Part shown: piece by piece, positions 1 through 64,000 of the stretch | Position numbering within the stretch: position 1 is the first letter of the stretch | Layout of the letters: each line of letters opens with the position of its first letter | Source of the DNA: Actinomycetota bacterium | Lineage (GTDB): Bacteria; Actinomycetota; Actinomycetes; Nanopelagicales; Nanopelagicaceae | Length of the DNA: 64,000 nt | Direction: 5' to 3' | Assembly (NCBI GenBank): GCA_016870715.1 | Contig: VGAL01000004.1 | Location: forward strand, 1 to 64,000 | The notes under the pieces: generated by a model | Seen by the model: the letters and a program-made list of their open reading frames with translations, nothing else | What the model was told of the DNA's origin: nothing | Databases searched by the model: none | Program-made: the position numbers and the translations under genes

Positions 1-1
1 C

Positions 2-871
2 TCATCAGCCGGAACGCTCCTCTTCATCTACTCATTTATCTGGATTCCTATCGATGTATTCGTATTCCTGCCCATCCTTGGCAACACCAATGCTCATCAA
101 CTAGGGATTGGCGCTGGCCTTGGTTTTGCGCTCTTCTTTATCGGAGCGGGCGCTGTCCATTGGGCTAAGACACTTATGCCAGATGAAGAAGTAGTCGCCC
201 AACGACATGAAATGCGCTCCAGCGATGAAGATCGCGCATCATTTGTAGAGACAGTAAAAGGCGAAGCTGCAAAAGTTCAGCTGGGGCGACGATCGCTCAT
301 CAAGCGAAGCCTGGGGCTCTCACTTGGTCTCGTAGGGCTCTCTCCTCTTATCTTGCTTCGTGACCTTGGCCCACTTCCGGAACAGTCGCTCTTGAAAACC
401 ACATGGGATAAGGGTGTGCGTATCGTCACCGATCCAGGCAATCGTCCATTACGTCCTGAGGATCTAGAGGTCGGTGCAATTGTGCACGTTCTTCCTGAAA
501 TCAAAGACCCCGAGCACCGCAAACTTAAGGATATTGCGAAAGATGCATCGATTCTCATTCGGGTACGTCCATCGGAACTTAAACTCTCTGAAGAGCGGAT
601 GTCTTGGACGCACGAAGGAATCATCGCCTTCTCGAAAATCTGTTCTCACATGGGATGTCCAGTTGCGCTCTACGAACAGACCACCAAACACCTCCTCTGC
701 CCATGCCACCAATCAACATTCGATGTTCCTACCGGTGCAAAAGTTATCTTTGGCCCCGCTGCGCGACCTCTGCCACAATTGGCAATCACAGTCGATAGCG
801 AGGGTTACCTTGTTGCCGCTGCACCATTTAACGAACCGGTTGGACCTAGCTTCTGGGAGCGAAACTCATGA
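2..871 (+). CDS. qcrA: Ubiquinol/menaquinol-cytochrome c reductase Rieske iron-sulfur subunit (QcrA), 5' truncated by window
   Basis: Frame open from base 2 upstream of the listed ATG at 176; TM segments, Rieske motifs CSHMGCP and CPCHQSTFD; overlaps qcrB by 4 nt. Confidence 0.95.
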   Translation, partial: SSAGTLLFIYSFIWIPIDVFVFLPILGNTNAHQLGIGAGLGFALFFIGAGAVHWAKTLMPDEEVVAQRHEMRSSDEDRASFVETVKGEAAKVQLGRRSLIKRSLGLSLGLVGLSPLILLRDLGPLPEQSLLKTTWDKGVRIVTDPGNRPLRPEDLEVGAIVHVLPEIKDPEHRKLKDIAKDASILIRVRPSELKLSEERMSWTHEGIIAFSKICSHMGCPVALYEQTTKHLLCPCHQSTFDVPTGAKVIFGPAARPLPQLAITVDSEGYLVAAAPFNEPVGPSFWERNS

Positions 872-2466
872 AATCACGACGCGAGAAAGTCGCTGGTGGC
901 GTAGCTAACTTCATCGATGAGCGCACGGGTGCAGCTAAATGGGTCAAGAAGAATCTTCAAAAAGTATTTCCTGATCACTGGTCATTTATGCTTGGGGAGA
1001 TTGCGCTCTATTCCTTCATTATCTTGCTGCTCTCTGGAACATTCTTAACATTCTGGTTCGTGCCCTCACAAGAAGAGATTGTCTACGAGGGCTCATACCA
1101 AGCCCTTGAAGGCGTCAAGATGTCCGAGGCTTACGCCTCTACCTTGGATATCACCTTTGATGTTCGTGGTGGTCTGCTCATGCGCCAAGTTCATCACTGG
1201 GCCGCTCTACTCTTCTTAGCCGCGATGGTGGCTCACCTCCTTCGAGTCTTCTTTACCGGCGCATTCCGCAAGCCGCGTGAGCTCAATTGGATTCTCGGCG
1301 TTGCCCTTCTGACTCTCGGAATTGTTGAAGGATTCCTTGGCTACTCACTTCCCGATGATTTGCTCTCAGGAACTGGAGTTCGTATCGCGCAGGCAATCAT
1401 CCAAGCGATTCCGGTATTGGGAACCTATTTGGCATTCTTCGCCTTCGGTGGCGAATTCCCGGGGACTGTTTTCATTCCTCGCATCTACACCGTCCACGTC
1501 CTTCTCATTCCGGGAATCATCCTGGCGCTCATCACAGTCCACTTAATGCTCGTCTGGTACCAAAAGCACACCCAATATCCAGGTGCCGGGCGAACAGAAA
1601 AGAATGTTGTCGGCTACCCACTCCTTCCGGTCTATATGGCGAAGGCCGGTGGCTTCTTTTTCATCGTCTTTGGCGTGACTGTGCTTCTCGGCGCATTTGC
1701 TCAGATCAACCCCATCTGGATCTTTGGTCCCTACACGCCAACGCAAATTTCTGCAGGCTCGCAACCGGATTGGTATATGGGGTGGCTCGATGGGTTGGTG
1801 CGAATGTCACCTCCTCTTGAGACGCACGCTTTTGGTTACACCATCTCCTGGAATATCTTGCTTCCCGGATTGATTCTGCCGGGAATTATCTTTACTGGAA
1901 TGGCGCTCTATCCATTTATTGAAGCGTGGGCCACCGGAGATAAGCGCGAGCATCATCTCTTGGATCGCCCTCGGAACGCTCCAACCCGTACCGCTCTCGG
2001 TGCAATGTCACTGACCTTCATGGTGGTGGCGCTCATCAATGGCGGTAACGATCTCATCGCCACGCATTTCAACTTGAGCATCAATCAGATTATGTGGGCT
2101 ACTCGAATCAGCATCATCATTCTTCCGCCTCTCGCCTACATCATCACTAAACGAGTCTGTCTATCGCTTCAACGATATGACCGCGAACTTGTCCTTCATG
2201 GTCGTGAAACTGGTCGCCTCGTGATGTTGCCTCATGGTGAATACATCGAAGTTCATGAGCCAATCTCCCCTGAGAAGGCCTATATGTTGACCCAACATGA
2301 ACAACCCCTTCCGCTCCAGGCCCCCGAGGCAGATGAGAATGGGGTTGCCCCTCGCGGTGGCTTGAAGAACAAAGTTCGATCTCGTCTAAGCAAGGCGATA
2401 CTGGGTGAACAAATTGCCAAGCCAACTCCAGAGGATGTCAAAGCCCTCGAAGGTGGCCACCACTAA
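868..2466 (+). CDS. qcrB: Cytochrome bc1 complex cytochrome b subunit (QcrB)
   Basis: 532 aa, multi-TM, QVHHWAALLF and QPDWYMGWLDG motifs; follows qcrA. Confidence 0.95.
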   Translation: MKSRREKVAGGVANFIDERTGAAKWVKKNLQKVFPDHWSFMLGEIALYSFIILLLSGTFLTFWFVPSQEEIVYEGSYQALEGVKMSEAYASTLDITFDVRGGLLMRQVHHWAALLFLAAMVAHLLRVFFTGAFRKPRELNWILGVALLTLGIVEGFLGYSLPDDLLSGTGVRIAQAIIQAIPVLGTYLAFFAFGGEFPGTVFIPRIYTVHVLLIPGIILALITVHLMLVWYQKHTQYPGAGRTEKNVVGYPLLPVYMAKAGGFFFIVFGVTVLLGAFAQINPIWIFGPYTPTQISAGSQPDWYMGWLDGLVRMSPPLETHAFGYTISWNILLPGLILPGIIFTGMALYPFIEAWATGDKREHHLLDRPRNAPTRTALGAMSLTFMVVALINGGNDLIATHFNLSINQIMWATRISIIILPPLAYIITKRVCLSLQRYDRELVLHGRETGRLVMLPHGEYIEVHEPISPEKAYMLTQHEQPLPLQAPEADENGVAPRGGLKNKVRSRLSKAILGEQIAKPTPEDVKALEGGHH

Positions 2467-2956
2467 CGCTCAGCTCTCTTCGGTAGTTGGTCGCACTTGT
2501 CTGCGCCTCACCTGCAGGGCAGTTTTTAGAGGCGCATCCAGCAGGTAGTAGCCCTGCAGCGCGCGCAGCTTTTTGTGAAGCGCTGTTGAGATCGGAGATG
2601 CAGGCCTGTAACGAGAGTATCTTTGAGTCATCTTGAGCATATTGAGCAACTAACTCGATTGCATCCGCGCTTGCACCATGACCTCTGCCCCAAGGGGCAA
2701 TCCAGTATCCGATTTCGGCAACACCATCATCATCAACCGTATGGATGGATATGACGCCTACTGGCGCGCCAATGCCATTTTCAATATTTTCAATCACCCA
2801 AATTTTGTATTCAGGAAACTCACCATTGGCAAAACTTTGCGCATGTTCGATTAGATATGGACGCGGAACTGTAGTCCAATATTGGATTTCACTATCTTGG
2901 CAGGCGTCAAATATCCATTGGGCATCAGAACTTTGAATCTCTCTTAACATGTGCAT
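2438..2956 (-). CDS. GNAT family N-acetyltransferase
   Basis: GNAT-like EIGYWIAPWGRGHGASADAIEL; start chosen at ATG 2956 (TACAGT-N7-ATG) rather than TTG 2974. Confidence 0.8.
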   Translation of the reverse strand: MHMLREIQSSDAQWIFDACQDSEIQYWTTVPRPYLIEHAQSFANGEFPEYKIWVIENIENGIGAPVGVISIHTVDDDGVAEIGYWIAPWGRGHGASADAIELVAQYAQDDSKILSLQACISDLNSASQKAARAAGLLPAGCASKNCPAGEAQTSATNYRRELSVSGGHLRGL

Positions 2957-2993
2957 GGGTACTACTGTAAACAAAGGAGAATAGCTCGCGATA

Positions 2994-3380
2994 TTAGTTA
3001 CGTTCGTATTGCATGGACCAACCCATTATGGAAATCATGAGCGCTGCCGCTCCAATAAGGGTCATCCACCAGCCAAGAATCAGGCCTAAACCTGTGATTG
3101 TGGCAAAGAGCGCGACGGTTAATGGCCACCAGGAGTGCGGACTGAAGAAGCCTTGCTCTCCTGCTCGATCAGCTATTTCACCTTCGAGATTATCTTCCGG
3201 AAGCGTTGCGCCAAGACGCCGATTGGTAAACCAGAAGTAAAAGGCAATTAGAGCGGCTAGGCAGGTACTCAAGATCAGAGCAACAATTCCCACTACCTCT
3301 TCCGCCCAGAGAGCGTAGACAACAGTGGTGACACCGTAAAAGATGGCGATGCCGGCAAATAGTTGCCATCCGAATTTCAT
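2994..3380 (-). CDS. ctaF: Cytochrome c oxidase subunit IV (CtaF, actinobacterial)
   Basis: 128 aa, four TM, typical position after ctaCD. Confidence 0.85.
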   Translation of the reverse strand: MKFGWQLFAGIAIFYGVTTVVYALWAEEVVGIVALILSTCLAALIAFYFWFTNRRLGATLPEDNLEGEIADRAGEQGFFSPHSWWPLTVALFATITGLGLILGWWMTLIGAAALMISIMGWSMQYERN

Positions 3381-3400
3381 TGGCTAACCCCTATTTCTTT

Positions 3401-5050
3401 CTATTTCTCGGTTACTTCTGGATGGTGCAGATCGAAGGCGGGGCGCACGCTACGAATTCGTGGAATCGAGGTGAAGTTGTGGCGCGGCGGCGGACAACTG
3501 GTTGCCCACTCGAGCGAGCCGCCATATCCCCATGGATCATCAACGGTCACCTTTGGCGCATTACGAGTGATCCAAATGTTGAGTACGAATGGGATAGTTG
3601 AAAAGGCCAGTAAGAACGCGCCAACGGTGGAGATCATATTCATTCCAGTGAACCCATCACTAGCGAGGTAATCCGCGTAACGACGTGGCATGCCAATGAT
3701 GCCCAACCAATGTTGGATAAGGAATGTCATGTGGAAGCCGATAAGCACGGTCCAGAAGTGAATCTTTCCGAGCGTCTCATTAAGCATTCGACCGGTGAAC
3801 TTTGGCCACCAGAAGTAGAAACCACCGAACATCGCAAAGACGACGGTACCGAAGACTACATAGTGGAAGTGTGCGACTACGAAGTATGAGGCCGACACTG
3901 CAAAATCAAGAGGTGGGCTGGCAAGGATAATTCCGGTTAATCCACCGAAGAGGAAGGTAATCAAGAAACCTAGTGACCAGATCATTGGCGTATCCATATG
4001 GACATTTCCACGCCACATCGTGCCGATCCAGTTAAAGAACTTCACACCCGTCGGTACACCGATGAGGAAGGTCATGAAAGAGAAGAAGGGCAAGAGAACT
4101 TGTCCTGTCGTAAAGAGGTGATGAGCCCAGACCGCAACTGATAGCGCAGCAATCGCAATTGTTGCTGCAACCAGACCCTTATAACCAAAGATTGGTTTCC
4201 TGCTAAAGACCGGGAGAATTTCACTGACGATTCCAAAGAATGGCAAGGCAAGGATGTAAACCTCTGGGTGACCAAAGAACCAGAAGAGATGTTGCCAGAG
4301 CATTGCGCCACCATTTGCCGGATCAAAGATCAGTGCGCCAAATCGACGATCTGCTTCAAGTCCAAGCAGCGCTGCAGCAAGGGGTGGGAAGGCAAGGAGA
4401 ATCAAGATAGAGGTCAGGAGCACGTTCCATGTGAAGATCGACATACGGAACATGGTCATACCCGGGGCACGCATACAGAAGATAGTCGTAACAAAGTTCA
4501 CGCCACCCAGAATCGTTCCAAGTCCACCAATTGCTAATCCAACAATCCATAGATCGCTACCAATACCCGGGGAATACTCCGCGCTCGAAAGTGGCGCGTA
4601 GGCAGTCCAACCAAATGATGGCGCGCCGCCCGGTGTGAAGAAACCAGCGATTGCCATGATTCCACCAAAAAGGTAGAGCCAGTAAGAGAGCATGTTCATT
4701 CGCGGGAATGCAACATCAGCAGCGCCAATTTGCAGTGGCATGATCTCGTTAGCGAAACCAACAAAGAGCGGTGTTGCAAACATAAGAAGCATGATGATGC
4801 CGTGCATGGTGAAGAGCTGGTTGTACTGCTCGACGCTGAGAAACTGAAGTCCAGGTCGCGCAAGTTCGGCCCGCATGAAAAGCGCCATGACGCCACCGAT
4901 TAAGAACCAAATGAATGAGGTAATGAGGTAGAGATGGCCGATGACTTTATGGTCAGTGGTGGTCAACCATTTAACGACAAGACGACCTTTGCTCTGTGGC
5001 TCAGTCGGTCGGAGCGGAGAGATCGTTGGGCGCTCGGCATAAGTTGTCAT
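3401..5050 (-). CDS. ctaD: Cytochrome c oxidase subunit I (CtaD)
   Basis: 549 aa; [30 protein letters not shown] heme-copper motifs. Confidence 0.97.
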
Positions 5051-5826
5051 GCAACACCACCTTTAAGGGAGTTAATGTAACTCTGGTACTCAGCTGGCGA
5101 GACAACTTTCACAGTAAATCGCATCTGTGAGTGGTTGCGCCCGCAATGCATATTGCAGAAACCTGGATATGTGCCCTCTTTTTGTGCTGTGAATTCAAAT
5201 TTATTCTCGATGTAAGGAAGAGCTTGCATCTGCATCATAAATGCTGGGATCCAAATACTATGAACGACATCTGAGGCTGTGAGGTTGATGCGAACCCTCT
5301 CCCCCAAAGGAAGATAGAGAGTTGGGAGTTTCTCGGGATTTCCAGTGACGGTCTTTCCCTGCGCTTCAGGGTAAGTAAATTGCCATGCCCATTGAAATGC
5401 ATTGACATCGATTTCATGCACAGCAACATTTGCTGGAGAAATCTTGGTGATGGTGGATTGATCTCGAGCAGTGAAGTAGAAAAGCACCGCAACAATAATG
5501 AAAGGTACGACGGTGTAAATAATTTCAAGAGGAAGGTGATAACTCACCTGCTCTGGTAATTGCTCGGGCGCTCCAGCGCTAACTTTCTTCTTCGCTCGAT
5601 AACGAAAAGCAGCCCATAAAATCAATGCTGCTGTGATCGTGCCGACGATAAATGCAGCAATCCAAGCCCCTTGCCAGAGCGAGAGCGAGATGTCATTGAT
5701 ATCTGTTACGCCTCGAGGAAAGCCAAGTGCTGGCAATTTTTCCGAGGAGCATCCGGCCAAAAGCAGAGTTAGCGGGAGAAGAGGTAGCACCGCTCTTTTC
5801 GGCATATTTGGCCACCTCTTGGACAT
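5047..5826 (-). CDS. ctaC: Cytochrome c oxidase subunit II (CtaC)
   Basis: Lipoprotein signal LLLAGC, CuA motif [14 protein letters not shown]; overlaps ctaD by 4 nt. Confidence 0.95.
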
Positions 5827-5884
5827 GCCCTAAGGATAGTCGCCCCTTTCGCCAACCTCAGAGTTGGCGAGTACCTTCTACCTC

Positions 5885-6997
5885 GTGGTGATGGTCACAA
5901 CAGGAGCCTTCGATGGGGAGCGCCCGCTCCACCCTGCCGGTGAGCAAGTCCTGCTCGCCGCCTTTGAGCGTGGTTGGGCTGATCCCAATGGATTAGGGGG
6001 CGCCAGCGCCCAAGCCCGACATTTACTCAACGCAGCCCGAGAAGAGATCGCCGGCCACCTCGGCGTGAGCGGCAGTGAGATCGAGTTCTGGGGCGAGCCC
6101 GCTCTAATCTCCCCAATCGCTCTCCAAGGTGCACCCAATTTCCACTCCGGAAAATTCATTGTGGGCCAGACCGAGCGCCAAGAGATTCTCGCCTTGGCTC
6201 ACGATTCTCCCAGCTCTGTGCAGCTCAATGTCAATCATACTGGGCTCCTTGATCGCGATCGATTAATTGAGGAGATTGAGAGCAACTCCACGATTGCAAT
6301 ACAAGCAGCCAATGGTGAAACTGGAGTACGACAACCACTCCCAGATTTTTCATCAATCGTTGGCGCAATGAACGCGCATCTTCATCTTGATTTCACTGCA
6401 TCTGGACCGCTCATTCCACTTCCAACATATTGGTCGACAGCCGATTTTCCAGCAAAAAGTTGGGATGGCCCCTCGGGAATCGGCATCATGCTCATAAATA
6501 AGAATCAACGGTGGGCTTACCCATTTTCACGTGCAACTAACCGGCGCAGCCCTGAGTCATATTCGCTTCCGCTAGTTCTGGCGGCGGCTGCAGCGCTCAC
6601 TGGTTGGCTAAAAGATGCTAACCAAGAGTCAGATCGAATACGGAATCTTATCTCCATGATGCGCCAAGTCATTTCGCGCACAATTCCTGAAGTGGATATT
6701 GCAGGAAGCGGAAACAAGGAGGAATCACTCCCGCATATTCTTTCGATATCTGCTCTCAATATCTCTGGCGAACGGCTCGTTAATGCGTTGGCAAAGGAAG
6801 GTTTTGCTGTCGCTTCGGGTTCGGCCTGTGTGGCCTCTGCCATCGAACCAAGCCACGTCCTACAGGCAATGGGAATTCTGACCCATGGCAATCTTCGAAT
6901 ATCGTTAATGCATGGCGTGCTCGAGAGTGATGTCAAGCGTTTCCTTGCGCTCTTACCTGGAATCATCACTCAATTACGAAGTGAGGATGGCGCATGA
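5885..6997 (+). CDS. Cysteine desulfurase / class V aminotransferase family protein
   Basis: Aminotransferase class V fold signatures, C-terminal ASGSACVASAIEPSHVLQAMG; GTG start at 5885 favoured (TACCTT-N7-GTG) over TTG 5864. Confidence 0.85.
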   Translation: MVMVTTGAFDGERPLHPAGEQVLLAAFERGWADPNGLGGASAQARHLLNAAREEIAGHLGVSGSEIEFWGEPALISPIALQGAPNFHSGKFIVGQTERQEILALAHDSPSSVQLNVNHTGLLDRDRLIEEIESNSTIAIQAANGETGVRQPLPDFSSIVGAMNAHLHLDFTASGPLIPLPTYWSTADFPAKSWDGPSGIGIMLINKNQRWAYPFSRATNRRSPESYSLPLVLAAAAALTGWLKDANQESDRIRNLISMMRQVISRTIPEVDIAGSGNKEESLPHILSISALNISGERLVNALAKEGFAVASGSACVASAIEPSHVLQAMGILTHGNLRISLMHGVLESDVKRFLALLPGIITQLRSEDGA

Positions 6998-7218
6998 GTG
7001 ATGGCGCGGAAAGAGAAGTTTTGAACTGTATCGGTGCGCTCTGTCCAACCCCAATTATCCAATTAAGTAAAGCTATGAAATCTCTGGAATCCGGTACGAA
7101 ATTAATTCTTAGAGCAGATGACCCGGCAACTAAGAGCGACCTTTTTGCTTGGTCCCGGCTGACTGGAAATCAAGTCTCAGTGATAGACGAGACGAGTTTT
7201 GAAATTGTGAAGGCGTAA
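6994..7218 (+). CDS. tusA: Sulfurtransferase TusA family protein
   Basis: 74 aa, LNCIGALCPTPIIQLSKAM (CPxP motif); 4-nt overlap with the desulfurase. Confidence 0.85.
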   Translation: MSDGAEREVLNCIGALCPTPIIQLSKAMKSLESGTKLILRADDPATKSDLFAWSRLTGNQVSVIDETSFEIVKA

Positions 7219-7220
7219 CT

Positions 7221-8204
7221 TTATTTTTTAGATGGAAAAACATTGCGAAGAATTGCTGCTGACTGCGCGCCATAGCTCTCGGTGAAACGCTCCAGAAATT
7301 GCTCTGATGAGAACCGATATTCCTGCCCACCTTGCGTCTCTAGACAGTAGGTTGCGACCATTGAACCCACTTGGGCGCATCCTTCAAGTGACATACCCCA
7401 GCCAAGAGCTGAGATAAATCCCGCGCGAAAAGCATCACCAATTCCAGTCGGATCTACTTTGGCACGCTCCTTTGCAACTCCCACCTCAATGGGCGCAAAA
7501 GCTGCAGACTCAATCCGTGCACCTTTCGAACCTAGAGTTGTGACAGAGATTTCTACATTCTCCAAGAAATCGCTCATCCCCCACCCCGTCTTCTTCATGG
7601 CAAGTGCCATCTCATATTCGTTCAGGAATGAGTACTTCGCTCCGATGAGCAGAGTTCGAATAGATTCGCCATCAAGGCTCGCGAGTGTTTGTGAGATATC
7701 TGCAGCGAATGGAATCTTATGTTGTCGACACTCATCGGTATGCCTCAGCATCGCTTCGGGATCATCGGGCGCTATCAGAACTAGATCAAATCCGTTATGT
7801 CTCTCAAAGATTGGGCCTAGCTCGATGTTGCGAGCCTCACTCATCGCTCCTGGGTAAAAGGATGCGATTTGATTATGGGATTGATCTGTCGTAACTGTAA
7901 AACGTGCAGTTAACTGAGTCTTGGAGGTATAGATCTCAGTGGTATCCACCCCATTTCGGGTTAGCCATGAGTTGTAATCAGTGAAATCCTCACCCACAGC
8001 AGCAATCAGCAGAGGTGCACCACCGAGCATTCCCATCCCGAAAGTGATGTTCGCGCCCGTGCCGCCACGACGCACCTCTAAATCGTCTACAAGAAAAGAG
8101 AGCGAGATCTTCTCGAGTGAGTCGATGACGATTGAATCGGAGATCTTCCCCGGGAAATTCATCATGTAATCGGTTGCCACCGAGCCGGTGACAGCGATTT
8201 TCAT
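7221..8204 (-). CDS. PfkB-family carbohydrate/nucleoside kinase
   Basis: 327 aa; RRGGTGANITFGMG and VDPTGIGDAFRAGF PfkB signatures. Confidence 0.88.
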   Translation of the reverse strand: MKIAVTGSVATDYMMNFPGKISDSIVIDSLEKISLSFLVDDLEVRRGGTGANITFGMGMLGGAPLLIAAVGEDFTDYNSWLTRNGVDTTEIYTSKTQLTARFTVTTDQSHNQIASFYPGAMSEARNIELGPIFERHNGFDLVLIAPDDPEAMLRHTDECRQHKIPFAADISQTLASLDGESIRTLLIGAKYSFLNEYEMALAMKKTGWGMSDFLENVEISVTTLGSKGARIESAAFAPIEVGVAKERAKVDPTGIGDAFRAGFISALGWGMSLEGCAQVGSMVATYCLETQGGQEYRFSSEQFLERFTESYGAQSAAILRNVFPSKK

Positions 8205-8231
8205 AGTGAGGTGATCGAATCTATCTTTGAT

Positions 8232-8579
8232 CTAGTGGAATGAATCCCCACATGCGCAACTTCCGCTGGCATTGGGGTTGTCAATCGTAAAACCTTGCTT
8301 CTCGATAGTGTCAACAAAATCAATCGTCGCACCCATGAGATAAGGGGAGCTCATCTTGTCTGTTACTACCTCTACCCCACCAAAATTCTTCAGAACATCT
8401 CCATCGAGAGATCGATCATCGAAATAAAGTTGGTAACGAAGTCCAGAGCACCCTCCTGGTTGAACCGCGATTCGAAGACGGAGGTCATCCCGACCCTCTT
8501 GCTCGAGCAGCGCTTTCACTTTTGAGGCTGCGGTCTCGGAGAGGACTACACCATCTGTTGTGCTGACTTCAGCGCTCAT
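8232..8579 (-). CDS. erpA: Iron-sulfur cluster insertion protein (ErpA/HesB family)
   Basis: 115 aa; GGCSGLRYQLYF and GSCACGDSFH; SD AAGGAG. Confidence 0.9.
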   Translation of the reverse strand: MSAEVSTTDGVVLSETAASKVKALLEQEGRDDLRLRIAVQPGGCSGLRYQLYFDDRSLDGDVLKNFGGVEVVTDKMSSPYLMGATIDFVDTIEKQGFTIDNPNASGSCACGDSFH

Positions 8580-8701
8580 GTTTGGGGCTCCTTCGACTCG
8601 TTACACCTCTATCTTGCCATAAGAGGTAACGCCAAGCGCGCTCTAAATCTTCCCGTATCTCCCGCGCCGCCAAGTTATGGAAAACCTGAGAGAATAACGG
8701 C

Positions 8702-9844
8702 ATGAGTATCACTGATCTTCTTCTGCTTGGGCGAGGAAGTGACCTTGCCAGCGAGCGAGGAGTCTCGTGTACCGGAGAGTTGCCAGCGCCTAGCGACCCA
8801 GAACTACAAGAGCGAGCCCGAATCGCTCGGGCAAAACTCGGTTCATCTGCCTTCGTTCTAGGCCATCACTACCAGCGCGATGAGGTTATTGAATTCGCCG
8901 ACGTAACGGGCGATTCATTTAAATTGGCAAGGGATGCGGCGGCTCGCCCGGATGCTTCATACATCATCTTCTGCGGCGTTCACTTTATGGCCGAAAGTGC
9001 AGACATTCTCACCTCACCGGAACAACAAGTGATTCTGCCGGACTTGGCGGCAGGGTGTTCGATGGCTGACATGGCGAATTACGAACAAGTTGCTCAATGT
9101 TGGTCTGTACTGGAAGAACTGGGCATCGCAACTTCAACTACTCCGGTTACCTACATGAATTCATCGGCGGCCATTAAAGCCTTCACTGGTGAACACAACG
9201 GAACAGTCTGCACCTCTTCTAATGCGCAAACCACACTCACGTGGGCCTTTGAACAAGGCGAGCGAGTTCTTTTTCTTCCGGATCAACACTTGGGACGTAA
9301 TACTGCTGTATTGAAGATGGGCCTCACCGTTGCAGATTGCGTTGTGTGGAACCCTTGGAAGCCACGAGGCGGCCTAACTGATGAGCAAATTAGATCAGCG
9401 AAGATGATTCTTTGGCGAGGTCACTGTTCGGTGCACGCTCGCTTCTCTCTCGAATCAATCAACGAGGTTCGTGCCCGAATTAAAGGTGTAAGCGTCATAG
9501 TGCACCCTGAATGTCAGCATGATGTTGCTATAAATGCGGACATCATTGGTTCCACAGAGCAGATCATCAAAACAATAAGTAACGCACCTTCAGGGAGTAA
9601 ATGGGCTGTGGGGACCGAATTAAATCTCGTAAAAAGACTTGCCCAACAAAATCCTGATAAGCAGATTGTTTTCCTCGATAAATCCGTCTGCTATTGCTCC
9701 ACTATGAATCGAATTGACCTGCCTCATCTCGTTTGGGCAATGGAATCGTTGGTCGAGGGCAGAGTGGTCAATGAGATCAAGGTCCCCGAGCGAACCGCCC
9801 ATTATGCGCGGGTGGCGCTCGACCGCATGTTGAGTCTTATCTAA
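8702..9844 (+). CDS. nadA: Quinolinate synthase NadA
   Basis: 380 aa; LGHHYQRDEVIEFADVTGDSF, VHPECQHDV. Confidence 0.95.
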   Translation: MSITDLLLLGRGSDLASERGVSCTGELPAPSDPELQERARIARAKLGSSAFVLGHHYQRDEVIEFADVTGDSFKLARDAAARPDASYIIFCGVHFMAESADILTSPEQQVILPDLAAGCSMADMANYEQVAQCWSVLEELGIATSTTPVTYMNSSAAIKAFTGEHNGTVCTSSNAQTTLTWAFEQGERVLFLPDQHLGRNTAVLKMGLTVADCVVWNPWKPRGGLTDEQIRSAKMILWRGHCSVHARFSLESINEVRARIKGVSVIVHPECQHDVAINADIIGSTEQIIKTISNAPSGSKWAVGTELNLVKRLAQQNPDKQIVFLDKSVCYCSTMNRIDLPHLVWAMESLVEGRVVNEIKVPERTAHYARVALDRMLSLI

Positions 9845-9928
9845 GATTAACCCTAGAGTTCACTCTGGAGATCGCTGCAAGCCCCAAATAAACCGACAAG
9901 AGAACGAGAGAGCGAAAGTACAAAAATC

Positions 9929-10450
9929 ATGAGCGAAGAGAAGAAGAATAAGCCGACGCCTAAGCGAAATGCGAAGAAGGTGACCCCTGCCCTTGCCCCA
10001 GCGGCAACCAAGGAGGCCAAGAAAGCTGAACGTGAGAATGCTCGCCGTCGTCGCATGGAAATGCGCGAGCTCTACATGAAGGGCGATGAGCGCGCCCTAC
10101 CTAAACGAGATAAAGGTCCAGTCAAAAAATTCGCCCGAGATTATGTTGATTCTCGCTGGTCTATTGCCGAGTTTTTCTTGCCGCTCTTAATGGTGGTTCT
10201 GCTGTTGACTGCCCTACCTAATGTCACTGTCAAGATCTTGGCCACACTCTTGATGTATATAGTCGTGCTCATTTCAGTACTTGATGGAATCTGGATGGGT
10301 CGACAAATCAAAAAACATTGCGCTAGCAAATTTCCCAATGAATCAGCTAAAGGTGTCTCCATGTATGCATGGATGCGCTCTACTCAAATTCGCAGATTAA
10401 GAACGCCAGCACCGCAAGTTGATCGCGGAACCAAATTAATTAATGGTTAA
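9929..10450 (+). CDS. DUF3043 domain-containing membrane protein
   Basis: Lys-rich N-terminus, RDYVDSRWSIAEFFLP, two TM. Confidence 0.8.
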   Translation: MSEEKKNKPTPKRNAKKVTPALAPAATKEAKKAERENARRRRMEMRELYMKGDERALPKRDKGPVKKFARDYVDSRWSIAEFFLPLLMVVLLLTALPNVTVKILATLLMYIVVLISVLDGIWMGRQIKKHCASKFPNESAKGVSMYAWMRSTQIRRLRTPAPQVDRGTKLING

Positions 10451-11452
10451 TTAGGGGCGCGGATTCGGACTCACATCTTTCGCTGGATCGCGCTCGGCAA
10501 TTGAGCCAATCGCGTCATCGATTGCTCGCATCACATCTGCGCTGAGCTTGACTCCGGCAGCCTTAACATTCTCTTTGACTTGCTTTGCTTTAGATGCCCC
10601 AATGATTGCGCTTGAGACATTCTTGTTTTGTAGCACCCAAGCAACTGCAAGTTGAGCCATCGTTAGACCGCAATCACTTGCAATTGGCTCTAACTTTGCT
10701 ACTTCGCGAAGAATGTCATCGTTCATCCAGCGAGAAATCATGGCAGCGCCACTCTTCTTATCGGTTGCGCGCGAACCTACTGGCGGTTTTTTGCCTGGCA
10801 GATACTTTCCTGAGAGCACGCCTTGTGCAACTGGAGACCAAACGATTTGGCCGATACCTTCGCGCTCTGAGAGCGGCACAACCTCTGCTTCGATGACACG
10901 CCATAACATCGAATATTGAGGTTGACTGGAAACAAAGCGATCGAAGCCTAATTCTTTTTGAATAGTGAGCGCGCTTTGAATCTCACTTGCTCGCCATTGC
11001 GAGAAACCAATGTAATTGACCTTGCCTTGTCGAATTAAGTCATCAAATGCACGAAGCGTCTCGTCAAGTGGAGTTTCATAATCGAAACGATGGGCCTGAT
11101 AGAGATCGATGTGGTCAGTTTGCAATCTCTTTAATGATGCGTGGACGGACTCCATGATGTGCTTCCGCGAGAGTCCGCGATCATTCTTGCCTGGTCCGGT
11201 CGGCCAGTAGACCTTGGTGAAGAGTTCGTATGACTCGCGTCGCACTCCCTTGAGGGCCTTGCCTAGAACAGACTCGGCTTTGGTGCCGGCGTAGACATCA
11301 GCAGTATCAAAAGTCGTAATCCCAGCATCAAATGCCGCACGCACACACTTGATGGCCTCCTCTGCGGCTACTTGAGAGCCATGAGTAATCCAATTTCCGT
11401 AAGAGATCTCTGATACATACATGCCGGAACGGCCAAGGCGTCGATATTCCAT
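10451..11452 (-). CDS. Aldo/keto reductase (voltage-gated K+ channel beta-subunit type)
   Basis: 333 aa; MEYRRLGRSGMYVSEISYGNW, FDTADVYAG, IIGASKAKQVKENV. Confidence 0.92.
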   Translation of the reverse strand: MEYRRLGRSGMYVSEISYGNWITHGSQVAAEEAIKCVRAAFDAGITTFDTADVYAGTKAESVLGKALKGVRRESYELFTKVYWPTGPGKNDRGLSRKHIMESVHASLKRLQTDHIDLYQAHRFDYETPLDETLRAFDDLIRQGKVNYIGFSQWRASEIQSALTIQKELGFDRFVSSQPQYSMLWRVIEAEVVPLSEREGIGQIVWSPVAQGVLSGKYLPGKKPPVGSRATDKKSGAAMISRWMNDDILREVAKLEPIASDCGLTMAQLAVAWVLQNKNVSSAIIGASKAKQVKENVKAAGVKLSADVMRAIDDAIGSIAERDPAKDVSPNPRP

Positions 11453-11529
11453 AGCGGCACATTACCCAAAGTGCTCGCTATTGCCACCAATTAGTGGCTA
11501 TGCTCACGACCAACAATTGAATATTCTCA

Positions 11530-11650
11530 AAAATTCCCACTACGTGGGGGAAGTCCGGTGCAAATCCGGCGCTGACCCGCAACCGTAATGCTTTCTATTC
11601 TCGCATCGAGCGAGGGTTCTAAGTTGAGTCGGATTACCCACTAGAGGAAG
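11530..11650 (+). ncRNA. Cobalamin (B12) riboswitch
   Basis: Core GGGGGAAGTCCGGTGCAAATCCGGCGCTGACCCGCAACCGTAA (11546-11588) plus 3' segment GAGTCGGATTACCCACTAG; upstream of ECF operon. Ends approximate. Confidence 0.87.
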
Positions 11651-11758
11651 AACGCCAAAACACCCGTCGTGGTTTGCGGGGCGGCCTTGATAAGAGTGTG
11701 GAGATCTCGCCCGCTCTTCTCTTTCCAGCCTTGTGGACCCTTTATTGAAAGGATCCCA

Positions 11759-12343
11759 GTGTCAGTTTCACAAAGATTAGGTAAAAAACTCAGCGCACTT
11801 GCGCTTATTCTCCTCGCAATCGCATTAAGCGGTTGCTCCACTTCTTCCGATACTTCCGGAGCGAGTGCCGAAAGTTCAGACTCCCCCGTCGGTTACCGCT
11901 ACTGGGGCTATTCACAAAGTAGCGAAGATGGCAGAACCTGGATTACCGCCATGGAAGGTCCTGCAACCACAGATCCCCAAGATGGAACAGTCGAGGGATG
12001 GAATTACACATTGTCAGCCGAAGGCGTTGTAGATCCACAGCCACCCGCACTTGCGCCAGATTTCCAAACTCTCTGTGGCGCTACTGCGGAAAAAGATGGC
12101 GCAAAACGAATTGGATATGTCATCGAATTTGGCAATTCTGCAATTCATCCCGAAGGTGATATCGCCCCAACAGCGCTGCAAGGATGTGCATCAGTTCCTG
12201 TAGATGCTTCCGGAATCGATGTCCTTAACGCTGTAACAGAGGTCCGAGCTGGTGAGGGAGGATTCATTTGTGGTCTTGCAGGTTTTCCCTCCAAAGATTG
12301 CGGCGCAGATCCCATTCCAGTACCTGAGTCAATGCGTGAATAA
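11759..12343 (+). CDS. Secreted lipoprotein, resembles the family annotated SCO2322, first gene of B12-riboswitch ECF operon
   Basis: GTG start with GAAAGG SD; signal KKLSALALILLAIALSGC lipobox; YRYWGYSQSSEDGRTWITAMEGPATTDPQDGTVEGWNY. Confidence 0.8.
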   Translation: MSVSQRLGKKLSALALILLAIALSGCSTSSDTSGASAESSDSPVGYRYWGYSQSSEDGRTWITAMEGPATTDPQDGTVEGWNYTLSAEGVVDPQPPALAPDFQTLCGATAEKDGAKRIGYVIEFGNSAIHPEGDIAPTALQGCASVPVDASGIDVLNAVTEVRAGEGGFICGLAGFPSKDCGADPIPVPESMRE

Positions 12344-12364
12344 CTGAAGGACGATGAAAGTTAG

Positions 12365-13360
12365 ATGGTCGATGTGAGGACGTTACATCCGCTTGCTTGG
12401 TGGAGTTGGGGCATATCGCTTGCAATTGCCACTAGTCGAGCAGGAAATTTTTGGCTGCTGGGGGGAATTATCTTCGCCGCCATAATTGTCACGTTCTCAC
12501 GTCGCTCTGACGACCCCTGGGCCAACGCGCTCAGCGTCGGAATCAAGATTGCTTGTATCGCTCTGCTCTTGAGGATGTTCATTGCAATTCTTTTTAGCAT
12601 TCCAGAGCAAGGGAAAGTCCTCTTCACAATTCCCCGAATCAAGCTTCCGGAGTGGCTGGCTGGAATTTTCCTGGGCGGAGATGTCACGCAAGAACGACTG
12701 CAATTTGTTTTACTGGAGTCACTAACAATCTTTGCCTTGGTTGTCGCAATCGCCGCAGCAAGCTCACTTGCCAATCCAAAGCAGACGTTACGAGCGCTAC
12801 CCGGGGTACTTCACGAGGCGGGGGTCGCCTTAATCATCGCCACCACGCTCATACCGCACTTTGTGATGAGCGTGAAACGAATCCGGCAAGCGCGTGCGCT
12901 GCGCGGCGATGAGGAAAGGTTTGGATTTAAAAAAACTTTAGTTCCACTCTTTGAAGAGGCGCTGGAGCGCGCGTTGGTTCTTGCCGAATCAATGGAGGCC
13001 CGTGGTTATGGGCATAAACCAAAGAATAGGAATCCGTTAGTACCCACCTTGACCATGTTTGCAGGACTGTTAGCGCTCCTGTACTCAATCATCTCTCTAG
13101 TGATCGGCAATAGTTATCAGATCTCTCTAATTCTTTCTTCAACTCTAATTATCTTCTCGCTGTACTTAGGAAATCGAAATAATTCCCGGACAAAATACCG
13201 CCCACAAAAATGGGGGTTCCGTGAAACCTTCGTTTTGATAATGGGAGTTATATCGATTGTTGTCGCTGGTGCCTCTTTTACTCTGCTATTAGCAGTCCTC
13301 CTATTTTTGGTTGCACTTGCTCCAATGTTGGTCACAGGTCGTGAAAGAGTCCTGACATGA
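12365..13360 (+). CDS. ECF transporter transmembrane (T) component
   Basis: 331 aa multi-TM; RARALRGDE and AESMEARGYG EcfT Ala-Arg-type coupling motifs. Confidence 0.9.
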   Translation: MVDVRTLHPLAWWSWGISLAIATSRAGNFWLLGGIIFAAIIVTFSRRSDDPWANALSVGIKIACIALLLRMFIAILFSIPEQGKVLFTIPRIKLPEWLAGIFLGGDVTQERLQFVLLESLTIFALVVAIAAASSLANPKQTLRALPGVLHEAGVALIIATTLIPHFVMSVKRIRQARALRGDEERFGFKKTLVPLFEEALERALVLAESMEARGYGHKPKNRNPLVPTLTMFAGLLALLYSIISLVIGNSYQISLILSSTLIIFSLYLGNRNNSRTKYRPQKWGFRETFVLIMGVISIVVAGASFTLLLAVLLFLVALAPMLVTGRERVLT

Positions 13361-14976
13361 TTAGATTCAATAACGTCACACTCATCTATCCCTATGTTCA
13401 GCGAACAATTTTTGAGGACCTTTCCTTCGAAGTTCCCGAGGGCGAATTTGTTCTGGTCATGGGTGATACAGGGGCAGGAAAATCGACCTTATTAAAATTA
13501 ATGAACGGGCTAGTGCCACACCATACTGGTGGCATCTTCTCCGGCTCGATCATGGTCGATGGCAAAGATACTGCGCTCCATAAACCCCGAGATCTAGTAG
13601 ACGTGATTGCTATCGTTGGCCAAAATCCGGCTTTGGGTTTTGTCACGGATACCGTAGAAGAAGAATTGGTTTTTGGAATGGAATCCTTGGGTGTAGCACC
13701 TGAGGTTATGCGTAAGCGAGTCGAAGATATGCTCGACCTTCTCGCATTGACCCCGTTGCGACAGCGCAAACTTAGTTCATTGAGCGGCGGTGAAGCGCAA
13801 AGGGTTGCAATCGCCTCGGTCTTAACCATGAACCCAAAAATTCTCCTTCTCGATGAGCCAACAAGTGCTCTAGACCCGATTGCGGCCGAGGAGGTTTTGG
13901 CAACGCTCTCTCGCTTAGTTCATGATCTAGGGATTACCGTTGTGATTGCTGAACACAAATTAGAACGAGTGTTGCAATTCGTTGATCGGGTGATTTATGT
14001 TCGCAACGAGAGAGAAGTTGCAGTTGGGTTTCCTCAAGAAATACTGAAGGACTCAACGTTGGCACCTCCGATTGTCCATCTTTTCCGTGGTCTCGCTGGT
14101 GAAATCTCTGATAAAGAAGTACCGCTCACCGTTCGCGATGCTCGCAGACAACTCGGGGATCTAGCCGCCGCACTCTCACCTATGCAACGAAATCAACCCG
14201 CCATTGCTGCCGAACCACTGCTGGAGTTAGAGAGTGTTGCAATCCACTATGGGGCCAAGGTGGCGCTGAAGAACGTTTCACTGGCAATCTCCCCTGGCGA
14301 AATTGTGGCGATTATGGGGCGTAATGGCGCGGGTAAATCCACTTTACTTTCCAGTATTGCCGGTCTGCGGAAACTTGAACGAGGTCTGGTGAGAGTCTGT
14401 GGTCTCGACCCCCAGATACTTAAAGGTAAGGATTTAATAGCCAAAATTGGATTTGTCCCACAAGAAGCCAGCGACCTGCTCTACGCGCAGAGCGTGGAAG
14501 AAGAATTGCGCCATAGCGATCATGACAATGGCGTGACATCAGGAACCACCTCACGTTTGCTTGCGAGATTGCTGCCGGATATCGACGTGCATGTACATCC
14601 ACGAGATCTCTCTGAAGGTGAGCGTCTCTGTCTTGTCTTAGCAATAGTTCTAGCAAACAATCCGCCCCTTTTACTATTGGATGAACCCACTAGAGGGCTC
14701 GACTATCGCGCGAAAGATCGACTCATTACGGCAATTCGCGAATGTAGGGATCTTAAGTCAGCGGTGATAGTTGCCTCTCATGATGTGGAGTTGATTGCAG
14801 AGATTGCTACTCGGGTAGTTGTGCTCGCTGATGGAGAGATCGTCGCTGATGGTCCTGCTGGAGAGATACTCACCTCCTCTCCGGCATTTGCTCCACAAGT
14901 TGCAAAGGTGCTCGCACCAGCCCAGTGGCTGACTGTCAACGAGGTGTTGAAGTCGATGGGAAAGAGCGCTCCATGA
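13357..14976 (+). CDS. ECF transporter duplicated ATP-binding protein (fused A-A')
   Basis: 539 aa with two ABC domains: GDTGAGKST/LSGGEAQR/LLLDEPTS and GRNGAGKST/LSEGERL/LLLDEPTRG. Confidence 0.95.
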   Translation: MIRFNNVTLIYPYVQRTIFEDLSFEVPEGEFVLVMGDTGAGKSTLLKLMNGLVPHHTGGIFSGSIMVDGKDTALHKPRDLVDVIAIVGQNPALGFVTDTVEEELVFGMESLGVAPEVMRKRVEDMLDLLALTPLRQRKLSSLSGGEAQRVAIASVLTMNPKILLLDEPTSALDPIAAEEVLATLSRLVHDLGITVVIAEHKLERVLQFVDRVIYVRNEREVAVGFPQEILKDSTLAPPIVHLFRGLAGEISDKEVPLTVRDARRQLGDLAAALSPMQRNQPAIAAEPLLELESVAIHYGAKVALKNVSLAISPGEIVAIMGRNGAGKSTLLSSIAGLRKLERGLVRVCGLDPQILKGKDLIAKIGFVPQEASDLLYAQSVEEELRHSDHDNGVTSGTTSRLLARLLPDIDVHVHPRDLSEGERLCLVLAIVLANNPPLLLLDEPTRGLDYRAKDRLITAIRECRDLKSAVIVASHDVELIAEIATRVVVLADGEIVADGPAGEILTSSPAFAPQVAKVLAPAQWLTVNEVLKSMGKSAP

Positions 14977-15752
14977 AGAACAAATGGCTCTCTTCTCTGG
15001 TGATACTTCTGGCTTCCATAATCGGAGTACTTGCATTCACCTGGCCCCTTTTTATTTCTGCCGAAAATGACAGTGCCGCGCGATGGTTATTCCTTGGATT
15101 AATGCCATTACTGGCCATCATTCTCATCATCGAGATCACTCTTGGTCAGTTAGATGTAAAGGCACTGGCATTCCTTGGAGTGCTGAGCGCAACGGGCGCC
15201 GCCCTTCGCGCTATTGGCGCTGGCGCAGTGGGACTCGAGCCGATTTGGTTTCTCATCATTGTCGGAGGCAAGGCGTTGGGGAAGAGATTTGGTTTCATAC
15301 TCGGACTTACCACAATGCTCGCCTCAGCTTTGCTCACCGGAGGCGTCGGTCCATGGCTTGCATTTCAAATGATGTGCGCAGCATGGATTGGCTGGGGGGC
15401 TGGAGCGCTCCCTAAGGTGAAGGAGCCACTTGAATTAGCGCTTCTCTCGTTTTATGGAGTGGTCACTGCTCTTCTCTTTGGCGCAATGATGGATCTCCAA
15501 CTCTGGCCGTGGATTGTCTCCCCTGCAACCTCGATTGCATACCTACCTGGTGCGGGGGTGCTGGATAACCTTCAGCGCTTCATGGTCTTCCATTTTGCAA
15601 CTGCTCTTGCATGGGATATTCCTCGTGCAATTTTCAACGCCACATTAATTCTTTTGCTAGGTCGTCCAATTCTTAATTCGTTACGTCGTGCAATACGTCG
15701 AGGAAATGTTCTTATTAATCGCGAACATGCGAAGGCACAAATGGCGGTTTAA
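14973..15752 (+). CDS. ECF transporter substrate-specificity (S) component, putative cobalamin/corrinoid
   Basis: Hydrophobic protein beginning at ATG 14973 (ATGA overlap with ATPase); substrate assigned from the riboswitch. Confidence 0.78.
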   Translation: MKNKWLSSLVILLASIIGVLAFTWPLFISAENDSAARWLFLGLMPLLAIILIIEITLGQLDVKALAFLGVLSATGAALRAIGAGAVGLEPIWFLIIVGGKALGKRFGFILGLTTMLASALLTGGVGPWLAFQMMCAAWIGWGAGALPKVKEPLELALLSFYGVVTALLFGAMMDLQLWPWIVSPATSIAYLPGAGVLDNLQRFMVFHFATALAWDIPRAIFNATLILLLGRPILNSLRRAIRRGNVLINREHAKAQMAV

Positions 15753-16821
15753 CAATAACCGCCCCTAACGCCCGTCCTCTAACGTCGATAAACAACTGCT
15801 CCCCAACTTCAATGCCAGCTTCAATGAAGGCTAGGGCAATCCCCTGTTTAAGCGTTGGAGAGAAGGTTCCGCTTGTCACCTCGCCAACCACTGCTCCCAC
15901 CGAATTACGGACAAACATTCCCGCGCGTGGAATTCCTCTATCGGTCAGTAGTAATCCACGGAGTAATCGCTCGACTCCTTTTGCTTGTTGCACGCGAAGC
16001 GCATCATGGCCAATAAAGAATTTCTTCTGCCAGCCCACCGCCCAGGAGAGATTGGCATCTAAAGGAGAGATGTCCAGGGAGAGTTCGTGGCCGTGGAGTG
16101 GGTAACCCATCTCTGTTCGCAAGGTATCGCGCGCACCAAGACCTGCAATCTTTCCGTCGAGCGCCAATATCGTTCTACTTAAGTTGTTCCACAATGAAAC
16201 TGCGATCTCGCGCGGTGGAATTAATTCATAACCATGTTCACCTGAATATCCAGTGCGACAAAGCGTAAAAGTGGAGCCTTCGAAAGTAATTTCCGCAAAA
16301 GACATGTATTCGAGAGAAACATTTATGCCAATCTGAGCCAGCACACGGGATGACAATGGTCCTTGCAGAGCAATGACTGCAAAATCTTGATGGAGATTGG
16401 TAAGAGAGAGATGTGCATCAGTGAGCGAACGCCTTTCATTCAAGGTGTTGAAGACTTCTCCGGAGTTTGCTGCATTTGGCACAATGAAAATTTCGTCATC
16501 ACCTTTGCAGTAAACAATGACATCATCAATTACTCCACCATCCGGTGCGCAGAGCAATGAGTATTGCGCTTGCCCCGCGATAATTTTGTTCAGATCGTTG
16601 GTGAAAATCTCATTGGCCCACGCCTTCGCACCGGCACCGGAAATAGATATCTTTCCCAGATGTGAAACATCAAAGATGGCTACCGTCTCACGTACCGCTT
16701 CATGCTCGGCCAAGGTTCCACCCCCGATGGGGGCGGGATATTCCAGGGGCATCTGCCACCCTGCAAAGTCACCCAACTTTGCCCCTAGGGAGCGATGGAC
16801 CTCAAGGAGGGGCGATTCCAT
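15715..16821 (-). CDS. gcvT: Glycine cleavage system aminomethyltransferase GcvT
   Basis: 368 aa; RTGYSGEHGYELIPP, GLGARDTLRTEMGYPLHGHEL. Confidence 0.95.
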   Translation of the reverse strand: MESPLLEVHRSLGAKLGDFAGWQMPLEYPAPIGGGTLAEHEAVRETVAIFDVSHLGKISISGAGAKAWANEIFTNDLNKIIAGQAQYSLLCAPDGGVIDDVIVYCKGDDEIFIVPNAANSGEVFNTLNERRSLTDAHLSLTNLHQDFAVIALQGPLSSRVLAQIGINVSLEYMSFAEITFEGSTFTLCRTGYSGEHGYELIPPREIAVSLWNNLSRTILALDGKIAGLGARDTLRTEMGYPLHGHELSLDISPLDANLSWAVGWQKKFFIGHDALRVQQAKGVERLLRGLLLTDRGIPRAGMFVRNSVGAVVGEVTSGTFSPTLKQGIALAFIEAGIEVGEQLFIDVRGRALGAVIVKPPFVPSHVRD

Positions 16822-16856
16822 AACCGCAACTTACCGCGAATCGTTAGGCTCGTCCC

Positions 16857-18350
16857 ATGACACCCATGCCGACAAAAATCACCACACTCGCGCTAGGAGC
16901 GCCAGGAACATCCGAACCTTTGGTTGTTGGTTATCGCGTAAGCACGAAAAAGACCAAGAGCGCGGTCACGCTCTCGCTGGCTGAAAAAGCTCTCCCTGCA
17001 GAGGGTGCACAATGGCTTTCGCGCGCTCTTGAAAATACTCAGGTTAAGGGCGAACCGGATGAAACTCGGTCGGTGACCGATCCAGCAGGTCGATTGATTA
17101 TCGCTACCGCGCTGCCAGTGAAGGGCGATCTGGAGCAACTTCGACGAGCCGCTGGCGCTGCCTCGCGTGCGCTTGCCGGTCACGCTCGCGCCACTTTTGC
17201 CATTGAAATAGGAAATAGTGACGAATTGGCAGCTATCGCAGAGGGTGCACTTCTTGGCGCCTACCAATTTCACCAATTTAAAGGTTCTTCAGTAAATCCA
17301 AAGCAGCTCGAGAAAATCACAATCGCTCCAGGCCGTTCAATCAAAAACAGCTCTCAAACTCTCAAGAGATCTGAAATTATTATCAAACAAGTCCTTTTGG
17401 TTCGCGATCTCATCAACATGCCACCAAGTTACCTAACACCAACTACTTTCATCACGCTTGTCAAGAAACTTCTACCTAGTTCTGTGAAGGTTCAAATTAA
17501 GAGCGATGTACAACTACGTAATGAGGGTTATGGTGGAATCACTGCGGTAGGCCAAGGTTCTGCCAACCCTCCTCGTTTGCTCCACCTCTCATATCGTCCT
17601 GCGAAAGCGCGGAGGAAGTATGCATATGTGGGCAAAGGAATCACTTTCGACACCGGAGGTCTTGCGTTAAAACCCGCCCAAGGTATGGAAGCGATGAAAT
17701 CGGATATGAGCGGCGCAGCCGCAGTTGTTGGTGCAATCATCGCGATTGCCGAATTAAAAATTCCGGTTGCAATAGATGCATGGGCGCCACTTGCTGAGAA
17801 CATGGTCAGTGAATCTGCCACTAGGCCTAGCGATGTGATCACTATTTACGGCGGCAAGACTGTCGAAGTCTTGAACCCCGATGCAGAGGGGCGATTGATC
17901 CTGGCTGATGCCTTAGTGCGAGCAGTTGAAGTAAGTAAAGATCTCGATGGCATCATCGATGTTGCGACGTTAACGGGTGCGCAAATCATCGCTCTCGGAA
18001 AGAGAACAGCGGCGGTGATGGGCAACGACGACCGGTTCCGAGATCGATTCTTGAGCGCGGCCAAAAGTGTGGGCGAGAACTTTTGGCCAATGCCACTTCC
18101 TGAAGAGTTACGCCCTTCGTTAGATTCCCCGACTGCTGATCTTGCAAATATCGGCGAGCGCATGGGTGGGATGTTGGTTGCTGGTCTCTTCTTACGCGAG
18201 TTCGTTCCTGCCGATCTGCCCTGGCTCCATTTGGATATTGCCGGCCCCTCCTATAACGAGGGAGAGCCTCACGGGTACACCCCAGTAGGCGGGGTGGGCT
18301 TTGCCGTTCGCTCGCTGGTCCACCTCGCCGAGGTCACGAGTACCCGCTGA
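16857..18350 (+). CDS. pepA: Leucyl aminopeptidase (M17)
   Basis: NTDAEGRL-type motif VLNPDAEGRLILADAL; GITFDTGGLALKP. Confidence 0.95.
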   Translation: MTPMPTKITTLALGAPGTSEPLVVGYRVSTKKTKSAVTLSLAEKALPAEGAQWLSRALENTQVKGEPDETRSVTDPAGRLIIATALPVKGDLEQLRRAAGAASRALAGHARATFAIEIGNSDELAAIAEGALLGAYQFHQFKGSSVNPKQLEKITIAPGRSIKNSSQTLKRSEIIIKQVLLVRDLINMPPSYLTPTTFITLVKKLLPSSVKVQIKSDVQLRNEGYGGITAVGQGSANPPRLLHLSYRPAKARRKYAYVGKGITFDTGGLALKPAQGMEAMKSDMSGAAAVVGAIIAIAELKIPVAIDAWAPLAENMVSESATRPSDVITIYGGKTVEVLNPDAEGRLILADALVRAVEVSKDLDGIIDVATLTGAQIIALGKRTAAVMGNDDRFRDRFLSAAKSVGENFWPMPLPEELRPSLDSPTADLANIGERMGGMLVAGLFLREFVPADLPWLHLDIAGPSYNEGEPHGYTPVGGVGFAVRSLVHLAEVTSTR

Positions 18351-18406
18351 AAGTGGGAAGATGTCTCCCGTAAACCTTGATGGCACCCGAGAGTGGAGTT
18401 AGGTAA

Positions 18407-19771
18407 ATGTCTTTTGATGTAGTGATTCTTGGTGGCGGCTCAGGTGGATATGCCTGCGCCCTTCGATCGGCTCAACTTGGTCTCTCTGTGGCGCTGATTG
18501 AAGCGGGCAAGTTAGGCGGCACCTGCCTCCATCGAGGCTGTATCCCAACGAAAGCGCTACTGCATGCGGGCGAGATTGCCGACAACACCAGGGAGGCGCA
18601 TGAGTTTGGCGTCGTTGCGGAATTAGGTGGCATCGATATGCCAGGGGTGAACACCTATAAAGATGGTGTGATCTCCAAGCTCTACAAGGGCCTTCAAGGC
18701 CTAGTGAAAAGTCGGGGCATCACCTTTATCGAGGGCCATGGCAAAGTGGTTGCAGCAAACACTGTGGAAGTCAACAGCGAGAAGTACACCGGTAAAAATC
18801 TAGTCCTTGCTACTGGCTCCTACCCCAAGACTCTTCCGGGGCTCGAGATTAATGGCACCACGATTGTCACCAGTGATCATGCCCTTGCATTGGATTATGT
18901 TCCCAAGAGCGTCATTGTTCTTGGTGGTGGTGTGATTGGCTGTGAGTTTGCTTCGGTATGGAAATCATTTGGTTCTGAGGTCCGAATCATCGAAGGGTTG
19001 CAACACCTAGTTCCACTCGAGGATGAGTCGTCTTCGAAGTTACTAGAGCGCGCTTACCGCAAACGTGGAATCAATTTTGAACTTGGAGTTCGCTTCAAGA
19101 GCGCTACACCAACTGGAAATGGCGTAAAGATTGCTTTGGAAGATGGACGTGAATTCGAAGCAGACCTACTTCTTGTCTCCGTCGGCCGCGGACCAACATC
19201 GGCAAACCTTGGTTATGAAGAGATCGGCGTTGCTATGGATCGTGGCTACGTTCTTGTTGATGAGAAGTGCCGCACTAATCTGCCCAATGTCTTTGCTGTT
19301 GGAGATCTGATTCCTACCCTCCAACTGGCACACGTAGGTTTTGGTGAAGGAATTCTTGTCGCTGAAGAGATTGCAGGGCTCAACCCACGACCTATCAACT
19401 ATGACGGCGTTCCACGAGTAACTTACTCCGAGCCAGAAGTTGCCTCGGTTGGATTGACTACCGCGCAGGCAAAAGAGCGCGGACATGATGTTGTGGAGCT
19501 TGTTTATGACTTGGCAGGAAATGGAAAATCTCAAATCTTGCGTACCTCAGGTTCGATAAAACTCGTTTCGGAGAAGAACGGCCCAGTATTGGGTATTCAT
19601 ATGGTCGGCTCTCGCGTCGGAGAATTACTCGCTGAAGCGCAACTCATCTTCAACTGGGAGGTGAGCGCCGATGATGTCGCCCCTCTCATCCACGCCCACC
19701 CCACCATGTCTGAGGCGATGGGTGAGGCCCACTTGGCTTTGGCGGGCAAGCCATTGCACGCCCACGGATAG
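18407..19771 (+). CDS. lpdA: Dihydrolipoyl dehydrogenase
   Basis: GGTCLHRGCIPTKALLH redox motif; FAVGDLIPTLQLAHVGFGEG; HAHPTMSEA. Confidence 0.96.
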   Translation: MSFDVVILGGGSGGYACALRSAQLGLSVALIEAGKLGGTCLHRGCIPTKALLHAGEIADNTREAHEFGVVAELGGIDMPGVNTYKDGVISKLYKGLQGLVKSRGITFIEGHGKVVAANTVEVNSEKYTGKNLVLATGSYPKTLPGLEINGTTIVTSDHALALDYVPKSVIVLGGGVIGCEFASVWKSFGSEVRIIEGLQHLVPLEDESSSKLLERAYRKRGINFELGVRFKSATPTGNGVKIALEDGREFEADLLLVSVGRGPTSANLGYEEIGVAMDRGYVLVDEKCRTNLPNVFAVGDLIPTLQLAHVGFGEGILVAEEIAGLNPRPINYDGVPRVTYSEPEVASVGLTTAQAKERGHDVVELVYDLAGNGKSQILRTSGSIKLVSEKNGPVLGIHMVGSRVGELLAEAQLIFNWEVSADDVAPLIHAHPTMSEAMGEAHLALAGKPLHAHG

Positions 19772-19805
19772 TTATTACGATTAGCGAGAATAAGAGGAGA
19801 AGACG

Positions 19806-21479
19806 ATGTCATTTAATGTGGTGATGCCAGCCCTTGGTGAGAGCGTGACCGAGGGCACCGTTACTCGTTGGCTCAAGAATGAGGGCGATCAGGTCGCAGT
19901 CGACGAACCCCTCCTCGAGGTTTCGACCGACAAGGTCGATACCGAAATCCCATCTCCTGTAGCAGGCACCGTTGCAAAGATTCTTGTTGCAGTTGACCAG
20001 ACTGTTCCCGTCGGGGCCGAATTAGTCGTTATCAATGATGGTTCACCTGCAGCTGCCGCTCTACCGGTAGCGGCGCCAGTTGCTGCTCCAGTTGCTCCAG
20101 TTGCTCCAGTAATTGCCACACCTGCTACACCTGCAGCGCCAGTGAGTAATACTGCTGCCGAAATTGTGGTGATGCCAGCCCTTGGTGAGAGCGTGACCGA
20201 AGGGACCGTTACTCGTTGGCTCAAGAGCGTTGGCGAAGCGGTGGCAATGGATGAAGCGCTTCTTGAAGTATCCACTGACAAAGTCGATACCGAAATCCCC
20301 TCTCCCGTCGCAGGAACGGTCAGTGAGATTTTTGCTCCTGCAGATTCAGTCGTTCCAGTTGGCGGCAAACTCGCTGCGATTAGCTCTTCTGGTGGAGTAA
20401 GCGCTCCGGTTGCTCCTACTACTCCTGCTGTTTCGGTTGCGCCGGTTGCGCCTGTTGCTGCACAACACGCTCCCGTGAATACGATTCCAGCTCCGGCTGC
20501 ACAGGGTGCACAGGGTGCACAGAATAAGGGAGTGGAATCTGATTCCTATGTCACACCACTGGTACGGAAACTTGCTGCAGAGCTACAGGTGGATCTTGCG
20601 AGCATCTCTGGAACAGGTGTTGGTGGACGAATTCGCAAACAGGATGTTTACGATGCTGCTGAACGTGCACGCGCAACTGCTCCGGTTGCAATCGCAACGC
20701 CGACTCCAGTTCAAGCGGTAAGCGCACCATCGACTCCAGCAGCTGCCATATCCGCCTCCCCACTTCGCGGCACGAGCGTCCCGATGACTCGCTTGCGAAA
20801 AGTCATTGCTTCGCGAATGGTTGAATCGCTCCAAACTTCTGCGCAACTCACCACGGTTATTGAAGTAGATGTCACCAAGATCGCAAAACTGCGCGTAAAA
20901 GCAAAGAACTCTTTCCAAGAGCGCGAAGGGGTCAACCTCACCTTCCTGCCATTCTTTGCGGTAGCAGTATGTGAGGCGCTCAAGCAACATCCAGTCGTCA
21001 ACGCCTCGATTGATGGCGAAAACATCGTCTATCACGGCACGGAGAATCTTGGCATCGCCGTTGATACCGAACGCGGACTACTAGTGCCCGTAATTAAAGA
21101 TGCTGGCGACTTGAATCTTGGTGGATTAGCTCGCCGCATCAATGATGTTGCACTACGAACCCGCGAGAGCAAGATCAATCCTGATGAATTAAGCGGTGGC
21201 ACTTTCACTATTACCAACACAGGGAGCCGCGGTGCGCTCTTTGATACTCCGATTATCAATCAACCTCAGGTAGCAATTCTGGGAATTGGATCAATCGTCA
21301 AACGTCCCGTCGTCATTACTGAGGCTGATGGTGAAGAGAAGATTGCAATTCGTTCAATGGTCTACCTTGCAATCTCTTATGATCATCGAATTGTTGACGG
21401 CGCTGATGCAGCACGATTCTTGGGCACGCTTAAAGAGCGTCTGGAACTTGGTCGCTTCGAAGCTGATTTAGGAATATAG
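19806..21479 (+). CDS. sucB: 2-oxoglutarate dehydrogenase E2 (dihydrolipoamide succinyltransferase) with two lipoyl domains
   Basis: Two [17 protein letters not shown] lipoyl domains, peripheral subunit-binding domain, catalytic [15 protein letters not shown]. Confidence 0.93.
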
Positions 21480-21484
21480 AAGCG

Positions 21485-22369
21485 ATGTCACGGACCATCG
21501 CGGTTACTGGCGCGTCAGGTCTCATTGGCTCTGCTCTCGTTGCTCACCTCCGCGAGAAAGGTGACACTGTCATCAAGCTCGTCCGACGGGAACCGCGAGC
21601 AAAGGATGAAGCGTTTTGGGACCCCATGGAGGGCAAGATTAATGTAGTCGCTCTCGAAGGAGTTGACTCGATTGTGCACCTTGCAGGTGCTGGCGTCGGA
21701 GGTAAGCGATGGAGCGCCGCGTATAAGGGTGAGATTCTCAATTCTCGACTTTATGGAACGACAACTATCGCTAGCGCTGCCGAACAATTGAAAATCAAAT
21801 CGCTTATCTCATCAAGCGCAATTGGCTGGTATGGCGAGACCGGAAATCGTGCAGTAACGGAGAATGATCGTGGCGGAGATGATTTCCTTGCGCATGTATG
21901 TTTGGAGTGGGAACGCGCAGCAGATAGCGCGCCTTCCGTGCGAACAGTGAAGATCCGCACCGGACTTGTCCTTGATCCCACTGGCGGAGCGCTGGGGCGC
22001 ATGATGCCGCTCTTCAAATTCGGCCTCGGCGGAAAACTAGGCTCAGGAAAACAGTGGTGGTCCTGGATCACTATTCATGATGAGGTTCGAGCGATCGATT
22101 TCCTCATTGATAGCGATCTTTCTGGCCCTATCAATCTCACAGCACCTAACCCAGCAACTAACAGTGAATTTACCGCCGCTCTTGCTCGCGCCCTTCGTAG
22201 GCCAGCGCTCCTGCCAGTACCTGGCTTCGCGCTCAAACTCACCTTGGGTGGATTCTCGACCGAGATCCTCGGTTCAAAGCGCGTTTTGCCCGAGCGGCTC
22301 AACGAAGCAGGATTTACCTTCGACTACCCACACCTGGCTCCAGCTCTAGCAAAATTGGCGGCACACTAG
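21485..22369 (+). CDS. TIGR01777-family NAD-dependent epimerase/SDR
   Basis: ITGASGLIG-like VTGASGLIGSAL, SSAIGWYG, WSWITIHDEVRAI. Confidence 0.9.
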   Translation: MSRTIAVTGASGLIGSALVAHLREKGDTVIKLVRREPRAKDEAFWDPMEGKINVVALEGVDSIVHLAGAGVGGKRWSAAYKGEILNSRLYGTTTIASAAEQLKIKSLISSSAIGWYGETGNRAVTENDRGGDDFLAHVCLEWERAADSAPSVRTVKIRTGLVLDPTGGALGRMMPLFKFGLGGKLGSGKQWWSWITIHDEVRAIDFLIDSDLSGPINLTAPNPATNSEFTAALARALRRPALLPVPGFALKLTLGGFSTEILGSKRVLPERLNEAGFTFDYPHLAPALAKLAAH

Positions 22370-22373
22370 CGCT

Positions 22374-23546
22374 TCAATTGTTGATTGCAGCTTCACCCGC
22401 TAAACGACCTGATAGCAGCGCCCCATTCTGAGATGGTTCAGTGAGGTAATCCCCCGCGAAAATCAGACCTTCATCCTCCACAATCCCACTTCGCTTCACT
22501 CCTGGCGCAATGATGGGTAGCGCATTATCGATATCAAATGTAGTGATGAGATCACCAGTTATCGCTTCGCCATACATTTCTCCAAGTTGGCCACGTACTG
22601 CAGACTCTTCGCATCGCTCAAGCGTTGTGACGGAAAGCAAACCTCTGCCATCTGGAGAATAACTGGGCACCACAGCTGCAAGGTCGATTGCGGTGACTAT
22701 CGGCCCAGAACTCAGTGATGCAACATGAAGTTGATGTTGCATAGGTAACGGGTCTTCGAGCGTGAAATACCATGCAGTCGAGCGAGCAAAATTAATATGC
22801 GGCAGATGTTCCGAGAAACTTTCTGCGCTTGAGTAATCCGTAGCAACAATCACCTTGCGAGCGGAGATTATCGAACTCTCCGTTCTCACGGAGAATCCCT
22901 TTCCGGAGCGAGTTATCTCGTGGACCAATTCACCACACTGAATAGATTTCAATCGATTGCGTAATTCCTGTGAAAGGGCTTGCACGCCACCATCGGGCAG
23001 GCCTGGCACTTGGCGATAAAGCGAACGGAGCACGCGCCTGGCAAATTTCGCATCCACCTGCGTAAGAGCAGTGAGAAAGACTCCACGGAGAAAGGGCTCA
23101 ACTATCGCGCCATAAATTTCGCCACTTATTCCGATTCGATGGAGAAATGTTGCTGCGCTCTCCCCTTCTTCGATTCTGGCAACTAAGACTGCACGCAATA
23201 GCGAGAAGAAGGGCAACGGATTACTTGCGATACTGGGGAGCGCCCCAACAATTGTTCGTATCTCTCGCCGTGGATCACCAAAGAAGCGCCACTGCCCACC
23301 GACCATAGCCACCGCGCCCGCTGGGATTGGGTGAAAATGGGTGCGAATATCTAGCCGCTCTAATTCGCGATAACCGGGGTTGATGACCTGAAATCCACGA
23401 TCAATTGTGAACCCATCGATCTCTTGTGAAGTGACTCGTCCACCCACATTGCTGCTTCCCTCAATCAACTGAACCTGTTGACCACTTTCTTGGATGGTCA
23501 ACGCTGCCCGTAGTCCAGTTAGACCGCCACCAACTACAACAATCAC
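22374..23546 (-). CDS. FAD-dependent oxidoreductase (amine oxidase/phytoene desaturase-like)
   Basis: VVGGGLTGLRAALTIQ, FAGDYLTEPSQNGALLSGR. Confidence 0.85.
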   Translation of the reverse strand: MIVVVGGGLTGLRAALTIQESGQQVQLIEGSSNVGGRVTSQEIDGFTIDRGFQVINPGYRELERLDIRTHFHPIPAGAVAMVGGQWRFFGDPRREIRTIVGALPSIASNPLPFFSLLRAVLVARIEEGESAATFLHRIGISGEIYGAIVEPFLRGVFLTALTQVDAKFARRVLRSLYRQVPGLPDGGVQALSQELRNRLKSIQCGELVHEITRSGKGFSVRTESSIISARKVIVATDYSSAESFSEHLPHINFARSTAWYFTLEDPLPMQHQLHVASLSSGPIVTAIDLAAVVPSYSPDGRGLLSVTTLERCEESAVRGQLGEMYGEAITGDLITTFDIDNALPIIAPGVKRSGIVEDEGLIFAGDYLTEPSQNGALLSGRLAGEAAINN

Positions 23547-24565
23547 CGCAGTGATATCTCTCGGGCGATATCGATCAGTCGGGCGACCTCAAGTGCATCC
23601 TTAGGTGGAACTGGCATTGGCGCATCACTCTCTATCGCACGCCGTACTTGGAGATAGTAATCGACATAGTTCCCATTCTCGGCAGGGATCTCTTCAAATG
23701 AATTGTTATCTCCTAGATAAAGTTTGGCTTGCGCTTGCGTGGGTATAGACCATTTGCCGTCATAGGGAATTTTTCCACTCTTGAGCAAGTCCTCCTGAGG
23801 ATCAAGATCATCAATAACGAGTGTTCCGCCTCGAGCAGATAAGCGCACTCGCGGACCTGTGAAACCAGCAACTGCACTTGCAGTGAGATAGGAATCCACT
23901 CCCATCAAGTGATGGAGCACGATGATCACATCATCATCGGAAGCGCCGCGAATATTACGCATCGAAGCGAAGCCAACCTCCGCAGGTCCAAAAAGATCGA
24001 GCGCTCCAGCAACTAAATGAGTTTGGATATCTAGTAGCCATCCTCCACCGGCTTCGCGATTGCTTGCATCTCGCCATCCGTAATTGGCAATTTCAGGTTT
24101 GTATCTCTCGAACCTGGACTCAAAGCGGTGAATCGGACCGAGTGATCGCTCACGAATCACTCTTTTAAGTGTCAGGGCATCGCTATCCCATCGGCGGTTG
24201 AAGAAGGCGCATACCTTCACTCCAACGCTTTCTGCAGCAGCAAATATCGCTTTGGTTTCTGGTAGATCTCGACCAACTGGTTTATCGATAACAGTTGCCA
24301 CTCCTGCAGCAATACTTGCAAGCGCCTGCTCGGCATGGACCTGGTTCGCCGAAGAGATGACGACTACATCAAGAGAAGATGTGAGTAACTCGTCCATAGT
24401 CGAGACGATTTTCGCGTCAGGAAAATCCTTCTTCGCCTGGGCAATTCGCTCCGGCAAATTGGTGAGGATCACTCCGATTTCAAACCCGGCACCTACTAGA
24501 AGAGGCGCGTGGAAAACTCGACCACCTAACCCATATCCAACTAAACCAGCCCGCAGTGAACTCAA
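23543..24565 (-). CDS. Gfo/Idh/MocA family oxidoreductase
   Basis: GLVGYGLGGRVFHAPLL, VIDKPVG; TTG start at 24565 overlaps the upstream TGA (TTGA). Confidence 0.9.
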   Translation of the reverse strand: MSSLRAGLVGYGLGGRVFHAPLLVGAGFEIGVILTNLPERIAQAKKDFPDAKIVSTMDELLTSSLDVVVISSANQVHAEQALASIAAGVATVIDKPVGRDLPETKAIFAAAESVGVKVCAFFNRRWDSDALTLKRVIRERSLGPIHRFESRFERYKPEIANYGWRDASNREAGGGWLLDIQTHLVAGALDLFGPAEVGFASMRNIRGASDDDVIIVLHHLMGVDSYLTASAVAGFTGPRVRLSARGGTLVIDDLDPQEDLLKSGKIPYDGKWSIPTQAQAKLYLGDNNSFEEIPAENGNYVDYYLQVRRAIESDAPMPVPPKDALEVARLIDIAREISLR

Positions 24566-26757
24566 TCGATACCCACCTTGGAGAGTTTGCTTGGCCACCA
24601 GATTTTCTTACCAAGAATACGAACTAGCGCCGGCACTAAGAGTGAGCGAACCACGATGGTGTCGAGCAATACTCCGAATGCCACTGCAAAGCCAAGTTGG
24701 GCAAGGAATACTAGTGGCAGCACACCGAGGACTCCAAAAGTCGCGGCTAACACGATTCCAGCTGAGGTGATCACGCCACCGGTGACAGTGAGACCGCGAA
24801 TGACGCCGGCTTTGGTGCCGATCTTCTGTGCTTCTTCGCGAACGCGAGTCATAAGGAAGATGTTGTAGTCAATGCCCAGCGCTACTAAGAAAACGAAGGC
24901 AAAGAGCGGGAAACTGGCATCCGTTCCCTTGAAACCAAAAACGTATTCGAATACCAGAGCACATACCCCAAGTGTGGCGAAGAATGAGAGCACCACTGTT
25001 ACAAGCAAGAGAACTGATGCGAGAATGCTTCGTAATAGCAATCCAAGAATCAGCGCGATAAGAATAAGAACGATTGGAATAATGACTCGATTATCACGCT
25101 TAGATGATTGATCGACGTCGTACCCAATTGCCGTCTGGCCGCCAACAAGACTTCTCTCATTAACGGACTTCGCTGCTTCTCTAATGAGTGGAATGGTGTT
25201 CTTTGCCTCTGTGGAGTCAGCAGCAACGGAGAGAGTGGCGTAAAGCAGGATATTGCCATCTACCACTTTCACATCTTTGGTCGGTGTCATCGTGGCCATA
25301 TCAAAATTGGTGACAGGCACGACCGATGCCACATTCTTAACCTGAGAAATTGCGGCAATTGACTGCTGGAGGTCGCTCTCTCTCACGACAATCTCTACTG
25401 GAGTACCTTCCCCACTAGGAAAGTGTTCGCCGAGTTTCTCAAGACCAATCACAGAATCAGGTCGAGTAGTAAACGCATCTGTTTGCGCTAAACCATCAGA
25501 CTTCAGGGTAATTGAGAAGCCGGCGAAAATTACCAATAAAACTGCGGTACTAATCCAGACGGGCTTTGGCTTTCTATCTACCAAATTGCCAACCTTGGAC
25601 CACAACCCGGAGAGTTTTTCATCTTCTGAATCAAACTTTGGTTTCTTTGGCCAAAATACCCATCGGCCAACCAGCACCAAAGCTGCGGGAAGTAAGGTAA
25701 GCGCAGCGAACATTGCACATGCAATGCCAATCGAACCAACTGGACCTAAACCTCGGTTACTGGAGAGATCACTCAAAAGAAGGACCATCAAACCAGCGAT
25801 GACCGTCGAACCCGACGCCAAAATCGGTTCAACCACTCCTCGTAGCGCAACCCGCATAGCGGTAAAACGTGATCGCTGAAGATGGAGCTCTTCTCGATAA
25901 CGTGAAATCAAGAGGAGGGCATAGTCGGTTGCGGCTCCGAGTACGAGCACATCGAGGATTCCTTGAGTCTGACCATTGAGATCGATGATGTCTGCTTTTG
26001 CAAGGTAATAGACGATCATCGTCGCGAAGGCGAGCGCGAGCGCGGCTGTGAAAAGCGGGATGATCCAAAGGAAAGGTGAGCGATACACAATAATCAAAAT
26101 GATGGCAACGACAATCAAGGTGGTAGATAGCAATCGGGTATCAATAGATCCAAATGCGCCAAAGAGATCGGCAAAGATTCCACCAGGCCCTGTGACATGG
26201 GTTTCGATTGAATCGCCACCAAAATTCTTCTCTAAGTCCTCACGAATGAAATCGATGATAAGAGGAAGGATTGGTTCATCGTTGACATTCTCGCCAGCAA
26301 TCTTTGAGTTGAGTTGGACATTTATCAAAACCGCTTTGCCATCGGCAGATGGGATTGCCTGGAGTGGCGCGCCTGCAATGAAGTACTCTCGCAATGGTTT
26401 CTTGGACTCAGGGAGGATTTTCTCACCAAGTGCGCTTGCGTAAGAGTTGAGTTTTGCAAAAACTTGCGGGTTGCTCTGTGGGCTTACATTCCCTACCGCT
26501 AAAAGCAGGGTGGGCAATAGGTCGGCGGACTGATTGGAGAACTTCACCGTTATCTTGCTTGCGATGGTCGATTCGGCGCTCTCAGGTAAGAATGCAGAGT
26601 TGTCGTTCTCCTGAACAGTAGAGATCTTGGAAAAGACCGGCCCTGATATGCCGCCGATAGCGAGCCATCCAAATACCACGATGATTGCAATCCATAGACC
26701 TTTACGAGCGCGACCAGTTCGGTGAGCGAGCGAAGCGGTATTCATTTCAGTAGACAC
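24562..26757 (-). CDS. MMPL family RND-type transporter
   Basis: 731 aa; two GATDYALLLISRYREEL / GIDYNIFLMTRVREE repeats. Confidence 0.93.
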   Translation of the reverse strand: MSTEMNTASLAHRTGRARKGLWIAIIVVFGWLAIGGISGPVFSKISTVQENDNSAFLPESAESTIASKITVKFSNQSADLLPTLLLAVGNVSPQSNPQVFAKLNSYASALGEKILPESKKPLREYFIAGAPLQAIPSADGKAVLINVQLNSKIAGENVNDEPILPLIIDFIREDLEKNFGGDSIETHVTGPGGIFADLFGAFGSIDTRLLSTTLIVVAIILIIVYRSPFLWIIPLFTAALALAFATMIVYYLAKADIIDLNGQTQGILDVLVLGAATDYALLLISRYREELHLQRSRFTAMRVALRGVVEPILASGSTVIAGLMVLLLSDLSSNRGLGPVGSIGIACAMFAALTLLPAALVLVGRWVFWPKKPKFDSEDEKLSGLWSKVGNLVDRKPKPVWISTAVLLVIFAGFSITLKSDGLAQTDAFTTRPDSVIGLEKLGEHFPSGEGTPVEIVVRESDLQQSIAAISQVKNVASVVPVTNFDMATMTPTKDVKVVDGNILLYATLSVAADSTEAKNTIPLIREAAKSVNERSLVGGQTAIGYDVDQSSKRDNRVIIPIVLILIALILGLLLRSILASVLLLVTVVLSFFATLGVCALVFEYVFGFKGTDASFPLFAFVFLVALGIDYNIFLMTRVREEAQKIGTKAGVIRGLTVTGGVITSAGIVLAATFGVLGVLPLVFLAQLGFAVAFGVLLDTIVVRSLLVPALVRILGKKIWWPSKLSKVGID

Positions 26758-26870
26758 GGGGTGAAATTCCTCTCAATTTGAGCATCAATCCCTGGGGATG
26801 AGCACCGGCAAATCTTAGCGCCAACAGCAGAAATACCTTCGATTCGCCCCTCTTGAGTAGGCTATTGCCC

Positions 26871-27518
26871 ATGGCGGTTGTGACGGATTCACGCTTTCTT
26901 GTGCGCAACCTTGGCCTTATTGAGTATGGAGATGCTCTTCGCATCCAGCGAGATCTCCACGAAAAAATTCTCAGTGGAACTGCGCAGTCAACCCTGTTAT
27001 TGCTTGAACATCCATCGGTCTATACCGCTGGGCGCAGGACCCAAGATCATGAACGTCCCATAAATGGCGTTCCGGTTATTGATGTTGATCGTGGAGGGAA
27101 AATAACCTGGCATGGTCCTGGTCAACTTGTTGGCTATCCAATCGTAAAATTAAAGGAACCGACCAAAGTCGTTGATTTCGTACGCACCCTTGAGCGCGCT
27201 CTCATTGCCACGCTCAAACGTTTTGGGATTCAGGGCTATCAGATTTGCGATCACTCTGGTGTCTGGTTAAACGATTCGCGAGGAGAGCGCAAAATTGCAG
27301 CGATTGGAATACGAGTGGCGAAAGGGATTGTTACCCATGGCTTCGCGCTCAACGTCAATCCGGATCTCTCCTATTTCGAGCAGATCATCCCATGTGGAAT
27401 TCCTGATGTGATCACTACCTCTATGAGCGCCGAACTTGGAAGAGATGTGAGCATCGGAGAAGTTCTTCCGATTCTCTCAGAGGAATTAGCTATCGAGTTC
27501 GAGAGGGTTCTTGCATGA
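26871..27518 (+). CDS. lipB: Lipoyl(octanoyl) transferase LipB
   Basis: [46 protein letters not shown] 26871 favoured. Confidence 0.95.
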
Positions 27519-28459
27519 ACGCGCCCGCCCCTGATGGAAGACGGTTACTGCGAATTGAATCGCGGAATGCTCAGACTCCCATCGAGAGAAAACCTGAATG
27601 GATCAAGACCAAAGCCAAAATGGGGCCGGAATACACAAACCTTCGCTCATTAGTCTCTGGCGAGGGTTTACATACTGTCTGCCAAGAAGCAGCATGCCCG
27701 AACATCTTTGAATGTTGGGAAGATCGTGAAGCAACCTTTCTCATCGGAGGTTCGGTCTGCACCCGACGCTGCGACTTTTGTAACATCGATACCGGAAAGC
27801 CCCTCCCCCTTGATCGCGATGAACCACGACGCGTGGCAGAGTCGGTGGCAAAGATGGAACTTCGTTACGCAACGGTTACTGGCGTTGCTCGGGATGACTT
27901 AGATGATGAAGGCGCATGGCTCTATGCCGAAACGATTATCAAGATTCACGAATTAGTGCCGGGTTGCGGCGTGGAAATGCTCGCCCCCGACTTCAATGCT
28001 CGACCTGAATTGCTCGAACAGGTCTTCGCCGCTCGCCCTGAAGTATTTGCACATAATCTCGAGACGGTGCCACGAATATTTCGCCAAATCAGACCTGCAT
28101 TCACCTATGAACGCTCCCTAGATGTCATTTCACAGGCGCGAAACTTTGGGCTCATTACAAAATCTAATCTCATCCTCGGATTAGGTGAGACGCGAGCGGA
28201 AATCGAAGAAGCGCTGATAAATCTCCATCAAGCAGGTTGTGATTTGATCACCGTCACCCAATATCTACGACCTACCGCTAAACATCATCCTGTCGAACGT
28301 TGGGTGAAGCCTGCAGAGTTTGTTGAATTGGCTGCTCTTGCGAAAGAGATAGGATTTGCTGGAGTGATGAGTGGGCCATTAGTGCGTTCAAGTTATCGAG
28401 CAGGAAAGTTATATGCACAAGCCCGAGATGCTAAGCAAGCGATAGCCGCACATGACTGA
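27515..28459 (+). CDS. lipA: Lipoyl synthase LipA
   Basis: [13 protein letters not shown] and [10 protein letters not shown] Cys clusters. Confidence 0.96.
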
Positions 28460-29168
28460 TCGGGTGTACCCAGGAGTCATTCTCGTCGTTCGCCTTCTTT
28501 GGAAATACTTGGGCCTGCGATTTATCATCAAAGGCGAGGAAAATATTCCGCGCTCGGGTGGTGCAATTTTGGCAATCAACCATGTTGGCTACCTCGATTT
28601 TGCAATCTCAGGAACAGCGGCTTTACCTGCTAAGAGATATGTCCGATACATGGCGAAGAAGCAGATTTTTGATAACAAGATTGCCGGCCCGCTTATGCGC
28701 GGTATGCATCACATTAGTGTTGATCGCAATTCAGGGTCGGCATCGTTTGTTGCAGCGCTGCGCGCACTCAAAGCCGGTGAGATAGTCGGCATCTTTCCCG
28801 AAGCAACTATTTCGAAAAGTTTCGAGATTAAATCGATGAAATCTGGGGCGGCTCGTTTGGCGATTGGCGCCAACGTCCCTGTCATTCCCACGATTGTTTG
28901 GGGAAGTCAGCGGATCTGGACTAAAGGACGAAAGCGAGATTTTCGCAGGAATAAATTTCCGATTTCGATTTATGTCGGCGAACCCTTGGTTTTTACCCGT
29001 GAGACAGAGGTAGAGAGCGCCGAAAGGCAGATTAAGTCGGCCTTAGAGAAGTTACTTAGGAAAGTGCAGGATGAATATCCCGATGAGCACCGCGGCCAAT
29101 GGTGGGCCCCTGCTCGTTTAGGTGGGAGCGCCCCTACCTTGGAAGAAGTCGAGGGCGAGAGAGGGTAA
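28452..29168 (+). CDS. 1-acyl-sn-glycerol-3-phosphate acyltransferase
   Basis: [17 protein letters not shown]. Confidence 0.87.
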
Positions 29169-29178
29169 CCTTTAGGAC

Positions 29179-29850
29179 ATGGCGCGCGAGAAAAAACCAC
29201 GTAAATCACCAGAGTGGATTAAGACTCTAAAGCAGGCCTATCGCGTAACGCGCGAGGCCCGTCCACTCCTACCGGTACTGCTCATCATTGTCTTCGCCCT
29301 GGTGATGGCAGTGGGAATTGGCTTGGGAGTAATCGTCGGGCGGACCATCTACTTCTCGTTGATGACCATTCCTTTTGCCATCATTCTCACCCTCTTTATC
29401 TTCTCTCGATTAGCCGAATCTGCCGCCTATTCATCAATCGAAGATCAAGTGGGAGCAGGCGCAAGCGTTCTCATGTCTATTCGTAAAGGGTGGAGTACAA
29501 CAGCTGGTGTTCAAGTCGCGCGGAATCAGGATCTGGTACATCGCAGTCTTGGCCGAGCTGGCGTCGTAGTCACTGGCGAGGGAACCAATGCAGTCCGCGT
29601 GATGATGACCGACGAACGACGAAAGATGGAGCGATTCCTCTCAGGAGTTCCAGTTCATGAAGTGCTCGTCGGTGAAGGTGAAGGACGCATCCCGCTTCGC
29701 AAGTTGCAGAAGCATTTAAAGAAACTTCCCAAAAAGCTAACTAAGTCCCAACTTCGCGAGGCGAGAGCGCGTGAGAAATCTGTGGGTGGGGCGAAGTTAC
29801 CGATGCCCAAGGGCCCGATGCCGAACATGCGGAAGATACCCAAGCGCTAA
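29179..29850 (+). CDS. DUF4191 domain-containing membrane protein
   Basis: Two TM, downstream of lipA as in many Actinobacteria. Confidence 0.8.
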   Translation: MAREKKPRKSPEWIKTLKQAYRVTREARPLLPVLLIIVFALVMAVGIGLGVIVGRTIYFSLMTIPFAIILTLFIFSRLAESAAYSSIEDQVGAGASVLMSIRKGWSTTAGVQVARNQDLVHRSLGRAGVVVTGEGTNAVRVMMTDERRKMERFLSGVPVHEVLVGEGEGRIPLRKLQKHLKKLPKKLTKSQLREARAREKSVGGAKLPMPKGPMPNMRKIPKR

Positions 29851-30239
29851 ATCCTGATTATCGGCACTGTCCGTACTGCTCGATCATGCACTCCACGCCC
29901 ATGAACGGTTAATAGCGGTGGTACGACTAAGCAGATAAGTAGCGTGCGGATAAGGGTCGGCAGAACCCCGATTTTCATATGGGTATCGATATCCACGATC
30001 CGAATTCCTACGACCACTTGGCCAGCCGAACCCCCCAAGAGCGCAGTGAAGAGCGCAACTTCTACGAAGAAAACTGCTAGCTGGAGCCACCCTTGATCTA
30101 TGGAGCCTTGGACTATCAACCCGGCGATGAGATAGGCGGCAAACCAATCGAGAATCAGCGCAAAGAGCCTGCGCCCATAGCTGGCAATCGCTATAGCCGG
30201 CTCCCCCAGGGCGCCTAGTTCATCGGGATTCTTGCTCAC
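29847..30239 (-). CDS. RDD family membrane protein
   Basis: GRRLFALILDWFAAYLIAG, multi-TM; GTG start. Confidence 0.83.
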   Translation of the reverse strand: MSKNPDELGALGEPAIAIASYGRRLFALILDWFAAYLIAGLIVQGSIDQGWLQLAVFFVEVALFTALLGGSAGQVVVGIRIVDIDTHMKIGVLPTLIRTLLICLVVPPLLTVHGRGVHDRAVRTVPIIRI

Positions 30240-30282
30240 CCCCCAAGAGTACGGGCAACCCTCAAGGTTGACTCCACCAAAG

Positions 30283-30320
30283 GTAACAATCCCGAAACAT
30301 GGGGGTTATTCCCGCTTCAT
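30283..30320 (+). promoter_or_regulatory. GlnR-like box upstream of glnA
   Basis: GTAAC-N6-GAAAC-N6-GTTAT-N6-TTCAT; first half matches GTnAC-n6-GAAAC exactly, second half degenerate. Confidence 0.55.
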
Positions 30321-30444
30321 GGCTCTGGCCTAGCCTTTCCCTTCGTTGGAGCGCCCTTCACCAGAGACGCTGAAAGGCTCTTCATCCACATGTATGAGCA
30401 CGCCTCTTGGGTAAACGCTTAAGAGAATGAAAATGGAGGAAGAG

Positions 30445-31875
30445 ATGTTTAAGAGCGCAAGCGAAATCCTTGCCTATATCAAGAAGGAAGATGTCAAGTT
30501 AGTCGATGTTCGATTTATCGATCTACCAGGCATTCAGCACCACTTCAATGTTCCTGCTCAATCTTTTGACGAAGCAGTATTCACTGAAGGGTTGATGTTT
30601 GACGGTTCGTCGATTCGAGGTTTTCAATCGATTCATGAATCCGATATGAAGCTACTTCCAGTGCCGGGTTCTGCATTTATCGATCCATTCCGTAAAGAGA
30701 AGACTCTCGTCATTCTCTTCTCCGTACATAACCCAGTAGACAACTCGCCGTATTCACGTGATCCACGTGGCATTGTCGCCAAGGCAGTGGAATACATGCG
30801 TTCAATTGGAATCGCGGACACTGCATTCTTCGCACCGGAGGCAGAGTTCTACGTCTTCGACGGTGTTCGTTTCAAGACCGGAATGAATGAGGCTTACCAC
30901 CACATCGATTCTTATGAAGGTGCATGGAACACTGGCATCGAATACGACGCAGATGGAACGCCGAACCGCGGATATCGCACTCGAATCAAGGGTGGATACT
31001 TCCCTGTTTCGCCGACAGATCAATTTGCAGATCTGCGTGATCAAATGGTGATGAACCTTGGAAAAGCAGGGCTTCAAGTTGAGCGATCACACCACGAAGT
31101 GGGAACTGCAGGTCAGATGGAGATCAACTACAAGTTCACCGACATCTTGAGCGCGGGCGATGAATTGATGAAGTTCAAGTACATCATCAAGAACACCGCA
31201 TGGCAGGCAGGTAAGACTGCAACCTTCATGCCAAAGCCGCTCTTTGGTGACAATGGATCGGGTATGCACGTTCACCAATCGCTATGGAAAGATGGTAAGC
31301 CGCTCTTCTGGGGCGAGGGCTATGGCGATCTCTCCGATATGGCACGTTGGTACATCGGTGGCTTGCTCAAGCACGCGCCATCACTACTTGCCTTTACCAA
31401 CCCGACCGTAAACTCTTATCGCCGCTTGGTTCCTGGCTACGAAGCGCCAGTTAACTTGGTCTATTCGGCTCGTAATCGCTCCGCATGTATTCGAATTCCG
31501 ATTACAGGTTCAAATCCAAAGGCGAAGCGAATTGAATTCCGTTGCCCGGATCCATCATCCAATCCATACCTTGCATTTGCTGCGATGTTGATGGCTGGAC
31601 TAGATGGCATCAAGAACAAGATCGAGCCACCAAAACCAGTCGATAAGGATCTCTACGAGCTTGAAGGGGCCGAGGCTGCTTCGATTCCACAGGTTCCAGG
31701 TTCACTCGGCGAAGTTCTCGATAACCTCGCGAAGGATCACGCATTCCTTACCCAAGGTGGCGTCTTCGCTCAGGATTTGATTGATACCTGGATTGCCTTC
31801 AAGCGGAAGGAAGAGGTCGACTACGTCCGACTTCGTCCACATCCAGCGGAGTTCGAGCTCTACTTCGATATCTAA
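30445..31875 (+). CDS. glnA: Type I glutamine synthetase
   Basis: [29 protein letters not shown], adenylylation-site-like KDLYEL; SD GGAGGAAGAG before ATG 30445. Confidence 0.96.
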
Positions 31876-31888
31876 ATCCCTCTAGATC

Positions 31889-31930
31889 AGAGACCCTCGG
31901 CGCCTCATACCGTCGGGGGTCTCTACTTTT
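31889..31930 (+). terminator. Rho-independent terminator after glnA
   Basis: AGAGACCCTCGGCG-CTCATAC-CGTCGGGGGTCTCT hairpin followed by ACTTTTT. Confidence 0.75.
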
Positions 31931-31947
31931 TCCGATAAAGTTTTGGC

Positions 31948-32241
31948 ATGGCACGAGTGAATTCCTTGATTGTCTTGGACGCAAGAGACAACATCGCAAT
32001 CGCTTTGCAAGAACTTCCTGTAGGAATGCGAATCGAACAGAGTGATATCGCATCCGCATTAGAGGTGCAGACCGTCATTCCTCGCGGCCACAAGATTGCA
32101 CTAGTAGATATTGCAAAAGGCGAAGCCATCATCAAATATGGCGAGCGAATGGGCCATGCATTTGCGCCAATTCTTCGAGGATCTCATGTCCATACCCACA
32201 ATGTGATTGGCGATCGAGTTTCGACGGAGCCAACAGCATGA
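31948..32241 (+). CDS. SAF-domain protein (altronate/galactarate dehydratase small subunit-like)
   Basis: 97 aa; ARDNIAIALQELPVGMRI, VIPRGHKIALVDIAKGEAIIKYGERMG. Confidence 0.82.
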   Translation: MARVNSLIVLDARDNIAIALQELPVGMRIEQSDIASALEVQTVIPRGHKIALVDIAKGEAIIKYGERMGHAFAPILRGSHVHTHNVIGDRVSTEPTA

Positions 32242-33044
32242 TCACTGGTTATGCAAATAACTCTCGAGGAGTTGGCGTTCGAAGTCTCCAACTCATCCTT
32301 CCCTCCGTTGTCTGCTCAACCCACCTCTCAAAGAAAGTTGCAGAAGAAGTCGGCGCAATAACTTTTTCCCATCAACATGGCTGCGCAATCATCGGACCTG
32401 ACGTGGCAGGTGTAAATGATTTCTTTGTTGCGCTAGCCGGCCACCCAAATATCCACTCGACGCTAGTCCTGGGTCTTGGCTGCGAAACGCTTCAAGGAAA
32501 TGAACTTACTGAGAGCATTGCAGTCAAATTCCCAGAGACAAAGTATGTAGTTATCCAAGAGAGCGCGGGTATGACTGGTGCGCTTGAACTCAGCGTTGAA
32601 GCGGCGCGCCAGCTTCGCGTTGATGCTCCGCACGCCCCCCTTGATCACTTAGTGATTGGTGTCGAGGGCAACCCGGAAGCGGGATTGCTCGATGGTTTTG
32701 CAGATCTGGTTGCGAAGGCAGGACATACACTCGTGTTATCCAACGATTTCAAGGAGCCTTCTCGGAATTTTGCCAAACTCATTCGCGAGCGGACTCATGT
32801 AATCGCCTCATTCCCTGATGCCAATCAACCCCCCACCGGGCTCCCGCTGATTCCAGTGGTCACGATTGCTAATACTCAATCCCTTCTCCATCAGGCGCTT
32901 GTAGATGACTTCGATTGCAGGAGCGGCACGTCAGCTGAGCATCTATTCGAAAGATTGCTTGCTGTCGCCAATGGTGAAGCGAGCAAATCTGAGGCCAAGA
33001 AAATCGGAGAAATTGTCGTTCCTCGTATGGTTCGGAGCGTGTGA
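32238..33044 (+). CDS. UxaA-family protein, short form (HQHGC-bearing paralogue)
   Basis: 268 aa; TFSHQHGCAIIG, LGLGCETLQGNEL; lacks the C-terminal CGGSD region. Confidence 0.78.
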   Translation: MITGYANNSRGVGVRSLQLILPSVVCSTHLSKKVAEEVGAITFSHQHGCAIIGPDVAGVNDFFVALAGHPNIHSTLVLGLGCETLQGNELTESIAVKFPETKYVVIQESAGMTGALELSVEAARQLRVDAPHAPLDHLVIGVEGNPEAGLLDGFADLVAKAGHTLVLSNDFKEPSRNFAKLIRERTHVIASFPDANQPPTGLPLIPVVTIANTQSLLHQALVDDFDCRSGTSAEHLFERLLAVANGEASKSEAKKIGEIVVPRMVRSV

Positions 33045-34225
33045 TGAGTGGAAGTGAGCCATCATTGCTGACAGGATATCCACGAAAAAATGGCCGGTGG
33101 GGCTTTCGAAATTACATCTTGATTCTCCCCTTGCATAATGTGCTCAATCAACTTGCTGAAGAGGTGCGGCTGAACCACCCCGCTCAATCAGTAATTACCT
33201 CTGTCGCCCATGACTGGAGTGGAGAAATCGATAGCGATTGGGATCGAATCCATCGGGTCTTTTCCGGTTTCGCAGTCAATCCAAATGTAGGAGCGACGAT
33301 AGTGATTGGCGTGGGCTCAGCAGCAGAGGAAGAAATCGTGGAAGCGGCGCGAGCCAAACGCGAGATGCCCATCGCCTATTTGACCCTAAGAGATTCTGGT
33401 GGCTTCGATAATTTGCGCCAACGCCTCATGGAATCGGTCTCAGAGGTCTTTCCTCTGGTTGCATCCATCAAGCGGGAGAGCGCGCCATGGAGTGCGATTG
33501 TTCTTGGTCTCGAATGCGGCGGTTCGGATGCATATTCGGGAATTACTGCCAATCCGGCGCTCGGAGTTGCCAGTGACAAATTTGTGGAACTGGGCGGCAC
33601 CTCGATACTCGCTGAAACCATGGAGATTCTTGGCGCCGAACATCTCCTCGCTGCCCGTGCAAAAACACCTGAAGTTGGGCAAGCGATTATCGATGTCGTT
33701 GCTCGATATGAACGTTCCATTACTTATGAGGGAATTGATATTCGAGGAGCGCAACCTAGCCGTGGAAATATCGAAGGTGGGTTGACTACTCTCGAAGAGA
33801 AATCACTCGGCGCTGCAAAGAAAGCAGGGAACGCCCCTTTTACAGGGGTGCTCGACTATGCCTACCTCCCTACCGAGCCTGGTCTCTACTTTATGGACAC
33901 TCCAGGGCATGACATCGAACAGTTGACTGGTTTTGCTGCAGCCGATGTCAATATCACGGTCTTCACTACAGGTCGCGGCACACCAACTGGTTCTGCTGTC
34001 ATCCCAACCATTAAGGCAGCAACCAATACTGAGATGGCTACTGCGCTCCCAGATTTGATTGATTTAAATGCCGGCACTATTGCTGATGGCACCGAAACAC
34101 TCGCCGAGGTCGGCGCCCGAATCTTTAATGAAATCATCGAAGTGGCAAATGGCAAACTCACTGCCGCCGAAAAAGGTGGCCACCGCGAATTTAATCTCTC
34201 GCGACTATATGGTTCAACTCAATAA
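33041..34225 (+). CDS. UxaA-family altronate/galactarate dehydratase large-subunit-like (CGGSD-bearing paralogue)
   Basis: 394 aa; GLECGGSDAYSGITANPALG, MDTPGHDIEQLTGFAAA, TGRGTPTG. Confidence 0.85.
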   Translation: MMSGSEPSLLTGYPRKNGRWGFRNYILILPLHNVLNQLAEEVRLNHPAQSVITSVAHDWSGEIDSDWDRIHRVFSGFAVNPNVGATIVIGVGSAAEEEIVEAARAKREMPIAYLTLRDSGGFDNLRQRLMESVSEVFPLVASIKRESAPWSAIVLGLECGGSDAYSGITANPALGVASDKFVELGGTSILAETMEILGAEHLLAARAKTPEVGQAIIDVVARYERSITYEGIDIRGAQPSRGNIEGGLTTLEEKSLGAAKKAGNAPFTGVLDYAYLPTEPGLYFMDTPGHDIEQLTGFAAADVNITVFTTGRGTPTGSAVIPTIKAATNTEMATALPDLIDLNAGTIADGTETLAEVGARIFNEIIEVANGKLTAAEKGGHREFNLSRLYGSTQ

Positions 34226-34228
34226 CGG

Positions 34229-35560
34229 TTAGAGATTCTCTGCCACAGCAAGTGGGCCAAATTTGCGCACCTGATCAAGATAGCCAGCAATTACAGGCCA
34301 CTCCCCCTCGTTTATTGGGGCCTGCAAACCCGGAGTCTGCATTACTTGGCGGACTGCGCGATTTGATTCCTCCACTCGTGCCCGATCTAGCAGCTCCGCT
34401 GCGAGTGGATCTGTAACAGATAATCCACTCTGCAAAAATCCAATCCAGAGAGAAATGGCAAAGGCGATTCGCTCCCGAGGTTGCCCTGCCTGATGAAGAG
34501 CGTTCATTGCAAGAAAGAGTCGTTGCGGCAATTTTGCCGAGCCATCCATAGCGATTTGAGCGCTCCGATGAGCTACTGCGCTATTTCCTATCCGTGCTCG
34601 TGCCTGTGCACAATATTTCGCTACATCAACGGAGCTCGGGGCTACGAAAGAGTTCGCTAATTGCTCTTGGAGCCGGGCGATAAATCCACTCCACTTCGGC
34701 AGCGCAATCGCTTGATAGACATATTCAATTCCGGACAATTGACTGAAATATGCCGTTGTCGAGTGGGCGCCATTAAAGAGTCGCAACTTTAAAGCCTCGT
34801 ACTCCTCCACTTGAGGAGAGATTTCAATGCCAATGTCGGCAAGAAGTCTGTCGCCGGCATGTGGTTCAACTACCCACTGTCGAAATGGCTCGGTAGAAAT
34901 AAGCGACTCATCACAAAACCCAAATTCGCGTTCAAACTCTTCAATTGCAGATGGCGTGATGGCAGGAACGATCCGATCTACCATTGAATTAGGAGTAGAG
35001 ATATTTGCTAGCCATTGTTGGAAATCCGAATCAAGATCTCGCTGATGTGCACTCGCCAAGAGAACTCTTTGAAGAAATTGGCCGTTGGCTGGTAAGTTGT
35101 CACAAGAAATCAGCACGGGCGCAGCGAGGCCGCGCGAAAATCTCAACTGCAGAATATCAAGCAAACGATTAGGCATTGAATCACTTTGTATTCCCGCCTG
35201 GTATGCCTTCTCCGTGACAGTGATGGTGATGAGCTTAAGTTCAGGCGAGAGAATCGCTTGAGAGAGTGGAGCGTTACCGAGGTCGTAGAGCGAGCCGTCG
35301 AGAATCGAACCAATTACTCGTGGATTCTGCCTCTCCCCTTCCCGTTCATTGACGGTGTACATGAAATCTTGTTTTCGAAGCGCGTCAGTGACCCGAGCGC
35401 TTCGTGGAGATATTCCATAGATGCTCCACTCACCTACCCCGCTACGAAGAGCATCGTCACAGTAAACCGCTTGATGTCCACGGTGGAATGCGCCAAGGCC
35501 AAAGTGGATGACACCTATCTTCCTATCGGCGCGGGAATATTCAGGGGTCAGAGCTTTCAC
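34229..35560 (-). CDS. Mannitol dehydrogenase family protein (fructuronate/tagaturonate reductase-like)
   Basis: 443 aa; IGVIHFGLGAFHRGHQAVYCDDAL, KLRLFNGAHSTTAYF. Confidence 0.88.
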   Translation of the reverse strand: MKALTPEYSRADRKIGVIHFGLGAFHRGHQAVYCDDALRSGVGEWSIYGISPRSARVTDALRKQDFMYTVNEREGERQNPRVIGSILDGSLYDLGNAPLSQAILSPELKLITITVTEKAYQAGIQSDSMPNRLLDILQLRFSRGLAAPVLISCDNLPANGQFLQRVLLASAHQRDLDSDFQQWLANISTPNSMVDRIVPAITPSAIEEFEREFGFCDESLISTEPFRQWVVEPHAGDRLLADIGIEISPQVEEYEALKLRLFNGAHSTTAYFSQLSGIEYVYQAIALPKWSGFIARLQEQLANSFVAPSSVDVAKYCAQARARIGNSAVAHRSAQIAMDGSAKLPQRLFLAMNALHQAGQPRERIAFAISLWIGFLQSGLSVTDPLAAELLDRARVEESNRAVRQVMQTPGLQAPINEGEWPVIAGYLDQVRKFGPLAVAENL

Positions 35561-36966
35561 AACCGAAAGAACTCCTTGGAGAGGTGATAGGCAATCTGAT
35601 CCGCGATAACCGATGCATCCTCCTCGCTCACTCGATGTGAATGAACCAGGTCAGCGAGATAGCCAGCATCAAATCGACGAGCAACATCGTGACGCGCTGG
35701 AATTGAGAGGAATGCCCGAGTGTCGTCGATAAAGCCCAATGTATTGAGATAGCCGGCGCTCTCTAGCGTTGCATCGCGCCAGCGGCGCATCCCATTAAGG
35801 CTGTCATGGAACCACCAAGGGGGTCCAAGCTTGACTGATGGATATGCCCCAGCAATCGGCGCGAGCTCGCGTGAATATGTCGCTTCATCAAGGGTGAAGA
35901 GAGCCAACCGAAACTTTTCCGCAAAACCAAAACGGTTGAGCAGGGGTTTGAGCGCGCTGGTGAACTCGGTGCGGGTAGGAATGTCAAAGCCGCGATCGGG
36001 TCCGTATTTATCAAAAATAGCTCGAGAGTGATTCCGCGATGAACCTGGATGTAGTTGCATCACCAAACCATCATCGGCTGACATTTGGGCATGCTCCATC
36101 AGCATGACTGCTCGGAAAGCCTGGGCATTTGCCTGCGTGACATTTCCATTTCTGAGCTCAACAAAGAGCGCTTCCTTCTCATTCTCAGTAAGTTCAATCG
36201 TCAAGGCTGATGGCGTGCCATGGTCAGTTGCTTTGGCGCCAGCCTCGATGAATCGATCTCGCGCTCTACGAAGGGCCGCTCGAAATGTAACGAACGAGTC
36301 AATTGCGATGGCGCTACTGGCTTCAAGATTGCGCAGCGAGCTCTGCCAGTCACTACGTTCCGGATCGCTTACATCATCGGGTCGAAAAGTTGGAATCACT
36401 CGAGCTTTCAGAGAGGTTGATTGAAGTGCTCGATGATGTTCGAGCGAGTCACTCGTGCCATCAGTCGTTGCAAGGACTTCAATTCGGAATCTCTCAAATA
36501 ACTGCTGGGGCAGAAAGCCGTCACTAGCAATCGTGTGTGATATCTCCGCGTAGATTTGTGCGGCCGTAGTTTTGTTGAACGGGAGGGTAATCGAAAAAAT
36601 CTCGGAAAGAATCTCTTCGAACCAGATCCGTGAGGGTGTACCGGCAAATGCAATCCAGTTCTCAGCAAGGAGTTGCCAAATTTCCTCTGGCGCAATTGCC
36701 TTTTGAGATCTCTCCCCCTTCGTCGGAATATCTAACTGTTCGTAGGTAACTCCCACGCTTGCCAACATTCTGGTGATGTAGTGGTCAGGCGTGATGAGCA
36801 GCGCGACTGGGTTGGGAAAAGGCTTATTCTCTGCAAGCAGCGCGGGATTGACATGTCCATGTGGAGAAATGATGGGGAATGCGCTCATCTTTCTATAAAG
36901 CTCTCGAGCTAATGCAACTGCACCTTCTTTACATCCAAAGTATCTATCTGGATGAAGGTTAGACAT
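35557..36966 (-). CDS. uxaC: Glucuronate/galacturonate isomerase
   Basis: 469 aa; SPHGHVNPALLAENKPFPNP, MQLHPGSSRNHS. Confidence 0.92.
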   Translation of the reverse strand: MSNLHPDRYFGCKEGAVALARELYRKMSAFPIISPHGHVNPALLAENKPFPNPVALLITPDHYITRMLASVGVTYEQLDIPTKGERSQKAIAPEEIWQLLAENWIAFAGTPSRIWFEEILSEIFSITLPFNKTTAAQIYAEISHTIASDGFLPQQLFERFRIEVLATTDGTSDSLEHHRALQSTSLKARVIPTFRPDDVSDPERSDWQSSLRNLEASSAIAIDSFVTFRAALRRARDRFIEAGAKATDHGTPSALTIELTENEKEALFVELRNGNVTQANAQAFRAVMLMEHAQMSADDGLVMQLHPGSSRNHSRAIFDKYGPDRGFDIPTRTEFTSALKPLLNRFGFAEKFRLALFTLDEATYSRELAPIAGAYPSVKLGPPWWFHDSLNGMRRWRDATLESAGYLNTLGFIDDTRAFLSIPARHDVARRFDAGYLADLVHSHRVSEEDASVIADQIAYHLSKEFFRL

Positions 36967-38026
36967 GACTTTCTATCCAATCGAATGCCTGCTTTTGCAT
37001 CGCTACAGTGAAAGAGTGTTGGACGGGATAGAACTCCCCCTTGTACAAACCCTGATTGACAGATGCATAGTGAGTGCTGAGCATGTTATGTGCATCTGCC
37101 ATCCCTTCTTTTGTGAACAATTGATCTTCACCGCAATACTGTACAAATAATGGGGTCTTCGAGATCATGGCCACCTCTGGCCATTCACCAGCGCTGGCAA
37201 GATTAAAAGGAAAGAACATCCACGAGTGCGGGGCAATATGTTCGTGGAGCATCGATCCATACGTTGCCATTGCACCAGTGGAGACCACCGCACGTAACTC
37301 TGGATTTGTGGCGTGGAGAACGAGCGCACGACATCCTCCACCCGATAATCCGATGACAGAAATTGGACCTGCAATCTCAGGTAGTTGTTTTGCCACCTCT
37401 AGAGCGACGCGATCATCATGGTTGAGGATGCCTGCCATGGTGGCGCCAAAAAGGCTCAGATATTTGTTTAACGACAAAGACTCAAACATGACTGAGAGAT
37501 TTTCGAAATCTTCGGGTCGAGCAGAACCGTGAATCTCTTTGATTCGAGGCGGAATCTCCTCGAGTCCAAAACCACGTGAACCCCAAGGGAAGCAGTCATG
37601 GACCAGAACCGCAAAACCACGTTTAGCTAATTCATTTGCAGGTGCTCGGTTCCCATAGTGATCGCGACGAACCCATTGCGCACGTTCAGGTAATTGTTGA
37701 GCACCCCTCTGTGCAACTTTCTCCTTGCCAAATTCCTTCAGATCATCGTGGCTATGGAGGTAGAGCGCGCCAGGAAGTGGGCCTTCCGCCTGACTTGGCG
37801 TGAGAAGAAAGGCTTGCGTAGGTGCTCCCCACCCAACGTTCCAGGAGAGCGAAGTGACGGTAATTCCATCAAATTCACTGACCTGCCCCCGGTTAACGAC
37901 AATATTCTCTGGAATGGCAGGAACTGCGCCAAGGACAGCGACCAACCTCTCGCGTGTTAGCGGGGCGCTCCCCTTCTTGCCGAAAGTAAGGGCGCTAGCC
38001 AGGCTCTCCAAGGCGTTCACTTCCAT
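36959..38026 (-). CDS. Alpha/beta hydrolase (dienelactone hydrolase / acetyl-xylan esterase-like)
   Basis: 355 aa; GLSGGGCRALVLHA nucleophile elbow; 8-nt overlap with uxaC. Confidence 0.8.
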   Translation of the reverse strand: MEVNALESLASALTFGKKGSAPLTRERLVAVLGAVPAIPENIVVNRGQVSEFDGITVTSLSWNVGWGAPTQAFLLTPSQAEGPLPGALYLHSHDDLKEFGKEKVAQRGAQQLPERAQWVRRDHYGNRAPANELAKRGFAVLVHDCFPWGSRGFGLEEIPPRIKEIHGSARPEDFENLSVMFESLSLNKYLSLFGATMAGILNHDDRVALEVAKQLPEIAGPISVIGLSGGGCRALVLHATNPELRAVVSTGAMATYGSMLHEHIAPHSWMFFPFNLASAGEWPEVAMISKTPLFVQYCGEDQLFTKEGMADAHNMLSTHYASVNQGLYKGEFYPVQHSFTVAMQKQAFDWIESHV

Positions 38027-38060
38027 CTTCCTAGCCTATTGAGTGCCCTTCCAGTTGTAG

Positions 38061-38077
38061 TTACAAATGATTTGCAA
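38061..38077 (+). promoter_or_regulatory. Nur-like (nickel-responsive Fur family) box within the CbiM/NikM promoter
   Basis: TTACAA-ATGAT-TTGCAA, one mismatch to TTGCAA-N5-TTGCAA as recalled for Streptomyces Nur; flanked by TTGTAG and TAACGT. Confidence 0.6.
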
Positions 38078-38089
38078 TAACGTTCGCTT

Positions 38090-38743
38090 ATGCATATCCC
38101 AGACGGCTTCATCAATATCCCGACCGCCTCAGCCTCGGCCGCCCTGGCCGCCACTGGCTTGGGCTATTCGGTCCGGGCCGCCCGGGAGAAACTCGATGAA
38201 AAAGCTGCACCACTAGTTGGGTTGGTTGCGGTCTTTATCTTCGCCGGCCAAATGATCAATTTTCCGGTCGCTGCAGGCACCTCCGGCCATTTACTTGGTG
38301 GCGCTTTGGCGGCGGTACTGGTGGGGCCACACGCCGCCTCGCTTGCACTCACCGTTGTTCTGGCGATTCAAGCGCTCCTCTTTGCCGATGGTGGCTTAAC
38401 CGCCCTCGGACTCAATATCTTCAACATGTCTATCGTTGGTGTCTGGGGTGGTTACGGCGCATTCCTGGTGATGCGGAAGATTTTCCGATACACACGTACC
38501 TCGGTGATGGTTGGCTCTGCAGTAGGTGCATTCCTCTCCGTGCCGCTCGCAGCAACTTTTTTCAGTATTCAATATGCAATCGGTGGAGCGGGTACCTTCG
38601 CGCCATCGACTGTTTTCGCCGCCATGTTCAGTACTCACATTCTCATCGGCATAGGTGAGGCAATCATCACAACTCTTACCGTGGGAGCAATACTCAAAAC
38701 CCGACCTGATCTAGTTTTTGGAATGCTCAAGGTTCGACAATGA
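38090..38743 (+). CDS. Energy-coupling factor ABC transporter permease CbiM/NikM
   Basis: N-terminal MHIPDGFI motif (metal-binding N-terminus), 7-TM-like. Confidence 0.93.
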   Translation: MHIPDGFINIPTASASAALAATGLGYSVRAAREKLDEKAAPLVGLVAVFIFAGQMINFPVAAGTSGHLLGGALAAVLVGPHAASLALTVVLAIQALLFADGGLTALGLNIFNMSIVGVWGGYGAFLVMRKIFRYTRTSVMVGSAVGAFLSVPLAATFFSIQYAIGGAGTFAPSTVFAAMFSTHILIGIGEAIITTLTVGAILKTRPDLVFGMLKVRQ

Positions 38744-39033
38744 AGAATCGACGCTTCTACCTTGTTGGTATTGCAATCGCATTGGTCATTGCAGGCTTTC
38801 TCTCGTTTTACGCCTCTTCGTCACCAGATGGCCTAGAGAAGGTTGCTATCGATCTTGGATTTATCGACTCAGCGAAAGAGTCGGCAGTTGCCGACTCGGC
38901 GTTGGCTGACTACGGAGTAGCTGGTCTCGATAATGAGAGACTCTCCGTAGGCATTGCTGGAGTGATTGGCGTGATTGCTACTGGTTTAGTCATGGTCTTA
39001 CTCATTCGGCTGATAGGTAAAAAGAGAAATTAA
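38740..39033 (+). CDS. PDGLE-domain protein (CbiN/NikN-like)
   Basis: 97 aa, two TM flanking SSPDGLEKVAIDLGF. Confidence 0.88.
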   Translation: MKNRRFYLVGIAIALVIAGFLSFYASSSPDGLEKVAIDLGFIDSAKESAVADSALADYGVAGLDNERLSVGIAGVIGVIATGLVMVLLIRLIGKKRN

Positions 39034-39853
39034 CCTTCAGACTGATACTCAACCTGGCACGCATACCCATACGCACGGCCATTCACACGGCCACGGCGTC
39101 GGTGAGCGGTTATATATCCACCGCCACTCGCTCGTTCACGAACTTCCCGGACATATCAAGCTTGTTGCGTTTTTTGCATTCATCATCATCGCAGTCCTCA
39201 CTCCTATTCAACAATGGCAATCCTTTGTTGGCTATTTCCTCATCATCTTTCTTGCTTTAGCGCTATCGAAATTACCTCCGCTCACTCTTGCCAAGCGTGC
39301 GACTATCGAATTCCCATTCATCATCTTTGCCATTCTCATGCCGTTCACCGCAGGTGGAGAAATGTTCGATATTGGCCCCTTGAACCTCTCTCGCGAGGGA
39401 AGTATCGCCGGATTGAATCTCATCACTAAAGCCACCCTCGGTGTTTTCTGTTCGATGATTCTCGCCGGTTCAACCACTGCTCATTCGCTACTTGCAGGTT
39501 TTGTTCGAATAAAGACCCCGTCGCTTTTCGTGCAGATAGCGGCCTTCATGATTCGCTATCTCAATGTCATCAATGATCAAATGGCGCGCATGAAAGTTGC
39601 TAGAGAATCCCGAGGCTTTCAGGCGGAAGGGATTCGTAGTTGGCCGATATTTACCTCAACCCTTGGCGCTCTCTTTATTCGCGCCTACGAGCGTGGTGAG
39701 CGAGTCCATCTAGCGATGCTCTCCCGTGGATACGCTGGAACTCTCTCCTCGTTATCGCTCGAGAACGTTCAACCTAAACATTGGCGAGTAGGTCTGACCT
39801 TCCCCTTCTTGGCAGCGCTCTCTTTTTTAATCGGTAGAGTGCTCTTCTCATGA
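39029..39853 (+). CDS. CbiQ/NikQ ECF transmembrane component with His-rich N-terminus; non-canonical (ATT?) start
   Basis: Frame open from 39017; HTHTHGHSHGHG then CbiQ-like TM; R-x-x-R-motifs KVARESRGFQAEG and LAMLSRGYAG; no ATG/GTG/TTG before 39338. Confidence 0.8.
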   Translation: MNLQTDTQPGTHTHTHGHSHGHGVGERLYIHRHSLVHELPGHIKLVAFFAFIIIAVLTPIQQWQSFVGYFLIIFLALALSKLPPLTLAKRATIEFPFIIFAILMPFTAGGEMFDIGPLNLSREGSIAGLNLITKATLGVFCSMILAGSTTAHSLLAGFVRIKTPSLFVQIAAFMIRYLNVINDQMARMKVARESRGFQAEGIRSWPIFTSTLGALFIRAYERGERVHLAMLSRGYAGTLSSLSLENVQPKHWRVGLTFPFLAALSFLIGRVLFS

Positions 39854-40593
39854 TGCCAAAACCTAGCGTGCATGTGAGCGCACTTCATTATGCATACCCT
39901 GATGGGAACAAAGCGCTCAATGGCGTTGACCTCACCATTGCTAAAGGTGAGCGCGTAGCACTTCTAGGCCCCAACGGTGCCGGCAAAACTACGCTGGTGA
40001 TGCATCTCAATGGGATTCTCTCCCCCACATCAGGCTCAATCGATATTGGTGAATTTACACTCGACGAAAAAAATAGAGAGGTCACCAAAAAGGTCCGCGA
40101 GAAGGTGGGAATCGTCTTCCAGGATCCTGATGATCAACTCTTCATGCCCACTGTCTATGAAGATGTCGCATTTGGACCGACCAATATGAGGCTTGCAAAA
40201 GAGGAGATTGAACGACGTAGCACTAGGGCGCTAGAGATGGTTGGGATGATTGAACTTAAAGATCGAGCCCCACATCATTTATCGTTCGGACAGCGACGAA
40301 GAGTTGCTGTTGCAACCGTATTGGCGATGGAACCTGAGATTTTGATCCTTGATGAACCGTCATCAAACCTCGATCCAGCATCTCGTCGTGAATTATCCGA
40401 GATTCTGCTCGCACTTGATGTCACCATATTGATGGTGACCCACGACTTGCCTTACGCATTTGAGATCTGTGAACGCTCACTCATTCTCAATCAGGGAGCA
40501 ATCGTGGCTGATGAGGCGACGGTAACGATTCTTCGAAACAGCCAACTGCTTGCCGCAAACCGCCTTGAACTACCGAAAGGCTTCGTTATCTAG
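39850..40593 (+). CDS. CbiO/NikO ECF ATP-binding protein
   Basis: GPNGAGKTTLVMHLNG, LSFGQRRRVAVATVLAMEPEILILDEPSS. Confidence 0.94.
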   Translation: MMPKPSVHVSALHYAYPDGNKALNGVDLTIAKGERVALLGPNGAGKTTLVMHLNGILSPTSGSIDIGEFTLDEKNREVTKKVREKVGIVFQDPDDQLFMPTVYEDVAFGPTNMRLAKEEIERRSTRALEMVGMIELKDRAPHHLSFGQRRRVAVATVLAMEPEILILDEPSSNLDPASRRELSEILLALDVTILMVTHDLPYAFEICERSLILNQGAIVADEATVTILRNSQLLAANRLELPKGFVI

Positions 40594-40601
40594 CGTTGCT
40601 C

Positions 40602-41432
40602 TCAATCGAGGAAAAAGTCGAGAAGAAAGTCTTTCGTACCCGGCACGACTGCATACTTATCGAGATCAGTGATTCCAATGCTGGCCAACACTTCATCGTC
40701 GACTAAGAACTCTCCGGTTCGCTCGGTACCAGTGAGAATGACATGGGCAGCATCGGCAAGGATCTCAGGAGTCCGGCAGGCAGCAGTGTCGATCCCCGGA
40801 ATCATCTGCAACGCTGCAGTGTCGATTGCGGTGCGCGGCCACAAGGCATTGACCTTGATGCCGTCGCGCTTTAATTCATCGGCAAGGCCCAATACACACA
40901 TGCTCATTCCATATTTGGCCATGGTGTAGGCCAGATGATTCTTAAACCATTTTGATTTCATAGATAGTGGTGGAGACATCATCAAGATCTGGGGGTTTCG
41001 CCCTGCCGCTGCAGATTCTTTGAGAGCGGGAATTGCCGCCTGTGAGGTGAGGAAGGTTGCTCGAACATTTACCGAGAACATCAGATCAAATCTCTTGGCT
41101 GGAGTTTGGAGCGTGGGCGTGAGATTGATGGCCGAAGCGTTGTTAATCAGGATATCAAGACCGCCAAACTCTGCGACCGCTTTCGCAACCGCTCCCGAAA
41201 TTTGTTCTTCGTCACGCAAGTCGCATTGGATGGGTAGCGCTCTGCCACCAGCCGCCTCTATATCTTGCGCCGCGGTGAAGATAGTTCCTGGAAGTTTTGG
41301 ATGGGGTTCGGTGGTCTTGGCTGCGATGGCAATCATCGCGCCATCTTGGGCAGCACGTTTTGCAATTGCTAATCCGATACCTCGAGATGCTCCCGTGATA
41401 AATATCTTCTTGCCGGCCAGATTTGCTGACAT
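40602..41432 (-). CDS. SDR family oxidoreductase (HSDL2-like)
   Basis: FITGASRGIGLAIAKRAAQDGA; LAYTMAKYGMSM. Confidence 0.9.
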   Translation of the reverse strand: MSANLAGKKIFITGASRGIGLAIAKRAAQDGAMIAIAAKTTEPHPKLPGTIFTAAQDIEAAGGRALPIQCDLRDEEQISGAVAKAVAEFGGLDILINNASAINLTPTLQTPAKRFDLMFSVNVRATFLTSQAAIPALKESAAAGRNPQILMMSPPLSMKSKWFKNHLAYTMAKYGMSMCVLGLADELKRDGIKVNALWPRTAIDTAALQMIPGIDTAACRTPEILADAAHVILTGTERTGEFLVDDEVLASIGITDLDKYAVVPGTKDFLLDFFLD

Positions 41433-41438
41433 ATATCC

Positions 41439-42194
41439 CTACTTCCCTCGCTTCATCAAAAATTTCATAAATGCTTCGCGCGCTTCATCGCTCGCCAGCG
41501 CCGCAGTAAAGAGCCTCGCCTCTTCCGCCATAACCGCAGTTAACTGCTCCTTATGATCCTGGCGCAACAAGCGCTTTGTTTCGCGAATCGCGGTTCGAGG
41601 TTGATCAGCAAGATGCTTCGCCCTCTCTCCTGCTCGAACTGCAACCTCTTCCTCATCGACCACTTCGTTGATGAAGCCGGCTTCATAACCGCGTTGCGCT
41701 GAGAAGACTTCGCCCAACATAAACATTTCGGCGGCACGCTGATGGCCAGCAATTAATGGCAAGAGATAGGAGGAGCCAGCTTCTGGCACTAGTCCAAGGT
41801 TGACGAACGGCATGGAAAGCTTCGAATTCCTCCCTGCAATTACATAATCGCAATGAAAGAGCATCGTGACGCCTACACCAACTGCGCGCCCGCTAATTGC
41901 CGCTACTAATGGCTTGGAGAAATCTCGAATCGCCGTAAGAAAATGCCAGACTGGTGATTCATCTCCAGTCGGTGGGTGCTCGAGGAAATCATTGAGATCA
42001 TTACCTGAGGTGAAGTCATCGCCCTCGCCATAAATCAGAACGCTGCCAATTTCATCGTCGCCGTTGGCGCCGTTGATTTCGCGTGCAAGGGTGGCATACA
42101 TCTCTCGGGTAATGGAATTTAGCTTCTGCGGACGATTGAGTCCAAGCGCGAGAACGCCTTGGTCTCTGGAGATAGAGATATCAGAGGTCGACAT
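41439..42194 (-). CDS. Enoyl-CoA hydratase/isomerase family protein
   Basis: 251 aa crotonase signatures: GEGDDFTSGNDLNDF, AISGRAVGVGVTMLFHCD. Confidence 0.9.
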   Translation of the reverse strand: MSTSDISISRDQGVLALGLNRPQKLNSITREMYATLAREINGANGDDEIGSVLIYGEGDDFTSGNDLNDFLEHPPTGDESPVWHFLTAIRDFSKPLVAAISGRAVGVGVTMLFHCDYVIAGRNSKLSMPFVNLGLVPEAGSSYLLPLIAGHQRAAEMFMLGEVFSAQRGYEAGFINEVVDEEEVAVRAGERAKHLADQPRTAIRETKRLLRQDHKEQLTAVMAEEARLFTAALASDEAREAFMKFLMKRGK

Positions 42195-42208
42195 ATGAAT
42201 CTTCTCGC

Positions 42209-43288
42209 TTATCTTTCGATAGTTCCAGCGATGAATTCTTCGGTCCGATTACGAGCGGCCTCGTCAGAATATTGCTCAGGAGGTGACTTCATAAAATAAC
42301 TTGAAGGTGAGAGAAGTGGTCCACCGATTCCCCGATCAAGACCGATCTTCGCGCATCGCAACGCATCAATGATGACTCCTGCCGAGTTCGGCGAATCCCA
42401 GACTTCAAGCTTGTATTCAAGATTGAGTGGCACATCGCCAAAAGCCCGTCCCTCAAGGCGTACATAAGCCCACTTTCGATCATCGAGCCAGGAAACATAA
42501 TCGGAGGGTCCGATATGTACATTCCCTTCGCCCATGTCGTGGTCGAGCTGTGAGGTCACCGACTGCGTCTTAGAAATCTTTTTCGACTCTAGACGGTCGC
42601 GCTCGAGCATATTTTTAAAATCCATATTTCCACCGACATTTAATTGCAACGTACGATCAAGATGGACGCCGCGATCTTGGAAGAGTTTGGCGAGGATTCG
42701 GTGGGTGATAGTCGCACCCACTTGGCTCTTGATGTCATCTCCAACAATTGGCACCTTTGCATCGCTAAATTTCTTTGCCCAGACTGGATCAGAGGCGATA
42801 AACACCGGAAGTGCATTGATAAAGGCACAGTGCGCATCAATCGCTGCTTGAGCGTAGAAACGAGTTGCCTCTTCAGATCCAACGGGTAGATAGCAAATCA
42901 GAACATCGACCTTCTTCTCTTTGAGAGATGGGACCATGTCGACTGGCTGTGCATCGGACTCTTTGATGGTCTCTTTGTAGTAACGTCCCATTCCATCAAG
43001 AGTGGTGCCGCGTTCGACGATGACACCTGTCTTAGCAACATTGCAGAACTTGATGGTGTTGTTCTCGCTAGCCCACATCGCATCGGCAAGATCAAGGCCA
43101 ACCTTCTTAGCGTCGACATCATATGCAGCGACAAACTCGATATCGCTGATGTGATATCCACCGATGACTGCGTGCATCAAACCGGGAATTTCCTGGTCGA
43201 CAGCAGCATCCTTGTAATAGGTCACACCTTGTACAAGAGAATTGGCGCAGTTTCCTACACCAACGATTGCTACTCGGATCTTGCTCAC
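42209..43288 (-). CDS. ino1: Inositol-3-phosphate synthase
   Basis: 359 aa; [45 protein letters not shown]. Confidence 0.95.
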
Positions 43289-43818
43289 TGGGATTTCCTC
43301 TCTGCTTTGATCATTTCATCGAGCCAAGCGATTTCCCGCTCAGCTGAATCAAGTGAGTGACGGCGCCACTCAATGAAGTACTTATCTAGTCCAATCGGCG
43401 AGCGCTCTAATTCGTGGCGAAGTAGATCTGCCTTCTCGCGAAGACGACGTCTACGCGCTTCGAGAATTCGTACCCGATTGGTATGTGAGGTGGGGCCAAA
43501 GAATGCAAAGTGCACACCAAAGGCCTCATCCTCAGTGGCATCAAGAGTTTCGGTGAGCTCTTGAAAACGAAGCAGACCCTTTTTTGTGATCTGATAGGCG
43601 ATGCGGGTTCGCCGCGATTTGCCGCTCTCGCTCTCGATGACTTCGATTACCTCACCGTCAGCCATCCTTTTGAGTAAGGGATATAAGGAGCCAAAGGAGA
43701 GCGCACGGAAGGGGCCAAGGATGGTGAGCGATCGCTTGCGCAATTCATACCCATGGAGCGGCCCGCCCGCGAGGAGACCGAGTAGGGTGAACTCCAACGG
43801 TTGACTTCGCAGCGCCAC
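43285..43818 (-). CDS. PadR family transcriptional regulator
   Basis: [25 protein letters not shown] at 43818 favoured; upstream in-frame starts at 43872 and 43953 also possible. Confidence 0.85.
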
Positions 43819-43850
43819 CTCTACCCCTCTCCACTCGGACTCATGATTTC

Positions 43851-43875
43851 TCGATACATCGAACCGATACATCGA
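43851..43875. repeat. Tandem direct repeat (CGATACATCGA x2, 13-nt period), possible PadR operator
   Basis: TCGATACATCGA-A-CCGATACATCGA. Confidence 0.5.
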
Positions 43876-44059
43876 CCCGCCATATCTAACCCGCTGCCAC
43901 TCCTGCGGGCAAGTTCTCAACTTCTTCGGCGCGCCCTCCTCCCATCTGCCCATTTACCCAGGTCGAGGGCCTTACCCTTTTTACTTAGTGAGCCAGCACA
44001 CATGGCTTGCCCCGTTCCTCGTTGAGGGCGGAACGGACAAATGGAAGGAATCTCCCACT

Positions 44060-45331
44060 ATGGCTTCACTCTTCACCTGGAAAGTCCACTCTGGCGGCGA
44101 TGTAGTCGCCCCCGATGAGCGCCTCTCGTGGCCGCGCACCATTGGTATTGGCTTCCAACATATCGCCGCGATGTTCGGCGCAACCTTCTTGGTTCCGGTT
44201 CTTACCGGATTGCCTCCAGCAACCACCCTCTTCTTCTCAGGAATTGGAACGATCCTCTTCCTCATAATCACTCAGAATCGAGTCCCTAGCTATCTCGGAT
44301 CCTCTTTTGCATTCTTGGGGCCAATCGCAGCAGCCACAGCTGGTCAGGGTGGCGCTGCAGCCGCTCTTGGTGGCGTGGTGGCAACCGGAATTCTCCTTGT
44401 GCTTGTTGGTTTAGTGGTGAAAGCAGTGGGCGCCTCGTGGATCAACTGGTTGTTGCCTCCAGCCGTTACCGGAACCATTGTGATGGTGATTGGCTTTAAT
44501 TTAGCGAGCGTTGCTTACAACAAAGCATGGAGTGGAACCGGCCCCGGTGCAGGTCAACTCCAAGCTCAAGGTCCGCTCCTTGGAATCATTACCCTTCTTG
44601 CAATTGGAGTGATCGCGGCGGTCTCGCGTGGATTCCTTGGTCGAATCAGCATCTTCTTAGGAATTGTTATTGGTTATGTCGTTGCGCTAGTTCGTGGCGA
44701 TGTTGATACCAAACCAATCTCTGATGCGAAGTGGATTGCGCTACCCACTTTCACCTCTCCAACTTTCACTATGAGTGCGATTTTGCTCTTCATTCCAGTT
44801 GTACTGGTCTTGATTGCAGAGAATGTCGGCCACGTAAAGGCCGTAGCTGCAATGACCGGAAAGAACCTTGATGACCAAATGGGTAATGCGCTTATGGGTG
44901 ATGGACTTGCAACAACACTTGCCGGTGCAGGTGGCGGTTCTGGAACTACCACTTACGCAGAAAATATCGGAGTAATGGCGGCGACAAAGGTGTACTCCAC
45001 TATTGCTTATTACATCGCTGCTGTGGGAGCGATACTCCTAGCACTCTGTCCAAAGTTTGGTGCGGTACTCAGCGCTACTCCTGTAGGAGTACTCGGAGGC
45101 GCAAGCGTTGCGCTCTTTGGAATGATTGGAATGCTCGGAGCGAAGATTTGGATTGAGTCCAAAGTTGACCTCAGTAACTCAACTAACCTTATAGTTGCTG
45201 GTTCTTCGCTGATCATTGGTATCGCTGATGTTTCATTCAAGATTGGCGATTACACATTTAATGGAATCATCAATGCAACGCTAGTTGCAATCTTGGGCTA
45301 CCACATTCTTCACGCAATGCGGAAGCGATAA
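44060..45331 (+). CDS. Uracil-xanthine permease family protein (NCS2)
   Basis: GIGFQHIAAMFGATFLVPVLTG, QNRVPSYLGSSFAFLGP, GGSGTTTYAENIGVM; SD AAGGAA before ATG 44060. Confidence 0.93.
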   Translation: MASLFTWKVHSGGDVVAPDERLSWPRTIGIGFQHIAAMFGATFLVPVLTGLPPATTLFFSGIGTILFLIITQNRVPSYLGSSFAFLGPIAAATAGQGGAAAALGGVVATGILLVLVGLVVKAVGASWINWLLPPAVTGTIVMVIGFNLASVAYNKAWSGTGPGAGQLQAQGPLLGIITLLAIGVIAAVSRGFLGRISIFLGIVIGYVVALVRGDVDTKPISDAKWIALPTFTSPTFTMSAILLFIPVVLVLIAENVGHVKAVAAMTGKNLDDQMGNALMGDGLATTLAGAGGGSGTTTYAENIGVMAATKVYSTIAYYIAAVGAILLALCPKFGAVLSATPVGVLGGASVALFGMIGMLGAKIWIESKVDLSNSTNLIVAGSSLIIGIADVSFKIGDYTFNGIINATLVAILGYHILHAMRKR

Positions 45332-45350
45332 CCGTAAGCAATTGCTAGAA

Positions 45351-45381
45351 AAGGGCGGGGAGAAATCCTCGCCCTTTTTTC
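45351..45381 (+). terminator. Rho-independent terminator after uracil-xanthine permease
   Basis: AAGGGCGGGGAGAAATCCTCGCCCTTTTTTC. Confidence 0.85.
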
Positions 45382-45414
45382 ATACCTCATAAAATTTTTT
45401 GTTAGGCTCTCGAG

Positions 45415-46062
45415 GTGATCCTAGGAATCCCCATCCCCTCGAAAATCGGTGAGTACATCATCGTTTCGCTAGCTATCATTCTGGCGCCAGGGCCATCTGT
45501 GCTTTTCACTATCGCTCGCGCCATCGCCTGGGGTCGAAAAGTCGCAGTGCTCACTGTGCTGGGGAATGCCACGGGATTTTTTGCGATGTCGCTGCTGGTT
45601 GCCTTGGGTATAGGGCCCATCATTCAGAGCTCCGATCTGATTTATGCTGGAGTGCAATGGGCTGGCGGTCTCTACCTCATCTATTTGGGAGTAGATGCAA
45701 TCAGAAAACGGAATGAGCATTCAAACCAAATGCTAGAAGAGGGTTCATCGGGGGCTCCGAGCGCTATCCGGATAATCCGCGATGGGTTCGTCGTGGGAAT
45801 CCTTAACCCCAAGGGAATCGTCTTCAATGCGGCAGTCACTCCACAATTCATCGACCGTGGTAGCGGCAACGTGGTGATGCAACTGATTCTTTTAGGTGCG
45901 ATTTTTGCCCTCTTGGCTTTCTTCTGTGATGGCACCTGGGGTTTGCTCGCTGGTACGGCGCGGAATTGGCTGGCGACCAACCTCTCGCGAATTATTTTCC
46001 TACGTATCGTTGGTGGGATAGTGATGATCATTCTTGGCGTACTAATTTTGATTCAAATTTAA
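45415..46062 (+). CDS. LysE family translocator
   Basis: 215 aa; ILAPGPSVLFTIARAIAWGRK, GILNPKGIVF. Confidence 0.9.
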   Translation: MILGIPIPSKIGEYIIVSLAIILAPGPSVLFTIARAIAWGRKVAVLTVLGNATGFFAMSLLVALGIGPIIQSSDLIYAGVQWAGGLYLIYLGVDAIRKRNEHSNQMLEEGSSGAPSAIRIIRDGFVVGILNPKGIVFNAAVTPQFIDRGSGNVVMQLILLGAIFALLAFFCDGTWGLLAGTARNWLATNLSRIIFLRIVGGIVMIILGVLILIQI

Positions 46063-46072
46063 TGATTACGAG

Positions 46073-46774
46073 CTACTCGCTCTCTTCGTCTATCTCTTCA
46101 CCCTTTTGAAGTAGTTCCTTTGCCCGAGTAGCGTAAATATCAACATATTCCTGACCACTCATCGATTGAATCTCTTTCATAATGGAATCGGTAATTCCGC
46201 GTAAGACAAATGGATCGCTAGGGTCACCAGCATCCTTAAAGTTCATTGGCTTACCGAAGTAAACGCCCACTCGCATAATCTTTGGAATTACCTTCCCAGT
46301 TGGCTGAATCTTCTCTGTGTTGATCATCGCCACTGGAACCACCGTTGCACCAGATTCAATCGCTAACCGTGCGATACCTGTTCGACCTCGATACAAGCGA
46401 CCATCCGGAGAGCGGGTGCCTTCTGGATAAATACCAATGCACTCACCCTTTGCAAGTAAATCAATGCCAGTTCGCACCGCTGCTTCACTGGCACGACCAC
46501 CGGAACGATCGACCGGCACTTGACCCAGGGCGATAAAAGTTAACTTCTTAATCCATCCTTTAAGCCCAGGCTGCGTGAAGTACTCCTGCTTGGCAAGAAA
46601 GGTCACCTTCCGCGAAACAACTAAAGGCATAAAGATCGAATCGCTAAAGGAAAGGTGATTCGAGGCGATGATCACTGGCCCTGAGTTAGGTATCGAATCA
46701 AGACCGCGCACCTTTGGGCGAAAGAGGAGCAGGAGTATTGGGGTGAGAAAAGATTTAAGCAATCGATAGGGCAT
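46073..46774 (-). CDS. 1-acyl-sn-glycerol-3-phosphate acyltransferase (PlsC-like)
   Basis: NHLSFSDS, IYPEGTRSPDGRLYRGRTG. Confidence 0.9.
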   Translation of the reverse strand: MPYRLLKSFLTPILLLLFRPKVRGLDSIPNSGPVIIASNHLSFSDSIFMPLVVSRKVTFLAKQEYFTQPGLKGWIKKLTFIALGQVPVDRSGGRASEAAVRTGIDLLAKGECIGIYPEGTRSPDGRLYRGRTGIARLAIESGATVVPVAMINTEKIQPTGKVIPKIMRVGVYFGKPMNFKDAGDPSDPFVLRGITDSIMKEIQSMSGQEYVDIYATRAKELLQKGEEIDEESE

Positions 46775-47721
46775 CAGCCACGCGCCAAATCTGCAACGCC
46801 CACTAGGCCCGCATCATTTCCCATTTGAGCAGTGACGATATTCGGTAACGAGTGGCCTGAGAACGAAGCGTTACGGGCAAGTGATTCGCGCGCGGGAGCG
46901 GCAAGAATCTCTCCGGCCTCAGACACTCCGCCTCCTAAAACAATCAGATCAGGATCCAAGATAACAACCAATGACGCTAAGCCGAAACCAAGCCATTCGC
47001 CAGTAAGTTTAAAGGCGGTAGTAGCGATGCGATCTCCCGCTTGTGCTGCTGCGCTCACATGGTGTCCAGTTAAACCTTCGAGCGTGCCATCACCGTATCT
47101 CAATAACTCAAAGGCACGTTCTGGAGCTGCTGCTATTGCCTCTTCGACATGGCGCATCAATGCTGGGCCGGCGCAATATTGTTCAAAACAGCCGCGAGCT
47201 CCACAGCCACAGAGCGGTCCATTTGCGTTTACTCGCATGTGGCCAAACTCAGCTGCTGTGCCATGAGCACCTCGAAAGAGTTGGCCATCGACAATCAATG
47301 CGCCACCCATGCCCGTTCCTAAAATGAAAAAAATCATGTTCCGTGAGTTTCGTCCCGCGCCATAACGGTATTCACCCCAACATGCTGCGTTCGCATCGTT
47401 CTCGACAATGATGCGAGAGCCAATGAGCGGCTCCAGTTCTTCTGCGAGATTTACTCCCGTCCAACCAGCAATATTGGTCGCAGCTAACATCCGCTCACGA
47501 TCGGCCGAGACGAAGCCCGCGGCAGAGAGTCCAATGTTCGAGATTTCTTCCTGCACATCTCTCTGTAATTGATTGACCAACTCTGCTACTAAGTGGGTTA
47601 GGGCTTTACCGCCCTCACGAGGCGTCTCGCGTCGCAACCGAGCAATCACTCGTCCCTCGTCATCAACGACGCCACCAAGTAATTTGGTACCGCCAACATC
47701 GATGCCGATTGCCAAAGACAT
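46774..47721 (-). CDS. ROK family glucokinase
   Basis: GIDVGGTKLLGGVVD, EFGHMRVNANGPLCGCGARGCFEQYC. Confidence 0.94.
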   Translation of the reverse strand: MSLAIGIDVGGTKLLGGVVDDEGRVIARLRRETPREGGKALTHLVAELVNQLQRDVQEEISNIGLSAAGFVSADRERMLAATNIAGWTGVNLAEELEPLIGSRIIVENDANAACWGEYRYGAGRNSRNMIFFILGTGMGGALIVDGQLFRGAHGTAAEFGHMRVNANGPLCGCGARGCFEQYCAGPALMRHVEEAIAAAPERAFELLRYGDGTLEGLTGHHVSAAAQAGDRIATTAFKLTGEWLGFGLASLVVILDPDLIVLGGGVSEAGEILAAPARESLARNASFSGHSLPNIVTAQMGNDAGLVGVADLARG

Positions 47722-47749
47722 ATGTGCGCTTCCCTTGCTCAGTTATTCT

Positions 47750-48178
47750 TTAATTCTCGAGCTGCGCTTTGAGTTCTTTCAACGTTTGATCGACAACTGC
47801 TTTCTCTGCTTTCTGACGCATCATGTCGGGGACAGGCATCGAGAGCGCAACGGTGAGCGAATAACTGACTTCAGTCTCATCGCCGATGCTCTTAAGTTCT
47901 TGTTTACCGTCCATCGCGGTGAGTAAATCGGCGCTCTCCAAGGTGAAGGTGAGAGAGGCGGGGAAATTACTCCAGTCGAAGGTCAAGGTTGCTTCGTCGC
48001 GGAGCGCGCCAGAGACAAGGGACATTTCGACCTTAGTTGGCTTGATTGCATCGCCCTCGAGGACCTTGACCGCTTTCATCGAGCTAGACCAGCTTGGATA
48101 TGTGCCCACTGAGGCAATTGCCTCCGCTACCTGGGATAACGGGGCGTCAATGATGATGGTTGATTTCGTTTCACTCAT
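47750..48178 (-). CDS. SRPBCC family protein (polyketide cyclase/dehydrase-like)
   Basis: 142 aa; IDAPLSQVAEAIASVGTYPSWSSSMK. Confidence 0.85.
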   Translation of the reverse strand: MSETKSTIIIDAPLSQVAEAIASVGTYPSWSSSMKAVKVLEGDAIKPTKVEMSLVSGALRDEATLTFDWSNFPASLTFTLESADLLTAMDGKQELKSIGDETEVSYSLTVALSMPVPDMMRQKAEKAVVDQTLKELKAQLEN

Positions 48179-48250
48179 AGCCTGAAGGCTACCCTTCTCC
48201 AGAAGTGGGTGCTTGGGCTAGCCTCTACCCTTCACCAGAAGGAGCGCGCA

Positions 48251-50038
48251 ATGAAAGAGGTTTCTGTACCCGCCCTCGTACCTCCGGCTACCGAGGGAAA
48301 TCTCACCGACTTACTTATTAATAGGGCCCACTTCGAACCAGAGCGGACCATGCTCTCTCGCCCAGTTGGCGAAGGATGGCAACCTGTCAGCGCTCGCACC
48401 CTCGAAGCTGAAGTTCGCGCTGTAGCGAAAGGTTTGATTGCCGCCGGAATAAAGAGCGGCGATCGCGTCGGGTTGCTTTCGCGCACCCGTTACGAGTGGA
48501 CCATCATGGATTTTGCCATTTGGTTTGCTGGTGGAGTGGTCGTACCTGTCTACGAAACCTCCTCTGCAGAGCAGATTGAATGGATTTTGCAAGACTCCGG
48601 CGCCGTGGGAATGGTCGTGGAGACACCTGCGCATGCTGCGCTCGTGGAATCTGTGCGGACCAAAAATCTCGACAACGTCTGGATCATCACTGAAGATGCG
48701 TTAGCGCATCTATCACAGAGTGGAAGTAGTATCTCTGATGATCAGGTAACGCAGCGACGCAATACCCTTAAGCCAGAGACGCTTGCAACTCTCATCTACA
48801 CCTCCGGAACGACCGGTAAACCCAAGGGCGTTCAGTTGACACACGCAAACTTCCTCGCTGAGTGTGGCAACGTCGTCGAAGGTGCATCTGATCTCTTCTT
48901 GCGCCCTGGTGGATCCACTCTCCTTTTTCTCCCACTCGCGCACGTCTTCGGACGCATGATCGAAATCGGCGCGATTCGCGCTGGATTACATCTGGCTCAT
49001 TGCAGCGATCCGGTTGGGCGATTACTTGGTGATCTCGCAAGTTTCAAACCAAACTTCGTTCTCTCTGTGCCTCGAATCTTCGAAAAAATCTATAACAGCG
49101 CAGAGGCGAAGGCTGATGCAGCAGGTAAAGGAAAAATCTTCCGTAAGGCTGCAGCGATTGCCATTGCTTACAGCGAAGGAATGCAAAATGGCCACATCTC
49201 TCCAGGTTTGCGAGTCAAACATGCGCTCTTTGACAAGTTGGTCTACAGCAAGATTCGCCATGTCATGGGCGGAAACGTCGATGCTGCAATCTCTGGCGGT
49301 GCGCCCCTTGGCGAACGCCTTGGTCACTTCTTCCGTGGCGCTGGAGTACGGGTGCTCGAAGGCTATGGATTAACAGAAACTACCGCTGGAGCAACGCTCA
49401 ATCTCACCTCTTCGGTAAAAATTGGTTCCGTTGGGCGACCCATTCCGGGAACCACCATCAAGATTGATGATGATGGTGAAGTTCTCATCAAAGGTCCAAT
49501 TGTGATGAATGGCTACTGGCAGAACGATGCTGCGAACAAGGAGGTCTTCACCTCTGATGGTTATTTCCGTTCCGGTGACCTAGGTCGACTCGATGAGAAT
49601 GGCTTCCTCTACATCGTCGGTCGAAAGAAGGAATTGATTGTCACTTCTGGTGGCAAGAACGTTGCCCCGGCGGTCCTAGAGGATCGACTTCGCTCGCATC
49701 CACTCGTCAGCCAATGCATGGTTGTCGGTGATAACAAGCCATATATCGCAGCGCTTGTCACGCTTGACCAAGACGCTGTGAAAGTTTGGGCAGCTGCCAA
49801 TAACAAAGGTGGCGCTGCAATTGAGGACCTTGCCAAAGACTCTGCTCTGATCGCTGTGATTCAAACAGCTGTCGATGAGGCAAATAAGGCTGTGAGCAAG
49901 GCAGAATCGATTCGTAAATTCACAATATTGCCGGTGGATTTCACTATCGCTGGTGGACACCTCACTGCAAAACTCTCTGTGAAACGTCACGTAGTCGCCA
50001 AAGAGTTTGCCGTCGAGATTGAGAAGCTCTACGACTGA
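48251..50038 (+). CDS. Long-chain-fatty-acid--CoA ligase (AMP-forming)
   Basis: LIYTSGTTGKPKGVQLTH, GYGLTETTAG, GRKKELIVTSGGKNVAP; SD GAAGGAG before ATG 48251. Confidence 0.94.
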   Translation: MKEVSVPALVPPATEGNLTDLLINRAHFEPERTMLSRPVGEGWQPVSARTLEAEVRAVAKGLIAAGIKSGDRVGLLSRTRYEWTIMDFAIWFAGGVVVPVYETSSAEQIEWILQDSGAVGMVVETPAHAALVESVRTKNLDNVWIITEDALAHLSQSGSSISDDQVTQRRNTLKPETLATLIYTSGTTGKPKGVQLTHANFLAECGNVVEGASDLFLRPGGSTLLFLPLAHVFGRMIEIGAIRAGLHLAHCSDPVGRLLGDLASFKPNFVLSVPRIFEKIYNSAEAKADAAGKGKIFRKAAAIAIAYSEGMQNGHISPGLRVKHALFDKLVYSKIRHVMGGNVDAAISGGAPLGERLGHFFRGAGVRVLEGYGLTETTAGATLNLTSSVKIGSVGRPIPGTTIKIDDDGEVLIKGPIVMNGYWQNDAANKEVFTSDGYFRSGDLGRLDENGFLYIVGRKKELIVTSGGKNVAPAVLEDRLRSHPLVSQCMVVGDNKPYIAALVTLDQDAVKVWAAANNKGGAAIEDLAKDSALIAVIQTAVDEANKAVSKAESIRKFTILPVDFTIAGGHLTAKLSVKRHVVAKEFAVEIEKLYD

Positions 50039-50624
50039 TACGAGCGAGCGGCTAAAAGTCGCTCGCGATCTGCATGACACCGTCTCTCAAGAGATCGCTG
50101 CCCTGGGTTATGCCTGTGATGAGGCTATCGCCCTCTCTGCGATGGGTGACGCGCGCGAATCCTTGATTGCCATCCGGGCACGTATTTCGCTAGTGACTTT
50201 GATGCTTCGTGATGAACTCGGTGCACTTCGAAATAGCGACTTGCCATTTGGCACGCTCCTTGATCATCTCTGCTCCGAACTGCGCTCCTTACACCCAGTT
50301 TCGATAACTAACTTAATACGTTCAGAACTGCGAATTGAGGATCGATTGGAACTCGAGCTTTACCGTGTGGTGCGGGAGATACTTATCAATATCCTCTCGC
50401 ATTCAGGTGCACGACGTATCACAATGAACGAAGATTCAACCAGCACCGAATTGAAAATCACAATTATCGACGATGGTATTGTCAACGATGCTTTTAATGG
50501 CGACGTGAAAAACGATTATCACTTCGGCATCACAACTATCCACGAACGAATTGCATCAATCAATGGAACCATCACTTATGAGCGTTCTGGTGATGTGAAC
50601 TCCTACGAAATCCGGATTCCCTGA
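50007..50624 (+). CDS. Sensor-domain-less histidine kinase (HisKA_3/NarX type)
   Basis: 205 aa; VARDLHDTVSQEIAALGY H-box, VREILINILSHSGARR N-box; TTG start, exact position uncertain. Confidence 0.75.
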   Translation: MPSRLRSSTTDTSERLKVARDLHDTVSQEIAALGYACDEAIALSAMGDARESLIAIRARISLVTLMLRDELGALRNSDLPFGTLLDHLCSELRSLHPVSITNLIRSELRIEDRLELELYRVVREILINILSHSGARRITMNEDSTSTELKITIIDDGIVNDAFNGDVKNDYHFGITTIHERIASINGTITYERSGDVNSYEIRIP

Positions 50625-51262
50625 TGAAAACCGAGGTTTATCGTGAAAATGGACTTCTCATCGTCGAAGACCACCCTGTTGTCCGTCAAGGATTAATGCG
50701 AGCGCTTGAAGCGCATGGATTCAATAAGATTTTCGAAGCTGCCACTTGTGGCGAAGGGCGTGGGCAACTTGCCAAGGTCAATCCCGATGTCCTCATTACC
50801 GATCTACATCTGCCTGACGGTCTAAGTTTTGAGATGATTAGTTGGGCGCGAAAAATCAAGCCCTCTCTGGCAATAGTCATACTTACCGTAGAAAATAGCC
50901 CAGAATTTTTAATCTCTGCTGCCGAATCAGGCGCCAATGCTCTGATTCACAAATCGGCTCCTATTACTACGCTGATTTCTGCGATTGATGTCGCAATCAA
51001 GGCCCCAAAGAGTTTTACCGCAGAAGGTTTAGCCGATGCAATTAAGCGCGAGCGAGAGAAACCAAAACTCACGCCACGCGAGTTGGAGATTCTGGAGCGG
51101 CTCAGTTCCGGGGCAGAACTTGATGCAATCAGTAAATCTCTATTCATCAGTTTGCCCACTGTTAAAACGCACCTTTCAAGTATCTACCGGAAGCTAGAGT
51201 GCGATAACCGCACATCTGCAGTTGTTCGCGCGTTATCTCTAGGACTAGTTCAACTCAAGTAG
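50624..51262 (+). CDS. NarL/FixJ-type response regulator (LuxR HTH)
   Basis: LLIVEDHPVVRQGL, LITDLHLPDG, LTPRELEILERLSSGAELDAISKSLFISLPTVKTHLSSIYRKL. Confidence 0.93.
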   Translation: MKTEVYRENGLLIVEDHPVVRQGLMRALEAHGFNKIFEAATCGEGRGQLAKVNPDVLITDLHLPDGLSFEMISWARKIKPSLAIVILTVENSPEFLISAAESGANALIHKSAPITTLISAIDVAIKAPKSFTAEGLADAIKREREKPKLTPRELEILERLSSGAELDAISKSLFISLPTVKTHLSSIYRKLECDNRTSAVVRALSLGLVQLK

Positions 51263-52396
51263 TGCGCGAAAACGTTGGCCGATTACTTGCCAACTCCACT
51301 GAGTTTCCATCCAATTCCGCCCCCGTGCGCCCATCTCTTGAGCATGGGTTGGATTGGAGAGGAGTTGATCGAGGGCGCTAGCCACCTCCTGAACATCGCG
51401 GCCATCAACGACAAGTGCACTCCTTCCCTCTTGGACAGCATCAGGTGAACCCCCGGAATCTCCGGCAATGACTGGTAATCCAGAGGCGCTTGCCTCTAAG
51501 AAAACAATTCCCAATCCCTCGACTTCCAGACCGCCAAATCTCTCTCGAGTGGGAGATGCAAAAATGTCAGCGCTACGGAAGAGGCCAGGTAATTCATCGT
51601 ATGGAGTACGACCAAGAAAAGTAATTGCAGAGTTCGCTCCTGATTCTTTAGCCAACTTTTCAAGTTTCTTCCGGTAATTTCCCGCCCCTGCAATCACCAA
51701 GTGAGCATGAGGATGTTTCTCTCGAATAAGCGCCATCGCCTCGATCAAAACGTCGTGACCTTTCCGTTGCACTAATCGACCCACAGATAAAATCAGCGAC
51801 TTATTCGCTAAACCGTAACGCTCGAGGATCTGGTGCACCTTAGGTCCAGGATGGAACCTATCGATATCCACTCCAGGAGGCAGATGTGTCAACTTCTTCC
51901 GATCACTTTGATCTAAGGCGCGACTGATTGCTCGTTCCGTAAACGATCCAAGATAGGTGAGGTGGTCAACGTTTCTCCCAACTACTCGCAGCATATGAGA
52001 GAAGAGTGGCAATTTCGACCACCAGACTTCATGTCCATGAGTGATGGCAACCATCTTCTGCACGCCACGTTTTCGTAAAGCTGGGGCTAAGAGCCCCAAA
52101 GGAACGCTTGCGCCGAAGACAACGCTCTTGATTGAGTGAGCATGAATGGTTCCCGCTACTCGAGTGAGCAATCCCGGAGTGGGCAGAAGAATTCGTTGTC
52201 GATCTCGGACCACTATTACCTCAAGCTCATCGAAGATTTGCCGATCATAATTCTCTTGCAGCTCGATATCGCCTCGAGTCGAGGCATGCACTACCACTGT
52301 TCCTTTAGGTAGTTGCCTGATTAGTCCTTCAATAAATGTTTCGATACCACCACTTTGTGGAGGGAAATCATTTGTAACAAAAAGTATCTTTTCCAC
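51245..52396 (-). CDS. Glycosyltransferase family 4 (PimB-like)
   Basis: ILFVTNDFPPQSGGIETFI, GRLVQRKGHDVLIEA, EGLGIVFLEASASGLPVI; start GTG 52396 favoured. Confidence 0.92.
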   Translation of the reverse strand: MEKILFVTNDFPPQSGGIETFIEGLIRQLPKGTVVVHASTRGDIELQENYDRQIFDELEVIVVRDRQRILLPTPGLLTRVAGTIHAHSIKSVVFGASVPLGLLAPALRKRGVQKMVAITHGHEVWWSKLPLFSHMLRVVGRNVDHLTYLGSFTERAISRALDQSDRKKLTHLPPGVDIDRFHPGPKVHQILERYGLANKSLILSVGRLVQRKGHDVLIEAMALIREKHPHAHLVIAGAGNYRKKLEKLAKESGANSAITFLGRTPYDELPGLFRSADIFASPTRERFGGLEVEGLGIVFLEASASGLPVIAGDSGGSPDAVQEGRSALVVDGRDVQEVASALDQLLSNPTHAQEMGARGRNWMETQWSWQVIGQRFRALLELN

Positions 52397-52397
52397 G

Positions 52398-53426
52398 CTA
52401 TAAACGTACAGCTCCGACATACCGCATCTGATTTATTGGGGCGATTTTCACCCGATAGCCGGGGCGAGGCGCGTGGACCATCTTTCCATTCCCCACATAA
52501 ATGCCAACGTGACTGATGGGGACTTTAAAAAAAACCAAGTCCCCGGGGCGAAGTTGGGAACGTGGAATCTTTTTTCCATATCTAAATTGCGCTCGCGATG
52601 AATGTGGCAGCGAAACTCCTGCCGCTGCAAAGGCGCGCATAGTCAATCCCGAACAATCCCAGGTTTGCATCCCGGCGGCACCAAATACATATCGATCTCC
52701 AATTTGTGCCAACGCATAACGAAGTGCAACACCGGCACGACCTGAGGTATTACGTAGATTCTTTGCGGTGGCACGTGATGAGGCGAGATCTTTTGCCTCC
52801 GACCGTCGTTGCGCTGCTAATAACGCTTTGCGCTCAGATGCTTTCAATGATTTGAGAATCTTCTCGGCCTCGGCAAGTTTGGCATTTGCAGCACGTGCCT
52901 GTGCCTCAAGTTTCTGTTGAGTAGCACGAACAAGCTTTGCTTTGTCGCTGACAAGCATCGTGGTCTGCCGGAGTTTTTGGGTAGCAGATTCGTAGCGACG
53001 TAACTCAACTGAGCGGCGACGAGTGAGTGAATCTAGATCTCCAGCTGATGCTAGGTATGCGGTGGGATCGGAGGAGAAGAGAAGTTGTAAGGATTGACCG
53101 AGTCCAGAGCTCTTGTATTGCTCAAGCGCGATTGAACCGAGAGATTTGCGAATCTCCTCCAACTCGCCCCGCTGTCGGGCAGCTTTCTCTTGGACTCCAG
53201 CGAGAGTTTGATTGAGTTGCGCTAGGCGAACCTTTGCCTCTTGAGCCCCTTCGGCAGCCGAAGCAGCCTGATTCTGTAAGTCGATCACGCGCGCCTGCAC
53301 CTCAAGAAGGCGTGCGCTCGGGCGTGGCGCCGCCTGGCTTGGTAGGGCGCTAGCCAGTGAGGCCACCACAGCAAGGGCAAGGGCGATTAGCCCTAGGCTT
53401 GAGCGGCAGACGCGGAGGGTCGTCAT
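52398..53426 (-). CDS. Secreted coiled-coil NlpC/P60 peptidoglycan endopeptidase
   Basis: Signal peptide from ATG 53426; WDCSGLTMRAF, LRPGDLVFFKVPISHVGIYVGNGKMVHAP. Confidence 0.92.
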   Translation of the reverse strand: MTTLRVCRSSLGLIALALAVVASLASALPSQAAPRPSARLLEVQARVIDLQNQAASAAEGAQEAKVRLAQLNQTLAGVQEKAARQRGELEEIRKSLGSIALEQYKSSGLGQSLQLLFSSDPTAYLASAGDLDSLTRRRSVELRRYESATQKLRQTTMLVSDKAKLVRATQQKLEAQARAANAKLAEAEKILKSLKASERKALLAAQRRSEAKDLASSRATAKNLRNTSGRAGVALRYALAQIGDRYVFGAAGMQTWDCSGLTMRAFAAAGVSLPHSSRAQFRYGKKIPRSQLRPGDLVFFKVPISHVGIYVGNGKMVHAPRPGYRVKIAPINQMRYVGAVRL

Positions 53427-53554
53427 GACCTCAAGGCTAACCAGCCTCACATCCGGCGCTCAACTTCAACGCCGCTCCTCTGGCAGGAAGGGCGCTATTT
53501 CCGTCAAATTCTCAGCAAATCACCCGCTCCCAGCGCTGACCTACTCTTATCGCT

Positions 53555-54052
53555 ATGGAAGCGCCGCCTTCACTCCCCAGGGTCCTTGCCTGCCTTGTCG
53601 TGGGGTCAAATGGCGCTAGCACCCTAGGTGGAGTCAGTCGCGGTATCTCTACTGGAGAGGATCGGGCTCGCTTTCTCGCCCTCCGTCAATCCCCCGAGGT
53701 GGGGGCGCTGGTGGTGGGTTCGCGCACTGCAGAGAGTGAGCCGTATGGCAAAACTCCACGCCCACTTTTTATCTATCGTCGATCCACAGGTTTGAGTCCA
53801 GGTGCGTTCATTGATGAGATTTGCGAGGGGATAACAGGGGCGATTCTCTGTGAAGGTGGGGTCACGCTAATCCATCATCTACTCACAGATGAATCTCTCG
53901 ACTCTTTTTATCTCACACGAACTCGCGCAGATGGTGACGGCCACTTTCTCGATGAGACTCTACTTCTTGCAAAAATGTCTCTCGCATCTCGTGAAGAGGT
54001 CAATGGAACAACCTTCGAGTTATACGAGCGCGCCTCCCGACTCATGGGATAG
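53555..54052 (+). CDS. RibD C-terminal / dihydrofolate reductase-like (pyrimidine reductase) family protein
   Basis: 165 aa; LACLVVGSNGASTLGGVS, LVVGSRTAE, ILCEGGVTLIHHLL. Confidence 0.75.
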   Translation: MEAPPSLPRVLACLVVGSNGASTLGGVSRGISTGEDRARFLALRQSPEVGALVVGSRTAESEPYGKTPRPLFIYRRSTGLSPGAFIDEICEGITGAILCEGGVTLIHHLLTDESLDSFYLTRTRADGDGHFLDETLLLAKMSLASREEVNGTTFELYERASRLMG

Positions 54053-54072
54053 CGCTCTTTACCCTTATATAT

Positions 54073-54663
54073 ATGAGTAGGAATAGTGGCTTCATCGGTG
54101 ATGTCGATGAATTGCTCAGTGAGCTTCGCGCTTTCCGTCCCCGCCCCGAGATTGAGTGTGAAGAGATTCCCGCTCCGGCAAAACTCGCCACTATTGGTTT
54201 CGCGCTCACTGCCGAATGTTTTGATGGAGATCATGAAGTAGCCAATGGACGCTTCGTCTTGCTCCATGAACCTGGGGGCCAAGAAACATGGGGTGGAGAT
54301 TTACGTGCAGTTACTTTCATCAAAGCAGATATCGAACAGGAGATGGGATCAGACCCGCTCTTACCTCAAGTGGGGTGGTCATGGTTTGAAGAGTCGATAT
54401 CAGGTCTTTCGGCTACCGGTTTAAGTGGCACGGTAACTCTTGCGCTTAGTTCATCATTTGGTGAACTTGCAGAGCGAGGTGCGCTCACTGAACTGGAGAT
54501 TCGCGCCTCGTGGACTCCTATTGCCCAGAGCGTTCCCGAGGTGATTGATCACCTCGAACGGTGGACCGAACTACTTGCCCACTGCGCTGGCTTGCCACCC
54601 ATCTCTCGCGGGGATGGCCTCTCCACAATGGTCCGACGAAGTAGCAAGAGCAAGAACAAATAA
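54073..54663 (+). CDS. DUF3000 domain-containing protein
   Basis: EIECEEIPAPAKLATIGFALTAE, LPQVGWSWFEESI. Confidence 0.85.
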   Translation: MSRNSGFIGDVDELLSELRAFRPRPEIECEEIPAPAKLATIGFALTAECFDGDHEVANGRFVLLHEPGGQETWGGDLRAVTFIKADIEQEMGSDPLLPQVGWSWFEESISGLSATGLSGTVTLALSSSFGELAERGALTELEIRASWTPIAQSVPEVIDHLERWTELLAHCAGLPPISRGDGLSTMVRRSSKSKNK

Positions 54664-54684
54664 GCCATAGTTTATGGATGTGTA

Positions 54685-55989
54685 TTGATGTGCATGGAGC
54701 CAATTGAAGAAGATCTCGAAGACGAGCAGGAGCGCATCCCTCTCCTAGCCGCACCTCGTACTCCTCTTCCTGAAATCATCCACACTCTCGAAGGAGTAAA
54801 GAGCGCAGTTTCGCAACTGCATCATGGTGAAGGTGATATCGCACTTGATGCCGAACGCGCTTCTGGATACAAGTATTCGCAGCGGGCATATTTAATTCAA
54901 ATATTTCGACGTGGTGGTGGGCTCCACCTCATTGATCCCATCGCATTCTCGGGAAGTGATCCCCGTGATGTTTTTTCTGACCTCAATGATGTAATTCGCA
55001 GCTGCCAAGTGGTCATCCACGCAAGTTCGCAAGACCTGCCCTGTTTGCGTGCGGTCGGGATTGAGCCAACATCGCTCTTTGATACCGAGCTTGCCGGAAG
55101 GATTGCAGGTTTTCCTCGAGTTGGACTCGGCGCTCTCACTGAATCGTTATTAAATATTCGACTAACTAAAGAGCACTCTGCCGTGGATTGGTCACAACGA
55201 CCACTCCAACATGATTGGTTGATCTATGCAGCTCTCGATGTCGATGTATTGCTCGATCTCAAAGATGAAATTGTCAGAGTCTTGCGCGAGAAGGAGAAAC
55301 TCGAGTGGGCGCTCCAGGAATCAACTGCAGCTCTTAACGCTCCCCCCTCTGCTCCGCGCCGAGAGCCATGGCGTAGAACGTCAGGAATACATCAAGTAAA
55401 GAAACCAGAACAACTTGCCATCGTGCGCGAGATGTGGCGGGTGCGTGATGCGATTGCGCAGGAGCGTGATATCGCTGCTGGACGAATCCTTAATGATCGA
55501 GCGTTGGTCAATGTTGCACTCAAGCCGCCTTCGACTCTTCTGCAGGTGAAAGCATTCTCAGCTCTCAAGCGAGATGCCCATCTTTGGTGGAGCGCGCTAG
55601 AAGCAGCACGCGCGCATCCAACAGTTGCACGCCCTGCCGCCTCAGATGGACCGCCGGCACATATGCGAATCTGGAGAGAACGATCTCCCCTTGCATATGC
55701 CCGATTGACTCATGCTCGAAAAGCGCTCAGCGATTGCGCCGTCGAACTGGATCTTCCGGCAGAGAATCTCCTCTCCCCTGACACCCTCCGCCGATTTTGC
55801 TGGCAAGAGCCCCCTGAAGAAGGCCGGAGCGAATCAGATGTTGTCGACTTCCTTGCCTCCTGCGGAGCTCGCCCCTGGCAGATCTCCCATACCGCCGGAC
55901 TCCTCCTCGCGATTGAGAGAGCGACTACCCCCCTTCAATTGAGCGCGGAATCAAAGGCTGAGGAGGCTGAGGGGGCTGAGGAGGGGTGA
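54685..55989 (+). CDS. HRDC domain / ribonuclease D family protein
   Basis: DIALDAERASGYKYSQRAYLIQIFRRG, VDWSQRPLQHDWLIYAALDVDVLL. Confidence 0.9.
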   Translation: MMCMEPIEEDLEDEQERIPLLAAPRTPLPEIIHTLEGVKSAVSQLHHGEGDIALDAERASGYKYSQRAYLIQIFRRGGGLHLIDPIAFSGSDPRDVFSDLNDVIRSCQVVIHASSQDLPCLRAVGIEPTSLFDTELAGRIAGFPRVGLGALTESLLNIRLTKEHSAVDWSQRPLQHDWLIYAALDVDVLLDLKDEIVRVLREKEKLEWALQESTAALNAPPSAPRREPWRRTSGIHQVKKPEQLAIVREMWRVRDAIAQERDIAAGRILNDRALVNVALKPPSTLLQVKAFSALKRDAHLWWSALEAARAHPTVARPAASDGPPAHMRIWRERSPLAYARLTHARKALSDCAVELDLPAENLLSPDTLRRFCWQEPPEEGRSESDVVDFLASCGARPWQISHTAGLLLAIERATTPLQLSAESKAEEAEGAEEG

Positions 55990-56002
55990 GCGATCTCTCA
56001 TG

Positions 56003-56030
56003 AATTACGCAACAAAATAGTTGCGTAATT
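56003..56030. promoter_or_regulatory. Perfect 11-bp inverted repeat upstream of iron ABC operon (candidate operator)
   Basis: AATTACGCAAC-AAAATA-GTTGCGTAATT. Confidence 0.6.
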
Positions 56031-56056
56031 CCCTCCCTCTCTTTTATGGTGTTGCC

Positions 56057-57103
56057 ATGACTGATTCAACACCTAGTGAAAACCGATATCGACACCGAAA
56101 AGGTCTTACCGCCGCGGCTCTGCTCATGCTCATGGGCGCTCTCACCTCCTGCGCTGCCACTCCTGAGGCGGAGAAATCGACCGCTCCAATCACCCTCTAT
56201 TCAGGTCGGAGCGAAGAGTTGATAGCCCCGTTCATAGAGGCATTCACTGCTGAAACTGGAATTCAGGTTGAAACTCGCTTTGGCGATTCAGCTGCCCTTG
56301 CAGCTCAACTCTTAGAAGAGGGAGCTAACTCACCTGCCGATCTCTTCCTCTCACAAGATGCAGGTGCCCTCGGTGCGCTCTCGGGCGCTGAATTGCTCGC
56401 TCCCCTTGAAGGAGAAACTCTCAACCAAACTCCGAAGGAATTCATCTCGAGGGAAGAAGATTGGGTCGGCATCACCGGTCGAGCTCGAGTCTTCGCATAT
56501 TCCCCCACTCGAGTGAGTTCGCTACCTGGATCAGTTGCCGATCTCGTGCGGCCAGAGTGGAAGGGAAGAGTGGGAATTGCACCCACTAACTCGTCGTTCC
56601 AAGCTTTTGTAACCGCCATGATTCAAAGTCAGGGCGAACCGGCAACACAAGAGTGGTTGGAAGCCATAATCAAAAATGAACCAAAGCTCTATGAGAAGAA
56701 CAGTTTGATTGTTGAAGCAATCGATTCAGGTGAGATTGATGCAGGGTTGGTCAACCACTATTACTTATGGGAAGTAGCTTCTGAATTGGGTCGTGAAATA
56801 AAAGTACAGAATCACTTTTTCACAACCGGTGATATTGGAAACCTGCTCAATGTTTCGGGTGCTGGAATCCTGAAAAGTTCGAAGAATCAAAATGGAGCGA
56901 AGCGATTCATCGAATTCCTTCTCTCAAAAGCGATCCAAGAGAAATTCGTGAGTGACACCCATGAATTTTCACTTGAATATCCTGAACTCTCCCCTGAGGG
57001 AGTTCCGCAATGGAGCTCGATTGGCGCACCCAAAGTAGATCTATCCGAGCTAGCAGATCTTCAGAGAACCCAAAAACTTCTGCTCAAAATAGGACTGCTC
57101 TAG
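56057..57103 (+). CDS. Iron(III) ABC transporter substrate-binding lipoprotein
   Basis: Lipobox LTSC; ITLYSGRSEELIAPFIEAFTAETGI, GLVNHYYLWEV. Confidence 0.9.
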   Translation: MTDSTPSENRYRHRKGLTAAALLMLMGALTSCAATPEAEKSTAPITLYSGRSEELIAPFIEAFTAETGIQVETRFGDSAALAAQLLEEGANSPADLFLSQDAGALGALSGAELLAPLEGETLNQTPKEFISREEDWVGITGRARVFAYSPTRVSSLPGSVADLVRPEWKGRVGIAPTNSSFQAFVTAMIQSQGEPATQEWLEAIIKNEPKLYEKNSLIVEAIDSGEIDAGLVNHYYLWEVASELGREIKVQNHFFTTGDIGNLLNVSGAGILKSSKNQNGAKRFIEFLLSKAIQEKFVSDTHEFSLEYPELSPEGVPQWSSIGAPKVDLSELADLQRTQKLLLKIGLL

Positions 57104-57106
57104 ACC

Positions 57107-58681
57107 ATGCTTGATACCAACGAGAAATTGCCGAGAAATCTTCGGGAATCCAACCGAGATAATCGTCCGTCGACACTTCTGCTCCTTGCGGGAGTTGTCG
57201 CGCTGGCATTCGTAGCTCTTCCCATCTTCTACCTATTTCGACTAGCCAAACGAAGCGATGTAGAGACTCTCACGCTTCTGATTTTTCGCGCTAAAACTGC
57301 TGAGATAATTTTCACAACAATCTCTCTTGCAACTTTGGTTTCACTCTTTGCCACGGTTCTTGGACTAACCCTTGCTTGGACGTTGCATAACGTGAAAATA
57401 CCCCGTAATAATCTATTTCGAGCTCTCGTCATGATTCCCATCGCAATACCTAGTTACATCTATGCCTACTGCTGGCTCTCTCTAGAAGCCTTGCCTCGTG
57501 GGTACTTTTCTGCACTCATTGTTCTCACGTTGGCGACTACTCCTTACATAATCCTCGCCACTTTTTCTGCATTTTCTCGGATAGATCTGGCACAGTTAGA
57601 GGTAGCGCAGACTTTGGGTGATAATCCGCTTCGACTTTTTACGAGAGTCATCTTTCCACAGATCAGAAATACCATCCTCGCTGGTTCGCTTCTCGTTACC
57701 CTCTACGTACTCTCTGATTTTGGTGCCGTTTCACTTCTTGGCGTAGACACTCTTACTCGAGCAATTCAAAATACCTATCAAGGAAGTTATGACCGTTCCA
57801 GCGCTGCTGTCCTCGCAATAATTCTTCTCATCCTCTCTGCGCTCGTAATTTTTCGTGAAAATCTCTGGCGTAATGAGAGCTACCACACAATAACTTCATC
57901 CTCCATAACTAAGGCAGGAAAGAAGTACACACAGAGAAGAGTCCGGATCCTCGCTTCAACTCTCATTGTTGCTTACATTCTGGTCGCACTCCTACTGCCT
58001 ATGTCACTACTGATTCAGCGTTTCGTTACACGCGAGAGAGCGTTAGATTTATCAAATCTATTTAATGTGACGAGTTCGACAATTGTAGTCTCAGCAATAG
58101 GTGCGGTACTTGCAATTGCAATTTCGATTCCTCTTGCTTTGTTATCGCTGACGGGATCTCGGCTGGGTAAATTTGCTGAGTGGGGCGTATTTTTGGTGCA
58201 TGCTCTTCCAGGAATAGTTATGGGATTGGCACTAGTCTCTTTTGGCGCTCAATTTTCATTTATCTATCAAACTCTCATCCTCCTCGCGATTGCCTACTCG
58301 ATCCTCTTCCTCGCCCGATCAGTTGGATTCATTTCTTCCTCAATCTCTCGAGTTCCCAAGAATCTGGAGGAAATCTCTTCCACTTTGGGAAAAAATAAGC
58401 GCGAGACGTTTTTTAGAGTCACTCTTCCTCTAGCTTTGCCTGGAATTCTCTCTGGAGCTTTGCTCATATTTCTCTCGGCGATGAAAGAGCTTCCGGCGAC
58501 TCTGATGTTACGTCCGACTGGATTTGAAACTCTTGCAACGGAGATTTGGAGTAGCGCAAATATTTTCAGATTTAGTGAGGCAGCACCCTATGCACTGCTT
58601 TTGGTAATCTTCGCGGCAATCCCTGCTTTTTTGATTAGTCGCCCGGATAGACAAAACAGTAATCGAGGTGAGATTTCATGA
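57107..58681 (+). CDS. Iron(III) ABC transporter permease (FbpB-like, fused)
   Basis: 524 aa multi-TM with two permease EAA-like loops EVAQTLGDNPLRLFTRVIFPQ and EISSTLGKNKRETFFRVTLPLALPG. Confidence 0.92.
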   Translation: MLDTNEKLPRNLRESNRDNRPSTLLLLAGVVALAFVALPIFYLFRLAKRSDVETLTLLIFRAKTAEIIFTTISLATLVSLFATVLGLTLAWTLHNVKIPRNNLFRALVMIPIAIPSYIYAYCWLSLEALPRGYFSALIVLTLATTPYIILATFSAFSRIDLAQLEVAQTLGDNPLRLFTRVIFPQIRNTILAGSLLVTLYVLSDFGAVSLLGVDTLTRAIQNTYQGSYDRSSAAVLAIILLILSALVIFRENLWRNESYHTITSSSITKAGKKYTQRRVRILASTLIVAYILVALLLPMSLLIQRFVTRERALDLSNLFNVTSSTIVVSAIGAVLAIAISIPLALLSLTGSRLGKFAEWGVFLVHALPGIVMGLALVSFGAQFSFIYQTLILLAIAYSILFLARSVGFISSSISRVPKNLEEISSTLGKNKRETFFRVTLPLALPGILSGALLIFLSAMKELPATLMLRPTGFETLATEIWSSANIFRFSEAAPYALLLVIFAAIPAFLISRPDRQNSNRGEIS

Positions 58682-59760
58682 CGTCACTTGAACTCTCTGA
58701 GCTCTCTGTGACCTTTGGCTCGACCCCAGCTTTAAGTAGCCTTTCGCTAAATGTGAAGTCTGGGGATTTTGCGGCAATACTTGGCCCGTCTGGATGTGGG
58801 AAGACGACCCTGCTCCGCGCGATTGCTGGATTAGTTACGCCGAATTCTGGGGCAATCCGTTTTGATAAAAAATTGGTCAGCGTCTCATCGTTGGTACTTC
58901 CCGCTCATAAACGAAATGTGGGATATCTACCGCAAGAGGCTGGCCTTTTTCCACATCTCACCGTTGGCGAAAATGTTGGTTTTGGACTGAGCGCAGGCAG
59001 TAGAAAGATAAAAAATAGCGAACGAAACGAGAGAATTCGAGAGATGCTAGATCTCGTGGGGCTTATTAAGCTTATCGATCGCAAACCTCACCAGTTAAGT
59101 GGCGGTCAGCAAACACGAGTTGCTCTCGCACGTGCCTTGGCAATCCAACCTGCAATCGTTCTTCTTGATGAGCCATTCTCCAATCTCGACTACGCGCTCA
59201 GGGTGGATGTCAGCGAAGAGGTAATTGCACTTCTTAAAAAGAGTAAGACAACTTCACTCATGGTTACTCATGATCGTGAAGAGGCACTTGTATCAGCAGA
59301 CATAATCGCTTTGATGAGTCATGGAACAATCGTGCAATCAGGCACTCCCCAATCCATTTATATGGGACCACAATCTGCCGAGATGGCTCAAAGCACTGGT
59401 GACATTGTGCAGATATCAGCTCAGCGACGGCCCGATGGAACTGTCGTGTCGGTTCTGCACCCCCAGCCCGCTCAATTTGATGCCCGCAGTGAATTGGGTG
59501 CGCTGCTCATTCGACCTGAAGAGATTCGTATTCACGACACCGACAAAAATGGCTCCTACCAGCGTGCGACTGTCTCGCGAGTGAAGTACTACGGACACGA
59601 TGCGATGGTGGAACTCTCCCTCCCTGGAGTAGGTTCCTCCGAGCAAATTCCCCTGCTCGCCCGAGTGGCGGGACCGGTCGAGTATGCAGTAGGCGAAACG
59701 GTCTACATTGAGCACCACGGGCCGATCCGCTGGGTGTCGAAAAAGGTTACTGACCGGTAA
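58678..59760 (+). CDS. Iron(III) ABC transporter ATP-binding protein (FbpC-like)
   Basis: GPSGCGKTTLLRAIAGL, LSGGQQTRVALARALAIQPAIVLLDEPFSNLD. Confidence 0.93.
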   Translation: MTSLELSELSVTFGSTPALSSLSLNVKSGDFAAILGPSGCGKTTLLRAIAGLVTPNSGAIRFDKKLVSVSSLVLPAHKRNVGYLPQEAGLFPHLTVGENVGFGLSAGSRKIKNSERNERIREMLDLVGLIKLIDRKPHQLSGGQQTRVALARALAIQPAIVLLDEPFSNLDYALRVDVSEEVIALLKKSKTTSLMVTHDREEALVSADIIALMSHGTIVQSGTPQSIYMGPQSAEMAQSTGDIVQISAQRRPDGTVVSVLHPQPAQFDARSELGALLIRPEEIRIHDTDKNGSYQRATVSRVKYYGHDAMVELSLPGVGSSEQIPLLARVAGPVEYAVGETVYIEHHGPIRWVSKKVTDR

Positions 59761-59770
59761 GGTTTCTCGT

Positions 59771-60988
59771 ATGTCTACGACTTCCACGGAATCACCACAA
59801 CCATCAGTAGTTCTCATTGACGCTGTCCGCACCCCTTTTGGTAAGGCGGGAAGCCTGTATGCCGGCACTCGTGCCGACGACATCATGGTTCGCTGTATTC
59901 GAGGACTCCTGGAACGTAATGAAAAAGTTTCTCCAGAAGATATCGACGATGTCGCAATCGCTGCAGCGGCGCAAAATGGGGATCAAGGCATGAACATCGG
60001 CCGGAGCGCATCTCTCCTTGCAGGCATCCCTCAATCTGTTCCTGGATATTCAGTCGATCGCTGGTGCGCTGGTGCACTTACCTCAGTGACCACGCTCGCG
60101 GGAAGTATTGCGATGGGCGCATATGACATTGCATTAGCTGGCGGCGTCGAACATATGGGCAATCACCCGATGGGCGATCTCATGAATCCCAATCCACGTT
60201 ACTTAGCAGAGAAGATGGTGGATCAAGATGCGCTCTCTATGGGCGCAACTGCGGAACGTCTCCACGACAAGTTTCCACATCTAACCAAAGAGCGTGCCGA
60301 TCGTTACGCCTACAACTCACAGATGAAGACTGCTGCTGCATATCAAGCAGGAAAAATACAACGCGATTTAATTCCAGTAGCTGTTCGCTCACCAGAATTA
60401 GGTTGGGGTGTTGCTACCGTCGACGAACCACCACGACCAACCACAACGATGGAAGGTTTAGCAGGGTTAAAAACTCCATTTCGACCAGCGGGACGAGTAA
60501 CACCTGGCAATGCAGCAGGGTTAAATGATGGTGCAACTGCTGCCCTTCTCATGAGCGATCGTGAAGCAACAAAACGTGGACTAACACCCAAAGCAAAGTT
60601 AGTCACCTTCGCTTTTGCTGGAGTTGCTCCCGAGATCATGGGTTACGGTCCAGTTCCGGCAACCATCAAGGCTCTCGACAAGGCGGGGCTGACCATCGAT
60701 CAAATCGGCCTCTTTGAGGTAAACGAAGCCTTCTCCATTCAAGTCTTAGCCTTCTTAGATCACTTCGGTATCGCTGATGATGATCCGCGGGTAAATATCT
60801 ATGGCGGTGCAATTGCCGTCGGACATCCACTCGCCTCTTCAGGAATTCGCCTCATCCTCAATCTCGCCCGTGGTTTCGAGGAGCATCCTGAGGTGCAATA
60901 TGGAATTACGACGATGTGTATTGGATTAGGCATGGGTGGCACCATCATCTGGGAGAACCCGCACTTCACTGGAAAGGGTGGGAAATAA
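59771..60988 (+). CDS. Thiolase family protein (acetyl-CoA acetyltransferase, FadA-like)
   Basis: VDRWCAGALTSVTTLAGSI, GAIAVGHPLASSGIRLILNL, TTMCIGLGMGGTIIWE. Confidence 0.94.
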   Translation: MSTTSTESPQPSVVLIDAVRTPFGKAGSLYAGTRADDIMVRCIRGLLERNEKVSPEDIDDVAIAAAAQNGDQGMNIGRSASLLAGIPQSVPGYSVDRWCAGALTSVTTLAGSIAMGAYDIALAGGVEHMGNHPMGDLMNPNPRYLAEKMVDQDALSMGATAERLHDKFPHLTKERADRYAYNSQMKTAAAYQAGKIQRDLIPVAVRSPELGWGVATVDEPPRPTTTMEGLAGLKTPFRPAGRVTPGNAAGLNDGATAALLMSDREATKRGLTPKAKLVTFAFAGVAPEIMGYGPVPATIKALDKAGLTIDQIGLFEVNEAFSIQVLAFLDHFGIADDDPRVNIYGGAIAVGHPLASSGIRLILNLARGFEEHPEVQYGITTMCIGLGMGGTIIWENPHFTGKGGK

Positions 60989-60990
60989 TC

Positions 60991-63084
60991 GTGAGCGTTA
61001 CCACTCCAGAAGAAGTAGTAACAAAAGCAGTAGTCCGCGAAGTAGATCTACACGCATTTGGTTTCGCAGGAAAACTTGCGCTCATCACTTTGGATAATGG
61101 ATTGGATTACAACCGACCAAACACGATCGGTCCTCAAGGTTTAACCGAGCTCAATAACGCAATTGATAGCGCGCTCGCCTCTGGCGCAGATGCGATTGGC
61201 GTAACCGGAAAGCCATTTATCTTCGCAGCAGGCGCTGATCTCAGTGGAGTTGCTAGCGTCACAGATGGTGCGCAAGCGCGAGCCTTTGGGAAATTAGGAC
61301 ACGATGTCTTCCGTCGCTTAGGCGAGTCTGGCAAACCTACTTTCGCATTTATCAATGGGCTAGCCCTCGGTGGCGGACTAGAAATTGGTCTGCACTGTAA
61401 TTACCGAACGCTTGCCAGCACCGCTTTTGTCGCCCTCCCAGAAGTATTCCTTGGATTGGTTCCAGGATGGGGCGGAGCAACGTTATTGCCGCAATTGATT
61501 GGCCCCGAAAAGGCAGCCAAGGTCATCATGGTCAATGCGCTCAACAACAACACGATGCTCAAGGCGCCTGAAGCGCTTGAACTTGGAATTGTCGATGCCG
61601 TCTATCTTCCCGCTGATTTTCTCGAGAAATCCCTAGCCTTTGCCGCAGAGGTACTCTCTGGAAAGAAGAAAATCGAACGGGCCAATTACTTAACAGATGA
61701 TGGAGCCTGGCAATCAGCAGCTGAAATTGGCGGTGCGGCAAAAGCGAGAAAGTATGGTGCAGCTCCAGTTGATGCACCACGATTGGCCCTCGCGTTGATG
61801 GCGCAATCGCGAACGGCAACACGTGATTCAGGTTTTGCCGCTGAAGATGATGCGCTCAATGAGTTAGTAATGGACGATCCCTTCCGAGCATCGATATACG
61901 CCTTCAATTTGATCCAGAAGAGTAAGAAGAAAGTGGAAGGTGCACCAAAGCCAGCCCTCGCCAGAAAGGTCACTCGCGTGGGTGTTGTTGGTGCAGGCTT
62001 GATGGCCTCTCAGTTGGCGCTATTGATTCTGCGCAACCTCAAAGTTCCAGTTCATATCACCGATCTTGATCAAGCTCGTGTCGATAAGGGCTTAGCCTGG
62101 ATCCATAATGAACTCGATACCTTGGTCTCCAAGAAACGAATGCGAGCTGAAGAGGCAGGCTGGCTAAAAAATATTCTCACCGGTAGCACTAGTAACAAGG
62201 ATTTTGCTCCATGTGATTTCATCATTGAAGCAGTCTTCGAAGAGATGGAGATCAAACGTAAGCTCTTCAGCGAACTTGAGACGATCATCTCCCCTGAGTG
62301 CATCCTGGCCACAAATACCTCGTCATTATCGGTATCGAAGATGTCAGATCACTTGAAGAATCCCGAGCGAGTCATCGGATTCCACTTCTTTAATCCTGTC
62401 GCTGTGATGCCACTTCTCGAAATTGCACGGACGCCACATACCGACGATGCAACTACTGCCACTGCGGTCGTTATCGGCAAGGAACTTAAGAAGACTATGG
62501 TCATCGTAAAAGATGCACCTGCCTTTGTCGTCAATCGCCTTCTCATGCGCTTTATGGGAGAGATCACGGACGCACTAGATGAAGGCACCTCGCCTGAAGT
62601 TGCCGACAGTGCGATGACGCCTCTGGGATTGCCGATGAGTTCCTTTGAACTTCTCGGGCTAGTTGGCCCCGGGGTGGCGCTCCACGTTGCGCAAACTCTC
62701 AATGCAACGCTGGGAGATCGTTACCGAGTCAGCCCAACTATCGAACGCCTTGTAAAAAATGGGGTCCGAACCTTCTACAACAAAGATGAGAAGGGCAACC
62801 TCGTCATTAACCCTGACGCCGCTGCATGTATCGAGAAGGGCAGTAAGCCCTCGAGCGCCGATGAGGTCCGCACTCGTGCGCTTACCGCTCTTGCTCAAGA
62901 GGCGCGAATGATGCTCGATGAAGGTGTGGTTGCAACTCCGGCCGAAATCGATCTCTGCATGTTGCTGGGGACAGGATGGCCGTTACACCTCGGCGGAATC
63001 TTGCCTTACCTCGACCGAACTGGAATTAGCGAGAGCGCGACTGGTCAGCGTTTTCATCCGAAGGGCGTTGCATCCCTTCCATAA
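60991..63084 (+). CDS. 3-hydroxyacyl-CoA dehydrogenase/enoyl-CoA hydratase (FadB-like)
   Basis: Crotonase domain INGLALGGGLEIGLHCNYR, HAD domain GVVGAGLMASQLAL and GFHFFNPVAVMPLLEI; GTG start 60991. Confidence 0.94.
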   Translation: MSVTTPEEVVTKAVVREVDLHAFGFAGKLALITLDNGLDYNRPNTIGPQGLTELNNAIDSALASGADAIGVTGKPFIFAAGADLSGVASVTDGAQARAFGKLGHDVFRRLGESGKPTFAFINGLALGGGLEIGLHCNYRTLASTAFVALPEVFLGLVPGWGGATLLPQLIGPEKAAKVIMVNALNNNTMLKAPEALELGIVDAVYLPADFLEKSLAFAAEVLSGKKKIERANYLTDDGAWQSAAEIGGAAKARKYGAAPVDAPRLALALMAQSRTATRDSGFAAEDDALNELVMDDPFRASIYAFNLIQKSKKKVEGAPKPALARKVTRVGVVGAGLMASQLALLILRNLKVPVHITDLDQARVDKGLAWIHNELDTLVSKKRMRAEEAGWLKNILTGSTSNKDFAPCDFIIEAVFEEMEIKRKLFSELETIISPECILATNTSSLSVSKMSDHLKNPERVIGFHFFNPVAVMPLLEIARTPHTDDATTATAVVIGKELKKTMVIVKDAPAFVVNRLLMRFMGEITDALDEGTSPEVADSAMTPLGLPMSSFELLGLVGPGVALHVAQTLNATLGDRYRVSPTIERLVKNGVRTFYNKDEKGNLVINPDAAACIEKGSKPSSADEVRTRALTALAQEARMMLDEGVVATPAEIDLCMLLGTGWPLHLGGILPYLDRTGISESATGQRFHPKGVASLP

Positions 63085-64000
63085 GGGGTAACTCACCGGT
63101 TGAACGGAGCTCGACTAGGCTCCGCGCAATTTGCTGCCCGGTAATTCCAAGATCGTGAAGAATTTCGGCGCGCTTTGAATGTTCAATGAAGGTGAGTGGA
63201 ATTCCAATCGAATGAACCGGAATATCTACTGCAGCATCGCGCAAGCTCTCACTCATAGCGCTCCCAATTCCGCCATGACGGATGCCATCCTCAATCACCA
63301 CAACGTGGGAGTAGCGCTGGGCCATAGTGATGAGCGCTGGTGATAGCGGTTTAACCCATCGTGGATCGATGACGCTTACGCCCACCCCTTCGCGATATGC
63401 CTGTGCGGCCGCTTCGACTGCAATGGCTGCCATCGCACCAATGCTCACTACCAAAATATCTGCGCTCTCACCACGGTAGAGCACATCGAGCCCATCGCGC
63501 CGCTCAAATGCCGGGATATCTGCTCCGACGCTACCTTTGGGGAAACGGATAGCTGATGGTTGATCGGTAATAGCGAGTGATTCACGGAGCAACTCTTGTA
63601 AACGTGCACCATCGCGAGGTGCTCCCACTTTCAGATTGGGAACTATGCCAGTGAGCGCAAGATCCCACATGCCATGATGCGAAGGGCCATCATCACCGGT
63701 AATTCCCGATCGATCGAGTACGAAGGTAACCGGCGCTTTATGGAGCGAGACATCAAGAAGTAATTGGTCGAAGGCGCGATTAAGGAAGGTCGAGTAGAGC
63801 GCGACAACAGGGCGCAATCCGCCGTATGCCATACCTGCGGCGCTGGCAACTGCATGTTGTTCTGCAATTCCAACATCAAATGTCCGCTCGGGAAAGTGCT
63901 CTGCAAACTTATCTAGGCCGGTTGGACCAAGCATCGCCGCTGTAATGGCAACTACATCGCTCCGCTCTTTGCCAATTGCGACCAACTCGCCAGCGAAGAT
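63026..64000 (-). CDS. dxs: 1-deoxy-D-xylulose-5-phosphate synthase, C-terminal part (truncated by window end)
   Basis: DVGIAEQHAVASAAGMAYGGLRPVVALYSTFLNRAFDQLLLDV; frame open to window edge. Confidence 0.94.
   Translation of the reverse strand: MFAGELVAIGKERSDVVAITAAMLGPTGLDKFAEHFPERTFDVGIAEQHAVASAAGMAYGGLRPVVALYSTFLNRAFDQLLLDVSLHKAPVTFVLDRSGITGDDGPSHHGMWDLALTGIVPNLKVGAPRDGARLQELLRESLAITDQPSAIRFPKGSVGADIPAFERRDGLDVLYRGESADILVVSIGAMAAIAVEAAAQAYREGVGVSVIDPRWVKPLSPALITMAQRYSHVVVIEDGIRHGGIGSAMSESLRDAAVDIPVHSIGIPLTFIEHSKRAEILHDLGITGQQIARSLVELRSTGELPLMEGMQRPSDENADQSRSR

Follow-up and report, generated by a model that had tools for sequence, protein, structure and literature searches.

The UxaA/GarD dehydratases have a poorly understood active site and metal centre, and GarD was the only solved full-length structure found for the family. 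Four cysteines are conserved across the superfamily except in sulfolactate sulfo-lyase and were proposed as iron ligands (Watanabe et al. 2019, PMC6336799); in that paper they are given as residues 134, 173, 208 and 276 of a D-arabinonate dehydratase, for which Cys-to-Ser substitutions were assayed. From an alignment with the E. coli enzymes UxaA and GarD, we take these cysteines to be those of the motifs ILPTVGC, HTYGC, GLGCE and ECGGSD (Cys1 to Cys4 below). UxaA and GarD of E. coli are single chains which carry all four, whereas at the locus described here they are divided three to one over two paralogues, and the SAF domain is on a third chain.

The locus lies in a stretch of 64,000 nucleotides (the window) from a member of the Nanopelagicaceae, and consists of three open frames on the + strand, called S, A and B (Table 1). 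SAF was the Pfam match of S, GD_AH_second alone that of A, while B matched GD_AH_second and a complete GD_AH_C; S was also matched by the N-terminus of the NCBIfam galactarate dehydratase model (E 8e-12). The genome has no GD_AH_second match besides A and B. A gene triplet with 4-nt overlaps had been described in an earlier, sequence-only reading of this DNA. Its coordinates and the S/A overlap (ATGA, 4 nt) stood, but A and B overlap by 4 nt only if B starts at GTG 33041, and by 1 nt (TGATG) from ATG 33044. The latter, giving 393 aa, is the likelier start, since the protein of the close relative L035 begins, in the alignment, at the residue which corresponds to ATG 33044, the second codon of the longer frame.

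Table 1. Features of the S-A-B locus and of the convergent genes beside it (positions in the window)
Feature	Positions	Strand	Evidence
S, 97-aa SAF-domain subunit (small subunit, UxaA/GarD/SuyA-type)	31948..32241	+	Pfam SAF E 1.5e-4
A, 268-aa paralogue with three domain-2 cysteines and a shrunken GD_AH_C remnant	32238..33044	+	Pfam GD_AH_second E 4e-23
A Cys26 codon (family Cys 1, E. coli UxaA C132)	32313..32315	+	alignment
A Cys49 codon in HQHGC (family Cys 2, UxaA C166)	32382..32384	+	alignment
A Cys82 codon in LGCE (family Cys 3, UxaA C199)	32481..32483	+	alignment
B, 394-aa paralogue (GTG)	33041..34225	+	Pfam GD_AH_C E 2.5e-93, GD_AH_second E 3e-18
B Cys159 codon in ECGGSD (family Cys 4, UxaA C264)	33515..33517	+	invariant in 20 B proteins
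Mannitol-dehydrogenase-family reductase (fructuronate/tagaturonate type), convergent	34229..35560	-	Pfam, NCBIfam; sole Mannitol_dh match in genome
UxaC glucuronate/galacturonate isomerase, convergent	35557..36966	-	NCBIfam equivalog above cut-off, 484 bits; the genome's only one
Alpha/beta-hydrolase, dienelactone-hydrolase (DLH) type, convergent	36959..38026	-	Pfam DLH just under cut-off

The two large proteins had been aligned by eye, and their homology was borne out by BLASTP (E 4e-7 over domain 2 and E 2e-5 over the last ~80 residues) and by profile-profile comparison (hhalign, probability 98.8%, E 5.6e-17), in which they aligned end to end with long gaps in the middle of GD_AH_C. Residues ~189-268 of A match ~305-393 of B, and what A has lost is a block inside GD_AH_C, running from the CGGSD loop to the GN..GGL and EEK segments. 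The earlier statement that A is without its C-terminal region was thus right about a loss from GD_AH_C, but the loss is internal and the end itself is kept. This end carries conserved motifs of its own (QPP.G.PLIPV, DFD and VRSV). Both genes are under purifying selection, with dN/dS of about 0.03-0.12 for A and 0.06-0.08 for B in the usable pairs.

AlphaFold2 models were obtained for A (mean pLDDT 86.9, pTM 0.86) and B (pLDDT 80.5, pTM 0.84). The lowest inner segment of A was residues 49-51, the Cys49 loop, and the inner weak spots of B were 59-62 (domain-2 loop), 162-168 (CGGSD loop) and 228-250 (GN..GG loop). Such low-confidence loops fit sites that become ordered only in a complex, but shallow alignments could equally explain them. 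In Foldseek searches the B model retrieved GarD (6u7l, E 8e-25, TM 0.75), while the A model retrieved nothing from the PDB below E 1e-3; the same library gave GarD for B, so the entry was present and the limit is that of A.

Cysteines were scored in 113 aligned family sequences. VVC-26, HQHGC-49 and LGCE-82 are present in A, which has no CGGSD; B has ECGGSD-159, with LPLHN, HDWSGE and GVGSAAE at the first three cysteine sites. Among the aligned representatives, window-type A proteins have Cys1-3 in 20/20 and Cys4 in 0/20, and window-type B proteins have Cys1-3 in 0/20 and Cys4 in 20/20. The motif differences read from this one sequence, with HQHGC and GLGCE-type motifs but no CGGSD in the 268-aa protein, and HDWSGE and GVGSAAE replacing the cysteine motifs in the 394-aa protein, thus hold throughout both sets of 20. 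All four cysteines were found in 22 single chains (19/19, together with E. coli UxaA, GarD and L194). It had also been supposed that large chains of UxaA, GarD and SuyB carry both motif sets; this is so for UxaA and GarD, but SuyB-type single chains (13 sequences) have none of the first three cysteines and keep the fourth, as in B (alignment and PMC6336799). Motif loss alone therefore does not mean that function is lost.

The division goes beyond the cysteines. When 68 positions kept in at least 90% of the 22 single chains were compared, the share retained by A was 78% for domain 2 and 18% for the C-terminal domain; for B the two values were 50% and 95%. Within domain 2, Cys1-3, Glu200 and Gln225 are kept in A, with Arg113 and Asn122 lost, and Arg113, Arg121, Asn122 and Arg250 are kept in B, with the three cysteines and Gln225 lost. 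The dehydratase signatures CGGSD, ANPALG and TGRGTP are found in B, and it is CGGSD rather than the CGESD of SuyB in 20/20.

Among 151 genomes of the order, GD_AH_second was matched in 75, and A occurred together with B in 31. No intact B without A was found in these 151 genomes when the apparent exceptions were inspected: that of G096 was a short contig with a damaged A, that of G031 a frameshifted SuyB-type gene and that of G069 a different protein, while in G071 the two genes lie on separate short contigs. When 85,462 species' genomes were scanned for the A profile, with two short peptide patterns that remoter relatives would escape, 50 loci were obtained, with the order S-A-B in every intact one; a SAF gene precedes A in nearly all loci. 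The search for the triplet in related actinobacteria, which the sequence-only reading had put forward, thus found the three genes contiguous at every intact locus. By their titles the 50 loci belong to freshwater or aquatic actinobacteria, and some to 'Bifidobacterium breve' or 'Streptomycetaceae', which are probably mislabelled metagenome-assembled genomes (MAGs). Apart from these, the A profile matched only full-length single chains in 396 genomes of the class, and no relatives of A were found among viral contigs. A distant member of the phylum (L199) has an S-A-B triplet with an A of 273 aa, whose B groups with window-type B (99/96) and whose A groups with window-type A (94/79).

Some further loci were noted in this survey. 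L174 (G069:C122, 7533-8657, + strand) encodes a protein of 374 aa whose GD_AH_second domain is diverged (A profile E 6e-32) and which has an additional C-terminal segment; it has LSTC and AAGCE and no HxxGC, adjoins mandelate-racemase-type and SDR genes, and is possibly another reduced UxaA paralogue. At L175 (G096:C79, 279-1001, + strand), SAF is in frame with the last ~165 residues of A and ~100 domain-2 residues are gone, through either misassembly of this short MAG contig or a genuine deletion. L055, L078, L079 and L088 are MAG records titled 'Bifidobacterium breve' with Nanopelagicales-type triplets, and probably mislabelled.

Most other GD_AH_second genomes of the order have a two-gene system, a SAF gene and a 388-aa gene, and one genome (G023, locus L044) holds both systems. 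The single-chain relatives in the order were considered as canonical UxaA and rejected as such: the aligned ones show the SuyB-type pattern, and one homologue adjoins sulfite-exporter and Ldh genes. SuyAB-type SAF and 388-aa genes were seen at L003-L032 and others, in many genomes of the same order without S-A-B, and suggest sulfolactate use by these freshwater bacteria. S-A-B would be the sugar-acid system of a part of the abundant freshwater Nanopelagicales, as against the SuyAB-type system of their relatives.

The same three-to-one division was found outside the actinobacterial triplets. Haloarchaeal plasmid cassettes, mostly with 4-nt overlaps and annotated as 'UxaA family hydrolase', have the order B-SAF-A; the first gene has Cys4 only in 7/7, and the third has Cys1-3 in 7/7, with an unrelated cysteine in the fourth column in one of the seven. 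In Rubrobacter (including Rubrobacter indicoceani) and Pantoea soli, one chain of ~900 aa starts with SAF and continues with a B-like half, which has only Cys4, and then an A-like half, which has only Cys1-3 (12/12). As to context, the cassettes L181-L183 and L188-L191 lie beside FAH hydrolases, dehydrogenases or GH28, and probably represent undescribed sugar-acid pathways.

B trees were built on columns without the cysteines. A single clade of window-type, haloarchaeal and fusion B, as a common origin would give, was rejected (AU p = 0.0007), as was a clade of window-type and haloarchaeal B (AU p = 0.016); one clade of window-type and fusion B was not (AU p = 0.37). Because the trees reject one clade for the three B types, the division most likely arose at least twice, judging from these sequences. 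Domain-2 trees (146 columns, in which the A types are poorly separated) gave AU p = 0.064 for a single clade of all A types, and placed both fusion halves, which are very diverged, together in one clade (98/96). They are compatible with one duplication within each lineage. The origin of A and B by duplication, proposed from the window alone, agrees with this in so far as one clade of A and B of the window lineage was not rejected (AU p = 0.44).

The site would need both chains, because neither is complete, both are conserved, they are always together, and elsewhere they are fused in one chain; a site confined to a single chain would be complete in neither A nor B. The GarD dimer is reportedly joined through the second domain and has its metal site in the C-terminal domain, a geometry in which domain 2 of one chain could reach the site of the other chain. 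We infer that S, A and B probably make up one iron-dependent UxaA/GarD-type dehydratase of three chains, in which the heterodimer, a site formed in trans between A and B and derived from that of a homodimer, and the iron ligation are read from the comparisons above, and altronate is the likeliest substrate in this genome. In the ancestral homodimer, each site would have combined one chain's C-terminal domain with the cysteine face of the other chain's domain 2. Following duplication, B would have retained the CGGSD-bearing C-terminal domain and the domain-2 Arg and Asn residues but not the three cysteines, and the other copy, A, would have kept Cys1-3, Glu and Gln of domain 2 while the middle of its C-terminal domain was lost. 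The A-B heterodimer would then have one live site, composed of Cys26, Cys49, Cys82, Glu and Gln of A with Arg/Asn and Cys159 of B, and one dead site, and S would serve as its SAF partner. The putative obligate SAF + alpha + beta enzyme with half a site on each large chain, as already proposed from the sequence, is strongly supported by the conservation, the pairing, and the haloarchaeal and fusion partitions.

The gene context points to altronate: the triplet adjoins uxaC and a mannitol/uronate-type reductase, each the sole one of its kind in the genome, and a KDPG aldolase is present as well. UxaC, the reductase and KDPG aldolase fit a route from galacturonate through altronate to 2-keto-3-deoxygluconate, and D-altronate formed from galacturonate is most likely the substrate of S-A-B in this genome. 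There are two reservations: as a fructuronate reductase the neighbouring enzyme has a higher score than as a tagaturonate reductase, and UxuA-family genes also occur in the genome. Beside these genes, the DLH-like hydrolase overlaps uxaC and is conserved beside it in relatives, and is possibly a carbohydrate esterase. Cobalt ECF transporter-like genes (CbiM/CbiN/CbiQ-like, assigned by eye) lie directly beside the uronate genes at 38090-39853 of the window.

The same composite enzyme might act on something else, a deoxy-sugar acid, a pentonate or another hexonate according to the locus; this reading overlaps with the one preferred here, and we regard it as rather doubtful for S-A-B. Triplets of relatives lie beside rhamnulokinase/aldolase-like, FAH hydrolase, SDR, glycerate-kinase-like and lactate-dehydrogenase-like genes (neighbours such as the rhamnulokinase/aldolase-like, FAH/SDR and lactate-dehydrogenase-like ones were assigned by eye from sequence), haloarchaeal cassettes adjoin FAH hydrolases and alcohol dehydrogenases, and UxaA-family enzymes are known for D-arabinonate, D-idonate and, by gene context, L-fuconate, as PMC6336799 reports. 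From the rhamnulokinase/aldolase-like, FAH/SDR and lactate-dehydrogenase-like neighbours, the triplet family as a whole probably has several substrates. Against a substrate other than altronate stands the context of uxaC and its reductase, which adjoin the triplet in the window and in at least 12 relatives; another substrate is possible, yet unneeded to explain this genome.

It is unlikely that B and S alone form a complete SuyB-like enzyme, with A as a regulatory, structural or iron-delivery partner outside the catalytic site. The cysteine pattern of B is that of the 13 SuyB-type chains, which work with a SAF partner only (PMC6336799), one clade of B and SuyB was not rejected (AU p = 0.075), and A changes faster than B, with identities outside the genus of 43-50% against 60-68%. 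A mere scaffold, however, would have no need of the invariant three cysteines, Glu and Gln of A; the signatures of B are those of a dehydratase and not the CGESD of SuyB, and both the absence of any intact B without A among the order's 151 genomes and the recurrence of the partition in haloarchaea and in the fusions argue against B and S acting alone. Less probable still is that A and B have separate iron sites or are two enzymes of one operon, A being a diverged one: the conserved C-terminal motifs of A could mean a function of its own, but A retains too few of the conserved catalytic C-terminal positions (18%) to favour a separate enzyme, and A and B are never apart and form one chain in the Rubrobacter and Pantoea fusions.

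There is also a wider proposal, to which we would give somewhat less than an even chance, namely that the sites of homodimeric UxaA/GarD enzymes are intermolecular, and that at least two lineages independently made an obligate heterodimer or fused pseudo-dimer of one live and one dead site with the same three-to-one split. The division would then reveal the trans architecture of the whole UxaA/GarD family. A residue division found repeatedly, in bacteria as well as archaea, shows by nature's own experiment which residues are likely to act together, and it suggests that the site spans two chains. Should the shared site hold, many annotations of 'UxaA family hydrolases' would be corrected, as these are probably half-enzymes.

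The literature search found no paper describing the split or the haloarchaeal cassettes, most subscription papers being outside its reach. Compared with UxaA and GarD (6u7l; COG2721), the same SAF, GD_AH_second and GD_AH_C domains are present, here over three chains; B aligns with GarD (phmmer E 7e-60), and the S-A-B set as a whole has the four cysteines. The GarD equivalog TIGR03248 of NCBIfam (cut-off 730.85 bits) was missed by all three proteins (S 44, A 28 and B 234 bits). SuyAB sulfolactate sulfo-lyase likewise has a separate SAF subunit and a large subunit without Cys1-3, as B is, but it consists of two genes with CGESD and no A partner, whereas in S-A-B the third gene A is always present and the motif is CGGSD. 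The L-fuconate dehydratase of Paraburkholderia mimosarum, compared by the description in PMC6336799, also belongs to this superfamily, dehydrates a sugar acid and has separate subunits; it differs in having two genes, not three, and no paralogue pair is described. The haloarchaeal cassettes (for example Haloterrigena turkmenica HTUR_RS21800/21795/21790) have SAF, two UxaA paralogues and the same split, but their order is B-SAF-A, their A is of ~375 aa against 268, and their B is elsewhere in the tree. The ~900-aa 'UxaA family hydrolase' of Rubrobacter and Pantoea soli shares the partition and differs in being fused, with diverged halves. Taken with these systems, the sequences suggest that what is new here is a recurrent division of a UxaA/GarD-type site between two chains, within a known enzyme family.
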